A stretch of 64,000 bases of DNA from Bacteroidales bacterium (GTDB taxonomy: Bacteria > Bacteroidota > Bacteroidia > Bacteroidales > UBA12077), in contig JAQIBH010000090.1 in the NCBI GenBank assembly GCA_027859205.1, positions 1 to 64,000 on the forward strand, written 5' to 3'. Position 1 is the stretch's first letter. Each line of letters opens with the position of its first letter. Both the position numbers and the translations under genes were made by a program. This document shows, piece by piece, positions 1-64,000 of the stretch. A model generated the notes under the pieces. It was not told where the DNA came from and searched no databases. It worked only from the letters and a program-made list of their open reading frames with translations.

Positions 1-684
1 GACTAATCCATCACGATCTCTATCAAAAGGTCTGCTTGCTTTTTGTGGTTCATTTTCTTTAATTGAAAAAGCACTTAAACCATCAAAACTTCCCATTGAG
101 TGGTGGTTAATTTCTTGTCCACCACCACAAATAATAATATCTTGTAAACCACTTTTAATAAAGTTATATCCTATTCCAAGTGCATGTGAACCACTAGCAC
201 AAGCAGCACTTACGGTGAGATTTATTCCTCGTAGTTTAAATATAGTCGATAAATTCATTGTAATGGTAGAATTCATCGATTGAAAAATTGCTCCTGAACC
301 TAAAAGAGCAGTATCCTTTTTTTCTTTTAATAAATCATAAGAATTAACTATTGATTTGGCTGAGCTATCATTTCCATATAATATTCCAACATCGTTATTA
401 TCAAGAAAATCATCATCAATTTTTGCTTGATTTAAAGCTTCAAGGGTAGCAATATAAGCATATTCTCCTTCTTCGGCCAATCCTATTCGCTGACGACGTT
501 TTAATTTCCCCTTTAAATCTGGACGTTCAATTATACCTGTAAGACCTGAACGAAAGCCTAAATCTTTTCTTAATTGTTCAAATCCAACTCCAGAAGCACC
601 AACGTAAAGAGATTTATTTACTTCTTCAATATTTTTACCGATCGTAGAATAAATTCCCATTCCTGTTATTACAACTCTATTCAT
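1..684 (-). CDS. beta-ketoacyl-ACP synthase (KS), partial; C-terminus lies off the left edge
   Basis: Reverse-strand translation starts MNRVVITGMGIYSTIGKN and contains the active-site region VSAACASGSHALGIGYNFIKSG, typical of FabF/KS enzymes; open to window edge. Confidence 0.9.
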   Translation of the reverse strand, partial: MNRVVITGMGIYSTIGKNIEEVNKSLYVGASGVGFEQLRKDLGFRSGLTGIIERPDLKGKLKRRQRIGLAEEGEYAYIATLEALNQAKIDDDFLDNNDVGILYGNDSSAKSIVNSYDLLKEKKDTALLGSGAIFQSMNSTITMNLSTIFKLRGINLTVSAACASGSHALGIGYNFIKSGLQDIIICGGGQEINHHSMGSFDGLSAFSIKENEPQKASRPFDRDRDGLV

Positions 685-708
685 AGATATATTATCGTAA
701 TTTATTTA

Positions 709-1437
709 TTAAGTATAAAGTCCACCATTAACCGAAATTACTTCGCCTGTTATATACGATGCTTTTGGCGATGCTAAAAATGAAACAACACTTGCTACTT
801 CTTCAGCATTTCCAAATCTACTCATTGGTATAAGACGTTTATATTCTTTTTCTTCAAGCTCTTTAGTCATATCTGTTTTAATAAAACCCGGAGCAACACA
901 ATTAACTGTTATATTCTTCTTTCCAACTTCTTGAGCCAACGCTTTACTAGCTGCAATAACACCACCTTTAGCTGCAGAATAATTAGTTTGTCCCGGTAAT
1001 CCTTTGATGCCAGATAAGGAAACAATATTGACAATTCTGCCATACCTGTTAATGATCATATCTTGCATTAAAAACTTTGTAATATAATAAAAACTATCAA
1101 GATTTGTATTCAAAACATCCTTCCAGTCCTCATCTTTCATCCACACAATTAAAGCATCTTTTCTTATTCCTGCATTATTTATTAATACTTCAATAACTGA
1201 CTCTGGATTTTTTTCTTTCCATTTCCCCAAAGAAGTTCTAATTTCTTCTGGATTTGCAACATCAAATTGAACTAACTCGCCAGAACCTCCATTACTTTTT
1301 ATTTGATTTAAAGTATTTTCAGCTTCTTTGGTGTTACTTCTATAATTAATTAATACATGATATCCTTGTTCCGCAATTTCTAAACAAATTGCTTTACCTA
1401 TTCCTCTTGAACCACCAGTAACTAATGCAAATTTCAT
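709..1437 (-). CDS. fabG: 3-oxoacyl-ACP reductase, FabG-like SDR
   Basis: TGGSRGIGKA Rossmann motif, NNAG, YSAAKGG catalytic motif. Confidence 0.92.
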   Translation of the reverse strand: MKFALVTGGSRGIGKAICLEIAEQGYHVLINYRSNTKEAENTLNQIKSNGGSGELVQFDVANPEEIRTSLGKWKEKNPESVIEVLINNAGIRKDALIVWMKDEDWKDVLNTNLDSFYYITKFLMQDMIINRYGRIVNIVSLSGIKGLPGQTNYSAAKGGVIAASKALAQEVGKKNITVNCVAPGFIKTDMTKELEEKEYKRLIPMSRFGNAEEVASVVSFLASPKASYITGEVISVNGGLYT

Positions 1438-1442
1438 AATAA

Positions 1443-2981
1443 TTAATTTATGCGGTTTAGTTTGTTTTTAATCAAATACCGCTTAATATTTTCAATATGT
1501 TTATATAAAGGAGCATCCTCAATAAATTTAGGAACAATTGATCTCATTTCGTCATATAACTCTTTAGCAGGTGTAGAAAGTTTGTTCTTAAAATCCATAA
1601 AATCAATAATCTGTAATAAGCTAATGAATTTAATTGCCAATATTTCAAATGTGTTTTCTACAACTTTTTTTGTCATCAAAGCAGCATTAGTACCCATACT
1701 TACAATATCTTGGTTATCGCCATTATTAGGAATACTATGCACATACATAGGATTCGATAATGTTTGATTTTCAGCAGTTGTAGAAGTTGCTGTAAATTGA
1801 GCAGCCTGCATACCTAAGTTCAATCCTAAAACGCCTAAATTAGCAAAAGGTGGGAATTTCTCGTTTAACTTATTGTTATATAAATAATTTAATTGTCTTT
1901 CGACAAGCATTGACATTTTAGTAATTACTATTTTTAATTTATCCATTTCTAAAGAAACGTAATCGCCGTGAAAATTACCACCATGAAAAACATCAATATT
2001 TTCACTGTCAATAATTGGATTGTCGTTTACAGAATTTACCTCATTAATTAGAACTTTCTCTACATTTTGTATAGTTTCATACACAGGGCCTAAAACTTGA
2101 GGAACGCAACGAAGTGAATAATATTCTTGTACTTTATCTTTAATAATACCAACATCAACATGGTTATATAAATGATCAGCTCTCTTTTTAATAAGTTTGC
2201 TTGATTCAACCATTTTTCGCATTTCAGCTGCAATAAGGTTTTGACCTTTGTGAAGTTTAACCTGATTTAGTTCTTTAGAAAAATGATCGTCGTACGATTC
2301 TACAACTTCGTTAATGATACTTGATGATGCAACTGCCCAATTAAGAAGATTTTTAGAATGAATTAGATTAATAATACCTATACCTGTCATACATGAAGTA
2401 CCATTAATTATGGCTAGTCCTTCACGAAGATGAACTTTTAAAGGTGAAAGCTTATTTTCATCAAAAACTTCTTTCGCCGGACGGAATTCACCATTAAACC
2501 AAATCTCTCCTTCACCAATTAAATTTAATGCTAAATGCGACAGCTGAACTAAATCACCACTTGCACCAACGCCACCATGTTCAAATATTTTTGGATATAA
2601 GTCTCTATTAATGAATTCTTTAAGTAAAAATACAACTTCGTTATGAATACCCGAATAACCTCGCATTAAAGTGTTTAATCGAGTAATCATTAGTGCCTTT
2701 ACATATAAATTTGGAATTGTATTACCTGATCCGGCAGCATGACTTCGAATAAGATTGTATTGAAGTGCTTTTTGATCCTCATCGCTAATTTTATATTGAG
2801 CCATTGGACCAAAACAGGTATTTATTCCATAAATAACCTTGTTTTTAGAAAATTCGTCCAAGAAATTAAAATTATCTTGTACTTTTTCTAAAGCTTTAGT
2901 ATTTAAATCAACTTTTTCTCCTTCAAAAAGAATTTTATTAAAATCTTCAAGATTCAGATTTTCTTCCCCAATAATTATCAT
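1443..2981 (-). CDS. HAL/PAL/TAL family aromatic amino acid ammonia-lyase
   Basis: MIO triad region GGVGASGDLVQLSHLAL; strong similarity by eye to flexirubin-associated TAL sequences (NKVIYGxNT.FGPMAQY, QYNLIRSH, GGNFHGDYVSLEMDKLKIVITK). Confidence 0.93.
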   Translation of the reverse strand: MIIIGEENLNLEDFNKILFEGEKVDLNTKALEKVQDNFNFLDEFSKNKVIYGINTCFGPMAQYKISDEDQKALQYNLIRSHAAGSGNTIPNLYVKALMITRLNTLMRGYSGIHNEVVFLLKEFINRDLYPKIFEHGGVGASGDLVQLSHLALNLIGEGEIWFNGEFRPAKEVFDENKLSPLKVHLREGLAIINGTSCMTGIGIINLIHSKNLLNWAVASSSIINEVVESYDDHFSKELNQVKLHKGQNLIAAEMRKMVESSKLIKKRADHLYNHVDVGIIKDKVQEYYSLRCVPQVLGPVYETIQNVEKVLINEVNSVNDNPIIDSENIDVFHGGNFHGDYVSLEMDKLKIVITKMSMLVERQLNYLYNNKLNEKFPPFANLGVLGLNLGMQAAQFTATSTTAENQTLSNPMYVHSIPNNGDNQDIVSMGTNAALMTKKVVENTFEILAIKFISLLQIIDFMDFKNKLSTPAKELYDEMRSIVPKFIEDAPLYKHIENIKRYLIKNKLNRIN

Positions 2982-3164
2982 CTCCGTTGTATGTTGTTTA
3001 AATTGGTTAATATAAGCGCGTTAGCATTTAAGTTGTTTTTTGAATATGCAAATTTAATAAATACTTTGAAGAATCCTTAAATTCCAAACCGTTTTAGTAG
3101 AAATTTTGGTGAATTCATGAAAACCGTAAACAAACGTGGTTTTTATAGAGCATGTAATTTATTT

Positions 3165-3190
3165 TAATATATTAATTTTGGCCCTAAGTT
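3165..3190 (+). promoter_or_regulatory. Possible Bacteroidetes -7 element (TAATTTTG, fits TAnnTTTG) in the divergent intergenic region
   Basis: TAATTTTG at 3173-3180, upstream of the ORF at 3286; no clear -33 element identified. Confidence 0.3.
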
Positions 3191-3285
3191 AATTTGAATT
3201 ATTTTCGTGATCTTAATCTTAAATCACAACAATACAGATAATTTAGAAATTTTAAAGCTAAAATAATTGTTGAAAACCGTAGTAC

Positions 3286-3786
3286 ATGAAAGAAAAAGAT
3301 GCTTACATAGAATATGAACCGCAACAACTGATAATGTATGTTGAAAAGGAAGACGGTACATTTGGTCCTATTCAAACAGGCTCGTTTATCTCAAAAAATT
3401 ACTTAGATGATTTTTGGGAGAAAATGCTTAAGCTAAGAAAATCTTTACTGGAACAGTTGAAAAATAATGAAATAACTTGCGTTTATTTTTATAAAATCAT
3501 TCATGATTTTAATGATGTTGAATTAGCTCGTAGGGCAGGAATTCCTATTTATAAAGTTAAGAAACATCAAAAAGTAAAATCATTCAAAAATATAAAGTTG
3601 TTGGATTTACAAAAATATGCTTATGCTTTTGATGTTCCCGTTTCAAACCTATTTCAAGCAGTAGTTGTTGATGATAACGAAAATAGGGCTGAGACAGAAT
3701 TAGAGAAACAACCAATAATTGTTAAGCAAATTAAAACAGATAATCCAAATTTAGTAATTACAAAAATAGAAGTAAATAAAAAATGA
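3286..3786 (+). CDS. HTH/XRE-like small protein, possible cluster regulator
   Basis: Helix-turn-helix-like segment (DFNDVELARRAGIPIYKVKKHQK...LQKYAYAFDVPVSNLF); ATGA overlap with next ORF. Confidence 0.6.
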   Translation: MKEKDAYIEYEPQQLIMYVEKEDGTFGPIQTGSFISKNYLDDFWEKMLKLRKSLLEQLKNNEITCVYFYKIIHDFNDVELARRAGIPIYKVKKHQKVKSFKNIKLLDLQKYAYAFDVPVSNLFQAVVVDDNENRAETELEKQPIIVKQIKTDNPNLVITKIEVNKK

Positions 3787-4796
3787 TAATAGAATCTTTT
3801 AATCATAAAATGGCTGCTCACTGCGAGTCTGGAACACTGACAGCATTGATAAAACATAAAGGACTTGAAATAAAGGAACCAATGATTTTTGGTTTAGGAA
3901 GCGGTATGTATTTTGGATATTTAAGTCGTACTCCTAATTTAAGCTTCCCAATGTTTATTTTAAGAACCAAACCTGGAAAGTTAAGGAAGAAAATTGCTAA
4001 AAGAACTGATATAAAATTTATAACTCAAAAATTCAAAGATCAAGAAAAAGCAGAACAGGAATTGGATCGACTAATTGGAGAAGATATTCCTGTTGCTTGC
4101 CAAGTTGATTTTTATTATATGGATTATATACCACAATGGGAAAGAGTTCATGCTAATATCCATTTTATTACAATTATTGGAAAAGAGGGAGACGAATATA
4201 TCGTTAGTGATAGCTATTACCCGAAATTAGCTAGAATACATAAAGATAAATTGCGAAAAGCTAGATTTGCAGGTGGGTATTTAGCTCCAAAAGGTTTTAT
4301 GTATTACATTGAATCTGTTCCAGAAAGTATCGATTATAAGCAATTAATTCCAGTAGCGATTAAAAATACAATAAACAATATGATTGGTGTTCAGCCACCT
4401 TTTATTGGAGTTAGAGGGATTCGAACTTTTGCTAAAAAACTTCAAGGATGGCCTAAATTAACGAGAGATGTTGATCATTTATCGCACGAGGTGATGAAAA
4501 TTAATGTTTTTCTTGAAGATCAAGGAACTGGTGGAGGTGGATTTCGATTTTTATATGCTACGTTTCTTCGTCAAGCTTCAGAAATTCTTAATAATAAAGA
4601 ATTAGATGAAATGTCAAAAAAGATGATGGAAATAGGAGATGGTTGGAGAAATATTTCTTACTTTGCAGCCAAGATCGGGAAAAACAGAGATTTAGAATCG
4701 GATAGACTTCAAGAACTTGGCCAATTGATAAATGAAAGAGCCGAAGCAGAAGATAAATTTTATAATGAATTAAAAACAGTAGTTAATAATATTTAA
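3783..4796 (+). CDS. BtrH N-terminal domain protein (butirosin BtrH-like, with C-terminal DUF4872-like region)
   Basis: MAAHCESGTLTALIKHKGLEIKEPMIFGLGSGMYFGYL matches BtrH_N (conserved Cys and GLGSG); ADSYYP-like VSDSYYPKLARI segment. Confidence 0.82.
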   Translation: MIIESFNHKMAAHCESGTLTALIKHKGLEIKEPMIFGLGSGMYFGYLSRTPNLSFPMFILRTKPGKLRKKIAKRTDIKFITQKFKDQEKAEQELDRLIGEDIPVACQVDFYYMDYIPQWERVHANIHFITIIGKEGDEYIVSDSYYPKLARIHKDKLRKARFAGGYLAPKGFMYYIESVPESIDYKQLIPVAIKNTINNMIGVQPPFIGVRGIRTFAKKLQGWPKLTRDVDHLSHEVMKINVFLEDQGTGGGGFRFLYATFLRQASEILNNKELDEMSKKMMEIGDGWRNISYFAAKIGKNRDLESDRLQELGQLINERAEAEDKFYNELKTVVNNI

Positions 4797-4808
4797 TATT
4801 TAGGTAGA

Positions 4809-5084
4809 ATGGGAGAAAATGTTGGTACAGATCTGAAAGCGGATATTAAGAAAATGATTATTGAAACATTAAATATAGAAGATGTTACATCAGAGGATAT
4901 TGGTGATGAATTAATCCTTTTTGGTGGCGATAATACTTTAGGTTTAGATTCAATTGATGCAATAGAGCTTGTAATGGCACTTCAACGAGATTTTAAAGTT
5001 CGTCTTGATGATCAAAATCTTGCTCGTGAGGTATTAGTAAATGTTAATTCAATTGCAAATTTTATTCAAAGCAAATCAGAATAG
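4809..5084 (+). CDS. acyl carrier protein
   Basis: Phosphopantetheine site GLDSIDAIELVMALQ; 91 aa. Confidence 0.9.
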   Translation: MGENVGTDLKADIKKMIIETLNIEDVTSEDIGDELILFGGDNTLGLDSIDAIELVMALQRDFKVRLDDQNLAREVLVNVNSIANFIQSKSE

Positions 5085-5120
5085 AAACTTACAAATTATA
5101 ATTCCAATTAAAATTAGAAT

Positions 5121-6209
5121 ATGAAAAGTGCTTACCTGTTAGCCGGGATGAGACTATCTAGATTCATAAAAATTATTATGAAAAATGGAATGTGTTTTTA
5201 TCCTAAATATTTGGTGAGATTTCTATTTCTTTTTCAGAATGGAATATGGGCTTCAATTTTTCATAGAAAAGAAAAATCTATATATGGAGATAGAATTAAA
5301 ACGCATAAATTATCTGATGATCCAATAATAATAATAGGACATTGGAGAACAGGTAGTACTTTTTTACATCAGTTATTAGCTTTTGATTCCAATTTAGTAA
5401 CTTCAAATGTTTTTCAGGGGTCAATTCCCGACAGCTTTTTAACATCGAGAAAATCTTATGAACCAATTATGGGTAGAGCTCTTAAAGGTACTCGACCAAT
5501 GGATCAGGTAAAACTTAGTATGGATGAGCCTTTGGAGGACGAATATGCACTTTTCCGATTAACAAGTTATTCACCACTTGAACATGTAATTTTTCCAAAA
5601 TCAAAGGAATATTTTTTGAATCATTTTCCTGATTTTTTGCCCACAAACGAAAAACTTTTAAAGTGGAAAGAGGCCGTTAAATATTTTTATAAAAAGTTAA
5701 CGCTTGAAAATAATAAAGTTATTTTGATTAAAAATCCATTTCATTCTTTTAGGATTAAAGTATTAAATGAAATATTCCCAAATGCCAGATATATTCATAT
5801 TATTCGTCATCCACATAAAGTAGTACCTTCTACTATTCGTATGTGGAATATTGTTGGTACTCAAAACAGTATGAATAATAAATGGACAAAACCAAAAGTA
5901 CATGAAACAAGTAATTTACTAGTAAAGATGATGCAGAAGGTTGACTCAGACTTGTCGGAAATATCGAAAGATCGGTATTTCGAAATAAAGTTCGAGGATT
6001 TGGAGAAAGATCCGATAAATGAAATAAAATCAATTTATAAGCATCTAAATGTTGATTTTTCAAGTGAATTTGAGAAACAAATTAATAAGTTTTTAATTTC
6101 AGTAAAGGAATACCAAAAAAATAAATATATAATGCCGGAAGGCGATAAGCTGGAAATCAATAACATCCTAAAATCGTGGATGGCAGAGAAGAATTATAGT
6201 TTGGATTAG
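5121..6209 (+). CDS. sulfotransferase family protein
   Basis: PAPS-binding-like PIIIIGHWRTGSTFLHQLLA and 3'-phosphate-binding-like YIHIIRHPHKVVPSTIRMW. Confidence 0.85.
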   Translation: MKSAYLLAGMRLSRFIKIIMKNGMCFYPKYLVRFLFLFQNGIWASIFHRKEKSIYGDRIKTHKLSDDPIIIIGHWRTGSTFLHQLLAFDSNLVTSNVFQGSIPDSFLTSRKSYEPIMGRALKGTRPMDQVKLSMDEPLEDEYALFRLTSYSPLEHVIFPKSKEYFLNHFPDFLPTNEKLLKWKEAVKYFYKKLTLENNKVILIKNPFHSFRIKVLNEIFPNARYIHIIRHPHKVVPSTIRMWNIVGTQNSMNNKWTKPKVHETSNLLVKMMQKVDSDLSEISKDRYFEIKFEDLEKDPINEIKSIYKHLNVDFSSEFEKQINKFLISVKEYQKNKYIMPEGDKLEINNILKSWMAEKNYSLD

Positions 6210-6264
6210 ATTATTTTTTTGATAATTTTATCCGATTGAAAATAAAGAAAATAAGAGTATATAT

Positions 6265-7539
6265 ATGAAATTTCAGTTAATATTTCCAAAATGGAGAAAG
6301 CTTGAGGGGCAAACAACTTTTAACTTACCACCTCATGGAGCAGTAGTTTTTGCAGCAACAATACCAGATTATGTTGAAGTTGAGTTTATTGATAATAATC
6401 TTGAGGAACTTAAATATGACGATGATGTTGATTTTGTTGGCATCTCGATGCTATTGACCACTCAAATTAAAAACGGATGGGCAATTGCAGATGAATACAG
6501 GAAACGTGGTAAAAAAGTTATATTCGGTGGTATAGCAACAATGTTACATGCCGAAGAAACAATGCTGCATGCGGATTCTGTTTTTCTTGGTGAGGCCGAA
6601 AGTCATATGGATAAGGTATTCAGTGATTTTAAAAACGGCGAATTAAAGCAAGTATATAATCATATGAATGATTTGCCTCCAATAGAAATTGTGGGTCCAG
6701 CTCGTCGCGATTTATATAAACGCGAATTATATTACCACAAAGGAGTGCAAATGGTTGATTTATTTCATGCCTCTCGTGGTTGTAAATATAGCTGTTATCC
6801 TTGTGCAGTATCCTATTTAGGAGGAAGAAATTTTCGTCCAAGACCAATTGATAAAGTTGTTGAAGAGCTTGCTACAATTGAAAATAATAGACTGTTTATT
6901 GTCGATAACTCATTGGCACAAGATACACAGTGGGAAAAAGATTTGTTTAAGGAAATGATACCCTTTAAGAAAAAATGGGTTAGTCATACTATCGAAGATA
7001 AACCGGAAGTTTTGGATTTGGCCGCTCAGGCCGGTGCATGGTACGTTTATCAAGCGGTTTTCGATACTTCTGATTATATTAGAAGACGCGTTAAACAATA
7101 TCATGATTATGGAATTGGTGTTGAAGGTACAATCCTTTTGGGCTTGGATAATCAAACAGAAGATGATATAAAAAGGTTAATTGATTTCTTATTAGAAATT
7201 GATCTTGATTTGGCGGAATTTACAGTATTGGCTCCATTTCCACATACAAAGGCGTATGTTGATTTAGTAAAACAAAACCGTATCTTTAATAAAGATTGGA
7301 ACGATTATAACGCTGGGCAGGTGGTATATCAACCAAAACATATGAGTCCTGAGAGATTACAGGAATTGTATCAATATGCGTGGGATACATTTTATAAAGA
7401 TGAATCTCAAGAAGAAAAAATGTTTAAGCTTTTGAAAAAAGTAGTTTCTCGTGAAATAGAAGATGGAACTTTCAGAAAACCTGTAAAAGATTTATCAAGA
7501 TTAAGCTTTGGTAAAAATGTTAAACATAAAATTTCGTAA
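6265..7539 (+). CDS. B12-binding domain / radical SAM protein
   Basis: N-terminal cobalamin-binding-like fold (DFVGISMLLTTQI...KVIFGGIATMLHAEE) then ASRGCKYSCYPCAVSYLGG (CxxxCxxC). Confidence 0.9.
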   Translation: MKFQLIFPKWRKLEGQTTFNLPPHGAVVFAATIPDYVEVEFIDNNLEELKYDDDVDFVGISMLLTTQIKNGWAIADEYRKRGKKVIFGGIATMLHAEETMLHADSVFLGEAESHMDKVFSDFKNGELKQVYNHMNDLPPIEIVGPARRDLYKRELYYHKGVQMVDLFHASRGCKYSCYPCAVSYLGGRNFRPRPIDKVVEELATIENNRLFIVDNSLAQDTQWEKDLFKEMIPFKKKWVSHTIEDKPEVLDLAAQAGAWYVYQAVFDTSDYIRRRVKQYHDYGIGVEGTILLGLDNQTEDDIKRLIDFLLEIDLDLAEFTVLAPFPHTKAYVDLVKQNRIFNKDWNDYNAGQVVYQPKHMSPERLQELYQYAWDTFYKDESQEEKMFKLLKKVVSREIEDGTFRKPVKDLSRLSFGKNVKHKIS

Positions 7540-7553
7540 TAAATATTTATAAC

Positions 7554-7931
7554 ATGAACACTAAAGTTGATGATTATCAAGATCAGGTTTATAATTTTAA
7601 TGGATTGTGGGATCTCCCTTCAATTTGTGGATTGAAAATTGTAAAAAAAGGAAAGAATACTTTTATTATTGTAACAGATTTATATGACGAAAATCCTGGA
7701 ACATCGATAACAGAATGGAATACAAAGCTTGCAAAAGAGATTTGTGATAAATATAGCATTGATTATAATCAGATAATTTATATTGAACATACTCCTAATA
7801 AACAAACGAAACTATCATTTAATCAAGAATCGTTTTTTAAAGTTAGCTTTGATATTTATGATGATAAATTTGAAAATCCTCAATGGCAAGAAATAACAAA
7901 AGAAGAAATTGATAAATTATTAACTGTTTAA
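7554..7931 (+). CDS. hypothetical protein in biosynthetic operon
   Basis: Tightly packed 125-aa ORF between radical SAM and ACP genes; no motif recognised. Confidence 0.75.
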   Translation: MNTKVDDYQDQVYNFNGLWDLPSICGLKIVKKGKNTFIIVTDLYDENPGTSITEWNTKLAKEICDKYSIDYNQIIYIEHTPNKQTKLSFNQESFFKVSFDIYDDKFENPQWQEITKEEIDKLLTV

Positions 7932-7942
7932 ATTATAATATA

Positions 7943-8245
7943 ATGGCTCAAATTACAGATAAAACGAGGGATGAAGTTAAGGAAGTTGTTTTGGATTTTT
8001 TTGCTGAGGAATGTGAAATGGAGCTTGATGAAATATCTGAAGATTCAAATATCATAAGTGATTTAGATGGCGACTCTTTAATGTTTTTAGAATTAATTGA
8101 AATATTCAAAAAGAAGTTTAATTTAAATATAGAATTAAAAACAATTGGGAAATACTCTATAAAGAATCCGGTTCAAACTATTGGCGAATTAATTGATATG
8201 CAATTGCTTATTATTGAGCATGAAAACAACATTCTTGATATGTAA
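7943..8245 (+). CDS. acyl carrier protein (second)
   Basis: DLDGDSLMFLELIEIFKKKF phosphopantetheine-site motif; 100 aa. Confidence 0.88.
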   Translation: MAQITDKTRDEVKEVVLDFFAEECEMELDEISEDSNIISDLDGDSLMFLELIEIFKKKFNLNIELKTIGKYSIKNPVQTIGELIDMQLLIIEHENNILDM

Positions 8246-8254
8246 AACAATCAC

Positions 8255-8626
8255 ATGATTTTTGGATGTGGTATTGATATAGAAGAAATAGAAAGATTTA
8301 ATAAACATTATTTTGATAAAGGTATATTATCGAATTTAGTTTATGATATTTTTACATCTAAAGAAATTGAAAACTTTTCAGTTTTTGGGAAAGAAGCCTT
8401 TTTAAAAGGCTTTTCTTTTAAAGAAGCATTTTATAAAGCACTAGATAATACAGATGTAGATTTCAAAGACATAGAAATTATTTTTTCAAACGATAAGGAT
8501 TTTGAGATTTTTACCTCAAATAGAATAAAGGAGATACTTATGAAGGAAAGAATTACTGATATCACTGCAAGTTTTCATATAAGTGACCAGTACGTTGTTT
8601 TCAAGGTTTTGTTAAAAAAATTATAA
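8255..8626 (+). CDS. 4'-phosphopantetheinyl transferase, AcpS-type
   Basis: GCGIDIEEIERF and FSFKEAFYKAL match AcpS-family metal/CoA-binding motifs. Confidence 0.88.
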   Translation: MIFGCGIDIEEIERFNKHYFDKGILSNLVYDIFTSKEIENFSVFGKEAFLKGFSFKEAFYKALDNTDVDFKDIEIIFSNDKDFEIFTSNRIKEILMKERITDITASFHISDQYVVFKVLLKKL

Positions 8627-8629
8627 ATA

Positions 8630-9559
8630 ATGAGTAATAAAACAGCTTTTGTTTTTCCTGCATTTATTACTGAGTTTACTGAAAAGGAATTAGATTTTCT
8701 AAGCGAAAATTCCATTGATTTTACTAATTATTTGCAAAGAGCCTCTTCAGCTATAAATCTTGATTTACCAGAGTTTTCATATAGTTCAAATAATTATAGA
8801 AACAACGAGTTAAAGTCGCAACTTTTGGCATATTTATTTAGTTGTGCTTTTTTTGATATAGCAGAAAAAAAAGGTGTTGTGCCTCATTTTGTAGTTGGAT
8901 ATAGTATGGGGATATACGCATCATTATATGCTGCGAAATCTATTTCCTTAGAAGAAGGTGTAAAATTAATTCATAAGGCTTATACAATTGTTCATGAATT
9001 AACTAAAACTGAAATTTATGGAATGGGTGCAATCATAGGATTGCCAATAAAGGATATTGAGTATATTATAACTGAAAGTAAATTAGATGCAGATATTATT
9101 AATATAAATAATGAACATTCATTTGTTATTGCGGGAAAAAAGAAAGAAGTGAATTTGGTTCTTGAAAAGGCAAAAGAGGAGGGTGCGATGTCAACAGTTG
9201 AACTTACTGTTAATACACCTTATCATTCAAAATATTTATCAAAATTTACAGATAGCCTTAAACAATATATTGATACTATTCCTATAAGCAATGCTGAGAT
9301 TCCAATTATATCTACCTATGATCAAAGAGAAATAGTTAAAGTATCTGAAATTAAATCTGAATTAATATTTAATTTAACATGTAAAATTAATTGGTATAAA
9401 ACAGTGCAGAAATTGCTTAAGAAAGGTGTAAGTGATATTTATGAATGTGGTGCCGGAAAGGATTTGAAGAAAATTTCAAGATTCATTAAAGGTGATTATC
9501 GTATGAACTTAATTTATAAAATATTAAAGGAGCCTAAAAAAGACTCCTTTTCTATATGA
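8630..9559 (+). CDS. ACP S-malonyltransferase, FabD-like
   Basis: VGYSMGIYASLYAA (GxSxG), NTPYHSKYLS with catalytic-His-like HS; FabD-like length. Confidence 0.9.
   Translation: MSNKTAFVFPAFITEFTEKELDFLSENSIDFTNYLQRASSAINLDLPEFSYSSNNYRNNELKSQLLAYLFSCAFFDIAEKKGVVPHFVVGYSMGIYASLYAAKSISLEEGVKLIHKAYTIVHELTKTEIYGMGAIIGLPIKDIEYIITESKLDADIININNEHSFVIAGKKKEVNLVLEKAKEEGAMSTVELTVNTPYHSKYLSKFTDSLKQYIDTIPISNAEIPIISTYDQREIVKVSEIKSELIFNLTCKINWYKTVQKLLKKGVSDIYECGAGKDLKKISRFIKGDYRMNLIYKILKEPKKDSFSI
9531..9556 (+). terminator. Hairpin terminator overlapping the end of the malonyltransferase gene
   Basis: AAAGGAGcctaaaaaagaCTCCTTTTctat inverted repeat. Confidence 0.55.
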
Positions 9560-9570
9560 AATATAAGATA

Positions 9571-10182
9571 TTATTTAAAAGCTTTTTTCACTAAAAATGC
9601 TCCAAGAGATTTTCCACCTTTAGCATATGATTCTTGAATTCTGTATCCAGCATCATAATCATTTCCCATACCACGACCAGGAACTTTTGTCATAGTAATA
9701 ACAGCTAAAACATTTTCTTTATTCTCCGTTTCAACAAATTTTACTTCAAGATTAATCATGGCATCTTTTTTCATAATTCCAATGTTAAATCCAGGTTCTG
9801 TAAAAGTTGTTTTTACAATTAATGTGTATTTAGCATTAATATTTGTTTGATCGAAATTACAGTTAGCTTTTGCAGCGTAATTATTCATTAATTCTTCAAA
9901 TTTTGGGTGAAATCTACCTTCTCTATCTGCTTCCCAATTATCTTTCCATGTATCACCTTTTCCTGCTTCAGCCTCATTATATTCAGCAACTTTTTTATTT
10001 ACATAATCTTCTTCTTTATCAAACTTTCCAACTGCCATTTCACTATAGTCATATTCTAATAGTACTTCTGTTTGTCCTTTTAAGAAACTTAAATCACCTT
10101 CAGTTACCTTAATTTTTTGCGCTTGAACAGCGGTTACACTTAGTACAACAAGCGCAGCTACAATAGTTTTTAAAATCTTCAT
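9571..10182 (-). CDS. secreted hypothetical protein
   Basis: N-terminal signal peptide MKILKTIVAALVVLSVTAVQAQ; no motif recognised. Confidence 0.8.
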   Translation of the reverse strand: MKILKTIVAALVVLSVTAVQAQKIKVTEGDLSFLKGQTEVLLEYDYSEMAVGKFDKEEDYVNKKVAEYNEAEAGKGDTWKDNWEADREGRFHPKFEELMNNYAAKANCNFDQTNINAKYTLIVKTTFTEPGFNIGIMKKDAMINLEVKFVETENKENVLAVITMTKVPGRGMGNDYDAGYRIQESYAKGGKSLGAFLVKKAFK

Positions 10183-10218
10183 AGTTTATAGTTTTAATAG
10201 TTTAGTACGATTAAAAAA

Positions 10219-10404
10219 TTAGATATAATTAATTATAATTGCATAAATCCCATGAATAGAAGCAGTAAAAAACAGAATAATTCCGAGTAATTTATGAGTT
10301 TTATATTTTACCTTAATAAGTCTTAAACCACTTAGAAGTTGGAATAAAATTAATGATAAATTAATTATTCCAAGTAATAATATAATATCTACACCAAAAA
10401 TCAT
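10219..10404 (-). CDS. small two-TM membrane protein
   Basis: 61 aa with two hydrophobic segments; lies between two secreted-protein genes on the same strand. Confidence 0.6.
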   Translation of the reverse strand: MIFGVDIILLLGIINLSLILFQLLSGLRLIKVKYKTHKLLGIILFFTASIHGIYAIIINYI

Positions 10405-10416
10405 AATAATTTATTT

Positions 10417-10803
10417 TTATTCAACTTTAACAGTTACTTTTTCTTCGCTTTTTGATCCATGTCTGTTGCAGTGGCCTTCAGCTCTTATTTCAAAATCTGC
10501 CTCAGCTTTAACCTTAAACTCAAGAGTAAAGTTTTGATTTTCTGGTAATTTATCTTTTGGATATTCCCATTTTTTATATTCTTCGCCATTTATTTTTACT
10601 AAAACCCAATCGGTATGATGCCCCGACGTATTACCAGAATGGCTAACTTCTATTTTTATAGTTATTTCTGTGCCCTTTTGAGCTTTTCCAGGAGCAATAA
10701 CTTTTACCGAGGTTTTATTGGCATAACCATTGAAAGAGAATAAGATAAAAGCGAATAATGTGATAATTCCTGTAATCGTAAATTTACGTTTCATAGTATA
10801 CAT
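10417..10803 (-). CDS. exported superoxide reductase/desulfoferrodoxin Fe-binding-like protein
   Basis: Signal peptide; SGHHTDWVLVKING and AEGHCNRHGSK resemble the His-rich and CNxHG iron ligands of SOR. Confidence 0.65.
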   Translation of the reverse strand: MYTMKRKFTITGIITLFAFILFSFNGYANKTSVKVIAPGKAQKGTEITIKIEVSHSGNTSGHHTDWVLVKINGEEYKKWEYPKDKLPENQNFTLEFKVKAEADFEIRAEGHCNRHGSKSEEKVTVKVE

Positions 10804-11021
10804 CCCGTTTAAATGTTTAGCTAATTTAATTAAAATTTTCTGATTTGGAAATTTGTTTAGGATTTATTGAATAATATTAAAGTGTTAAGAATTAAGAGCA
10901 AGATATTGTGCAGAAAGTAAATTAAAATCTAGGGTTAAGTATTATATGCTTGATTTTATGATTATGTTTTTTTGTATTTCTTTATATCTTGTGTCTTGTA
11001 TCTTGTGTCTCACATCTTTTA

Positions 11022-12365
11022 TTAAATAACATCTGTTCCTTTTTTTATTAGCCACAACTTCCCAACATTTTCATAAAATTTTTCAAGTGGAAGTTTTGTT
11101 TTTAATACACTATTAAAGAAATTATATTTCGAAAGGTCATAATCAATTATTTGATTTTTTATTTCATCATAAAAAGGAGTGCCAGGCATAGGAGTAAGGA
11201 TAGTATAACCAGCATAAGTTACTTTATGTGAATTAGTATATTCCGATAAAGCATTAAAATCAGAATCATCATAATCGTTCGGAATAACATAATTTCCACG
11301 AAGCATAATTCCATTTTGATGAAAAATATTTATTGCTTCATGAATTAATTTCGCATCGGAACTTTTGTTATATCTTTTTAGTTCTTCTTCTCGAAAGGAT
11401 TCAAATCCACAAATTACTACTTTTAAGCCACCTTTTGCTAGCTTTTCAATCAATTTAGGATATTTAACAGCTGTATCTGTTCTAATATCCATTATAAATG
11501 TTTTCTTAATTCCTTCTTCCTTAATTCGATCAAATAGCTTGTCAATAGTTGAGGTATCTACAATTGTATTTGCATCGGCAAACCTAACAATAGGATAATC
11601 GTCGGTTTGTTTTAACTCTGTAATTATACTTTCGACGTTTCGTTTTAAATACTTCCCGTCGTACTGGCACCATATCGAGCAAAATGTACATTTATAAGGG
11701 CAACCAAGAGATGTGAAAAGGTAGGTTGATGGATATGGAGAATTCCCGACTTTATACGTTTCTTTCCATCTTTCTAAGTGTTTTCTGTTAGGAAATAAGA
11801 AATCCTTGTTTGCAGAATTAAATTCTATTGTTTTGGCTTTTGATTTTTCAAGTCTTCCTGCTCTATTAAAAATGACTCCTGGAATGTTTTCAATAGGAGT
11901 ATTTAGTTCTTTCGCTTTAATAACTTCTTTAAATGTGTGTGCCGATTGCCCGGGAAGAATTATATCAACCGCAGGATCAGTAAAATCATTTGTTGAAAGG
12001 GTTGCATGTAATCCGCCTACTACCGTTAATATATTTGGATTAAACTCCTTTGTTGCTTGTAAAATTTCAATTGCATAATAAAATTCCGATGCTATTGTGG
12101 TTGTTCCTACAACATCGGGCTTATGTTCTTTTAATAATTTTGTAACTAATTCTTTTAATGGAGGAGTCGTTTCTGGGTGAAGATCATATTCACCTTTAGT
12201 ATCAAAAACTACAACATCGTGGTCTTTTACTGCTTCAGCTACAGTAAGTAAACCTAACGGAGGGCCAATTAATTTTTTATGAATATACTTTTTTGCTTCT
12301 TCTGGTGCAGAAGCTAAAATCATGTTATGTGGTGATCGAGGTGTATTTATTAAAAGTATTTTCAT
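11022..12365 (-). CDS. B12-binding radical SAM protein
   Basis: N-terminal B12-like domain (DVVGTTTIASEFYYAIEI...VVGGLHATL) and SLGCPYKCTFCSIW cluster motif. Confidence 0.9.
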   Translation of the reverse strand: MKILLINTPRSPHNMILASAPEEAKKYIHKKLIGPPLGLLTVAEAVKDHDVVVFDTKGEYDLHPETTPPLKELVTKLLKEHKPDVVGTTTIASEFYYAIEILQATKEFNPNILTVVGGLHATLSTNDFTDPAVDIILPGQSAHTFKEVIKAKELNTPIENIPGVIFNRAGRLEKSKAKTIEFNSANKDFLFPNRKHLERWKETYKVGNSPYPSTYLFTSLGCPYKCTFCSIWCQYDGKYLKRNVESIITELKQTDDYPIVRFADANTIVDTSTIDKLFDRIKEEGIKKTFIMDIRTDTAVKYPKLIEKLAKGGLKVVICGFESFREEELKRYNKSSDAKLIHEAINIFHQNGIMLRGNYVIPNDYDDSDFNALSEYTNSHKVTYAGYTILTPMPGTPFYDEIKNQIIDYDLSKYNFFNSVLKTKLPLEKFYENVGKLWLIKKGTDVI

Positions 12366-12514
12366 ATGTGAAGTCTAACAAAAAGCTGTTTGCGAAGATA
12401 ACAAAAGATTCTAATTTATTTAAAAGGAAAGTCCCTTATGAATTAATGTGAACGACTTGATTATATATTTATGAATTCGATAATTTATTTACAAAGCTTA
12501 TTGATTTTTAAAAT

Positions 12515-14866
12515 TTAGAATTGAATTCGATAACTTGCCATTGGATATAATTCCATTTCACGATTATAATATTCTTTACCAGTTAAAGGATCTATTCTAT
12601 ATTCATATACACTTGTATATCCTGTTCTGTATTGTAAATCCATAGCAATTTCAACATTGTATTTGGGTTTATTCCTCTTAATTCCTAATCTTAAATTAAT
12701 TCGGAAATAATCTTTTTGCTGGATTTCATAAGCATTATCCCAATCAAGAACTTCAATTCCTTGGTTTAACGTTTCTGCTACATCGTAAGGAATATAGGGT
12801 CTTCCTCCAGCATAGGTTGTTCTTAATCCAATAGAAAAAGCGTTATTCTTTCTGAAAGGAATTTCATAACCTCCTAATACATTAATTGCGTAATTACCAT
12901 TAAATGCTGTATTCCTCTTTATCCCATCATATCCCTTATAATTTGACTCATAGATGGATGCTGTAATTAAGAAATAAAAATTATTGGATAAAAATCGTTC
13001 GAGTGTAAATTCAATCCCATAGTTTTCACCAGTACCTTTATTTACTAAACTATCAGTACGTTCAATAAAATATTCAGCACCAAAATTAAGAACGGAATAC
13101 TCGGGTTGTCCTTCTTTTACAGGTACATCATATAAATATTGGTAATATGTTTCTATTTTTAATCTTAGTACATCACTAAATAAATGATCATACCCTAAAA
13201 TAATCTGATTGCTTTTTGTAAAATCCAAATTCTTGTTAGATAAAACGATATCTCCATTGTTTAGCTGGGTTTGAGTAAAATAGATTATTCTTAGCTGCGT
13301 TTGGCTATGTAATCCATATCCAATTTTAAAAGAGTTTTTCTCGTTTAAATTCCAATTAAATCCCATTCGTGGCTCTAATGAAAATGAATTGTTCATATCA
13401 AGATATTGGGAATGTAGCCCTAAATACAGTTCTATATTATTAGTGAATTTATGTTTGAATTGTGTATATAATTGAAATAAATTAAATTCATCGCTCAGAT
13501 CAGTGAACACCTCAAATTGTCCTTCAGTCATCGTACTATCAGCAAAATTTACAAAGTATCGATCTGCAATAAGACCATAGCTAAATGTATTTCTGCTATT
13601 AATTTTTGTGTTCACATGAGTTGTAAGGCTGGCTTTTACTTCAGATGATTCTTCACCTGCCCAAATATCTGGACTTGGGTCCCCGACACTTATAGTATCA
13701 ATTTGAGTAGTTACTTTTGATCCATACAGAGATATGGCAGTTTGTAATCTGGTTTTTGTACCAAAAAAATGAACATATGAAAGAGCTAATGTGCCAATAT
13801 CAGATCCATTACTTAAATCTTCGCCCCAACTTTCAAAAGCCCAGTCTTTTTGATCATCATTAGAATCAAACATTTCGATATAGCTTTTGCCACCCATCCC
13901 AACAAAAGTCAGTCTCCCTTTTTTCATAGGAAAATTGAGTTTAAATGTTAAATCTTGATATTGTGTGGTTTCAACTTCAGCACCAAGTAAATCTATAATA
14001 TCTACAAGTGAATATCTATAAGCAATTAAATAAGAGGCATTAGAGTTTTTTGAAAATGGACCTTCAGTTCCAAATTCTAAACCGTTATAACCAAATTCAG
14101 CCCAATATTCTCTTTTTTCATTGTTTCCCGCACGCATTTTTAAATCAAATACTCCTGCAAGGGCATTTCCATATTCAGCAGGAAAAGCTCCTGTTAAGAA
14201 ATCCGAATTAGTAAGCAAATTATTATTTAATATGGTTATGGGACCACCGGTTGTCCCGGATGCCGCAAAATGATTCGGATTAGGAATTTCAATTCCATCG
14301 AGCCTCCATAATAATCCTGTTGAGGAGTTTCCCCTAATAACAATATCGTTTCTGTTATCACGAACTGACATAACTCCGGCATAATTTGCGGCCATTCTCG
14401 CAGGATCTCCATAGCTTCCCGGATATCTTTTAGTTTCATCAACCGTAAATGATCGGGCACTAATGGTTGCCATTTTATTTATAGGCTTATCTTTTTTGAT
14501 AGTTGCTTTTATAACTACTTCGTCAATTGCAGTCACAGATTCGTCTAATTCAATTCTAATAATTTTCTCTTTAGCTGAGCTAATGACAATATTATCAATA
14601 ATTTGTGTTTTGTAACCAATATAACTTGCTTGAATGGTTTGCCTCCCTATAATTACTTCTTCGAATCTAAAATAACCGTTTTCATTGCTTATTGTACCTT
14701 GTTGAGGCGAAGATTCCGGTAAAATAATATTTACACTAGGTAAAGGAATCTGAGTTTCCCTATCAACAACAATCCCTCTTAATGTTTGTTTTAAATTTTC
14801 TTGTGAAGAGCCGACCTTAGTTTGGGAAATCAGCAGAGAAAGAATTAAGATATATTTTAGGTTCAT
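12515..14866 (-). CDS. TonB-dependent receptor with CarboxypepD_reg-like N-terminus
   Basis: LRGIVVDRETQIPLPSVNIILPE...GYFRFEEV domain, plug region (DIVIRGNSSTGLLWRLDGIEIPNPNHFA), beta-barrel C-terminus ending in F. Confidence 0.9.
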   Translation of the reverse strand: MNLKYILILSLLISQTKVGSSQENLKQTLRGIVVDRETQIPLPSVNIILPESSPQQGTISNENGYFRFEEVIIGRQTIQASYIGYKTQIIDNIVISSAKEKIIRIELDESVTAIDEVVIKATIKKDKPINKMATISARSFTVDETKRYPGSYGDPARMAANYAGVMSVRDNRNDIVIRGNSSTGLLWRLDGIEIPNPNHFAASGTTGGPITILNNNLLTNSDFLTGAFPAEYGNALAGVFDLKMRAGNNEKREYWAEFGYNGLEFGTEGPFSKNSNASYLIAYRYSLVDIIDLLGAEVETTQYQDLTFKLNFPMKKGRLTFVGMGGKSYIEMFDSNDDQKDWAFESWGEDLSNGSDIGTLALSYVHFFGTKTRLQTAISLYGSKVTTQIDTISVGDPSPDIWAGEESSEVKASLTTHVNTKINSRNTFSYGLIADRYFVNFADSTMTEGQFEVFTDLSDEFNLFQLYTQFKHKFTNNIELYLGLHSQYLDMNNSFSLEPRMGFNWNLNEKNSFKIGYGLHSQTQLRIIYFTQTQLNNGDIVLSNKNLDFTKSNQIILGYDHLFSDVLRLKIETYYQYLYDVPVKEGQPEYSVLNFGAEYFIERTDSLVNKGTGENYGIEFTLERFLSNNFYFLITASIYESNYKGYDGIKRNTAFNGNYAINVLGGYEIPFRKNNAFSIGLRTTYAGGRPYIPYDVAETLNQGIEVLDWDNAYEIQQKDYFRINLRLGIKRNKPKYNVEIAMDLQYRTGYTSVYEYRIDPLTGKEYYNREMELYPMASYRIQF

Positions 14867-14913
14867 TAATTATATTTCGTTTTACTTTCAGATAAACAAA
14901 TATACACGAATTA

Positions 14914-15480
14914 TTAATTACTTTTTATTGAGAATCCTGCTTGTTCAATAATATCTCCTAACTGAATGTATTTCCCGTGAGAATATGCTATTAGTTCTTG
15001 ATGTTGCATGTTTATAGCACCGGTTGATTTATCGATATAATTTTCAGATACTTGAATATTCACAACTTCGGCAAGAAACATGTCGTGTGATCCAAGTTCT
15101 TTAATTTCAGTTACTTTACATTCAATATTTATAGGAGATTCAACAATTATTGTAGTATTTACCTTTTCACCTTTACGAGGAGTGAGCCCCATTTCTTTAA
15201 ACTTATCACAATCTCTTCCAGATTTTCTTCCACAGAAATCTGCTGCTCTAACTAAATCTTTTGTCGAGTAATTTATCACAAACTCCATATTTCTCTTAAT
15301 AATATCATGCGAGTATCGCTCTTTTCGAATAGAAACATAGCACATAGGAGGAATTGAATTAATTGTTCCTGTCCATGCTATTGTAATAATATTATGCTCA
15401 TCAGAGTTTGAGCCACAGCTTACCATTGCTGCAGGAACTGGATAAATTAATGCTGCAGGGTTTTTATTTATTTTTTTCAT
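14914..15480 (-). CDS. flavin reductase-like (FMN-binding) protein
   Basis: YPVPAAMVSCGS...NIITIAWTGTINSIPPMCYVSIRKERYS typical of Flavin_Reduct family. Confidence 0.87.
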   Translation of the reverse strand: MKKINKNPAALIYPVPAAMVSCGSNSDEHNIITIAWTGTINSIPPMCYVSIRKERYSHDIIKRNMEFVINYSTKDLVRAADFCGRKSGRDCDKFKEMGLTPRKGEKVNTTIIVESPINIECKVTEIKELGSHDMFLAEVVNIQVSENYIDKSTGAINMQHQELIAYSHGKYIQLGDIIEQAGFSIKSN

Positions 15481-15610
15481 GATTTTTAGGGCTTGACATT
15501 AATTTATAATCCAGAAGATTAAGTATAATATGTTTAATTTAATAAAACTAGCCGTTTTTTTAACTATAACAGATGAAAAATACAAATGAGGAAAATAAAT
15601 TTTTACAAAT

Positions 15611-15639
15611 AAAAAAACCGACATTTGCCGGTTTTTATT
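15611..15639 (-). terminator. Hairpin terminator downstream of STAS gene
   Basis: AAAAACCGacatttgcCGGTTTTT inverted repeat with flanking A/T tracts. Confidence 0.65.
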
Positions 15640-15978
15640 TTATTCAAATGTATCCATACACTTGTCTATATCATCGCAAATGTCGAATACATTATGTAAT
15701 TGTAACAGTTTAACCAATTCCATAACTTCTGGAGAAATATTGCAAATTTTAAATTGACTATCATTATTCTTTGCATTTCGTAATATTGAAAGCAAAGCTC
15801 CAAAACCAGAACTGTCAACATATTCAACACCTTCTAGGTTTAGAATAAGTTTCGTATTTGCCATTGTTAAATATTGAGCAACTTCTTCTTTTAAAGACTG
15901 GGCAATTAAGATATTTAATTTGCTCACATTATCAAATGTTAGTATCTCAATTCCGTTGTTCGATTCATGTTTTAACAT
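15640..15978 (-). CDS. STAS-domain anti-sigma factor antagonist
   Basis: LILNLEGVEYVDSSGFGALLSILRNAK STAS motif. Confidence 0.9.
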   Translation of the reverse strand: MLKHESNNGIEILTFDNVSKLNILIAQSLKEEVAQYLTMANTKLILNLEGVEYVDSSGFGALLSILRNAKNNDSQFKICNISPEVMELVKLLQLHNVFDICDDIDKCMDTFE

Positions 15979-15995
15979 AGATTCCGGTTTAAAGG

Positions 15996-16358
15996 TTAAT
16001 ATTTTCGAATTTTCTTAATTTCTTTTAATTCTCTAACAGCTATATTACTTTCACTTACAAATTTAGCAATAATTTCCTTATATCCATTAATATTCTTTCC
16101 CTCTTTTGCATTTTCCTCCAAATTTTTTAGCACATTAGCTAATTCTTTCATTCCCACCATTAGGATAGCAGATTTTGCTTTGTGTGCTGTTTTGCCTAAA
16201 TTAATCCAGTCTTTATTTGAATAGCAATCATTTAATGATTTTTGATATTCTGGGATTTGCTCAAAAAACATTTCAATCAAATCTTTAATTAAGTCATTAC
16301 TTCCGTCACTTATCTCATTTAAATACGAAAGGTCAACTATCTTATGATTGTTCTCCAT
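15996..16358 (-). CDS. Hpt-domain phosphotransfer protein
   Basis: LGKTAHKAKSAILMVGM (H-x-x-K-S phosphotransfer helix). Confidence 0.85.
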   Translation of the reverse strand: MENNHKIVDLSYLNEISDGSNDLIKDLIEMFFEQIPEYQKSLNDCYSNKDWINLGKTAHKAKSAILMVGMKELANVLKNLEENAKEGKNINGYKEIIAKFVSESNIAVRELKEIKKIRKY

Positions 16359-16550
16359 TATCTTTTAAAATCATTTTTTAAAAATATCGTAATAATTTTA
16401 ATGTTTAGCAAAATACAAAAAATTAATTATAAAGAATATAAGTATAAAGAGATATTAATTTTTATTTTTACAATACTTTTCTTATAATTAAACAATCTAT
16501 CTTGATTTGAGTATAAGGATTAATTAGAGACTAAATCAAACTGAATAATA

Positions 16551-17603
16551 ATGAAACAAATTTTACTAAGCATATTAACAATTTTGTTAGCTTTTAATTC
16601 TTTTTCTCAAAACCCTAATTCAATTGAAAATGAGATTAAAGAGATAAGAAAAAATGCAAGTCTTAAATATAATGAGGGTGTTAGATTTGCAAAAGAAGGG
16701 AAATACACAGAAGCTCATAAAAAATTTGATCAATCTTTGTTTTTGTATTCTGATTTTGCGCTGCCTTATCTGGAAAGAGCTAAAATAAAAATTATACGAC
16801 AAGAGTTTGACTTAGCAATGAATGACGTTGCAAAAGCAATTGAACTTAACGACGGTTTGGGCGAAGCGTTTTATATTAGAGCATATATGAAATTATTAAT
16901 GAATGATCATCAAAATGCATTAACAGATTTTACACATGCAATACAAAAAGGATTCACCGAATCAGAATCTTATTATTACCGAGGTTTAATGAATTTTGAA
17001 TTAGGTGATTATAACAGCTCACTTATCGATTTTACATTAGCAATTGATAAAAATTATGATTTTGCGTATGCTTATAACGAACGCGCTAGCTCTAAAAGGA
17101 TGCTTGGAGATTTTCATGGTGCGATTCATGATTATAAGCAAGCATTAGCATATGACTCGACCATTATCGTTGCATATGATAATAGAGGAAGCTGTAAAAT
17201 AAAAACCGGAGATTTTGAGGGCGCTATAGAGGATTATACAAAGGCTTTTCAAAAAGACCCAGAGTATTATTTGGCAATAAATAATAGAGGAAGTGCCTAT
17301 TATCAAATGAGTAATTATGAATTAGCACTAAAAGATTTTACTAAAGTTACTGAAATGAACAAAGAATATGCTCCAGGCTATAATAACTTAGGAATTACAA
17401 AGATCCAACTTGCAAACTATTTGGGTGCTGAAAAAGACTTAGATAAAGCCATAGAATTAGATCCAGAATATGGTGCAGCGTATGTAAATAGGGGATATGC
17501 AAAGGAATTTTTAGGAAAATTTCCTGCTGCATGCGCAGATTGGAAAATGGCAATAGAACTTGGAATAGAAGAAGCTGAGAAATATATTACCGAATGTGAA
17601 TAA
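16551..17603 (+). CDS. secreted tetratricopeptide repeat protein
   Basis: Signal peptide and multiple TPR units (e.g. GDFEGAIEDYTKAFQKDPEYYLAINNRGSAYYQMSNYELALKDFTK). Confidence 0.92.
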   Translation: MKQILLSILTILLAFNSFSQNPNSIENEIKEIRKNASLKYNEGVRFAKEGKYTEAHKKFDQSLFLYSDFALPYLERAKIKIIRQEFDLAMNDVAKAIELNDGLGEAFYIRAYMKLLMNDHQNALTDFTHAIQKGFTESESYYYRGLMNFELGDYNSSLIDFTLAIDKNYDFAYAYNERASSKRMLGDFHGAIHDYKQALAYDSTIIVAYDNRGSCKIKTGDFEGAIEDYTKAFQKDPEYYLAINNRGSAYYQMSNYELALKDFTKVTEMNKEYAPGYNNLGITKIQLANYLGAEKDLDKAIELDPEYGAAYVNRGYAKEFLGKFPAACADWKMAIELGIEEAEKYITECE

Positions 17604-17620
17604 TATAAATTGTATTTAAA

Positions 17621-19699
17621 ATGAGAATATTTAAAATAACTATATTATCGCTTTTTATCCTATGTGCAAATAGTCTTTTTAGTAAGGCTCAGGAAAATCT
17701 GAAAATTAAAAAAAGCGACTTTAAAATAGAAATAAAGGAAGTAGGTTTTAAAGATGCTTGGAAAGATATAAAAGAAGGAGAAAAGCTATTTACAGCGGGA
17801 TTAGGTACTTTCCCCAATGCCTTGGTTTATTATTTAAAAGCAAATAAATATAATTCAGAGTGCGCTAAGCTAAGTTATAAAATAGGTGTTTGTTATTTAG
17901 CAACAGATAAGTTTTATTATGCTACAGAATATTTGGAAAAGGCTTATTTAAAAGATAATAACATTGCTGACGATGTTCATTTAATGTTAGCTAGAGCTTA
18001 TCATTTGAATCTTGATTTTGATAATGCTATCGAAAATTATAATGCTTATTACAATTCTTTTTCAGTGAAAAATTTGGAGAAATATGATATCAGTGTCGAT
18101 AAATACATAAAAGAATGTAAGTATGGGCAAGAACTTGTCAATAGTCCAGTAAGGGTAATAATTAATAATTTGGGTGAAAGAATTAATTCTGAATTCGACG
18201 ATTACAATCCTGTATTACATCCTAATCAAAACTTATTGTATTTTACTTCACGATGCAATGTTGATAAAAAAGACAAAAGATTAAAAGTAGATAATAAGTA
18301 CAAAGAAAATATCTTTATTTCTGAACAGGCAGGTGAGCTATGGAGAAAACCCAAAATTATTGAAAATAAACTTGATTCAAAAAGCAATGAGTCTTTATTG
18401 ACATTATCATCTGATGGAAGTAAAATATTTTTATACAATGGTGAAGAAAATGGCGGTGATATAATGGTAAGTGAATTGAAAAAAGATAGTTGGAAATCAC
18501 CTAAAAGAATATCTGGCAGGATCTTATCAAAAAGCAAAGAAACTACAATTACTTTTAGTCCTGATGAAAGTGAAATGTTTTTTGTATCCAACCAGTACGG
18601 TACTATTGGTGGTATGGATATTTTTTATAGTAAGATAGATGCTAAAGGTAAATGGACTGAACCAATGAATATGAATGCGGCCATTAATACTCCTTATGAC
18701 GAAGAAGCTGTTTATTGGCATCCTAAAGTAGATAAGTTATATTTTAGTTCACAAGGTCATAATTCAATGGGTGGATTTGATGTATTTGTAATGGAAAGAG
18801 ATATAAATGGTGTGTGGTCAAGTCCAGAAAATTTGGGATATCCAATTAATACACCAAGCGATGATATTTTCTTTAAAATGGACGAAACAAATAAACATGC
18901 TTATTATTCATCTGTTCGCGATAATGGTTATGGTGGAAAAGATTTATATAAAGTAATAATACTTGGTGAAGAAAAAATGTTAAAACTAAAAACTGATGAT
19001 ATTTATTTAGCATGGAATCATATACCAATTGATGATTTATTTTATCATGTGCCCTCTGAAATAAAAGTAGACACTGCCTTATTTATGGTTGGAATGGTTA
19101 CAGATTCTAAATCGGGCGAATCAATAAAACTTACTAAAATTGAGGTAATTGATCTTGAGTTAAGCCAGGTTGTTGCAACAGGATTAACAGATACAGCAGG
19201 AATGTATCAAATAAAAATTCCTAAGAATAAGGATTATGGAGTTGAGGTTACAGCCAAAGATTATTTGTTCTTTGTTGAAATTGCTTATTTATCACAAAAA
19301 CAGGTTGTTAAAAGTAAAATAACAGTGAATTTCCAATTAGATAAGATCGATGTTGGTGCAACAATGGTTTTAAATAATATTTTCTTTGAAACAAATAAAG
19401 CAACAATAAAGGTTGAGTCTACTACAGAACTTGAACGTCTTGCAAATCTGTTGATTGAAAATCCTACAATTCGACTTGAGATTTCTGGACATACAGATAA
19501 TGTAGGTTCGTTCCGAGCAAATCAAAAACTTTCGGAATCTCGTGCTAAAAGTGTTGTTGATTATATGGTTAGTAAAGGTGTTGGTTCAAGTCGTCTAGAG
19601 TATAAGGGTTATTCTTTTAATCAACCTATTGCCGATAATAATACAGCTGAAGGACGTGGTAAGAATCGTCGTGTAGAGTTTAAGGTACTGAGCAAATAA
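17621..19699 (+). CDS. TPR / PD40 beta-propeller / regulatory-like domain / OmpA-family protein (PorE-like architecture)
   Basis: TPR-like N-terminus; PD40 repeats (DGSKIFLYNGEENGGDIMVSE, DESEMFFVSNQYGTIGGMDIFYSK); C-terminal OmpA LEISGHTDNVGSFRANQKLSESRAKSVVDYM. Confidence 0.9.
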   Translation: MRIFKITILSLFILCANSLFSKAQENLKIKKSDFKIEIKEVGFKDAWKDIKEGEKLFTAGLGTFPNALVYYLKANKYNSECAKLSYKIGVCYLATDKFYYATEYLEKAYLKDNNIADDVHLMLARAYHLNLDFDNAIENYNAYYNSFSVKNLEKYDISVDKYIKECKYGQELVNSPVRVIINNLGERINSEFDDYNPVLHPNQNLLYFTSRCNVDKKDKRLKVDNKYKENIFISEQAGELWRKPKIIENKLDSKSNESLLTLSSDGSKIFLYNGEENGGDIMVSELKKDSWKSPKRISGRILSKSKETTITFSPDESEMFFVSNQYGTIGGMDIFYSKIDAKGKWTEPMNMNAAINTPYDEEAVYWHPKVDKLYFSSQGHNSMGGFDVFVMERDINGVWSSPENLGYPINTPSDDIFFKMDETNKHAYYSSVRDNGYGGKDLYKVIILGEEKMLKLKTDDIYLAWNHIPIDDLFYHVPSEIKVDTALFMVGMVTDSKSGESIKLTKIEVIDLELSQVVATGLTDTAGMYQIKIPKNKDYGVEVTAKDYLFFVEIAYLSQKQVVKSKITVNFQLDKIDVGATMVLNNIFFETNKATIKVESTTELERLANLLIENPTIRLEISGHTDNVGSFRANQKLSESRAKSVVDYMVSKGVGSSRLEYKGYSFNQPIADNNTAEGRGKNRRVEFKVLSK

Positions 19700-19727
19700 G
19701 ATTTAATAGTAAGAATTAAGAAAATTA

Positions 19728-19765
19728 AAAGGACAGAAAATTCAATACTGAATTTTCTGTCCTTT
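19728..19765 (+). terminator. Strong hairpin terminator, perfect 17-bp stem
   Basis: AAAGGACAGAAAATTCA-atac-TGAATTTTCTGTCCTTT followed by T-rich tract. Confidence 0.85.
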
Positions 19766-19796
19766 CTTTATTATGGTCAATTTAATAAATTTGTTT

Positions 19797-19949
19797 TCAA
19801 ACAAGCATTATTAAAATTATTGAACCGTATATAATTGGAATCAAGGATACATTTTTCTTAAAAATAAGGTCTGAAAATACCGAAGCCAATGTTATAAATA
19901 GTATATACAATCGACATTGAAAGCGGATTACGATGAATAGTAAAACCAT
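19797..19949 (-). pseudogene. Possible remnant of a membrane protein gene (short hydrophobic ORF)
   Basis: Reverse-strand reading MVLLFIVIRFQCRLYILFITLASVFSDLIFKKNVSLIPIIYGSIILIMLV*; no coding context. Confidence 0.2.
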
Positions 19950-20330
19950 TTATACCAACAAACATAATAATTATGGAGAAATAGTTAAGGTCAACCTAAC
20001 TTGATGCATTTAGGTCGCTCTTTTTAGATTTTTTTTTTTTAAAAAGATGTAAACAATTCAATCGTGCATGCCGTCCACCATATTCTTCTTAAAATACTCA
20101 CTTAGAATAAATATAGACTAACAATACGATCTAACAAGTAATTTGGGCAGGTTAAAATTCCTCGGATAATTTAAAAATGGTGTTCAGAAGAATTTGCGGA
20201 AAAACCGATTAGAATGATGAAATTTAAAATAACCCCGTTATAAGCTTTAATGCAATTGGAAAATATAACTTTCCCAAGAGGTTGTTTAAAAATTTAATCA
20301 TTATAACTAACGATGCTAAGTGATTATTAA

Positions 20331-20368
20331 ATAGCAAAAGAGGGATGAAACCATCCCTCTTTTGCTAT
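20331..20368 (-). terminator. Strong hairpin terminator, perfect 17-bp stem
   Basis: ATAGCAAAAGAGGGATG-aaac-CATCCCTCTTTTGCTAT, downstream of the cytochrome gene. Confidence 0.75.
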
Positions 20369-20412
20369 ACACCTTCATAAATAATTGCTATGAAACTATA
20401 ATAATTGAAGAT

Positions 20413-21687
20413 TTATTTTGTTACGTGCATATTTAGTGCTCCAGAAACAGCTTCCTCAAGTGTTTTATCAGGAATTCCATCAGTTGCACTCCTATTATGA
20501 CAACCAAGACATGAATATGCTGGACTTAATGAAGCTGGTCTTGTTGCGTCATCTCGAACTGCAGAACCATCTTCAGTAAACATTGAGTTAGCATCTACTG
20601 TAATTTTCATTAAATGAGAATGTACATCACCTTCAAAGGTACTCTCACCTCTTTTAGCACCTGATTTTGCAGCATATGGCATATGACAATCTATACAAGT
20701 AGCACTTGCACCATGATTAGTTGTTGCTTCTTGAGTAGAATGACAAGTTGCACAATCTTTTGTAATACCATCACCGTCCCATATAACTCGTTTGTGAGGA
20801 TCATGACAAGTTATACAATCCATTCCGTTTGCGCCATGAGCAGTTTTTGTAAATTCATCCCATTGTTCATGATGCTTAATAAATCCACCACTAGCATCTA
20901 TTTTATTTGCATAACCTCTATTATGACATGTTCCACAAAGGAATGTTACGTCGTCACCTAATTCATTTGGAGTTTGAACAATACCATCAACTTCTAATCC
21001 GCCAATTGAATTATCAAGATGAGCAAATTCGTATACTCTATCAATATTATCTGATGAAGGATCTGCAATATGGTCGCTACCAGGTCCATGACAAGCTTCA
21101 CAACCTACACCACCTTCAGTGAAATCACCTAGTCCATCAACTCCTTCAAGCCAAGTGCCATCTTGAGTTCCACCGGTAGTATGACATTTAAAACAGCTAT
21201 AGTTGTATGTTTTTTTATCAGCTGGATGGTAATTTCCCCAACCGTGATTTTCGCCTCCATAAAAATTTATCTGGTTAACACCGAACCCTGGGTTAAATTC
21301 ACTTTCAGCAGTACCAATTATATCGCCATCCGTACCAACGAATCTAGTTTTCCAACCATATCCACCAACAACTCCTGCAATATTATCCCATGTTACGCTA
21401 CCATCAGTTAAATTGTTTAACCAAGTACTTTGAAAGTTATCAACTTCTACTGGGTAAACTGGTCCCAAACTACCATCAGTAATTGTAAATTTGTATGGAT
21501 GTCCAGATGCCGACCAGTCAGAGTATTTTTCCGAGTGACATGATTGACACGATTCTGAGCCAACAAATTCCTTCTCTGTTGGATTTGGTGTTGGATTTGG
21601 ATCGTCATCTTTTGAACAACTTGTAAATCCAATCGACAGAGCTAAAAATGCTATTGCCATAAATCTAATAATTCTTCTTTTTTCCAT
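20413..21687 (-). CDS. octaheme c-type cytochrome lipoprotein
   Basis: Eight CXXCH motifs (CQSCH, CFKCH, CEACH, CGTCH, CITCH, CATCH, CIDCH, CLGCH) and an N-terminal lipobox-like ALSIGFTSCSKDDDPNP. Confidence 0.93.
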   Translation of the reverse strand: MEKRRIIRFMAIAFLALSIGFTSCSKDDDPNPTPNPTEKEFVGSESCQSCHSEKYSDWSASGHPYKFTITDGSLGPVYPVEVDNFQSTWLNNLTDGSVTWDNIAGVVGGYGWKTRFVGTDGDIIGTAESEFNPGFGVNQINFYGGENHGWGNYHPADKKTYNYSCFKCHTTGGTQDGTWLEGVDGLGDFTEGGVGCEACHGPGSDHIADPSSDNIDRVYEFAHLDNSIGGLEVDGIVQTPNELGDDVTFLCGTCHNRGYANKIDASGGFIKHHEQWDEFTKTAHGANGMDCITCHDPHKRVIWDGDGITKDCATCHSTQEATTNHGASATCIDCHMPYAAKSGAKRGESTFEGDVHSHLMKITVDANSMFTEDGSAVRDDATRPASLSPAYSCLGCHNRSATDGIPDKTLEEAVSGALNMHVTK

Positions 21688-21814
21688 GTTTTAAATATTT
21701 AAGGATTTTAATATCTTTTAATATGGTAAAAATAGAATGCTGTTAGTTTTTTTACAATAGCATAAATCACGTAATTTATGTACCATGAAATACGTAGATA
21801 ATTCTGATCTAAAA

Positions 21815-22462
21815 TTATGATAAATTTATAATATTATTTCGAAGTGCATATTTAACAAGAGCTACGGCAGATTTAACGTTTAATTTTTGCATAATATTTC
21901 TTCTATGCGTTTCTACTGTCCTGATACTAATATTTAAGTTATTGGCAATTTTTTGATTGCTTAAATCTTCAACGATCATTTTAATTATTTCTATCTCTCT
22001 TTTGGTTAAAATTGCTTGTTCATTTTGTTCGGTAACGTTATTTTCAACAAGAGAAATTAATGTTGTAGAAGCATGTTTTCCTATATATTTCTCTCCTTTG
22101 GTGACAGTTTGTATTGCCTCAAACAGTTCAGCCTTTTTTGAATTTTTCAACAAATATCCATCAGCTCCAACCTTTAATAGCTGAATTACATATTCTTTAT
22201 TTTCATGCTGAGTTAGTATGATTATTTTAACTGATTTATTGTTTTCTTTTATTTGTTTTGTAGCCTCAATTCCTGATTTATTGGGCATTGATATATCCAT
22301 AATTATTACATCTGGTTTGAGATTGTTCGCCAGCTCAATTGCTTCTATTCCATCTTTTGCTTGACCAATAATCTCAATTTCACTATTATTAATTAACATA
22401 GCTTTAATACCATCAATTATAATAGAATGATCATCTGCTAATAATATTTTTATTTTTTTCAT
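21815..22462 (-). CDS. NarL/LuxR-family response regulator
   Basis: Receiver domain (LADDHSIIIDGIKAML, DVIIMDISMPNKSG) and LuxR HTH (LTKREIEIIKMIVEDLSNQKIANNLNISIRTVETHRRNIMQKL). Confidence 0.95.
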   Translation of the reverse strand: MKKIKILLADDHSIIIDGIKAMLINNSEIEIIGQAKDGIEAIELANNLKPDVIIMDISMPNKSGIEATKQIKENNKSVKIIILTQHENKEYVIQLLKVGADGYLLKNSKKAELFEAIQTVTKGEKYIGKHASTTLISLVENNVTEQNEQAILTKREIEIIKMIVEDLSNQKIANNLNISIRTVETHRRNIMQKLNVKSAVALVKYALRNNIINLS

Positions 22463-24255
22463 TAGTTTTCTTTTAATGGTATGTCAATTATAATTTCTGT
22501 GCCTTGATTTTTAGCAGAGTTAAAATTAATAAATCCACTAAAAGCAGAAACCCGTTCTTCCATACTTATTAAACCAATTCCTTTATGTTCGGTTCTTAAG
22601 CTTTCGGCTTTTACATCAAATCCAACACCATTGTCTTCAATTACAACACTTACAGTATCGGTATGATTAATAATATGAATATTTGATTGAGATGCTTTTG
22701 AATGCTTAATTATATTATTTAGTGCTTCTTGTATTATTCTATATAATGCTTTTTCTAGTCTTGTATCAAATCTTTTTGTAAAATTGAATGCTTCAAAATT
22801 TATTTTAACACTATGTTTTGATTGAATTTCACTTATTAAATTCTCTACAGCTGTTACTAAACCAAAATCTTTAAGTAAAATAGGAATTAAATCATAAGCA
22901 ATTATTTTTGATTCCTTTATGGTATTGTCGATTAAAGTTTGGAGTCGAACAACATGTTTTGTATACTCTTTTTCCACTTTTGGTTTCTTAGTAAAGTTGT
23001 TTTCAATAGAATAAGATATAGCTGTTAACATTTGACCTAAACCATCATGAATTTCGGATGCAATTCTTAAGCGCTCTTTCTCTTGTGCTTCGTTTATTTC
23101 TATTAAATGCTCCTTACGAATTTTACTCAGTTTTTCTTCAGCCTTCTTACTTTCTCTTAAATCATGAGCAATAAAAATTACTCCAGAAAAATTATCGTCT
23201 CTATCTTTAAGAATCGAGCAAGAAAATAATACGGGAATTATTTCACCTGATTTAGAAATGTATTCTTTTTCTTTATTGTGTTGTGCACCATATTTTATTA
23301 ATTCAGAGGCTTTTAGTTTAAAACCAGATTCTTTATCTTTAATAATTACAGAAATGTTTTTATTAATTAATTCACTTTTACTGTAAGATAACAAATCACA
23401 CGTTGCATTATTAATTGTTAAAATTTCTCCATCAGTGTTTGTAACTAGTAAAGATTCAAACATACCGGTTATTATACTATCAAAATAATCTCTCGAGACT
23501 GTTAAGTTCTCTATTTCTTCAATCATTCTATTAAATGAAATTCCAAGTTCTTCTATTTCATCACCAGTATTTACATTTGCACGTATTGTAAAATTCCCAT
23601 TAGCAATCATTTGTGTTGACTTAACAAGATTTCTAATCGGAATATTTATTCTTTGAACAAATTTTAAACCCCATTTATATCCGATAAAAAGTAATATTAT
23701 GGAAAACCCAATTATTGCTATAATACTGTGTTTTGAGGATGTTTTATATACAACTGTGTGATTAATTATTTCTGCATTTGTTTCAACTAAAATTGACTGT
23801 AAATCAACGTGTATTTCGTTAATGATTATATCAATCTCATTAATAAAGGAATTTGAGACTTTTTGGCTGAAATTATGTTCGGAGAACTCTATTACTATTT
23901 TATTAAATAATTCTAAATTCTGTTTAATTTTTATCATTAATGATTTGTTATGCCTATGTGATAAATTAGATAAACAATTATCAATATTTGAATATGCATT
24001 GTTTAAATAAGAATCATACTTTGCATAGTTATTTTCTTCTTTGTACCGTATATAATCGTATGCTGGGGCAATAATCTGATTTACAGAAATACGTAATTCT
24101 TGTACTGCCTCAAGTTCAATATATTCAACAACGATATTATTAGAAGTGTTTGTTAATACCAAAATACAGACTAAACCGGTAAGGGCAATCAAAACATTTC
24201 CGATTAACATTCCTGTTAAACCTTTAAATAATTTATTTGCTATATTGTTTTTCAT
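22462..24255 (-). CDS. membrane sensor histidine kinase (HAMP, PAS, HisKA_3)
   Basis: N-terminal sensor between TM segments, HAMP-like region, PAS, ASEIHDGLGQMLTAISYSIE H-box, GVGFD and GIGLISMEERV ATPase motifs. Confidence 0.93.
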   Translation of the reverse strand: MKNNIANKLFKGLTGMLIGNVLIALTGLVCILVLTNTSNNIVVEYIELEAVQELRISVNQIIAPAYDYIRYKEENNYAKYDSYLNNAYSNIDNCLSNLSHRHNKSLMIKIKQNLELFNKIVIEFSEHNFSQKVSNSFINEIDIIINEIHVDLQSILVETNAEIINHTVVYKTSSKHSIIAIIGFSIILLFIGYKWGLKFVQRINIPIRNLVKSTQMIANGNFTIRANVNTGDEIEELGISFNRMIEEIENLTVSRDYFDSIITGMFESLLVTNTDGEILTINNATCDLLSYSKSELINKNISVIIKDKESGFKLKASELIKYGAQHNKEKEYISKSGEIIPVLFSCSILKDRDDNFSGVIFIAHDLRESKKAEEKLSKIRKEHLIEINEAQEKERLRIASEIHDGLGQMLTAISYSIENNFTKKPKVEKEYTKHVVRLQTLIDNTIKESKIIAYDLIPILLKDFGLVTAVENLISEIQSKHSVKINFEAFNFTKRFDTRLEKALYRIIQEALNNIIKHSKASQSNIHIINHTDTVSVVIEDNGVGFDVKAESLRTEHKGIGLISMEERVSAFSGFINFNSAKNQGTEIIIDIPLKEN

Positions 24256-24451
24256 TAATTATATCGTTAATTACTAACTTGTTGTTGTTGAGTTTTAGTT
24301 GAATTGCAGCGCAATATAAAAAAAATATTCAGATATTCGTATCTGTTATTATCTTTTTAAAAGCAGAATTTCGTATTCTTTTATCAAACACTTTTAATAA
24401 TAAAATATTAGCTTTGTAATTCAAATATTATTCATAATAAAATATTATATA

Positions 24452-25558
24452 ATGAAAAATACAGCATTTACACAATTTCATATTGATTTAGGAGCTAAAA
24501 TGCTTCCCTTTTGCGGATTTAATATGCCTATTGAATATTCAGGAATTAATGATGAACACATGACCGTTCGTGAAAAAATTGGTGTTTTTGATGTTTCCCA
24601 CATGGGTGAGTTTTGGGTAAAAGGGCCAAAAGCTTTTGATTTAGTTCAGAAAGTAACATCAAACGATGTAGCCGAATTATATAATGGTAAAGTTCAGTAT
24701 TCATGTTTTCCGAACGGTAAAGGTGGAATCGTTGACGATTTATTAGTTTACAAATTTGATGATGAAACTTATTTATTAGTTGTAAACGCAGCAAATATTG
24801 ATAAGGATTGGGCTTGGGTAGCTAAAAATGCAAAGGAAATGGGATTGGAAGTTGGTAAAGAAGTTTACAATGCTTCTGATGAAATTGCTCAGTTGGCTGT
24901 TCAAGGTCCTTTAGCTTTAAAAGCAATGCAAAAACTTACTTCAGCTAATGTTGTTGATATGGAATATTATACTTTTCAAAAATGCGATTTTGCAGGCATT
25001 AAGGATGTTCTTTTCTCTACAACTGGTTATACAGGATCAGGAGGTTGCGAAATTTATGTTGATAATAAAGATGCAGAAAAATTGTGGAAAGCTGTTTTTG
25101 AAGCTGGTGAAGAATTTGGAATTAAACCAATTGGATTAGGTGCGCGTGATACACTTAGGTTAGAATCAGGTTTCTGTTTATACGGTAACGATATTAATGA
25201 TGAAACTTCAGCAATTCAAGCTGGCTTAGGTTGGATAACAAAGTTTGTTGATGGGAACGATTTTATCGATCGTGAAAAGTGGGAAAAACAAAAAGAAGAA
25301 GGTGTTCCTCAAAGATTAAAAGGTTTTATAATGATAGACCGTGGAATTCCTCGTCAACATTACAAAGTGGTTGATGCAGAGGGAAACGAAATAGGCGAAG
25401 TTACTTCAGGAACTATGTCTCCAATAATTAAGCAGGGAATTGGAATGGCATATTTAAATAAGGGTTTTTGGAAATTAGGAACGGAAATTTTTATTGAAAT
25501 TCGAAACAAAAAAATAAAAGCAAAAGTTGCTCGTGCACCTTTTCATGAAAATAAATAA
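24452..25558 (+). CDS. gcvT: glycine cleavage system aminomethyltransferase (T protein)
   Basis: [54 protein letters not shown]. Confidence 0.95.
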
Positions 25559-25575
25559 TTACAAAATTTTATACT

Positions 25576-25607
25576 AAAAACCCTACTATTTTATAGTGGG
25601 GTTTTTT
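25576..25607 (+). terminator. Hairpin terminator downstream of gcvT
   Basis: AAAAACCCTACTAT...ATAGTGGGGTTTTTT with one G:U pair. Confidence 0.7.
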
Positions 25608-25637
25608 ATTAACTTAGCTAGTTTAAAAACTATTGTT

Positions 25638-26354
25638 ATGTACAAAATAGAAGTTTGTTTATCTCCTGAGTTATTCGATAAATATACTTTAGAAAATAAA
25701 ATTGTTGTTATAGTTGATATTTTGAGAGCAACAAGCATTATAACCACAATGTTTCATAATGGACTTAAAAAGTTAATTCCTGTAAATAGTTTAAAGGAAG
25801 CTAATAAATATAAAAACGATGGATATTTAGTAGCAGCTGAGCGAAATGGACGGAAAGTAGATTTTGCCGATTATGGAAATTCTCCTTTCGAGTTTACAAC
25901 TGAAAATCTAGAAGGAAAAACATTGGTTTATAGCACTACAAACGGAACAAATACAATAAATATAGCTGCTAAATCTGAATCTGTTTTAATTGCATCGTTT
26001 TTGAATTTATCAAGTGTAGCTCATTATGTAGTAAATCAAAAAAAAGATGTATTAATTCTATGCTCTGGATGGGAAGGTAATTTTTGTATTGAGGACTCAT
26101 TATTTGCAGGTGCGTTAACCGAAAAATTACTAACTAGTAAAAATTTCACTACGAATTGTGACTCAGTAATTTTGTCTTTAGATTTATGGAATATTGCAAA
26201 AATTGATATCAATCAATATATAAAAAAAATATATCAATACAATCGTTTAATAAATCTTGGCATGGAAGAAATTGTTAATTATTGTTTTAGGATTGATATG
26301 ACAGAGGTTTTACCTGTTATTGAAAAATATTACTTAGTTAACATAAATAAATAG
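25638..26354 (+). CDS. comB: 2-phosphosulfolactate phosphatase (ComB) family protein
   Basis: KIVVIVDILRATSIITTMFHNG, LVAAERNGRKVDFADYGNSPFEF, TLVYSTTNGTNTI; ATG at 25638 preferred over track start. Confidence 0.85.
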   Translation: MYKIEVCLSPELFDKYTLENKIVVIVDILRATSIITTMFHNGLKKLIPVNSLKEANKYKNDGYLVAAERNGRKVDFADYGNSPFEFTTENLEGKTLVYSTTNGTNTINIAAKSESVLIASFLNLSSVAHYVVNQKKDVLILCSGWEGNFCIEDSLFAGALTEKLLTSKNFTTNCDSVILSLDLWNIAKIDINQYIKKIYQYNRLINLGMEEIVNYCFRIDMTEVLPVIEKYYLVNINK

Positions 26355-26517
26355 TTTATTTCAGATTGTTTTCTTTTACATTATTCATAAATTTATACTG
26401 CTAAATATATTTTAAAAAAAATATCAAAGATCATAGACATATAAATTGATTTATTTAAAATTTGTTCGCATATTGTATTTTTATTTTAATTAGTTAATAA
26501 TTATAAAACAACCAGTT

Positions 26518-27591
26518 ATGAGAAAACATATTTTTAATGCAGGTCCGTGTAAGTTGTCAGATTCATTATTGAAGAATACATCTGAGGCAATCGTTGAACT
26601 TAATGGTTTAGGTCAATCATTAATTGAAATTTCGCACAGAAGTAAAGATTTTCAAGCTGTAATGGATGAGACAGTTGAATTAATGAAAGAAGTTTTGAGT
26701 ATACCTGAAGGATATTCAGTTGTATTTTTAGGAGGTGGAGCAAGTCTTCAATTTGCTATGATTCCTTATAACTTTATGCAATCAAAATCATTTTATGTAA
26801 ATACAGGAACTTGGTCGTCAAAAGCGATTAAAGAAGCAAAAATGTGGGGCGAGGTTGTTGAAATATCTTCAAAGGATAAAAATTTCTCTTATTATCCAAA
26901 GGGATATGATATTCCTAATGATGTTGATTATGTTCATATTACAACAAACAATACAATTTCTGGAACAGAAATTTTTGAAGATCTAGACGTTAAAGCACCT
27001 TTATTTGCAGATATGTCTTCTGATTTTTTAAGTCGTCCGGTTGATGTTTCTAAATACGATATGATTTATGGTGGAGCCCAAAAGAATTTAGGCCCGGCAG
27101 GTGTTGCTTTTATAATTATTAAAGATGCTTTGTTAGAAAAAGTTGTAGCAGATCGTAAAATTCCAACAATGTTGCAATACGGAATTCATATCGAAAAAGG
27201 ATCAATGTATAATACTCCTCCTGTATTTAATATTTTTGCTGTTCGTGAAACATTGAAATGGGTTAAAGCAATGGGCGGGGTAAAAGAAATGGAAAAATTA
27301 GCTATTAAAAGAGCCGAGTTGCTTTATAATGCAATCGATAGCAGTAATATGTTTGTTAGTCCAATTGCAAAAGAAGATCGTTCAAGAATGAACATTGTTT
27401 TTATTATGAAAGATAAATACAAAGATATTGAGGCTGAATTTATAGCTTTTGCTGGAGAAAGAAATTGTGTGGGAGTTAAGGGTCACCGTTCAGTTGGTGG
27501 ATTCCGTGCTTCTACATACAATGCATCTACAATTGAAGATGTTCAAGCATTGGTTACTGCGATGAAAGATTTCGAAGCAAAAAACGCATAA
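26518..27591 (+). CDS. serC: phosphoserine aminotransferase
   Basis: FNAGPCKLSDSLL, ISHRSKDF, MIYGGAQKNLGPAG, GHRSVGGFRASTYNA. Confidence 0.96.
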   Translation: MRKHIFNAGPCKLSDSLLKNTSEAIVELNGLGQSLIEISHRSKDFQAVMDETVELMKEVLSIPEGYSVVFLGGGASLQFAMIPYNFMQSKSFYVNTGTWSSKAIKEAKMWGEVVEISSKDKNFSYYPKGYDIPNDVDYVHITTNNTISGTEIFEDLDVKAPLFADMSSDFLSRPVDVSKYDMIYGGAQKNLGPAGVAFIIIKDALLEKVVADRKIPTMLQYGIHIEKGSMYNTPPVFNIFAVRETLKWVKAMGGVKEMEKLAIKRAELLYNAIDSSNMFVSPIAKEDRSRMNIVFIMKDKYKDIEAEFIAFAGERNCVGVKGHRSVGGFRASTYNASTIEDVQALVTAMKDFEAKNA

Positions 27592-27608
27592 ATTAATATG
27601 TAAAATAT

Positions 27609-27636
27609 AAGACTCAAAGCATTTACTTTGAGTCTT
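27609..27636 (+). terminator. Hairpin between serC and serA
   Basis: AAGACTCAAAG-catttA-CTTTGAGTCTT followed by TTTA. Confidence 0.65.
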
Positions 27637-27663
27637 TTTATTAATCCTTAAAACCAAAGAATT

Positions 27664-28587
27664 ATGAGAAAAGTACTCGTTGCAACTGAAAAGCCATTTG
27701 CTCCTGCAGCAGTTGCTAAAATTAAGGAAGTTTTAGATAAAGCTAATTATGAATTAGTCTTATTAGAAAAATACACAGATAAGTCTGAATTGTTAAAGGC
27801 AGTCGAAAATGTTGATGCCATGATCGTACGTTCAGATAAGGTTACAAAAGAAGTAATTGATGCATCAAATAATTTAAAAATTGTTATAAGAGCCGGCGCT
27901 GGTTACGACAATCTCGATTTGGAAGCTTGTACTGCTAAAAACGTAGTAGCTATGAATACTCCAGGTCAAAATTCAAATGCTGTAGCAGAACTTGCCATTG
28001 GTATGATGATTATGATTGCTCGTGGAAACTACAATGGTAAAGCTGGTACTGAGTTACGAGGTAAAAAATTAGGTATACACGCTTACGGTAATGTTGGACG
28101 ATATGTAGCTCAAATTGCAAAAGGATTTGGAATGGAAGTCTATGCATTTGATCCATTCGTTGATGGCGATTTAATTAAAAAGGATGGTGTAACTCAACTT
28201 GATTCTGTTGAAGAATTATATTCAACTTGTCAGTATTTATCATTACATATTCCTGCAAACGATAAAACAAAAAACTCAATTGGATTTGATTTATTAAGCA
28301 AAATGCCAAAGAATGGAACTTTAGTTAATACAGCACGAAAGGAAGTTATTAACGAAGATGAATTACTGAAAGTTTTTACTGAAAGAGAAGATTTCAGATA
28401 TGTATCTGATTTAGCACCCGATTGCATAGATGAAATTAAAATGAAATTTGATGGTAGATTTTTCTTTACTCCAAAGAAAATGGGAGCACAAACTGCTGAA
28501 GCCAACATTAATGCAGGTGCTGCTGGTGCACATCAAATTATTGATTTCATCGAAAGCGGAAATATAACTTTTAAAGTAAATAAATAA
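27664..28587 (+). CDS. serA: D-3-phosphoglycerate dehydrogenase-like 2-hydroxyacid dehydrogenase
   Basis: Follows serC; IRAGAGYDNLDLEACTAKNVVAMNTPGQNSNAVAELAIGMMI, GKKLGIHAYGNVGRYVAQIAKGFGMEVYAFDPF. Confidence 0.93.
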   Translation: MRKVLVATEKPFAPAAVAKIKEVLDKANYELVLLEKYTDKSELLKAVENVDAMIVRSDKVTKEVIDASNNLKIVIRAGAGYDNLDLEACTAKNVVAMNTPGQNSNAVAELAIGMMIMIARGNYNGKAGTELRGKKLGIHAYGNVGRYVAQIAKGFGMEVYAFDPFVDGDLIKKDGVTQLDSVEELYSTCQYLSLHIPANDKTKNSIGFDLLSKMPKNGTLVNTARKEVINEDELLKVFTEREDFRYVSDLAPDCIDEIKMKFDGRFFFTPKKMGAQTAEANINAGAAGAHQIIDFIESGNITFKVNK

Positions 28588-28693
28588 ACCTAGTTCAAAG
28601 TTTAAAGTTTCAAGTTCCGAGTTTAAATGAAAACTGGGTACTTAATACTATAACTTTTAACTTTTAACAATAAACTTTTAACTAATAAAAAAT

Positions 28694-29941
28694 ATGGCAA
28701 TAATAAAACCATTTAAAGGATTAAGACCTCCAAAGGCGATTTCAAAAGATTTAGCATGTCTACCTTATGATGTTATGAATAGCGAAGAAGCTGCTGTTAT
28801 AGCTGAAGGAAAAGAATGTTCTTTATTGCATATTACAAAAGCAGAAATCGATTGTCCGGCAGGAACCGATGTTCATTCTGAAACAGTGTATAATAAAGCA
28901 GTTGAAAATTTTAAAATGTTTCAAGAAAAAGATTGGTTAGTACAGGATGATGAAGCAAAATTCTACATTTATGCGCAAACAATGGACGGTCGTACTCAAT
29001 ACGGTATTGTAGGTGCAGCTGCTTGTGCCGATTATCATAATGAGATTATTAAAAAACACGAGTTAACTCGCCCTGAAAAAGAAGAAGACAGAATGGTACT
29101 AACTCGTTATACAAATGCGAATATCGAACCTGTTTTCTTTTCATATAGAGCAGTTCCTGAAATTGATACAATCGTTGAAATTATTGTAAAAAATAAGGAG
29201 GCTGATTATGATTTTGTTGCCGATGATGGTTTTGGACATCATTTTTGGGTTATCAACGATGCTAGTACTAATAAGAAACTAGAGGAATTATTTGATACAA
29301 AAGTTCCTTATACATATGTGGCCGACGGTCATCATAGAACAGCAGCAGCTGCTCGAATTGGAATTGAAAAACAAGAAAACAATCCAAATCATACAGGAAA
29401 CGAAGAGTATAATTTCTTTATGGCTGTTCATTTTCCAGATAATCAACTGGAAATAATTGATTACAATCGTGTTGTTAAAGATTTAAATGGTTTATCTGCG
29501 GAGGAATTAATTGAAAAATTAAAAACTTCATTCGAAGTTGAAAAGATAGGTGTGGATATTTATAAACCGGTAAAACTTCATGAATTCAGTATGTATTTGG
29601 CTGGAGATTGGTATAAGCTAACTGCTAAAGCTGGAACTTATGACGATAATGATCCGATTGGAGTACTTGATGTAACAATTCTTTCAAAACAGGTTCTGGA
29701 ACCTATACTTGATATTGTAGATTTAAGAACATCTGACAGAATTGATTTTGTTGGTGGAATTCGTGGATTAGGTGAATTAAAGAAGCGTGTTGATGGTGGC
29801 CTTATGAAAGCTGCATTTGCATTGTATCCAACATCTTTAAAGCAATTGCTTGATATTGCTGATTCTGGTAATATTATGCCGCCAAAAACTACTTGGTTTG
29901 AACCAAAACTAAGAAGCGGTTTGGTAATCCATAAAATATAA
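28694..29941 (+). CDS. DUF1015 family protein
   Basis: Start IKPFKGLRPPK..SKDLACLPYDVMN; TYVADGHHRTAAAARIG typical of DUF1015; serC-serA-DUF1015 gene order. Confidence 0.9.
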   Translation: MAIIKPFKGLRPPKAISKDLACLPYDVMNSEEAAVIAEGKECSLLHITKAEIDCPAGTDVHSETVYNKAVENFKMFQEKDWLVQDDEAKFYIYAQTMDGRTQYGIVGAAACADYHNEIIKKHELTRPEKEEDRMVLTRYTNANIEPVFFSYRAVPEIDTIVEIIVKNKEADYDFVADDGFGHHFWVINDASTNKKLEELFDTKVPYTYVADGHHRTAAAARIGIEKQENNPNHTGNEEYNFFMAVHFPDNQLEIIDYNRVVKDLNGLSAEELIEKLKTSFEVEKIGVDIYKPVKLHEFSMYLAGDWYKLTAKAGTYDDNDPIGVLDVTILSKQVLEPILDIVDLRTSDRIDFVGGIRGLGELKKRVDGGLMKAAFALYPTSLKQLLDIADSGNIMPPKTTWFEPKLRSGLVIHKI

Positions 29942-30107
29942 TAATGAAATAAGAAATCTAATTTTAATGTAAGAATAGGGGGATTGTTAAAAGATTCTCC
30001 TATTTTTTTATAAACTTTTGTTAAACACGATTGTTATCTTTTTTAAGAAAGAACTTTTTTATTACATTTGAAATCACAATAAATCACATAATTAAATTGC
30101 AGACTTA

Positions 30108-30782
30108 ATGGGCGTTTCTGAAAATATCAAACACTTTCTTTCCAAAGAGATACCCTCAAATGTAAAATTGATTGCGGTATCGAAAACTAAGCCGATTGAT
30201 GTAATTCTCAAAGCATATCAATCAGGATATAAAATTTTTGGGGAAAATAAAGTTCAGGAATTAGCTGATAAATATAATGATCTCCCGAAAGATATTGAAT
30301 GGCATATGATTGGACATGTACAAAGCAATAAAGTTAAATATATAGCTCCTTTTGTGTCTTTAATTCATGGTGTTGACAGCGTTAAGTTATTGAAAGTAAT
30401 AAATAAAGAAGGAGAAAAAAATAATCGAAAAATTAATTGTCTTCTACAGTTTCATATTGCTAAAGAGGAAACCAAGTTTGGTTTAAGTTTAGAAGAGGCA
30501 AATGAATTTTTGATATCAGAGGATTTTAAGAATCTAAATAATATAAATATATGTGGAGTAATGGGTATGGCTACATATACTGAAAATGATGATACAATAC
30601 GTTCTGAATTTAAAGAATTAGTTTATATCTTTAATGAATTGAAAATTGTGCATTTTTCGAATAATGATTTTAAGGAAATTTCGATGGGAATGTCGGGAGA
30701 TTATAAAATTGCAATTGAGGAAGGAGCCACAATAGTTCGAATAGGAAGTTTATTATTTGGTGCAAGAAATTATATAAAATAG
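30108..30782 (+). CDS. YggS-family PLP-binding protein
   Basis: LIAVSKTKPIDVI, GENKVQELADKY, WHMIGHVQSNKVKYIAP, SMGMSGDYKIAIEEGATIVRIGSLLFG. Confidence 0.94.
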   Translation: MGVSENIKHFLSKEIPSNVKLIAVSKTKPIDVILKAYQSGYKIFGENKVQELADKYNDLPKDIEWHMIGHVQSNKVKYIAPFVSLIHGVDSVKLLKVINKEGEKNNRKINCLLQFHIAKEETKFGLSLEEANEFLISEDFKNLNNINICGVMGMATYTENDDTIRSEFKELVYIFNELKIVHFSNNDFKEISMGMSGDYKIAIEEGATIVRIGSLLFGARNYIK

Positions 30783-30804
30783 TTAATATAAATAAACATT
30801 TATT

Positions 30805-31773
30805 ATGAGTCAATTAGAAACCACTTATTTAGGATTAAAACTTAAAAATCCTGTTATAGTTGGAAGCTCAGGGCTAACCAGTTCTATCGATAAAATTAAA
30901 CAAATAGAGGAAAAAGGTGCTGGAGCTATTGTATTAAAATCAATATTCGAAGAACAAATTAAATTTGAAGCTGGTAAAATGGCCAATGGATCAGATTCTC
31001 CAGAAGCTCTAGATTATTTGAATTATTATGTAAAGAATAATACTGTCGCGGAATATCTCGATTTGATAAAAAATGCAAAAGAAGCAGTAAACATTCCGGT
31101 CATAGCTAGTATTAATTGCGTTAGTTCAAAAGAGTGGACAGGTTTTGCTAAAAGTATTGAAGAGGCAGGAGCAGATGCCATTGAAATCAATGTTTTTGTA
31201 TTACCAAATGATAAAAATGCTTCTGCAGAGTACTATGAAAATATTTATTTTGAATTAGCAGCACAACTTAAAAATACTATAAAAATACCCTTCGCATTTA
31301 AGCTTGGTTCTCATTTCTCCAATCTGGTTGGATTTGTTCAAAAATTAAATGTTTCAGGAGTAGTATTATTTAACCGTTTTTATTCTCCCGATATTGATGT
31401 TGATGAACTTAAATTTACTACCTCTGAAGTATTTAGTACTCCGGCCGAAATTAGAAATTCGTTACGGTGGGTAGGTATTATTTCTTCTAAAATACCAGAT
31501 ATGGATATTGCAGCTTCAACTGGTGTGCATGATGGTAAAGCTGTAGTAAAACAATTATTAGGTGGAGCAAGTGCAGTCCAGGTATGCTCAACATTATATA
31601 AAAATGGTATTGACTATTTAGAAACTATAATTAAAGACCTTGAAGAATGGATGAATAAACATGGGTTTGAGAATATAGAAGAATTTAAAGGCAAAATGAG
31701 TTATTCAAAAATTGATGACCCGCTTGTTTATGAACGATCGCAGTTTATGAAGTATTTTTCTAGCATACAATGA
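30805..31773 (+). CDS. dihydroorotate dehydrogenase-like protein
   Basis: TTYLGLKLKNPVIVGSSGLTSS, GADAIEINVF, FKLGSHFSNL, IAASTGVHDGKAVVKQLLGGASAVQVCSTLYKNG. Confidence 0.88.
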   Translation: MSQLETTYLGLKLKNPVIVGSSGLTSSIDKIKQIEEKGAGAIVLKSIFEEQIKFEAGKMANGSDSPEALDYLNYYVKNNTVAEYLDLIKNAKEAVNIPVIASINCVSSKEWTGFAKSIEEAGADAIEINVFVLPNDKNASAEYYENIYFELAAQLKNTIKIPFAFKLGSHFSNLVGFVQKLNVSGVVLFNRFYSPDIDVDELKFTTSEVFSTPAEIRNSLRWVGIISSKIPDMDIAASTGVHDGKAVVKQLLGGASAVQVCSTLYKNGIDYLETIIKDLEEWMNKHGFENIEEFKGKMSYSKIDDPLVYERSQFMKYFSSIQ

Positions 31774-31774
31774 A

Positions 31775-31801
31775 AAAATCCCGCTTAATTAGCGGGATTT
31801 T
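31775..31801. terminator. Bidirectional hairpin terminator between convergent genes
   Basis: AAAATCCCGCT-taatt-AGCGGGATTTT. Confidence 0.8.
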
Positions 31802-32300
31802 CATTTGTATTTTTGATAATACCAATAAGTTCATAATATAATGCTTCTTTATCTTTTGTAATATCTTCAACAGAGCTTTCTAATCTGACAAGACACGTGT
31901 TTGCTAACTGTGAATCGATATAATCAAAATTATCAATAACAGTAAATACCTCAAAAGCTAACAAAAAATCCGATTGGATAAAAATTTCGGTAAAGTTTTT
32001 AATATATTCATTAAATTTTAAACCATTTTTCCAGCACGAAGCAACAAGAATATTCAAAATATTTTTATAATCAGGGTTTTCTATAGCATCCATTATAATT
32101 GGAACGCTATCTTGATCATTTAAATTTTCAATTATTTGTATCGCTTCCTCACGTATAACTGTTTCATTTGTTTTGTATAATATATCAATGACTTCATATA
32201 ATAATCCTTTATTTCCTTCTTTTTTTATATACTTTAAAGTATCAAGTACAATTGACAATTTTTCTGATCTTAGTTTCTTTATAATTTCCTTATTATCCAT
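31785..32300 (-). CDS. HEAT-repeat-like hypothetical protein
   Basis: Alpha-helical repeats (VIREEAIQIIENLNDQDSVPIIMDAIENPDYKNILNILVASCWKNGL). Confidence 0.75.
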   Translation of the reverse strand: MDNKEIIKKLRSEKLSIVLDTLKYIKKEGNKGLLYEVIDILYKTNETVIREEAIQIIENLNDQDSVPIIMDAIENPDYKNILNILVASCWKNGLKFNEYIKNFTEIFIQSDFLLAFEVFTVIDNFDYIDSQLANTCLVRLESSVEDITKDKEALYYELIGIIKNTNENPAN

Positions 32301-32560
32301 GATTTAACTAATAATAATGTACGTAAGATTATTAATTTTTACGATGCAAATTTAAAATAATTACTTCAATATATTAGTTAATCAAATTATAATTTGTTAA
32401 ATTGTTTTTGAAAAATTCACACTCTTTTGAAACAAAACTCATTAAAAAAATCATGTATTAACATGTTTCCCTGTAAGGGAGATGCTTTGTTTTTTAAAAA
32501 AAAGTGTTACTTTTACTACAAATTGTTTTAAATTGGTAACAATTAATAAGACGGCAAGTT

Positions 32561-33493
32561 ATGAATATGAAATTATTACATCGAAAGGCATTATATTTTT
32601 TTGCAATGTTAATGTCTGTAGCATTGGTGATTGGATGTGGCTCTGGTAAAGACAAAACAAATGATTCCGATGATATTGTTACTCTTGATTCGCTCGAAAT
32701 TGATGAGCAATTAATTCAAGATGTAAAAGCAGTTAAGGAAATTTTTTATTCTTTGCCTTCGCCATTAGAAACTGCTATGATTCTTAAGCAGGCTGGAGCA
32801 AAATATAATGAGGAGCTTCTTAATCCTACAGAAAATTCTTCCAGATATTTAACCAATAAAAGTATGGCTTTAAATCTAGGTATTTATACTACTGATTTAA
32901 GTTATGCTAGTTTGTTTGATCAAACTCAAGCAACGATTAATTATATGAATGTTTCTAAGAAAATGGCTGAAGGATTGGGGATTCTTAATGCCATTGATGA
33001 AGATATTATTGAACGTTTAGAAGTAAATATTAATAATAGAGTTGCTATTATGGATATCATTTCTGAAACAATTATGAATTCAAGTTCATTTTTTGAAGAA
33101 AATGATAGACAAGCATTGTCATCAATTGTATTAGTTGGTGGTTGGATTGAAGGTTTATATATAGCTACTAATTTAGTTGGAGCTGATGCTAATTTTAATA
33201 ATAATGAATTAATAAGTCGTATTATTGATCAGAAACTTACTTTAGGTACTGTACTTAACTTATTAGACGAGAATTCAGATAATGAAGATGTTAAGAATGT
33301 TATGACTAATGTAAACGAATTAAAAGTTATTTTTGACAAAATTAAAATTACAACTTCAAAAATAGAACCTGTAATTGATGAAGAAACTAACGTTACAACA
33401 CTTAAATCAGAGACTAGAGTATCAATGAGTCCTGCAACTTATAATGAATTGAAAGAAAAAGTTAAGGTAATACGAAGTAATTATATACTATAA
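32561..33493 (+). CDS. lipoprotein, hypothetical
   Basis: Lipobox SVALVIGCGSGKDKTND; conserved-looking alpha-helical protein. Confidence 0.8.
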   Translation: MNMKLLHRKALYFFAMLMSVALVIGCGSGKDKTNDSDDIVTLDSLEIDEQLIQDVKAVKEIFYSLPSPLETAMILKQAGAKYNEELLNPTENSSRYLTNKSMALNLGIYTTDLSYASLFDQTQATINYMNVSKKMAEGLGILNAIDEDIIERLEVNINNRVAIMDIISETIMNSSSFFEENDRQALSSIVLVGGWIEGLYIATNLVGADANFNNNELISRIIDQKLTLGTVLNLLDENSDNEDVKNVMTNVNELKVIFDKIKITTSKIEPVIDEETNVTTLKSETRVSMSPATYNELKEKVKVIRSNYIL

Positions 33494-33507
33494 AAATATC
33501 CTCTGTT

Positions 33508-33954
33508 ATGAAAAGAATATACCAGATATTAATTATACTAACAGTATTGACTCTAATACCCTTTTATGGTAATTCGCAGTGTAAAAGTTTCGCTAAAAAG
33601 GTTTGTAAATTAGAACTAACTCCATATATACACGATGGTAATTTTAATGCTGCTATTTTAACTGAGGGTGAAGATGCTGAATTATATAAAACATTTTACG
33701 CTGGACAAAATTACAGAATCTATATTTGTGGATCAGATGCACTTCCTGAAATTGAGTTTCAGGTACTCGATGTAAATAGAAACGTTTTATACGATAATAG
33801 AAAAAAAGATTATTCCAGGTTGTGGGATTTTAAATTAGAATCGAGTCAACAATTAATAATTTCGTTAAGAGTAAAGAATAGCGAAGGAGAATCATATGAA
33901 ATAGTTAGTGGTTGTGTAGCAATTATGTTTGGATTGAAAGAAGATATGGATTAA
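33508..33954 (+). CDS. secreted hypothetical protein
   Basis: Signal peptide MKRIYQILIILTVLTLIPFYGNSQ; paired with preceding lipoprotein. Confidence 0.8.
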   Translation: MKRIYQILIILTVLTLIPFYGNSQCKSFAKKVCKLELTPYIHDGNFNAAILTEGEDAELYKTFYAGQNYRIYICGSDALPEIEFQVLDVNRNVLYDNRKKDYSRLWDFKLESSQQLIISLRVKNSEGESYEIVSGCVAIMFGLKEDMD

Positions 33955-33971
33955 TAATAAAGGTATTAAAT

Positions 33972-34007
33972 AAAAGAGCCTGTAATAATATTATTGCAGG
34001 CTCTTTT
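33972..34007. terminator. Bidirectional hairpin terminator
   Basis: AAAAGAGCCTGTAATAA...TTATTGCAGGCTCTTTT (one G:U) between convergent genes. Confidence 0.8.
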
Positions 34008-34018
34008 TATATTTGCAA

Positions 34019-36817
34019 TTATGCAAACAATTTTTCTTTTAAATATTTTCCAGTATAAGATTCTCTACATTTAATCAGTTCTTCGGGTGTACCTTCAAAT
34101 ACGATACTTCCTCCATATTTTCCTCCTTCCGGACCCAAGTCAATAATCCAATCACCAGATTTTATTATTTCAAGGTTATGTTCAATAATTAATACAGAGT
34201 TTCCTCTTGAAATTAGTGCATTGAATGCTTCGAGAAGTTTTTTTATATCATGAAAATGTAATCCTGTTGTAGGTTCATCAAAAATGAATAAAGTAGATTG
34301 CTTAGAATTTTCTTTGCTTAAAAATGAAGCCAGTTTAACTCTTTGACTTTCTCCTCCGCTTAAAGTGCTAGACGATTGGCCAAGTTTAATATACCCTAAA
34401 CCTACTTCGGCAAGTGGAGAGAGTTTGCTTACAATCTTTTTCTCGGTTGATCCAATTCCTTCATTAAAAAACTCTATAGCCTCATTTACGGTCATCTCCA
34501 AAATATTAAAGATGTTATTGTTTCGATATTTTACATCTAAAATTTCTTCTTTAAATCTTTTCCCGTGGCAATGGTCACAAATTAAAGTAACATCAGCCAT
34601 AAATTGCATTTCAACCTTTATTACACCTTCACCCTGACATTCTTCGCACCGTCCACCATCAATATTAAATGAGTAATGTGATGCTTTGAAATTGTTTATT
34701 TTAGATAATTGCTGATTCGCATATAGTTTTCTAATTTCATCGTATGCTTTTAAGTAAGTAACAGGATTAGATCTGGACGATTTGCCAATAGGATTTTGAT
34801 CAACAAACTCAATGTTTTCAAGTTGGTTAATATCACCTTGTAATTTATCAAATTTTCCCGTTTTTTCTCCTGTGCCTAATAATATTTTACTCAATGCTGG
34901 CGATAATATATTTTTTACTAATGTTGATTTACCTGAGCCGCTAACACCTGTAACGACAGTTAATACATTTAAAGGAAATTTAACATTAATATTTTTTAAA
35001 TTATTTTCTCTTGCTTCTGTAACTTCTATAAAATTATTCCATTTGCGTCTCTCTTTGGGAATATTTATAAATTTTCTTCCTGTAAGATATTTTGCTGTTA
35101 AAGAGTTTTTATCTTTGATTAGTTGTTCTCTGTTTCCGTGAAAAATAATTTCGCCACCTAATCTTCCAGCAAAAGGACCTATGTCAATTATTTCATCAGC
35201 TGATTTAATAATATCTTCATCGTGTTCAACAACAATAACTGTATTGCCAATTCTTTGTAAGTGTTTTAAGACGGATATAAGTTGATTGTTGTCTCTGGAA
35301 TGTAAACCAATACTTGGCTCGTCAAGAATATAAAGAGAACCTACAAGACTGCTTCCAAGTGATGTAGCAAGATTTATTCGTTGTGATTCTCCACCTGAAA
35401 GAGTTGAGGATAATCTGTTTAAAGTTAAGTAGCCAAGTCCTACATTCATAAGAAAATCTAAACGACTATTTATTTCAATTAAAATGCGTTTAGAAACATC
35501 TTTCTCAAAATCGGTTAATGTAAGGTCTTTGAAAAAGAGTTGTAACTCATCAATTGGCAATAAGACTAAATCTTGTAAAGATTTATTATCTATTTTAATA
35601 TAAGAAGCTTCTTTCTTGAGACGTGTACCTCTGCAATCGGGACAGGTTGTTTTACCTCGATATCTTGATAACATCACACGGTATTGAATCTTATATTTTT
35701 GCTCCTCTAAATGTTCAAAAAATGTATTAAGTCCCCAGAAATGCTTATTGCCAGTCCAAAGTAGCTGTTTTTGATCATCAGATAAATCGAAAAAGGGTTT
35801 ATGAATTGGGAAATCAAATTTATCAGCATTATAAACGAGTTTATTTTTCCATTCTTGCATTTTTTCCCCACGCCAACATGCGATTGCTTCTTCGTATACA
35901 GATAATCCTTTATTTGGAATTACTAAATCTTCGTCAATTCCAATAATTTTACCATAACCTTCGCATCGAGGACAAGCTCCTACAGGATTATTAAAACTAA
36001 ATGTATGAACCGTAGGATCTTCAAACTCAATTCCATCTGCTTCAAATTTATTTGAGAATGTTTCACATGTATTTGGTTCTCCAAAAGCTTTAATAATGCA
36101 ATATCCCTTACCTTCCGAAAATGCAATTTGTACCGAATCTGCAAATCGACTCAAGGAATCCTCGTTTGTTTCAACTTTAATTCTGTCAACAACTCTATTA
36201 AATGAATCTTTCTTATTTATTGATGAAGAATTTTCAAGCAAATCACTGATTTTAAAAATCTCGAAATTTTGTTCAATTCTTGAAATACCTTCATTGTGCA
36301 ACATTTTAAGATATTCTTCAAATGATTTTCCATTATTAGGAGTAAATGGGGCAAGAATTAAAAGTTTTGAGTTTTCATTAAAACTAGTAATATAGTTTAC
36401 GACATCAGTTACGGAATGTCGTTGTACTATTTTATTCGAAATAGGAGAGAAAGTTTTTCCAATACGGGCAAACAAGAGTTTAAAATAGTCGTAAACCTCG
36501 GTAGATGTTCCAACAGTTGATCTTGGATTTCTTGTGTTTACTTTTTGTTCGATCGCAATTGCAGGAGGAATCCCTTGAATGAGTTCAACGTCGGGCTTGT
36601 TTATTTTGCCTAAAAATTGCCTTGCATAAGAAGATAAACTTTCAACATATCGTCTTTGTCCTTCGGCATAAATAGTGTCGAATGCCAATGATGATTTTCC
36701 GGAACCTGAAACGCCAGTGATAACAACAAATTTATCACGAGGAATATTAATATTAATGTTCTTTAAATTATGAACTTTTGCACCTTTTATATGGATGTAT
36801 TGATCTTTGTTTGGCAT
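34019..36817 (-). CDS. uvrA: excinuclease ABC subunit A
   Basis: Two Walker A ([50 protein letters not shown]), zinc-binding CxxC pairs, [12 protein letters not shown] and [12 protein letters not shown]. Confidence 0.97.
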
Positions 36818-36993
36818 AAAAATTGAATAATAATAATAATAAAGAATGTTAACAAAACTTAATTGGTTTTGAATTAAATGATTTTTTTATTTATATTGCA
36901 CTAAATTAGTTAATTAAATTCTAACCTAAAACACGGAGGATTGTTTATCGATTAAACTTCTACTTTTTTAAATCATTAAAAAAGGAGGTCGTT

Positions 36994-37584
36994 TTGAAAA
37001 AATCAAAACTCACCGATCATGAACTTGTAACAGAGTTTATTGGGGGTAAACAATCTAGTTTCGAAATCATAGTTAATCGCCACAAAGATAAAGTTTTTAC
37101 TTATATCTTGTTAATGGTAAAAAGTGAGCATTTAGCTCATGACATTTTTCAGGAAACTTTTATAAAAGTTGTTAAATCACTTCATGCTGGTAAATATCAA
37201 GAGAACGGTAAATTCATATCGTGGGTAGTTCGTATAGCACATAATTTAATTATTGATCATTTTAGGAAAGAGAAACAAATGAGAACTTTTTCTAATGATG
37301 ACTACGAAACGGATATTTTTAATTCATCAAAGTTTTCTGATAGTACCATTGAAGATGATATTATTCAGGATCAGATTATGTCAGATGTTCGCCAATTAGT
37401 AGATTTTTTACCCAATGAACAGAAGGAAGTTATTGTATTGCGTCATTTTATGGGATTAAGTTTTAAGGAGATATCAGAGCAAACAAATGTTAGTATAAAT
37501 ACTGCTTTAGGCCGTATGAGATACGCTTTAATTAATTTACGAAAATTAGTTAATGAGAAAAATCTGAGTTTAACTATTGCATAA
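36994..37584 (+). CDS. ECF-type RNA polymerase sigma factor
   Basis: Sigma70 r2 (LAHDIFQETFIKVVKSLHAGKYQENGKFISWVVRIAHNLIIDHFR) and r4; TTG start preceded by AAGGAGGTCG. Confidence 0.93.
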   Translation: MKKSKLTDHELVTEFIGGKQSSFEIIVNRHKDKVFTYILLMVKSEHLAHDIFQETFIKVVKSLHAGKYQENGKFISWVVRIAHNLIIDHFRKEKQMRTFSNDDYETDIFNSSKFSDSTIEDDIIQDQIMSDVRQLVDFLPNEQKEVIVLRHFMGLSFKEISEQTNVSINTALGRMRYALINLRKLVNEKNLSLTIA

Positions 37585-37674
37585 AATAAATAAAGATGAA
37601 AAAAAGTTAGAACAAAATATAATAAAGAATTAGCCGTAAGCGTTCTAAAGATAAATCAAAACTTATTATAGCCT

Positions 37675-37863
37675 ATGGTGAAAAATTTTACTCTAACTTA
37701 TCTTTACGGTAATTTTGATGAAAGTGAGCTGAAATTTAATGAATTAAATGAATATGATTTAAGTGAGTTTGATAGTATTTTTACTTTTATTGAAAAAAAT
37801 ACAAAAAAGATACCAGAAAGAATAGTTAATAATGTAATTGATTTTGCAAGAAACTATTCTTAA
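37675..37863 (+). CDS. small hypothetical protein downstream of sigma factor
   Basis: 62-aa ORF, ATG start, same strand; no motif. Confidence 0.55.
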   Translation: MVKNFTLTYLYGNFDESELKFNELNEYDLSEFDSIFTFIEKNTKKIPERIVNNVIDFARNYS

Positions 37864-37958
37864 TTAATGATTACGTAAGACTTTTAAGAGATGATGTTAA
37901 ATATCATCTCTTTTTTTATGCAAAAAACTTGACTTGTATTAATTTTTTTAATATTATT

Positions 37959-37979
37959 GTGATATCAATTTGATATCAC
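37959..37979. promoter_or_regulatory. 21-bp perfect palindrome with two GATATC sites, candidate operator of the SPFH/RHH operon
   Basis: GTGATATCAA-T-TTGATATCAC, 10-bp arms, about 30 bp upstream of the SPFH ATG at 38011. Confidence 0.65.
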
Positions 37980-38010
37980 TATTTAATTATTTAATTTAAA
38001 AAAGATAGAA

Positions 38011-38865
38011 ATGAAAAATGAAAAAGTATTTTCGGCAGCACCAGGTTTTTTGATGCTATTTTTGGAAATAATTATGCTGGGAATTGGTATTGCAGGTTTA
38101 ATTTACTTGCATAACTTATGGTTTTTGGCTTTATTAATTATTGGTATTTTTATGCTTATAGGACTAGTAATTGTAAATCCAAATGAATCTATGGTTCTCG
38201 TTCTTTTTGGAGCGTATAAAGGAACAATTAAGGAAAATGGTTTTTTCTGGATAAATCCATTTTATACTAGAAGAAAGATTTCGCTTAGAGCTCGAAATTT
38301 TGATAGCGAGCCTAGTAAAGTTAACGACAAGGTTGGTAATCCAATTAAAATTGGAGTTGTATTGGTTTGGAAGGTAGAAAATACTTACAAAGCTGCTTTT
38401 GAGGTGAATGAATATGAACATTTTGTTGTTGTTCAGAGTGAAGCTGCACTTCGTAAACTTGCTGGAAAATACCCTTATGATAATTTTGAAGTTGAGGAAG
38501 CCGAGATTACCTTAAGATCGGGTGTTGAAGAAGTAAATCATGAATTGGAAAAAGAAATTGTTGAGAGATTGGAAATTGCAGGTATTCACGTTATTGAAGC
38601 ACGTATAAATTATATTGCATATGCAGAGGAAATAGCAAGTGCTATGCTTAGAAGACAGCAAGCAACTGCTATAGTAGCAGCTCGACATAAAATTGTTGAA
38701 GGAGCAGTAGGTATGGTTGAAATTGCTTTAGAACAATTAGCTGGTAAAAACATTATTGAATTGGATCAGGAGGCAAAAGCAGCCATGGTTAGTAATTTAA
38801 TGGTTGTTCTTTGTTCTGATGAATCTGCAAGACCGGTTGTTAATACAGGAACACTAAATCATTAA
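38011..38865 (+). CDS. SPFH/Band-7 domain membrane protein
   Basis: N-terminal TM segments; VNPNESMVLVLFGAYKGTIKENGFFWINPFY; EIASAMLRRQQATAIVAARHKIVEGAVGMV. Confidence 0.92.
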   Translation: MKNEKVFSAAPGFLMLFLEIIMLGIGIAGLIYLHNLWFLALLIIGIFMLIGLVIVNPNESMVLVLFGAYKGTIKENGFFWINPFYTRRKISLRARNFDSEPSKVNDKVGNPIKIGVVLVWKVENTYKAAFEVNEYEHFVVVQSEAALRKLAGKYPYDNFEVEEAEITLRSGVEEVNHELEKEIVERLEIAGIHVIEARINYIAYAEEIASAMLRRQQATAIVAARHKIVEGAVGMVEIALEQLAGKNIIELDQEAKAAMVSNLMVVLCSDESARPVVNTGTLNH

Positions 38866-38875
38866 GCTCTAATTT

Positions 38876-39373
38876 ATGAAATTACATTTCTCAGAAAAGC
38901 AGAGTTTTAGGAATGTTTGGATTCTAGTAGGCTTTATTTTAATCAATGGTCTTACTGTTTATGGGTTATACCAACAAGTATTGCTAGGAAAACCATGGGG
39001 AAATAATCCTATGTCAAATTCAGGATTAATTATCACTGAAGTGTTAGTATTTGCATTTTCTTTATGGTATTGGAATATTAAACTTGTAGTTAAAGTTCTT
39101 GATGAAGGTATTTATATTAAATTTTTAATGATGCAGTTTAAATATAAATTGATAGAATTTAATCAGATAGATACTTGTAAAGCAATTGAATATAATGCGA
39201 TTAAAGAATTTGGAGGCTGGGGAATAAAAGGAATAAAGCATAAAAAGGCATATACAACTTCTGGAAAATTTGGAGTACAATTAAAACTTAAGAATGGGAA
39301 TACTGTTTTAATAGGTACTAAAAAGCCAGATGGCTTAACTCTAGCAATAGATAAAAATCTGAATAATATTTAA
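38876..39373 (+). CDS. hypothetical membrane protein (SPFH-operon associated)
   Basis: Two N-terminal hydrophobic segments and C-terminal soluble domain; packed in operon. Confidence 0.75.
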   Translation: MKLHFSEKQSFRNVWILVGFILINGLTVYGLYQQVLLGKPWGNNPMSNSGLIITEVLVFAFSLWYWNIKLVVKVLDEGIYIKFLMMQFKYKLIEFNQIDTCKAIEYNAIKEFGGWGIKGIKHKKAYTTSGKFGVQLKLKNGNTVLIGTKKPDGLTLAIDKNLNNI

Positions 39374-39385
39374 ATTAATTAGAAA

Positions 39386-39565
39386 ATGTCTAAAAAGAAA
39401 TCTTTTGTACTTAGACTTAACGAGGATAAAATGAAAGCACTTGAAAAGTGGGCTGCGGATGAGTTTCGTAGTGCCAATGGTCAAATTGAATGGATTATTA
39501 CTAAGGCATTAAAAGATTCCAAGAGATTAAAAAAAACAGATTTATCAAATACTGATGAAGATTAA
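39386..39565 (+). CDS. Arc/ribbon-helix-helix-like DNA-binding protein (59 aa, not in ORF track)
   Basis: Translation MSKKKSFVLRLNEDKMKALEKWAADEFRSANGQIEWIITKALKDSKRLKKTDLSNTDED*; beta-strand plus two-helix pattern of Arc-type RHH proteins. Confidence 0.8.
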   Translation: MSKKKSFVLRLNEDKMKALEKWAADEFRSANGQIEWIITKALKDSKRLKKTDLSNTDED

Positions 39566-39577
39566 TATACCAAAATA

Positions 39578-40168
39578 ATGGAAAAAGAAAAGTCATCTGT
39601 AGATATTTTAAAAGAAATTGCAAAGAGAGCTAATTGGGAATTTAGTTTAACTGAAAAAACTTTAAATACTCGTTATGGAAATAGTGCGAGAAATGTAATA
39701 ATTAAGAATCATCAAATTAGTGATTCATATTTTATTTCTGCTCAAACAACTAATTTTGATAAATACAGAATTTATAGTGGTATATTTTTTCCGGTTACTG
39801 GATCCAATAATTATAAATTATTGATTCGAAAAAGGAATCAGCTCGATAAGTTTAGCTTTCGTAAAAATAGACTAAGGTTTAAAATAGGGAATAGCAGCTT
39901 TGATTCAAAAGTATATATCGAAACAAATAATGATATCGAAACACATAAGCTGTTGAGTAACTCAAAAATTCAACTAGAAATTATTGAATTTGTATATTCT
40001 GCAGATTGTTTATATGTCGGATTCAATGAAATAAATCCAGGTTTTAATAAAGATTTGGAAGGGAAGAAATTTTTATCGGTATTCATGGCATTAGGATGGA
40101 TGATTGACAAAAAAATGATTGACAAAGCATATAGACTTGGTGAATTATTAAAAAGTAAGTTTAGCTAA
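39578..40168 (+). CDS. hypothetical protein
   Basis: 196-aa ORF in the SPFH-associated operon; no motif recognised. Confidence 0.75.
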   Translation: MEKEKSSVDILKEIAKRANWEFSLTEKTLNTRYGNSARNVIIKNHQISDSYFISAQTTNFDKYRIYSGIFFPVTGSNNYKLLIRKRNQLDKFSFRKNRLRFKIGNSSFDSKVYIETNNDIETHKLLSNSKIQLEIIEFVYSADCLYVGFNEINPGFNKDLEGKKFLSVFMALGWMIDKKMIDKAYRLGELLKSKFS

Positions 40169-40179
40169 AATAAATAATT

Positions 40180-40392
40180 TTGTATAAAAATTACAAATAC
40201 ACTTGTTGGAAATGTAATGGCAAACAGTATGAAGTAGGTGAAATTAGAACCACCGGAAGCTTTATGATGAAATTATTTAATATTCAGAATATTAAGTTTA
40301 CTACGGTTACCTGTTCGAAATGTCAGTATACAGAACTATTCAAAACTGCGAGCAGTAAGTTTGGAAATGTTGTAGATTTCTTTACAAATTAG
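40180..40392 (+). CDS. small zinc-ribbon protein (DUF2082-like), TTG start
   Basis: YTCWKCNGKQYEVGEIRTTG...FTTVTCSKCQYTELFK, two CxxC knuckles. Confidence 0.75.
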   Translation: MYKNYKYTCWKCNGKQYEVGEIRTTGSFMMKLFNIQNIKFTTVTCSKCQYTELFKTASSKFGNVVDFFTN

Positions 40393-40568
40393 AAGGCAAA
40401 GATTTCATATTACTGAATGTTAGTCGATTTTGGATGATGTTTGAAAAGGTATTTTTAAATAGATTTACTAATGTTTTAACTGAATATATATTGAAAGTAA
40501 TACATTGAAAATAAAAGGTTTTACAAAGGATTATTAATTATCTTAGCAAACAATAAAATAGAAAATTA

Positions 40569-41470
40569 ATGAAAAAAATACAATTGAATTTGAGGAAGCG
40601 TTAGATGAATTTGTTGAGGAATTAAAAACTTATGTTTCTACTGAAACTGGAGATTGGACAATTAAAGGCTTTATAGATATTTATAAAAATATTTATACTA
40701 TATCTTCGGATACAAAAATAGTTTCAAAAATACTTGAGATACATATTTTTCCCGAAATTTTAAGATTTGCTGAACGGATAGGATATAAGATTATTTTAGC
40801 TGAGCATCAAAATTGGTATCCAGACTTGACTTTTGTTCATAAGCAAAATGATGCTATCAAATTCGCACTTGATTTAAAAACAACATTTCGTAGAAATAAT
40901 AAAACAGCTGGATTCACATTGGGAAGTCATGGTGCTTATTTTAAGGAGAGAGATAAGGATAAAAACATACAATTTCCATACAATCAATATACTGGACACT
41001 ATTGTTTAGGTATAATTTATACAAGAACTGACTTCGAAGAAGATTTGGCAGAAACAGAAATTTATAAAGTTAATGACTTGGAAGAGCAGTACGGAGACGT
41101 ACCAGACCCAATTGGAGAAAGGCAAGTTACTCCAATAGATAACCTAAGATCGATTACTTCAGTAATTAAAGATTTTGATTTTTTCGCTGCAGCAAAATGG
41201 AAAATTTCTAGTGACAGTCAAGGTTCAGGCAATACAGCAAATATTGGTTCAATCAATGATATAGACGATTTAAAAGCAGGCAATGGAGTTTTTAGCAAAT
41301 TAGGAGAATCGTGGTTCGATGAATATTGGATGAATTATGGCATTGCAACTATGATTAAAGATGGGGAAACTGTTATAATAACTAATATTTGGGATTTTTT
41401 AGAGTTTAAAGGTAGAACAGATTTGTTTGAAAGTGTTGTGGCAAAAGGAGCAAAAAGGAGAAAAAAATGA
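40569..41470 (+). pseudogene. EcoRV-like type II restriction endonuclease, frameshifted after the start codon as assembled
   Basis: Track ORF 40826-41470 plus upstream same-frame reading EKNTIEFEEALDEFVEELK...SSDTKIVSKILEIHIFPEILRFAERIGYKIILAEHQNWYPDLTFV. Matches remembered EcoRV blocks: YPD...LDLKTTF catalytic residues and GSGNTANIGSI. ATG at 40569 is out of frame by one base at ATG-A7-TACA. Confidence 0.85.
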
Positions 41471-42450
41471 AAATATTTGTGCCACCAATAAAATCACAAG
41501 GAATAAAAACGAAACTTGTGAAATGGATATTTTCTAATGTTGCGGAAAATAAATTTGATAGATGGGTAGAGCCATTTATGGGAACTGGTGTTGTTGCTTT
41601 TAATATACGCCCCCAAAAAGCTCTTTTATGTGATAGTAATCCACACATAATTAAATTTTATAAGGCTTTACAAACTAAGGAAATAACATCTGGCTTAGTT
41701 AGAAGTTATTTAAAAGAAGAAGGAAGTAAACTTTTAAAAACAGATGGTCAATATTATTATGAAGTACGTGAAAGATTTAATTCAGATGGAAATCCTCTTG
41801 ATTTTTTATTTTTAAGCCGTTCTTGTTTTAATGGCATGATGAGATTTAACAAAAAGGGTGGTTTTAATGTTCCTTTTTGCAAGAAGCCAAATCGATTTGC
41901 TCAAGCACTTGTGACTAAAATTACAAATCAAGTAGAAAATATTTCACAAATAATTAATAATGGAGATTTTGAATTTAAAAACCAAGATTTTAAAGAAACA
42001 TTAAAAGAAGTAGAATCTGGCGATATGGTTTATTCAGATCCTCCATACATTGGTAGACACGTTGATTACTTCGATTCTTGGTCTGAAGAAGAAGAACTAA
42101 TTTTGAATAAGGGTTTAGTTGACTCAAACGCTAAATTTATTCTTTCAACTTGGCTGAGCAATAAATATAGAATTAATGATTATGTCTTTTCAATTTGGAA
42201 AGACTCTTTCATAACAACAAAAGAACATTTTTATCATGTTGGAGGAAAAGAGGCTAATAGAAATGCAGTTTATGAAGCATTACTTTCTAATATTAAATTT
42301 GAATACAGTATTTTAAATTCAGAAATGAAATCAAGGATTGAATTAAATGAGTCGCAACTTACTATAAGTGAAAGAGAATATAAAATTCCAACTCAGTTAT
42401 CTTTAACATTAGAAGAAGAACAAAAGCATATGATACATAATAAGAAATAG
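41467..42450 (+). CDS. EcoRV-methylase-like Dam/D12-class N6-adenine DNA methyltransferase
   Basis: [84 protein letters not shown] closely match remembered M.EcoRV; ATGA overlap with endonuclease gene. Confidence 0.93.
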
Positions 42451-42553
42451 AGGCAAAATCTTAGAATAATCTTTTCTAACTTCAATTTTTTTGATTTTAA
42501 ATAAAAGTTATGTCCATCTTATATATTCCAAAATGTTACTTATTTGTCAAGCT

Positions 42554-42578
42554 TAGGAGGATGAATTTCATCCTCCTA
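42554..42578 (-). terminator. Hairpin terminator downstream of rsmE
   Basis: TAGGAGGATGAA-t-TTCATCCTCCTA. Confidence 0.65.
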
Positions 42579-43277
42579 ATTATTTATAAGATTAATTGTA
42601 TGACAAGCTACCATTCCTGCCGTTTCAGTTCTTAAACGACTTTCTCCGAGGCTTATCTCATAAAAGGCATTTTGTTTTGCTTGTACAATTTCTTCAGTAC
42701 TAAAATCTCCTTCAGGTCCAATTAATATTAAGGCATTTTCGTCTTTATTATAGATGTTTTTTAATTGGAACTTTTTATTTTCTTCGCAATGGGCAATATA
42801 TTTTTTGCAATCAGTATTCTGATTAATAAAATCATTATAAGTTGTTAAATTATTTAATTTAGGTTTATAAGCTTTAATAGATTGTTTAACGGCGGATATA
42901 ATAATTTTTTCTAATCTTTCTGGTTTAATACTTTTTCTTTCAGAATGTTCGCAAATTATTGGTGTTATTTCGTCAATTCCAATTTCGGTAGCTTTCTCAA
43001 GAAACCATTCAAAGCGATCGATATTTTTAGTAGGAGCTATGGCAATATGTAAATAATGGTTTCTTTTTCCAAACTCTTTTTTTGTATCAGTTATTTCAAC
43101 GATACATTTTTTAGGATTGGAGTCGATAATTTTAGCAGAATAAAAGCCACCTTTGCCATCTATAAGTTGAATTTCATCGTTTGTATTTAATCGTAATACC
43201 TTAATACAATGTTTTGATTCAATTTCATTAAGAGTATATAAATTACTACTTAAATCTGGTGTATAGAATAAATGCAT
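42576..43277 (-). CDS. rsmE: 16S rRNA (uracil1498-N3)-methyltransferase
   Basis: HCIKVLRL, ALILIGPEGDFSTEEI, SLGESRLRTETAGMVA. Confidence 0.95.
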   Translation of the reverse strand: MHLFYTPDLSSNLYTLNEIESKHCIKVLRLNTNDEIQLIDGKGGFYSAKIIDSNPKKCIVEITDTKKEFGKRNHYLHIAIAPTKNIDRFEWFLEKATEIGIDEITPIICEHSERKSIKPERLEKIIISAVKQSIKAYKPKLNNLTTYNDFINQNTDCKKYIAHCEENKKFQLKNIYNKDENALILIGPEGDFSTEEIVQAKQNAFYEISLGESRLRTETAGMVACHTINLINN

Positions 43278-43326
43278 TTATCTTTGTGTTTGATTAGCAA
43301 AAATAATCATTGAAAATCAATATTAA

Positions 43327-43821
43327 ATGAAAAAGATTGGATTATTATCGGATACGCATAGTAATGTTGATGAAAAAATATTGAAATTCTTTACAGATTG
43401 CGATGAAATATGGCATGCTGGTGATTTTGGCAATATCGAAACAGCAGATTTAATATCAAAATTAAAGCCTTTGAAAGGAGTGTTTGGAAATATCGATGGA
43501 CAGGAAGTAAGAATTGCATATCCAAAAATACAATCTTTTTTATGCGAAAAAGTAAATGTTTTAATGACTCATATTGGGGGATATCCGGGAAGATATGAAA
43601 AAGGAATAAAGGAGATAATAAGGGATTTAAAGCCAAAACTTTTTATCTCGGGTCACTCACATATTTTAAAAGTAATTTACGATGATAAAAATGATTTACT
43701 GCATATTAATCCAGGTGCAGCAGGCAAATCAGGTTTGCATAAATTTCAAACGGCTGTTCGATTTACTATTGATGAAGAAGAGATAAAAGACTTAGAAGTT
43801 TTTGAAAAGCTTAGGATGTAG
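43327..43821 (+). CDS. YfcE-type metallophosphoesterase
   Basis: LLSDTHSNVDE, HAGDFGN, VFGNIDG, ISGHSHILK, NPGAAGK. Confidence 0.93.
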   Translation: MKKIGLLSDTHSNVDEKILKFFTDCDEIWHAGDFGNIETADLISKLKPLKGVFGNIDGQEVRIAYPKIQSFLCEKVNVLMTHIGGYPGRYEKGIKEIIRDLKPKLFISGHSHILKVIYDDKNDLLHINPGAAGKSGLHKFQTAVRFTIDEEEIKDLEVFEKLRM

Positions 43822-44410
43822 ATTTACTTGCAATTAATCTAATAACAGATGCTTTTCCTTGATGCAATGAACTTTCGTTTAAATTTATTTCTTTTTGTTC
43901 AAGTAATTCGATGTTATGGTTTTTAAAATCATTTTGAATATCCTTTAAGCTATACAGTAAATCCATATTTTTTGGACCTCCAGATTTATTTGCGAACTGT
44001 AATTTCGAAAAACATTCCATTAGTATTTTACCATTTGGATTCAAATATTTTGAAAGTCCTGCATGAAAAGTGTGTCTAATAATAGGAGGTAGGTGAAGGT
44101 AAATAATTGATATTAAATCAAATTTATCTTTTGAACTAAATGTTTCTACTGTTGAATTAAGATAATTAATTTGAACATTGTTTTCTATTGCAAAACTAAG
44201 TGCCTTATTTTTAGCAGAATCGCTATAATCATAAGCGGTAACATCCCAACCATGGATAGCAGCGTAAACCGCATTTCTACCTTCTCCATCGCCAGGTAAT
44301 AGAATTTTACCCGGTGGATTATTCTCAATAAATGATTTAAAGAAATCGTTAGGTTTAACACCATAAATAAATTCTTCAGTTGTATACCTTGAATTCCAGG
44401 ATTCTTTCAC
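43811..44410 (-). CDS. class I SAM-dependent methyltransferase (TehB-like)
   Basis: GKILLPGDGEGRNAVYAAIHGWDVTAYDYS motif I. Confidence 0.87.
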   Translation of the reverse strand: MKESWNSRYTTEEFIYGVKPNDFFKSFIENNPPGKILLPGDGEGRNAVYAAIHGWDVTAYDYSDSAKNKALSFAIENNVQINYLNSTVETFSSKDKFDLISIIYLHLPPIIRHTFHAGLSKYLNPNGKILMECFSKLQFANKSGGPKNMDLLYSLKDIQNDFKNHNIELLEQKEINLNESSLHQGKASVIRLIASKSTS

Positions 44411-44421
44411 TATTCTTAGTT

Positions 44422-47400
44422 TTAGTTAATTTCTTTATTTATACCTTTTTCTTCACTCTGTTGTTCATTTTCCTTTGGGTTATCTTCTATATTTTTTTCT
44501 TTTGGATCATTGTCAAGTTCTTTTTCAATTTGTTCAATTTGTAGTTTTTCTTGTTCCAATCTTTTTAGTTCTTCTGCTTTTGCTTCTTGAGCTTCCTCAA
44601 ATAACCTCATATTACGTAGGAATTGAACTTTGTTTTGTTCAGTTGCAATAATGTATCTATATGGTGTTTCTCCTTTTGGTGTTTTCAGTTTTCTTGATCT
44701 TTTCCTTATATTTTGTATTACATTAACAAAGTTTTTATTATTTGAGAGTGTTTGCATAACACCTCGAGTATAAGAAAAGTAATAATAATCTTTATTTGGA
44801 AGTTCAAAATAAAACTTCATAATATCACCACTTCTTCTTTTTAGAATTTGTAAGTATCCATTTACGTATTTATTAATAGGTTTATTATTTATGGTAGCAA
44901 TTCCAATTTTCCCATAATTAAGATAAGATCCTGTTTCGGTATACCAATTAAATTTCACACTTCCTAAAAGAACTGTATGTTGAGTCGATTTTGGTAATTT
45001 TGCTTCGTTGGTATACAGCATTAATTGATCTTTAAACACTTCATAGTCATTTTTTCCTACTAATTCGTTCATGTTTTTTTCAAAAAACCTTGAAGTTAGA
45101 CTCATCGGATCGAGACTTTGAGCAGACTGTAATTCGTACACTAAAGTATCAAGAGCTGCATCAGAGATAAATAAATCAAGACCTAAAATTAATTTGGTTT
45201 TGATTTCATTTTTCTCAAGTTTATGATTTACTGAACCTACCGGAGATAATTTTATTTGTCCTAAATCAATTCCTAAATTAACTTTGCCTTCTCCATGCTG
45301 TAAACAAAGATCTTTTTGTAAAGTAACTACATTCCCCGAAGTGTCAGGGTTTAAATGTTTGGATCTTTCTGCAATAATATATTTTTTTGAATTTTTGTTA
45401 TAAAATAAAAATCCAGTCGCATCTACTAATGCAATATCGTTTGGATCTCTTCTTCTGTCTAAAAATCTTGAATAAATATGTGAAGAGTCTATTGTTATAA
45501 AACTTGCAGCATGTAATCCTCTGCCACTAATACTTTTTGTTGTTTTTGATATCGGAATATAAATACTATCTGGATTTATTTCACTTTTGAAATAGGCATA
45601 ATTTGGTTCTTTTACCGGGCAACCATGTTCTAATTTAACGCCTCCATTAAATGTTAAACGTCTTCTGTTGGCATATAAAATAACATCTCCTCGATAATTA
45701 TAAACGGGGCTTAATGTGAAATTATCTTCTTTTATAATTTTACTTTTAGCTACAGTCTGGTATGAACTGTCTACAAAAATATCTGTAAAATGAATGTTTT
45801 GGATTTCTTTATTTTCGTCAATATAGTCATAGTCTCCTGTTCCAAGATATTTGTAGCGACCTTTTATATTTATTTTAGCCTTATATATTTTATGATATCT
45901 ATTCTTTGTATTAGCAATTATCTCAGAATTTTTTAAGGTTTGAATTTCGGCAACATGCCCAATGGTTACATTATTTTTATCGGGGAATATAAGTGCATCG
46001 GCTACTTTAATGTATTCAACTTGAGAAGCGCTAATAATGCTATCTCTCAATTTATATGTTGATTTTGTTGATGCAAATCGAAGCGAATCCTGACTGCGAT
46101 GAATTGACATGAATAAGGCACCAGGTAGATTATCATCTTTTAATTTAGCTAATTCTCGAATTTCTTGTGAGGCTGTTGAATCAACTTGCGGACTAGACTC
46201 AATAGCTATTTCATCATTTGCTATATTCCAATCAAATTTGTCCAGGTAGCTTAAATACAAATGCTTTGGAAACTTTGCAATTGTAAATGGTTCGTTAGAG
46301 TTAAAATTTCCTATTTGGGTTGAAAAATCAACTTTCCCATTCACATTTTCAGTTATAAAATTGAAATCAGTCTTTTTTAATGATTTTAAACTGAATGTTG
46401 TTGAATCTGAGTTAAACGAATTAGATTCAAAATTAAAAAAGTTAGATTTTAATTCGGCCTTTTCAAGATTCATTGTACCTGAGCCAGTTAATCCAATTGG
46501 TTGAATAATAAGTGAGCCTGAAAGAAGAGAATTATTTCCAAACATAATGAACGGATCTCCTTTTTGCTCTGCGTACATAATATTTTTATATGGATACCAG
46601 CTAATATAAACTTCGCTTGAGCTCAATTCCGGAAACTCGATTCCGGAGGTTCGCTGCGCAAGTGTAAAGTCATTCGCATGAATATTTGTTGAATCGGGGA
46701 AGAAAATAATATCATCAGTTTGCGCTTTCGCTGTTAAATATTCCAAAGTTCCAGAGCCTTTTAAACCTTTGTTGCTTAAATCAATAATATTGTAGTATGT
46801 TCCTTTACCTTCATAAAGAGGAAATCCTTCATCAGGAGTATTTCGCTTAAAGCCAAGTGAATTATCAGGACGCTGATAAATTGCATCGTTAAAAGGTGGG
46901 AATATATTTGAAGAATTAAAACGACCGTCGAATCTTAAGCCCTTTGAAGAAAAATTGTCCAAACTGTCTATTACAAATGGATCAAGTTCAAAATAGAAAC
47001 TGTCTCTTTTATAAATACCATCGTAAATTTGCGGATCATCGTAGTATACAAAGGAATTATCATAACTTTTAAAAATAGGATATTCAGGAAATCGTTTAAA
47101 TCCCGATTTGTTATATGGTTTATCAATATATAAATCTCCTGTAATTACTTCAATTTTATTTTGGATCAAGTCCAAAAGAGGATTATTATACATATCGCGT
47201 TCTTCTGTTTGAACCTTTATTTCTAGTGAGTTTATATTCGAAAGGCTGATTCTAAAAGTGTCGTAATGAAAATAGAATTCTTGACCATAAAATGTAAATA
47301 ATCCAGCTTCAACAATTCCAGCAAAACTAAAATCCCTGTTCTTTTGCATTATTATTTGGTTATCTTGCGGGTAAATGGCAACATTCTGGGAATCAGATAG

Positions 47401-49080
47401 AAATATTTGAGGTATTCCTTTTATTTCGAGATTGTAGTTATTCAAATCTAGTACACCATTATGATTTAAACCTTCGGTTATTGAATTAAACTTTATTACA
47501 TCATAGTCAATCTTGCCATATCGAGCATCCATAAAATCATAAAGTTTTTGCTTAATTATAGCTTCATCTTTATCGGCATCATAAAAAACAAATCCATCAA
47601 CACTTAGATACATTAACATTTGTTTAATCTGGTAATCATCATATTTTAGAAAACGCGCTAATTCTTCTCCTGAAAATGTTTCTGAGTTTATTTTTTTCGA
47701 AAAGTTTTTTAAAACATAAAGTGGATGAAATTCATCTCTTAGCATAATTCTTTCAAACTCCATCAGATTAAAAAAGTTTGAAGAAGTAAATGTTGCATTT
47801 CCAATTGCTCCACCTCGCTTTTTCGTTAGATAAATTTTATCTTCATTTATTCGCCATAGCAATTGATCAAAACTCATTGATATTTGATGGTATGAATTAA
47901 AGTATGGACTTTTTGATACAATTCTTTCTGATGGAGTTAAAGATACCTCCTTTAGTTTCGAAGTATAATTTAATGAAACCCCAGGGTGGAAAATCGAATC
48001 ATTTTTTAAACGTATTGTTATTTGTGCGTTATTGGAAACAATTCGACCTTGCTTAAACATATAAGTATTTGAAACAGCAGTAATTATTGTTGTATCATTT
48101 TTTTGAATATAAAGATGTGCTAGATTATTTTGATCTCCAGAACCAAGTAAGTTAGCACCTTTCATTGAAAATCCACCATCGTAATTTATGTCAGGATAAA
48201 TATTTTCTATGTGAAACCTCTTCTGATATGAATTGAACTCAGGGTAAATAGCTCTGTCAGCAGTTATTACGTGAACTACTTGATCAGATAATCTTCCTAG
48301 TATTGGTTCGTCAAAATAAATTTTATTATAGAAGGTTACAGAATCAGCTGTATATCCTGATTTTGTGAAATTTATTTTATAATTTTTTAGAATGGCATTT
48401 ACACTATTTGCTTCATAATCGGCTCTTTCCCAGTTAACAATACCATTTATTCCATGCCATTTATTAGTTGTAGGATAAAACTCGCCAGAGGTTTCAAAAA
48501 TATTAATAGAATCTTTTTTTATCCTACAAGTCAAGTTAGTTTTTTTAAATACTATTTTTAATTCTTTATCAACTATAATTTCAAAATCTTTTGAGCTTGT
48601 TTCCCAATTTGTTGAGTATGAGCTGTATAAAATATTTCTTTCAATTAATGATTTTGAATTATTAAAATAACCAGTGATTACTCTTAGTGGGAATTTTTCG
48701 TTTTCAAAAATATAATATATACCTTTTTCCCAGTTATCGTAATGTTTTAAGGCTTCTTCTGAACGATAAAAGGCCATCACTATATCAAAGTATTTTGTAA
48801 AATGAGGATTACGACGGGCTTTGTTTTTTAACATTAAATTACAAACATCAATAAATCGATCTTTAATATCATTAGAATAGTAACCTATATTCCATCTTTC
48901 GAGGAATATTTTTAGACTATCCTCTTCGTGTTCTGGTAAATTTCTATTAACAAATCCTTCAAATTGTTCAATAAATATTGTTGAGTCTTTTTGAAATTCC
49001 TTTATATCTTGAGCAGATGTGGTTATTGCAATTAAACTCAAAATAGTAAAGAAGAAACTTTTAAATAAATAATTTTTCAT
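44422..49080 (-). CDS. very large (1552 aa) exported protein of unknown function
   Basis: Uninterrupted ORF with signal peptide MKNYLFKSFFFTILSLIAITTSAQ; beta-rich; Glu/Lys-rich C-terminal tail. Confidence 0.88.
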   Translation of the reverse strand: MKNYLFKSFFFTILSLIAITTSAQDIKEFQKDSTIFIEQFEGFVNRNLPEHEEDSLKIFLERWNIGYYSNDIKDRFIDVCNLMLKNKARRNPHFTKYFDIVMAFYRSEEALKHYDNWEKGIYYIFENEKFPLRVITGYFNNSKSLIERNILYSSYSTNWETSSKDFEIIVDKELKIVFKKTNLTCRIKKDSINIFETSGEFYPTTNKWHGINGIVNWERADYEANSVNAILKNYKINFTKSGYTADSVTFYNKIYFDEPILGRLSDQVVHVITADRAIYPEFNSYQKRFHIENIYPDINYDGGFSMKGANLLGSGDQNNLAHLYIQKNDTTIITAVSNTYMFKQGRIVSNNAQITIRLKNDSIFHPGVSLNYTSKLKEVSLTPSERIVSKSPYFNSYHQISMSFDQLLWRINEDKIYLTKKRGGAIGNATFTSSNFFNLMEFERIMLRDEFHPLYVLKNFSKKINSETFSGEELARFLKYDDYQIKQMLMYLSVDGFVFYDADKDEAIIKQKLYDFMDARYGKIDYDVIKFNSITEGLNHNGVLDLNNYNLEIKGIPQIFLSDSQNVAIYPQDNQIIMQKNRDFSFAGIVEAGLFTFYGQEFYFHYDTFRISLSNINSLEIKVQTEERDMYNNPLLDLIQNKIEVITGDLYIDKPYNKSGFKRFPEYPIFKSYDNSFVYYDDPQIYDGIYKRDSFYFELDPFVIDSLDNFSSKGLRFDGRFNSSNIFPPFNDAIYQRPDNSLGFKRNTPDEGFPLYEGKGTYYNIIDLSNKGLKGSGTLEYLTAKAQTDDIIFFPDSTNIHANDFTLAQRTSGIEFPELSSSEVYISWYPYKNIMYAEQKGDPFIMFGNNSLLSGSLIIQPIGLTGSGTMNLEKAELKSNFFNFESNSFNSDSTTFSLKSLKKTDFNFITENVNGKVDFSTQIGNFNSNEPFTIAKFPKHLYLSYLDKFDWNIANDEIAIESSPQVDSTASQEIRELAKLKDDNLPGALFMSIHRSQDSLRFASTKSTYKLRDSIISASQVEYIKVADALIFPDKNNVTIGHVAEIQTLKNSEIIANTKNRYHKIYKAKINIKGRYKYLGTGDYDYIDENKEIQNIHFTDIFVDSSYQTVAKSKIIKEDNFTLSPVYNYRGDVILYANRRRLTFNGGVKLEHGCPVKEPNYAYFKSEINPDSIYIPISKTTKSISGRGLHAASFITIDSSHIYSRFLDRRRDPNDIALVDATGFLFYNKNSKKYIIAERSKHLNPDTSGNVVTLQKDLCLQHGEGKVNLGIDLGQIKLSPVGSVNHKLEKNEIKTKLILGLDLFISDAALDTLVYELQSAQSLDPMSLTSRFFEKNMNELVGKNDYEVFKDQLMLYTNEAKLPKSTQHTVLLGSVKFNWYTETGSYLNYGKIGIATINNKPINKYVNGYLQILKRRSGDIMKFYFELPNKDYYYFSYTRGVMQTLSNNKNFVNVIQNIRKRSRKLKTPKGETPYRYIIATEQNKVQFLRNMRLFEEAQEAKAEELKRLEQEKLQIEQIEKELDNDPKEKNIEDNPKENEQQSEEKGINKEIN

Positions 49081-49101
49081 CGTGTATGATTTTTTACGAT
49101 T

Positions 49102-49941
49102 CTATTTCTTCAAGAATGTAGCAGCTACCCAGTCATTTTTCTCATGATGAGATATATGATTTATACCAAAATTAAATGTTTCTTCTCGAATCATTGTGAG
49201 ATCTTTGGTATATAATCCGCTAAGTAAAAGAGTGCCATTTTTCTTTAGAACTTTTGCATAATGTTTAATATCATCCATTAAAATGTTTCTATTGATATTA
49301 GCGATAATAATATCAAACTGTTGTTCATTTAAAAGATTGGCGTCACCAATAAATACTTTAATATTTGAGCAATTATTTTTTTTAATATTTTCAACAGTAT
49401 TATTGTACGCCCATTCATCAATATCAATTGCAGTAACTTCTTTAGCTCCTTTAAATGACGCTAAAATACCTAACACACCTGTACCGCAACCCATATCAAG
49501 TACATTTTTCTCTTCGAAGTTTTGTTCAAGTATTGTTTTTAACATTAAAAATGTTGTTTCGTGATGTCCTGTTCCAAATGACATTTTAGGCTCGATAATT
49601 ATTTCATACTTTGTTTTGGGTGTATCTTTATGAAACGGTGCCCGAATAAGACATTGCTCGTCAACTAGTATTGGTTCGAAGTTGCTTTCCCAGACTTGAT
49701 TCCAATTCTGAGTTTTAATTACTTCAGAGGTATATTCAATATTAACATTAGGAATTCCGTTTACTTGTAATTGTTTCACTTTTTCCAGATCAAAGAATTT
49801 TTCTAAGATATAGGCCTGTAATCCGTCATCGGTTTGGTCATAACTTTCGTATCCAATTTCATTTAGTTCAGCAACTAGAATATCATTTATTTCTTGAGTG
49901 TTTTCAGCTGTTATTTTGCACGATAATTCAATGTAATCCAT
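49102..49941 (-). CDS. prmA: ribosomal protein L11 methyltransferase
   Basis: KMSFGTGHHETTFLML, NVLDMGCGTGVLGILASFKGAKEVTAIDID, IIANINRNIL. Confidence 0.95.
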   Translation of the reverse strand: MDYIELSCKITAENTQEINDILVAELNEIGYESYDQTDDGLQAYILEKFFDLEKVKQLQVNGIPNVNIEYTSEVIKTQNWNQVWESNFEPILVDEQCLIRAPFHKDTPKTKYEIIIEPKMSFGTGHHETTFLMLKTILEQNFEEKNVLDMGCGTGVLGILASFKGAKEVTAIDIDEWAYNNTVENIKKNNCSNIKVFIGDANLLNEQQFDIIIANINRNILMDDIKHYAKVLKKNGTLLLSGLYTKDLTMIREETFNFGINHISHHEKNDWVAATFLKK

Positions 49942-49950
49942 ATAAATTTT

Positions 49951-50703
49951 TTAAAACGATTTTGATATCTCAATAAATTCATCTGCATTAAGAGATGCCC
50001 CACCAATAAGCCCTCCATCGACATCGGGATTTGCAAATAATTCCTTTGCATTTGAAGGTTTACAACTGCCTCCGTAAAGAATTGATAAATTATTTGCTAT
50101 ATCGGAGTCGTATATATTTTTAATTGTTTCACGAATGAATTGATGAATTTCTTGTGCTTGATCTGGAGTAGCAGTTTTACCAGTCCCAATAGCCCAAACA
50201 GGCTCATAAGCAATTATAATGTTTATAAAATCTTCGGGAGATATTTCTTTTAACATTCCATTTATTTGCTTAGCTACAATTTCAAAGTGTTTGTTTTCTT
50301 CCCTTTCTTTTAAAACTTCGCCACAGCATATAATTGGAATTAAATCATTTTTTAAACCAAGCTTTATTTTTTCGTTAATTATTTGATCTGTTTCGTGATA
50401 ATATGCACGTCGTTCCGAATGTCCTAAAATAACGTAATTAGCTCCTGCGGATTTTAACATTGAAGCAGAAATATCACCTGTATATGCTCCGTGCGACTGA
50501 TTTGAGCAGTTTTGGCCTGCAAGACCTATAGTCTTGTATTTTAAAGCTTTAGCAGCTTCATTTGTTAAAATAAATGGAGGAGCAATAATTAACTGAACTT
50601 CTTTTACTGCATCGAATTTTTCAACAAGTTCATTTATTAAATCAACACCTTCCGAAAAGGTATTATTCATTTTCCAGTTTCCTGCTACTATTTGTGTTCT
50701 CAT
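49951..50703 (-). CDS. tpiA: triosephosphate isomerase
   Basis: VAGNWKMNNTF, YVILGHSERR, IAYEPVWAIGTGKTATPDQAQEIH, LYGGSCKPSNAKEL. Confidence 0.98.
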   Translation of the reverse strand: MRTQIVAGNWKMNNTFSEGVDLINELVEKFDAVKEVQLIIAPPFILTNEAAKALKYKTIGLAGQNCSNQSHGAYTGDISASMLKSAGANYVILGHSERRAYYHETDQIINEKIKLGLKNDLIPIICCGEVLKEREENKHFEIVAKQINGMLKEISPEDFINIIIAYEPVWAIGTGKTATPDQAQEIHQFIRETIKNIYDSDIANNLSILYGGSCKPSNAKELFANPDVDGGLIGGASLNADEFIEISKSF

Positions 50704-50767
50704 ATTTAATAATTTAAAAATCTTTATAGCTAATCAAAAATAAGAAATTAAACATAAAAATGTTAGA

Positions 50768-51853
50768 TTAAGGATTGCTTAGTCGTATTCTTGGATCTAA
50801 AATACCATATAAAATATCAACAAGCGTATTGATAATTATAAAGATAACCGAAATAGTTAATACGCAACCTACAATAACAGGGAAATCGTAATTGTTTAAT
50901 GAACTGACTATAATATAACCTAAACCTTTCCAACCAAAAATGTACTCAATAAAAACAACACCTGCCATTAAAGAAGCAAACCATCCAGATATGGCTGTAA
51001 TTACAGGGTTTAAAGAGTTTTTTAAAGCGTGTTTCCATATTATACGTTTAAATGACAAACCTTTTGCTTTCGCTGTTCTGATATAATCTTGAGATAAAAC
51101 ATCTAACATTGAGTTACGTGCTAACTGAATAACAATTGCTAAAGGTCTTATCCCTAGAGTAAGTGCAGGAAGAATTAGATTTTTAAGTTGTAAATGTATG
51201 CCATTGCCTAGGTCATCTATTTCGTATAAATTTCCGGTTAAATTTAATCCGGTTATATCGGAAAGTACAAATGCAAAAATCCAACCGATAATAATCGCAG
51301 CAAAAAAGGAGGGAAGTGACATTCCAAGGGCCGAGAATAATAACGATGAACGATCAAAAAAACTATCTTTTTTTATTGCAGCAATTATACCAAGCAATAC
51401 ACCCAGTAAAGTTGCAAATATTATTGAGGTTAGAGCTAAAATGAAAGTATTCGGCAATGTTTCTGCTATAATTTCTGAAACCAATTTTTTACTTTGATAT
51501 GATCGTCTTAAAAATGGTGTTTTTAAAACAATAATATTTTCCGAAGAGATATTAAAAAGTTTTTTTACTTTTTGCTTTTTTATGTCTAAATAGAAATAAC
51601 TTTCAATGTTTTTTTCATTATGAAACGAAATAATTGAAAGATCATTTAAATATTTTAAGTATTGCATCCCTTTTGATTTATCTAAACCAAGTTCTTTCCT
51701 AATAGATTCAACGGTGGATATGTCTGATCGTTGGCCAAGCATCATTTTTGCAGGATCGCCGGGTAAAATATTAAATAAAAAAAAGATTACAGTTATTACA
51801 CCCCAAAGTATTAATAGGGCATATGCCATGCGTTTTATAAAAAAATTAATCAC
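50768..51853 (-). CDS. oligo/dipeptide ABC transporter permease, DppB/OppB-like
   Basis: MINFFIKRMAYALLILWGVITVIFFLFNILPGDPAKMMLG; RTAKAKGLSFKRIIWKHALKNSL EAA-like loop. Confidence 0.92.
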   Translation of the reverse strand: MINFFIKRMAYALLILWGVITVIFFLFNILPGDPAKMMLGQRSDISTVESIRKELGLDKSKGMQYLKYLNDLSIISFHNEKNIESYFYLDIKKQKVKKLFNISSENIIVLKTPFLRRSYQSKKLVSEIIAETLPNTFILALTSIIFATLLGVLLGIIAAIKKDSFFDRSSLLFSALGMSLPSFFAAIIIGWIFAFVLSDITGLNLTGNLYEIDDLGNGIHLQLKNLILPALTLGIRPLAIVIQLARNSMLDVLSQDYIRTAKAKGLSFKRIIWKHALKNSLNPVITAISGWFASLMAGVVFIEYIFGWKGLGYIIVSSLNNYDFPVIVGCVLTISVIFIIINTLVDILYGILDPRIRLSNP

Positions 51854-51862
51854 AAATTTATT

Positions 51863-53038
51863 TTAATTAATACTTGCTAATACTTCTTCTTCTGTATCTG
51901 TATTCTCGATTTTATAATTTGTGTTTTCAAGGAATTCTGTTGTGATTTCTTTTAACGATGGTATATTATTGTGATGCCACTTACCTAATACTACACCTTT
52001 TTTTAGTAGAACTAATCCTGGATTTGATCTTACAATAGTTTTTAATGTGATTTCATCAGTTTTAAAAAACATATAAGGTGCTTGAGTGATTTTTTTAAAT
52101 TGCTCAATTTCAGTTTCTAATGATGATGTTAAGCAAATAAAGTTGCCTTTTCCCGATTCAACAGCAAATTGCGCCAATTCGTTAATAGCATCGATGTTTT
52201 TTATACTTGACTTATTTAAATTATATGCTATTAAAACAAAGGTAAATTTATTATCATTCAATACTATTTCTGTAATATCATTATCATCTAAGGTAGATAT
52301 TGTAAAATCATGAATTGGAGGTACATATCCTTCAGATATTAATTTGTTCTCAGTTGAAACCCATTCCCAAGTGGAATCAGGAAAGTTTTCAAGACTAAAT
52401 TCTTTCTCAATTCCATCTTTTGTGTAAATAAGACTTGTCTCGTATTCTGCTCTCGGAGCATCATCGGGAATCTGCATTTTCTCTGGTATATATGTTCCAA
52501 CATTATATGGTCTAAAATCAATTAAAGGAAGATTATTAAATGAATATACCAATAATAATAGACTAAAAAACAAAGGAATAGAAATTAAGACCCATTGTCT
52601 TTTAATAGTCCATAATATTTCGAATTTACCTATATTCAAAAACAGGATTACTGTAAAAATCATTAAGAAAATATTCTTAAAAAAAGTTTGCCAGTTTGTT
52701 AATATTAAAGCGTCACCAAAACATCCACAGTCTGTAACAGGGTTATATATTGCTAAAATAAATGTTAGTATAGTAAAGAAACTCATAAATAGCATTAAGG
52801 CCCACACTGTAAGTCTTTTTCGAGTGGAAAATAATAAAGAGAAACCTATAACAAATTCCAAAGAACTAAGAATGATTGCTAATGGTAAAGCTAGAAATGA
52901 AAGGTAATCCATTCCGAATGCATCAAAATAATCAACAAATTTATACATAGAACCCAATGGGTCAATAGCTTTTACAAATCCTGAAAATATAAATACAATT
53001 CCTACTAAAAATCGACTAATATTATTTAATGTTTTCAT
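51863..53038 (-). CDS. DoxX/MauE-like membrane protein with C-terminal thioredoxin-like region
   Basis: Four TM N-terminus (ISRFLVGIVFIFSGFVKAIDPLGSMYKFVDYF...CGCFGDA) and C-terminal thioredoxin-like strands. Confidence 0.82.
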   Translation of the reverse strand: MKTLNNISRFLVGIVFIFSGFVKAIDPLGSMYKFVDYFDAFGMDYLSFLALPLAIILSSLEFVIGFSLLFSTRKRLTVWALMLFMSFFTILTFILAIYNPVTDCGCFGDALILTNWQTFFKNIFLMIFTVILFLNIGKFEILWTIKRQWVLISIPLFFSLLLLVYSFNNLPLIDFRPYNVGTYIPEKMQIPDDAPRAEYETSLIYTKDGIEKEFSLENFPDSTWEWVSTENKLISEGYVPPIHDFTISTLDDNDITEIVLNDNKFTFVLIAYNLNKSSIKNIDAINELAQFAVESGKGNFICLTSSLETEIEQFKKITQAPYMFFKTDEITLKTIVRSNPGLVLLKKGVVLGKWHHNNIPSLKEITTEFLENTNYKIENTDTEEEVLASIN

Positions 53039-53049
53039 TTTTATACTAA

Positions 53050-53736
53050 TTATAAGATGTTATTTGATTTGAGTAATTCAATGATATTCGAAAAAATATC
53101 CTTGGCTTCGTCCATTTCACCTAGTTCATTGGTGCAATCAATAATTTTAAGATGTTGATCTTTTTTAACTTCATGTAAATATACATTTCTTACTTTATCT
53201 TGAAAATCAATATCTTTTTCGTGAATATCTTCTTTACCATTTAAGTAATCTCTATCATCACCAGCTCTTTGATTTGTAAGATTTTTTCTGGTAAATTCCA
53301 ACGGTACATTTAGAAAGATGTTTAATGAAGGTTTTGGGATTTTATAATAGTTATATTCTAAATCTTTAATCCAATCACTTAGTTTCTCAATTTTTTCTGG
53401 ATTTTTTAATTTAGCACATTGAAAAGCAATGTTTGAATATACATATCTGTCAACTATAACCAGTTTTTCTTCCGCCAACCATTTTGTTATTTTATTCTTA
53501 GCATCGTTTCTGTCTCCAGCATAAATTAACGCAATTAAATATGGATTTACATTGTTTATATCGCCTAATTCTCCTCGTAAAAAACGAGCAACTAAATCAC
53601 CAAAAATACGAGAATCAGTTCTGGGAAAATGAAGATATTCATAATTTATTTTGTTGTCTTTTAGATAGTTTCGCAACATTTTTAATTGAGTTGATTTTCC
53701 TGACCCATCTAATCCTTCAATAACAATAAATTTCAT
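53050..53736 (-). CDS. tmk: thymidylate kinase
   Basis: FIVIEGLDGSGKSTQLKML, IVDRYVYSNIAFQCAK. Confidence 0.94.
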   Translation of the reverse strand: MKFIVIEGLDGSGKSTQLKMLRNYLKDNKINYEYLHFPRTDSRIFGDLVARFLRGELGDINNVNPYLIALIYAGDRNDAKNKITKWLAEEKLVIVDRYVYSNIAFQCAKLKNPEKIEKLSDWIKDLEYNYYKIPKPSLNIFLNVPLEFTRKNLTNQRAGDDRDYLNGKEDIHEKDIDFQDKVRNVYLHEVKKDQHLKIIDCTNELGEMDEAKDIFSNIIELLKSNNIL

Positions 53737-53788
53737 ATATGTATATCAATTTTAGTACATTTGTGTTGTAATCATTAACATCTTAAAA

Positions 53789-54673
53789 ATGCAGCCTAAA
53801 GATACATTTTTTTCAAGAAAACTGGCCATCAATTGTGGAGGAGAATTACTAGATTTAAGCTTGCCTAAAATAATGGGAATATTAAATATTACTCCTGACT
53901 CATTTTTCGATGGTGAAAGATATTCCACAAAAGAAAAAATGTTATTTCAAGTAAAAAAAATGATAAATGATGGTTGCGATATATTAGATATTGGAGCATA
54001 TTCAACTCGTCCCGGTGCAAAGAGTATATCAGTAGAAGAAGAACTAAATCGTTTGTATCCGGCCTTAGAAACTATCAGAAACGAATTCCCTGATATAATT
54101 GTTTCTGTTGATACATTTAGATTGGATGTTGCGAAAAAGCTTGTAAAAGATTTTAACGTGAATATGATAAATGATATTTCAGCAGGAGAATTTGATGACA
54201 AGATGTTTGAGACAATTGCAGAATTAAATGTACCATATATCATAATGCATATGATGGGAAGTCCAGAAAATATGCAAGATAATCCTAAATATAATAATGT
54301 AGTTAAGGAAGTAATAGATTACTTTCATGTGAAAGTTGAAAAATTGAAATTATTGGGAGTTAATGATTTAATAATTGATCCGGGATTTGGGTTTGGCAAA
54401 ACACTTGATCATAATTATCAATTGTTAAAATATTTGGACGATTTTAAAATTTTTGAATTGCCAGTTTTGGTTGGTTTATCCCGAAAATCAATGATCAATA
54501 ATTTGTTAGAAATATCTCCTGAAGAAGCTTTAAACGGAACCAGTGTTTTGAATACATTGGCAATTATTAATGGAGCAAATATCATCCGAGTTCATGACGT
54601 TAAAGAAGCGAATGAATCAATTAAGCTATACACTAAATTTATTAATGCTAAGGTTGATAATTGGCACGATTGA
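53789..54673 (+). CDS. folP: dihydropteroate synthase
   Basis: IMGILNITPDSFFDGERY, DIGAYSTRPGAKSIS, IIDPGFGFGKTLDHNY. Confidence 0.97.
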   Translation: MQPKDTFFSRKLAINCGGELLDLSLPKIMGILNITPDSFFDGERYSTKEKMLFQVKKMINDGCDILDIGAYSTRPGAKSISVEEELNRLYPALETIRNEFPDIIVSVDTFRLDVAKKLVKDFNVNMINDISAGEFDDKMFETIAELNVPYIIMHMMGSPENMQDNPKYNNVVKEVIDYFHVKVEKLKLLGVNDLIIDPGFGFGKTLDHNYQLLKYLDDFKIFELPVLVGLSRKSMINNLLEISPEEALNGTSVLNTLAIINGANIIRVHDVKEANESIKLYTKFINAKVDNWHD

Positions 54674-54713
54674 TATTAATTTTATTACATTTGTTAATAA
54701 TGAGTACTTAATA

Positions 54714-54729
54714 TGCCTGTCTGCAGGCA
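54714..54729. repeat. Short GC-rich palindrome (REP-like) between folP and cdaA
   Basis: TGCCTG-tctg-CAGGCA in an AT-rich intergenic region. Confidence 0.5.
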
Positions 54730-54757
54730 GAGTGCACTACATTTAGAAATTAGATAA

Positions 54758-55543
54758 ATGATTACAGCTTTTATAACAATCAGATTTTTGGATATACTGG
54801 ATATCCTTCTTGTTGCTTTTTTATTGTATCAAATTTACAACCTTATTCGAGGAACTACAGCCATAAATATTTTTATAGGAATTTTCACTTTATATTTATT
54901 GTGGCTTGTTGTGAAAGCTTTGAATATGAATTTGTTGAGTAGTATTTTAGGACAGGTTATTGGAGTTGGAGTAATTGCCTTAATTATTGTATTTCAACAA
55001 GAAGTAAGGAGATTTCTATTGATAATGAGTACTCGATATATAACAAATAGAAAGTTCTACTTAGAGAAATTATTCTCGTTTGGTGATAAAAAGGTAGTTG
55101 AAGTAAAAATTGATTCTTTAGTAAGTGCATGCTCAAATATGTCGGCATTTAAAACCGGTGCATTGATTGCAGTAAGCAAAAGATCTGATTTAATGAGTTT
55201 TATTCGTACTGGAGATATTATTAATGCAGATACTTCAAACAGACTTTTGGAAAGTATTTTCTTTAAGAATAGCCCTTTGCACGATGGTGCTGTAATAGTA
55301 ATAAAGGATAAAATTGCAGCAGCACGTTGTGTGTTACCAGTAACAGATAGAATTGATTTACCTCCTCAATTTGGAATGCGTCATAGAGCTGCTCTTGGTA
55401 TAACAGAAAAAACAGACGCCGTTGTTATTCTGGTTTCTGAAGAAACCGGTGCAATTTCTTTTGCCAAAGAGGAAAATATTGAAACGAATATTGGTCCAAA
55501 TCGATTACGGCAAATTCTTGAAAAAGAGTTTTATGTAGACTAA
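54758..55543 (+). CDS. cdaA: diadenylate cyclase CdaA
   Basis: N-terminal TM segments; SPLHDGAVIVIKDKIAAARCVLPV and MRHRAALGITEKTDAVVILVSEETGAIS. Confidence 0.96.
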   Translation: MITAFITIRFLDILDILLVAFLLYQIYNLIRGTTAINIFIGIFTLYLLWLVVKALNMNLLSSILGQVIGVGVIALIIVFQQEVRRFLLIMSTRYITNRKFYLEKLFSFGDKKVVEVKIDSLVSACSNMSAFKTGALIAVSKRSDLMSFIRTGDIINADTSNRLLESIFFKNSPLHDGAVIVIKDKIAAARCVLPVTDRIDLPPQFGMRHRAALGITEKTDAVVILVSEETGAISFAKEENIETNIGPNRLRQILEKEFYVD

Positions 55544-55563
55544 ATAAATTAATAATTGTAGGT

Positions 55564-56403
55564 ATGAATATCAAAGAAATCCTGAATTATACCTTTATTC
55601 AAACAGATCATCTTCACTTAACAGTTTATAATCTGTTAACAGCTGCATTTATTATTATAATAACAGAAATAATTATTTGGACTATTCATCGTATTTTTAA
55701 GAAAAAGATATACCCCAAACCGAATATTGATATTAGTAAAAGCCATACGATTTATCGATTGTTGAAATATTTTCTTTGGATTGCTGCTATCCTTTTTGTT
55801 TTGCAAACAATTGGTGTCAAAGTAACATTCCTATTAGCAGGATCGGCTGCATTACTAGTTGGGTTAGGATTAGGTTTGCAGGAAATATTCAGAGATATTG
55901 TATCGGGCCTAATTTTACTTTTCGAACGAAATATGAAAATAAATGATGTGGTTGAGGTAGAAAATGAAATAGGAAAAGTAAAAGAGGTTGGTTTTCGAAC
56001 AACTAAGATTGAGACTCGGGATAACATTATTCATATAATTCCTAATTCTAAATTTATTACTCAAGAAGTTATTAACTGGAGTCACATTGAAAAACTAACT
56101 CGTTTTTCGGTAGATATTGGAGTAGCGTATGGTTCAAATGTGAGATTAGTTGAAAAAGTACTACAGGACTGTGCAATTAATCATAAAAAAGTAGCAAAAA
56201 AACCCGAACCTTTTGTTCGTTTTAATGATTTTGGTGAATCAGCATTAGCATTTCAGATTTTCTTTTGGACAGATGAATCGTTTTATGTAGAAAATATAAA
56301 AAGTGATTTAAGGTTTGAAATTGATAAGAAATTCAAGGAAAATAATATTAAAATTCCATTTCCTCAAAGGGATGTACACATTATAACCGATAAGGAGAGC
56401 TAG
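55564..56403 (+). CDS. mechanosensitive ion channel, MscS family
   Basis: AGSAALLVGLGLGLQEIFRDIVSGLILLFERNMKINDVVEVE...IETRDNIIHIIPNSKFITQEVINWS. Confidence 0.95.
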   Translation: MNIKEILNYTFIQTDHLHLTVYNLLTAAFIIIITEIIIWTIHRIFKKKIYPKPNIDISKSHTIYRLLKYFLWIAAILFVLQTIGVKVTFLLAGSAALLVGLGLGLQEIFRDIVSGLILLFERNMKINDVVEVENEIGKVKEVGFRTTKIETRDNIIHIIPNSKFITQEVINWSHIEKLTRFSVDIGVAYGSNVRLVEKVLQDCAINHKKVAKKPEPFVRFNDFGESALAFQIFFWTDESFYVENIKSDLRFEIDKKFKENNIKIPFPQRDVHIITDKES

Positions 56404-57062
56404 ATTACTTCCTTTACTTGTTTGTTTTTCTTTTTAAGCTTTGGCAGATTGGCTTTTTTCTCTTCTTTGCGAACCAACCTTTCAATATTTTTTTGATGAG
56501 TGAATAACATCAACACAGCCATAATTAAAGAAAATATAACTAATGTAGGTGTAGTTTCCTTGAAAATTACAATGATTAATACCGGAAATGAAAATCCGGA
56601 AATCATTGAACTTAAAGAAACATATCTTGTGAGAATTAATGTTATAAAGAAAACTCCAGCCATTATTAACGAAGGGTAGAAACTAATTGCACATATTACA
56701 CCAAATAAAGTAGCAACACCTTTTCCTCCTTTAAATCCAACATAAACAGGAAAAATATGACCTAACATAGCCGCAATTCCTAATAGCAATTGAATATTAA
56801 TAAAATCACCACTGTGTGGAATGTAATATTTTGTAAAATAAATAAGGTTTACTGCTAAGAATCCTTTTAATATATCAACTACAAAAACAACCATTCCTGC
56901 TTTTATACCTAAAACCCTAAAAGTATTTGTTGCACCTGCATTTCCGCTTCCATATTCTCTTATATCAATATTGAAAAAAGCTCGGCTAATCCAAACAGAT
57001 GTTGGAATTGATCCTATCAGGTAAGCAACAATTGTAATAATAATGTTTACTACAACATGCAT
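56400..57062 (-). CDS. plsY: glycerol-3-phosphate acyltransferase
   Basis: YLIGSIPTSVWISR, EYGSGNAGATNTFRVLG, GHIFPVYVGFKGGKGVAT. Confidence 0.96.
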   Translation of the reverse strand: MHVVVNIIITIVAYLIGSIPTSVWISRAFFNIDIREYGSGNAGATNTFRVLGIKAGMVVFVVDILKGFLAVNLIYFTKYYIPHSGDFINIQLLLGIAAMLGHIFPVYVGFKGGKGVATLFGVICAISFYPSLIMAGVFFITLILTRYVSLSSMISGFSFPVLIIVIFKETTPTLVIFSLIMAVLMLFTHQKNIERLVRKEEKKANLPKLKKKNKQVKEVI

Positions 57063-57242
57063 ATATCTAAATTTTTAAAGACACGCTAAATAACAAATTA
57101 TTTATTAAGCATCAAAGTTTATGAACGTGTGTCAATTTTGAATAAAATTAAAAACCTTCTTTAGTTTTTAAAATAAAGAAGGTTAGAGTTTATTATTTTT
57201 ATATAAAAAAATCCGTATTTATAATTATTTTAAATAATTTGA

Positions 57243-58904
57243 TTATTTTCCTGGGCACTGATTTCTTACATTTTCATCAATGTTTTTTTCTCCATAAGCT
57301 TTATCAAAGGCATCACTGAATTTATTAGCTAATCTAGTTGCAGATAAATCAAAATCTTCTTTTTCAATCCACATATTTACTGGATTTAATATTTTATTTG
57401 GAATTCCAGGACATGTTTTCGGTATGTTTAAATGAAACAAGTCATCGTAAATATATTCAACATTTTCCAGTTCGCCGCTTAAAGCTGCATTTACCATTGC
57501 TCTTGTAAGTTTAAGATCGATTCTTTTACCAACTCCATAAATACCACCAAACCAACCAGTATTTACAAGATAAACTTTTGTATCGAATTGCTTCATTTTT
57601 TCACCTAACATTGATGAATAAAATTCTGGATTTAAAGGCATGAATGGTTGTCCGAAAAAACGAGAGAAGGTAGCTTGAGGTTCAGTAATACCTGTTTCTG
57701 TTCCCGCAAGTTTACTTGTGTAACCCATTAAAAACCAAAGTTTGGCTTGATCAGGATTCAATTTTGAAATTGGGGGTAATACGCCAGAAGCATCAGCTGT
57801 TAAAAACAATATTGTAGATGGATGACCAGAGATAGAAGATTCTTTAATATTTTTAAGAAATTTTAAAGGGTATGAAGCCCTCGAGTTTTCTGTAATTCTA
57901 TTGTCACTGAAATCAAATTCACCGTTTGGATAAACCATTGCATTTTCAATAATAGCTCCATGATTTAACGGATCATCTTTATGCAGAATGGCATCATAAA
58001 TTTCAGGTTCTTTATCTGGGTTTATATCAATCATTTTAGCATAACATCCGTTTTCAAAGTTAGCTATACCATCCGCGCTCCAACCGTGTTCGTCATCACC
58101 TATCAGCAACCTGTCGGGAGCAGCAGAGAGCGTCGTTTTTCCCGTTCCGGATAAACCAAGTAATAAAGCAGAATTTCCGTCCTTATCTTCATTTGCTGAA
58201 CAATGTAAAGGTAATACTCCTCCAAACGGAAGATAATAATTCATCACAGTAAACATCAGTTTTTTAACACTTCCCAAATAAGCGGAACCAACTATAACAC
58301 CCAACCTTCGATCTAAATCCATTATTACGGCAATATCGGAAGTATCTCCGTTTGGTAATATTCTTAATAAGCTTTTGTATTTTATGCTGTTAAGTTTATC
58401 AAAAGGAACTGTTAGTAATTGAAACCCACGTTCTACAAATACACTTTTTTTAATATCGTTAGGAACAGGCCTAAACATATTATCAGTAAATAATGCTGTT
58501 AATGCTTGACTAGTTATGGTCCTTACTGGTAATGCGTATTTCGAATCAGCACCAATTACTCTATCTGTAATATATATATTATCTTTTTTAACCAGAAGAT
58601 CTAAGGCATCTGAAAATATCATATTAAAAATATCTTCTTTAATAGGTATATTATTAGGAGATGTCCAATCTATATTTTTTTCACTTGAAGCTCTTTTAAC
58701 AATATATGTGTCTTTTGGTCTACGACCTGTTGATTCGGGTTCTGCCCATGTTGCTAATGCTCCTTGTTTCGAAGGCATTGCTTCTTTATTGTCTAAAACA
58801 TGCTTTATTAATTTTTTTCTTTCAAGATTAACAAGCACATTATTGTGTCCTTCGATAATGTCAATGATTGATTTGTTAAAGGAAGATTCAAGATTCTTGT
58901 CCAT
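57243..58904 (-). CDS. pckA: phosphoenolpyruvate carboxykinase (ATP)
   Basis: LLLGLSGTGKTTLSAAPDRLLIGDDEHGWS, FFGQPFMPLNPEFYSSMLGEKM, NTGWFGGIYGVGKRIDLKLTRAMV. Confidence 0.97.
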   Translation of the reverse strand: MDKNLESSFNKSIIDIIEGHNNVLVNLERKKLIKHVLDNKEAMPSKQGALATWAEPESTGRRPKDTYIVKRASSEKNIDWTSPNNIPIKEDIFNMIFSDALDLLVKKDNIYITDRVIGADSKYALPVRTITSQALTALFTDNMFRPVPNDIKKSVFVERGFQLLTVPFDKLNSIKYKSLLRILPNGDTSDIAVIMDLDRRLGVIVGSAYLGSVKKLMFTVMNYYLPFGGVLPLHCSANEDKDGNSALLLGLSGTGKTTLSAAPDRLLIGDDEHGWSADGIANFENGCYAKMIDINPDKEPEIYDAILHKDDPLNHGAIIENAMVYPNGEFDFSDNRITENSRASYPLKFLKNIKESSISGHPSTILFLTADASGVLPPISKLNPDQAKLWFLMGYTSKLAGTETGITEPQATFSRFFGQPFMPLNPEFYSSMLGEKMKQFDTKVYLVNTGWFGGIYGVGKRIDLKLTRAMVNAALSGELENVEYIYDDLFHLNIPKTCPGIPNKILNPVNMWIEKEDFDLSATRLANKFSDAFDKAYGEKNIDENVRNQCPGK

Positions 58905-59002
58905 AATTCAGTAAAATATCTACATTTAAAGTAAACCCCAAATTTATAAAAAATATTCACAATTAAAGTATACCTTTTGTCTTATAATTGCCTTAAATAC
59001 AT

Positions 59003-59034
59003 AAAAAAAGCCATCATTATTGATGGCTTTTTTT
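59003..59034 (-). terminator. Hairpin terminator downstream of ppdK
   Basis: AAAAAAAGCCATCA-ttat-TGATGGCTTTTTTT. Confidence 0.8.
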
Positions 59035-59048
59035 ATAAAATAATTATT

Positions 59049-61766
59049 TTATCTTAAAGCAGCTTGTGCTGCAGCTAATCTGGCAATTGGTACTCTAAAT
59101 GGAGAACAAGATACATAATCCATTCCGGTTCTGTGACAAAATTCAACTGAAGTTGGTTCACCACCGTGTTCACCACAAATTCCTACTTTTAATTCTGGTT
59201 TTACTGATCTGCCTTTTTGAGTTGCCATTTCAACTAATTGACCAACACCTGTTTGATCTAATTGTTGGAATGGATCATTCTTTAAGATACCTTTATTAAT
59301 ATATATTGGTAAGAACTTACCAGCATCATCACGTGAGTATCCGAAAGTCATCTGAGTTAGGTCGTTAGTTCCGAATGAAAAGAATTCTGCATGTTTAGCA
59401 ATTTCGTTTGCAGTAAGTGCAGCACGTGGAATTTCAATCATAGTGCCAACCATAAAATCAACCTTAACGCCTTTTTCTTCTTGAACTTCAGCAGCTACAC
59501 GACGAATAATTTCTTCCTGCATTAGATATTCTTCAACAGTTCCAATAAGAGGAACCATAATTTCTGGCTTTGGATTAAGACCTTTAGCTTTTAAATCACA
59601 AGTAGCTTCTATAATAGCACGTGCTTGCATTTCTGTAATCTCAGGATAAGTATTTCCTAAACGACAACCACGATGACCAAGCATTGGGTTAAATTCGTGA
59701 AGCGAATCAACCTTAGCTTTAACCACCTCAATGGAAATGCCTAATTTTGCAGCCATTTCAGCTTGAGATGTTGTATCGTTTGGAGTAAACTCGTGTAATG
59801 GCGGATCCAGTAATCGAATAGTAACACCAAATCCGTCCATAGCTTCTAAAATTCCTGTGAAATCTTCTCGTTGAATAGGTAATAATTTAGCAAGTGCATT
59901 CTTGCGACCTTCAAGATTTTCGGCAAGAATCATTTCACGGATAGCCCAAATACGTTCACCTTCGAAGAACATGTGTTCTGTACGACATAGACCAATTCCT
60001 TTAGCACCAAATTCACGCGCGGTTTTCGCGTCTGAGGGAGAATCAGCATTTGTTCTTACATACATCTTGGTATTTTTCTCAGCAAGATCCATCATTTTAC
60101 CAAAATCGCCATCTAACGTTGGAGTGATCGTAGCAACCTTACCTTCATAAACAACACCTGTAGAACCATCAAGAGAGATATAATCACCTTTTTTAAAAGC
60201 TATTCCATTAATTGTTAAAGATGTGTTTGAAACAGTAATTCCAGCGGCAGAAGAGATACAACATTTACCCATTCCGCGAGCAACAACCGCTGCGTGAGAA
60301 GTCATACCTCCCCGCTCAGTAAGAATACCTGCAGCAGCATACATTCCTTTTAAATCTTCAGGAGAAGTCTCGCGACGTACAAGAATTACTTTTTCACCTT
60401 TTTCAGCTTCAATTTCAGCGTCATCAGCAGAGAAAACAATTATACCTGTTGCAGCTCCTGGAGAAGCAGGAAGACCTTTAGAAAGTACTTTTGCATTTGC
60501 TATAGCTGAAGCTTCAAATACAGGATGAAGAAGTTCGTCTAATTTGTTTGGCTCTTGACGCAAAATAGCAGTTTTTTCGTCGATCAAACCTTGTTTTAAC
60601 ATGTCTACTGCCATTTTAACCATTGCTGCACCAGTTCGTTTACCATTACGAGTTTGTAACATCCAAAGTTTACCATCTTGAATAGTAAACTCCATATCTT
60701 GCATATCACTATAATGATCTTCTAGTTTCTGTTGAACATTATTAAGTTCATTATAAATTGTAGGCATTGATTCTTCTAATGAAGCGAAATCTTTCACACG
60801 AACTTCTTCTGAAGTACCATTTCTTTCAGCCCAACGTAGAGAACCAATTTTAGTTATTTCTAAAGGAGTACGAACACCAGAAACAACATCTTCACCTTGA
60901 GCATTGATTAAGTACTCTCCGTTAAATTGATCTTCGCCAGTAGCAGCATCACGAGAGAAAGCAACTCCTGTTCCAGAATTATCCCCCATATTACCATATA
61001 CCATAGCTTGTACGTTTACAGCGGTTCCCCACTCATCTGGAATTTGCTCCATACGACGGTAAAGGATTGCTCTTTCAGTATTCCAGGAATCGAATACGGC
61101 ACAAACAGAACCCCATAATTGATCCCATGGATTTGTTGGGAAATCTTCACCGGCTTTGGCTTTAACAACAGCTTTAAAGTCTTCTACTACAGCTTTTAAA
61201 TCTTCTACTGTCATTTCAGTATCAGTGGAGTAATTATTATCTTTTTTTACTTTATCAAGAACTTGTTCGAAAGGACAGTGTTCACCATTTTCAGCTTCAA
61301 CACCCATAACAACGTCGCCATACATTTGAATGAAACGACGATATGAATCGTAAGCAAATTTTTCGTTTCCAGATTTCTCAGCAATAACTTTTACGGTTTC
61401 ATCATTCATACCTAAGTTAAGAACAGTATTCATCATACCTGGCATAGAAGCTCGAGCACCAGAACGTACAGATACTAAAAGAGGGAATTCTTCGCCCTTT
61501 GCGCCAAATTTAGCATTCATTGTTTTTTCTGTGGTAGCAATACCTACTTCTACCTCAGCTTTCATTAATTCAACAACAGCATCTTTTCCTTTTTGATTAT
61601 ATTCTGTACATACTTCAGTAGTAATTGTAAATCCTGCTGGAACAGGCACTCCAATAAGGTTCATCTCAGCAAGATTAGCTCCTTTTCCTCCTAAAAGGTT
61701 TTTCATTGAAGCGTTTCCTTCTGCTTTTTTATCTCCAAAAGTATAAACTCTTTTTAAGTTCGACAT
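59049..61766 (-). CDS. ppdK: pyruvate, phosphate dikinase
   Basis: LLGGKGANLAEMN, LTERGGMTSHAAVVARGMGKCC, GIGLCRTEHMFF, FFSFGTNDLTQMTFGYSRDD. Confidence 0.98.
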   Translation of the reverse strand: MSNLKRVYTFGDKKAEGNASMKNLLGGKGANLAEMNLIGVPVPAGFTITTEVCTEYNQKGKDAVVELMKAEVEVGIATTEKTMNAKFGAKGEEFPLLVSVRSGARASMPGMMNTVLNLGMNDETVKVIAEKSGNEKFAYDSYRRFIQMYGDVVMGVEAENGEHCPFEQVLDKVKKDNNYSTDTEMTVEDLKAVVEDFKAVVKAKAGEDFPTNPWDQLWGSVCAVFDSWNTERAILYRRMEQIPDEWGTAVNVQAMVYGNMGDNSGTGVAFSRDAATGEDQFNGEYLINAQGEDVVSGVRTPLEITKIGSLRWAERNGTSEEVRVKDFASLEESMPTIYNELNNVQQKLEDHYSDMQDMEFTIQDGKLWMLQTRNGKRTGAAMVKMAVDMLKQGLIDEKTAILRQEPNKLDELLHPVFEASAIANAKVLSKGLPASPGAATGIIVFSADDAEIEAEKGEKVILVRRETSPEDLKGMYAAAGILTERGGMTSHAAVVARGMGKCCISSAAGITVSNTSLTINGIAFKKGDYISLDGSTGVVYEGKVATITPTLDGDFGKMMDLAEKNTKMYVRTNADSPSDAKTAREFGAKGIGLCRTEHMFFEGERIWAIREMILAENLEGRKNALAKLLPIQREDFTGILEAMDGFGVTIRLLDPPLHEFTPNDTTSQAEMAAKLGISIEVVKAKVDSLHEFNPMLGHRGCRLGNTYPEITEMQARAIIEATCDLKAKGLNPKPEIMVPLIGTVEEYLMQEEIIRRVAAEVQEEKGVKVDFMVGTMIEIPRAALTANEIAKHAEFFSFGTNDLTQMTFGYSRDDAGKFLPIYINKGILKNDPFQQLDQTGVGQLVEMATQKGRSVKPELKVGICGEHGGEPTSVEFCHRTGMDYVSCSPFRVPIARLAAAQAALR

Positions 61767-62077
61767 TTTCTATATGTTTAAGATTTATAAATAATTGACT
61801 ATGATTGCTTTAACAAAAATGTTAGATGAATACAAAGATATTTAAAAAATTACAAATTCTGAACCTGTTATCAATTATTTTAATAATTATGTTTTGTAAT
61901 TTATAAATCTAAAAATTGGATAATTAAATTGTCATATTATATTAACCTTTTTGGAAGCATAAAGGAAGAAAAATAGTTCAAGAGCGAATGTTCAACGTTA
62001 AGTGTTGCCTCTATTGTTAAAATTATTTTATTTGAGCAAATAATTATTCATTTTTAATTACTAATTGTTAATTGAAT

Positions 62078-62977
62078 TTATGATCTGGGATGGAATTGAA
62101 TTATTGCATCACGTAAATATTCACGATCGAGGTGTGTGTAAATTTCTGTAGTTATTATTGATTCATGACCAAGCATTTCTTGAACTGCACGTAAATCTGC
62201 ACCTCCATCAATTAAATGTGAAGCAAAAGAATGCCGAAAGGTATGAGGACTTATGTTTTTATGAATTTCTGCCTGCACGGCAAGGTTTTTAACAATTGTA
62301 AAAATCATTACCCGCGATAATTGTTTGCCTCTGCGATTTAAGAAAACAATATTTTGACTTTCCTTATCAATATTCGGCAATAAATTTCTATCCTCAAAAT
62401 AGTACCGGATTTCTTTCATTGCTTTTTGACTTATTGGTACAAGACGTTCCTTATCTCCTTTACCTACAACGCGAATAAAGCCATCGTTAAAGTAAATATT
62501 TGAGATTTTAAGATTTATTAATTCAGAAACTCGAAGACCACAACTGTAAAGTGTTTCAATAATTGCTTTGTTTCGTTGTCCTTCGGCTTGACTTAAATCT
62601 ATTGCTGCTATAATCATATCAACCTCTGCAATAGAAAGAAATTCTGGAAGCTTACGTCCAATACGTGGCGATTCCAATAAACTACTGGGATTAGTTTCTA
62701 TTTTATCCTCAAGAATTAGAAATTTAAAGAAAGCCTTTAATCCTGATATTATTCTTGCTTGTGATCTTGCATTTAAACCAAACTCGTTTATCCACTCAAT
62801 AAAATCTTTTAAATTTTCAAATTTAATATTGATGGGGGAAATTTGAATATCTTTTATTTCAAGAAAAGTAACTAGTTTACGAATATCGGTTTCGTATGCT
62901 GTTATGGAATTGTTTGATAAAGACTTTTCGAGCTTTAAAAAATTTCTAAATTGAATTATGCTATCTTCCCAGTCCAT
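62078..62977 (-). CDS. xerD: site-specific tyrosine recombinase XerC/XerD-like
   Basis: LYSCGLRVSELINLK, ISPHTFRHSFASHLIDGGADLRAVQEMLGHESIITTEIYTHLD catalytic R..HxxR..H..Y. Confidence 0.94.
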   Translation of the reverse strand: MDWEDSIIQFRNFLKLEKSLSNNSITAYETDIRKLVTFLEIKDIQISPINIKFENLKDFIEWINEFGLNARSQARIISGLKAFFKFLILEDKIETNPSSLLESPRIGRKLPEFLSIAEVDMIIAAIDLSQAEGQRNKAIIETLYSCGLRVSELINLKISNIYFNDGFIRVVGKGDKERLVPISQKAMKEIRYYFEDRNLLPNIDKESQNIVFLNRRGKQLSRVMIFTIVKNLAVQAEIHKNISPHTFRHSFASHLIDGGADLRAVQEMLGHESIITTEIYTHLDREYLRDAIIQFHPRS

Positions 62978-63095
62978 TAAGTTTATGTTAATTAGAGATT
63001 CTTAGAAAACACCAAATTACTCACGATCATTTTTATTTTTAATGAAGTTCGTGAGCTTCGCAAAGTTCTGCGTTACTCTCAACTTAAAAACAACC

Positions 63096-63141
63096 GTTTA
63101 CAAAAGTAAACTCCTTGATTTTCAAGACTTCGAAAGTCTTG
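63096..63141. repeat. Cluster of short perfect stem-loops in the xerD-aroQ intergenic region
   Basis: GTTTAC-aaaa-GTAAAC (63096-63111) and CAAGACTT-cga-AAGTCTTG (63123-63141). Confidence 0.5.
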
Positions 63142-63264
63142 TCTTTGACGCTTTCTAAAAACCTCTTTTAAAATAGTAGTTTTATTTAAAGCCAAATTAT
63201 TGAGCTGTCATCTTTCAAAGTTAATGTTTATGCTTAAATTTGTGTTAGATTTAAATGAGAAAAT

Positions 63265-63690
63265 ATGAAAATTCAAATTATTAATGGACCTAACCTAAAT
63301 TTATTAGGGACACGAGAAAAAGATATATATGGTGATATCAATTTCGAAAAATACTTAGATTCACTATATGAGGAATTTGATGATATTGAGATAAATTATT
63401 ATCAGTCGAATGTTGAAGGTGAGATCATAAATAAATTGCATGAAGTAGGATTAAATTATGATGGTATAGTACTAAATGCTGGTGGTTATACACATACTTC
63501 TGTTGCTATTAGAGATGCAATAAAAGCTATAAATTCACTTGTGGTTGAAGTACATATTTCTAATGTTTTTGCAAGAGAAGAGTTTCGTCATACATCATTA
63601 ATCGCACCTAATTGTATTGGAAGTATTTCTGGTTTTGGTTTAGATAGTTACAGACTTGCAATTGAAGGATTGAAAAAATTGAAAATGTAG
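63265..63690 (+). CDS. aroQ: 3-dehydroquinate dehydratase, type II
   Basis: IINGPNLNLLGTREKDIYG, YYQSNVEGEIINKLHE, NAGGYTHTSVAIRDAI, EVHISNVFAREEFRHTS. Confidence 0.97.
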   Translation: MKIQIINGPNLNLLGTREKDIYGDINFEKYLDSLYEEFDDIEINYYQSNVEGEIINKLHEVGLNYDGIVLNAGGYTHTSVAIRDAIKAINSLVVEVHISNVFAREEFRHTSLIAPNCIGSISGFGLDSYRLAIEGLKKLKM

Positions 63691-63810
63691 TCAGAATTCA
63701 GAGAAAAAGTTAAGTTGAAAGGATAAAACGGATGCAAGAGACAAGTTAAAGGTTGTAGATAATTAATGGAACTTCGAACTATGTACTTGAAACTATGAAC
63801 TAATTATATT

Positions 63811-64000
63811 ATGATTAAGAAAACAAAAATTGTAGCAACTATATCAGATAAGACTTGTACACCTGAATTTATTGAATCATTGTATAATGAAGGGATGGAT
63901 GTTGTTCGTATGAATACTGCACATCAAAATCGGGAAGGTGCTCTAAAAGTCATACAAGATGTGAGGAAAGTATCAGGAAAAATAGCTCTTTTAATAGATA
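63811..64000 (+). CDS. pyk: pyruvate kinase, N-terminal part, truncated by right edge
   Basis: ATG at 63811: MIKKTKIVATISDKTCTPEFIESLYNEGMDVVRMNTAHQNREGALKVIQDVRKVSGKIALLIDT. Confidence 0.88.
   Translation, partial: MIKKTKIVATISDKTCTPEFIESLYNEGMDVVRMNTAHQNREGALKVIQDVRKVSGKIALLID

Follow-up and report, generated by a model that had tools for sequence, protein, structure and literature searches.

The window analysed here, 64,000 nucleotides long, is the start of a contig (C190) of a metagenome-assembled Bacteroidales genome, and its first base cuts a β-ketoacyl synthase gene of the flexirubin set (1–684, minus strand; PF00109, 8.5e-27). The same strand carries genes for the flexirubin SDR reductase FlxB (709–1437; NF053542, 405.7 bits, cut-off 340) and the flexirubin tyrosine ammonia-lyase FlxA (1443–2981; NF053541, 836 bits, cut-off 700). 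Transcribed divergently lies an operon with the gene order DarG'-DarH'-ACP1-ST-rSAM-p125-ACP2-ACPS-AT, all on the plus strand and spaced −4 to 55 bp apart, where ST denotes a sulfotransferase and rSAM a radical SAM enzyme of the B12-binding type. The operon comprises a DarG'-like protein that represents a second DarG paralogue (3286–3786; NF053545, 46 bits, below the cut-off of 170), a BtrH-type acyltransferase paralogue, DarH' (3783–4796), the acyl carrier protein ACP1 with a GLDS site (4809–5084; PF00550, 4.1e-7), the 362-residue, PAPS-dependent ST (5121–6209; PF13469), the 424-residue rSAM of an unnamed family (6265–7539; PF02310), the orphan protein p125, a putative partner of rSAM (7554–7931), a second carrier protein, ACP2, with a DGDSL site (7943–8245; PF00550, PP-binding, 3.1e-8), a holo-ACP synthase-type phosphopantetheinyl transferase, ACPS (8255–8626; PF01648, 1.3e-11), and a FabD-type stand-alone AT (8630–9559; PF00698, 1.2e-12; TIGR00128, 149 bits, below cut-off). 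The initial annotation had described ST and rSAM as lying between two ACP genes on the same strand with short gaps, and the open reading frames, Pfam matches and gap lengths bear this out; p125, between the rSAM gene and ACP2, was absent from it, and the cluster type was left unnamed. A second B12-binding radical SAM gene identified with Pfam lies beside the cluster (11022–12365, minus strand), and its homologues are conserved beside these clusters in 26 loci, often head-to-head with a GT2 gene.

By their sequences, the surroundings are a flexirubin-type (aryl polyene-dialkylresorcinol) cluster of a variant found in Bacteroidales, since FlxA, FlxB and DarH exceed the curated NCBIfam cut-offs. 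Contig C128 of the same assembly starts inside the ketosynthase that is cut at base 1 of the window and carries genes for an ACP, an LpxL-like AT, a TIGR04072 radical SAM protein, FabZ, a classic DarG-DarH pair, an ABC transporter, a thioesterase, several KS proteins, LolA, GT2, MMPL, CrtI-like and AAT proteins, and the 4-coumarate-CoA ligase FlxY (27307–28578; 711 bits, cut-off 520). DarA-DarB are found on C180, which is not a cluster contig (DarB, 605 bits, cut-off 550, adjoining a DarA-like gene with 43% identity). The ends of C190 and C128 overlap (window 5–546 and L128:1–542) at only 86.6% identity, so that the two contigs may stem from different strains mixed in the assembled genome; for the joined order we rely on relatives whose contigs are longer, in which the cluster is continuous and the intact orthologue of the truncated ketosynthase is followed by ACP3, the LpxL-like AT, the TIGR04072 radical SAM gene and FabZ. 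This last B12 radical SAM gene, of the ‘ladderane’ lipid family, lies inside the cluster of the genus (L128:2295–3653, 426 bits, cut-off 360; also L005:534–1892) at the position that DarA-DarB occupy in Flavobacterium-type clusters, while DarA-DarB of the genus are located elsewhere.

The closest known systems are the flx/dar clusters of Flavobacterium johnsoniae and Chitinophaga pinensis (PMC3992019). Orthologues of FlxA, FlxB, KS, ACP, the LpxL-like AT, FabZ, DarG, DarH and the ABC transporter are common to the present system and DarH-bearing genomes of the same class, as are those of KS-CLF, LolA, GT2, MMPL, CrtI-like, AAT and FlxY, in closely similar order. In contrast, none of four DarH regions from other families of the class carries rSAM, p125 or ST beside the flexirubin genes, and these four have DarA-DarB where the genus of the window has the TIGR04072 gene, the core order being otherwise that of the known clusters. 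We considered whether the rSAM gene is a plain replacement of DarA-DarB and rejected this, as DarA-DarB exist on another contig and adjoin the rSAM gene in Tannerella. In the literature library searched, no paper links flexirubin to a sulfotransferase, or to radical SAM in a gene cluster. In an even sample of 297 genomes of the phylum, an rSAM orthologue was found in this genome only, while classic DarH was found in 23 (this one and 22 others); together with the co-occurrence counts given below, this indicates that the rSAM gene marks a Bacteroidales branch of flexirubin clusters, of which those with ST are a subset.

The genes added to the flexirubin core fall into two modules, DarG'-DarH'-ACP1-ST and rSAM-p125, which in this genus share one operon with ACP2, ACPS and AT; ST travels with DarG', DarH' and ACP1, and rSAM with p125. 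Although DarH' passes NF053550 (324.8 bits against a cut-off of 300), it sits in a clade apart from classic DarH: a tree of 43 proteins separates 12 rows of classic DarH from 31 of DarH' with a support of 100/100, a result of which only the split itself is used, as the program warns that long branches meet at the join. Classic rows, including the C128 copy of this genome, adjoin DarB or an ABC transporter. ST, on the other hand, is encoded at most 3 kb downstream of DarH' in 26 of the 31 DarH' rows, and in relatives, too, ACP1 stands between the two. Two of the other five rows have an ST fragment at the end of the locus and two loci end before that point; the fifth (L063) truly has no ST, which counts against the tailoring reading given below.

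The more constant companion of the rSAM gene is p125 rather than ST. It follows the rSAM gene in 15 of the 16 genus loci and in 42 of 62 others, with exceptions mostly in Tannerella; among 98 relatives it occurs in 21 genomes, each of which also encodes an rSAM orthologue. Outside the genus, the rSAM-p125 pair is often found inside the flexirubin operon, between the CrtI-like/AAT genes and FlxY. Searches of p125 against Pfam, NCBIfam and PDB sequences gave no match, nor did its AF2 model (pLDDT 86) match a PDB fold at E ≤ 0.001, and its dN/dS is 0.12–0.27; co-occurrence suggests that it is a partner of rSAM. Across 78 relatives outside the genus, treated as independent genomes and with each positive from a different family, rSAM orthologues occur in five, and FlxY exceeds its cut-off in 11, four of them shared with the rSAM-positive five (p=1.1e-3). 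The three that have p125 are all within these five (p=1.3e-4). Conversely, the two genus genomes without an rSAM orthologue (G010 and G015) are also without ST, p125, DarB and FlxY, and among 24 rSAM-positive genomes taken from loci, FlxY is above cut-off in 19 and FlxA in 17.

These distributions agree with the claim of the initial annotation that both genes are cluster-associated tailoring genes, and we put it at slightly better than even that ST and rSAM are tailoring genes of a Bacteroidales variant of the flexirubin-type pathway whose product is a sulfated, further modified flexirubin. Alternatively, the operon from DarG' to AT may make a separate lipid or polyketide and merely neighbour the flexirubin genes: it is divergently transcribed, brings its own full carrier-protein equipment (ACPs, ACPS and AT), and encodes in DarH' a deeply diverged paralogue. 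We regard this as unlikely, as the operon is without a ketosynthase, rSAM-p125 elsewhere lies within the flexirubin operon itself, and the presence of rSAM tracks that of FlxY. The initial annotation had named homologues that occur apart from the cluster as evidence against its own proposal, and for rSAM this is partly the case: in Tannerella, the rSAM gene lies away from FlxA and FlxY, but those genomes do have both.

The assignment of rSAM as a B12-dependent radical SAM enzyme follows from a CxxxCxxC motif (C173, C177, C180) that is invariant in 32 homologues and from an N-terminal B12-binding domain, and cobalamin binding is accordingly only predicted; the Pfam match to the B12-binding domain is weak (34.9 bits, cut-off 32.1) and that to Radical_SAM falls below cut-off (26.8 against 29.5 bits). 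Across the rSAM and ST genes, dN/dS ranges over 0.04–0.09, which for rSAM indicates strong purifying selection. No NCBIfam model, those of named methylase families included, reaches its cut-off, and rSAM differs in family from the TIGR04072 protein encoded in the same cluster, as it scores just 53.5 bits against that model's cut-off of 360. Its AF2 model (pLDDT 85; values are low near the cluster loop, 172–188) finds as its best Foldseek match AprD4 (6fd2; E 1e-16, TM 0.74/0.70), which is also the best match by sequence profile (9.4e-6). AprD4, at about 15% identity to rSAM, is a radical SAM 1,2-diol dehydratase that needs an aminoglycoside substrate and works together with a reductase, AprD3 (PMC5461906); we found no AprD3-type reductase in the ST-rSAM operon. 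The next folds are the methylases MgmA, TsrM and CysS (Foldseek E 8e-14 to 1e-8), which share the domain layout of rSAM at lower similarity than AprD4 and act on a protein glutamine, tryptophan and a pantetheine-bound aryl ether, respectively. According to reviews, B12 radical SAM enzymes are mostly methylases (PMC11659888), with ring contraction, ring formation and thioether formation also found in the class (PMC11659888, PMC13331322). We therefore see methylation as the single likeliest reaction of rSAM, at a little under an even chance, with a non-methylating radical reaction nearly as likely as a class. C-methylation, as proposed in the initial annotation, is not borne out by the nearest fold and sequence, and a best fold match that is no methylase, together with the weak B12 domain match, weakens the sulfated-pigment reading.

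A special case of that reading, for this enzyme, is that rSAM stands in for FlxJ and places a methyl group on the hydroxyphenyl ring of the polyene. The ring methyl of flexirubin derives from methionine (PMC3992019), most B12 radical SAM enzymes methylate (PMC11659888), and at E ≤ 1e-20 no FlxJ homologue is found in this genome or in 12 of 16 other sampled members of the genus. However, rSAM coexists with a FlxJ-type gene in three clusters (L030, L038 and L044) and four genomes (G004, G005, G011 and G013), and its nearest fold is that of AprD4, so that we consider the substitution improbable as an account of rSAM; within this genus it may hold, but it does not do so generally. A relative (30% identity to rSAM) encoded on a Citrobacter portucalensis plasmid (NZ_CP134684.1, 50732–68066) is part of a cassette in which five radical SAM genes accompany those for a GH3-like protein, a PAP2 phosphatase and a fatty acid desaturase, and was rejected as a guide to function, the cassette giving no functional clue.

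In ST, the Sulfotransfer_3 match (1e-31, 111 bits, cut-off 27) comes with intact PAPS-binding loops: 27 homologues retain the 5' loop HWRTGST and the 3' residues R229 and S237, and a dN/dS of 0.07–0.09 indicates strong purifying selection. The PAPS-type sulfation suggested in the initial annotation is thus plausible, and so, judging from gene content, is the supply of PAPS in this organism, as an APS kinase gene is found in this and most genomes of the genus; the latter argument is weakened, though, because APS kinase is widespread across the order (70 of 98 genomes) and here is a fragment at a contig edge. The annotation had also raised sulfation as a means of activating decarboxylation. In such a scheme, ST would resemble the sulfotransferases of CurM and olefin synthase (OLS), so that a β-hydroxyacyl chain on ACP1 would be sulfated and a thioesterase would drive its decarboxylation to a terminal alkene. 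ACP1 lies directly upstream of ST in nearly all loci, and the CurM and OLS sulfotransferases (4gbm, 4gox), which share with ST the PAPS sulfotransferase fold and a gene beside a carrier protein, are among its only four PDB sequence matches. They differ, however, in being domains of modular polyketide synthases and are more distant from ST: with the family profile, CurM (9e-10) and the olefin-synthase domain come after the stand-alone enzymes 2z6v (3e-16) and 2zq5 (2e-13). There is also no adjacent sulfotransferase-thioesterase fusion, and the sole thioesterase-like gene observed belongs to the flexirubin genes on C128. We consider decarboxylative activation to be quite improbable and, given that 2z6v and 2zq5 outrank CurM and the olefin-synthase domain, prefer plain O-sulfation as the predicted activity of ST.

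The co-occurrence of the pair, also proposed in the initial annotation, holds in one direction. All three ST-positive relatives among the 78 outside the genus are within the five with rSAM (p=1.3e-4), and ST lies directly upstream of the rSAM gene in 15 of the 16 genus loci, in five loci outside it (L027, L030, L038, L062 and L080), in a fragment (L069) and in a further genome (G070, locus L102). The two genes are nevertheless not an obligate pair: ST is near the rSAM gene in just 13 of the 62 non-genus loci, and two genomes (G058 and G071) have an rSAM gene and no ST. That they are unrelated neighbours joined by chance fits the frequent occurrence of rSAM without ST, but is scarcely credible given that their adjacency recurs in those five loci outside the genus and that every ST-positive genome is rSAM-positive.

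Flexirubin pigments are known above all from aerobic Bacteroidota. Compared with these well-known aerobic producers, which appear not to do so, the Bacteroidales variant probably adds to its pigment a sulfate and a second change by radical chemistry, through ST and rSAM. In the pathway that we propose, classic DarH would join the polyene acyl chain to the dialkylresorcinol, as its annotation in the BtrH-related acyltransferase family suggests, and DarH' with its own ACP1 would carry out another acyl transfer within this pathway. ST would then move the sulfate of PAPS to a hydroxyl of the DarH' branch or of the finished pigment, most likely a phenolic one on the resorcinol or on the polyene ring; gene order makes a flexirubin-type product the best reading of its substrate. 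rSAM together with p125 may change an unactivated carbon of the pigment or of a precursor, and the pathway would be expected to end in an outer-membrane flexirubin that is sulfated and modified further.

The extra modules attach to the flexirubin core ST, linked to the second DarH, and rSAM, which is strongly conserved and comes with its orphan partner, neither having a curated family name. If the proposal is correct, a novel anionic pigment lipid of the outer membrane is to be expected, and the cluster provides a defined genetic setting for assaying an unassigned B12 radical SAM family. As a broader and more tentative suggestion, which we hold to be rather less likely than its opposite, Bacteroidales of anoxic habitats would make a sulfated flexirubin-type pigment by way of the second DarH, with p125 and a B12 radical SAM enzyme of an undescribed kind completing it, while a wider set, including Tannerella forsythia, would make a related radical SAM-modified pigment with no sulfate; the tie to anoxic life is read from the hosts, which are mostly Bacteroidales metagenome-assembled genomes. 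The question of the pigment would then become testable in a cultured oral anaerobe.

In T. forsythia, the rSAM orthologue lies beside DarG-DarH (L023 and L028, 10001–11281 and flanks), with DarA-DarB alongside in L023, and the genome encodes FlxA and FlxY above cut-off, adjoining each other; judging by these genes, this oral anaerobe apparently has a complete flexirubin-type pathway. Elsewhere in the window, a 1552-residue open reading frame (44422–49080) has no Pfam match at 1e-5, and the gene at 20413–21687 encodes a multihaem cytochrome c with MtrC/MtrF-like and c554-like matches.
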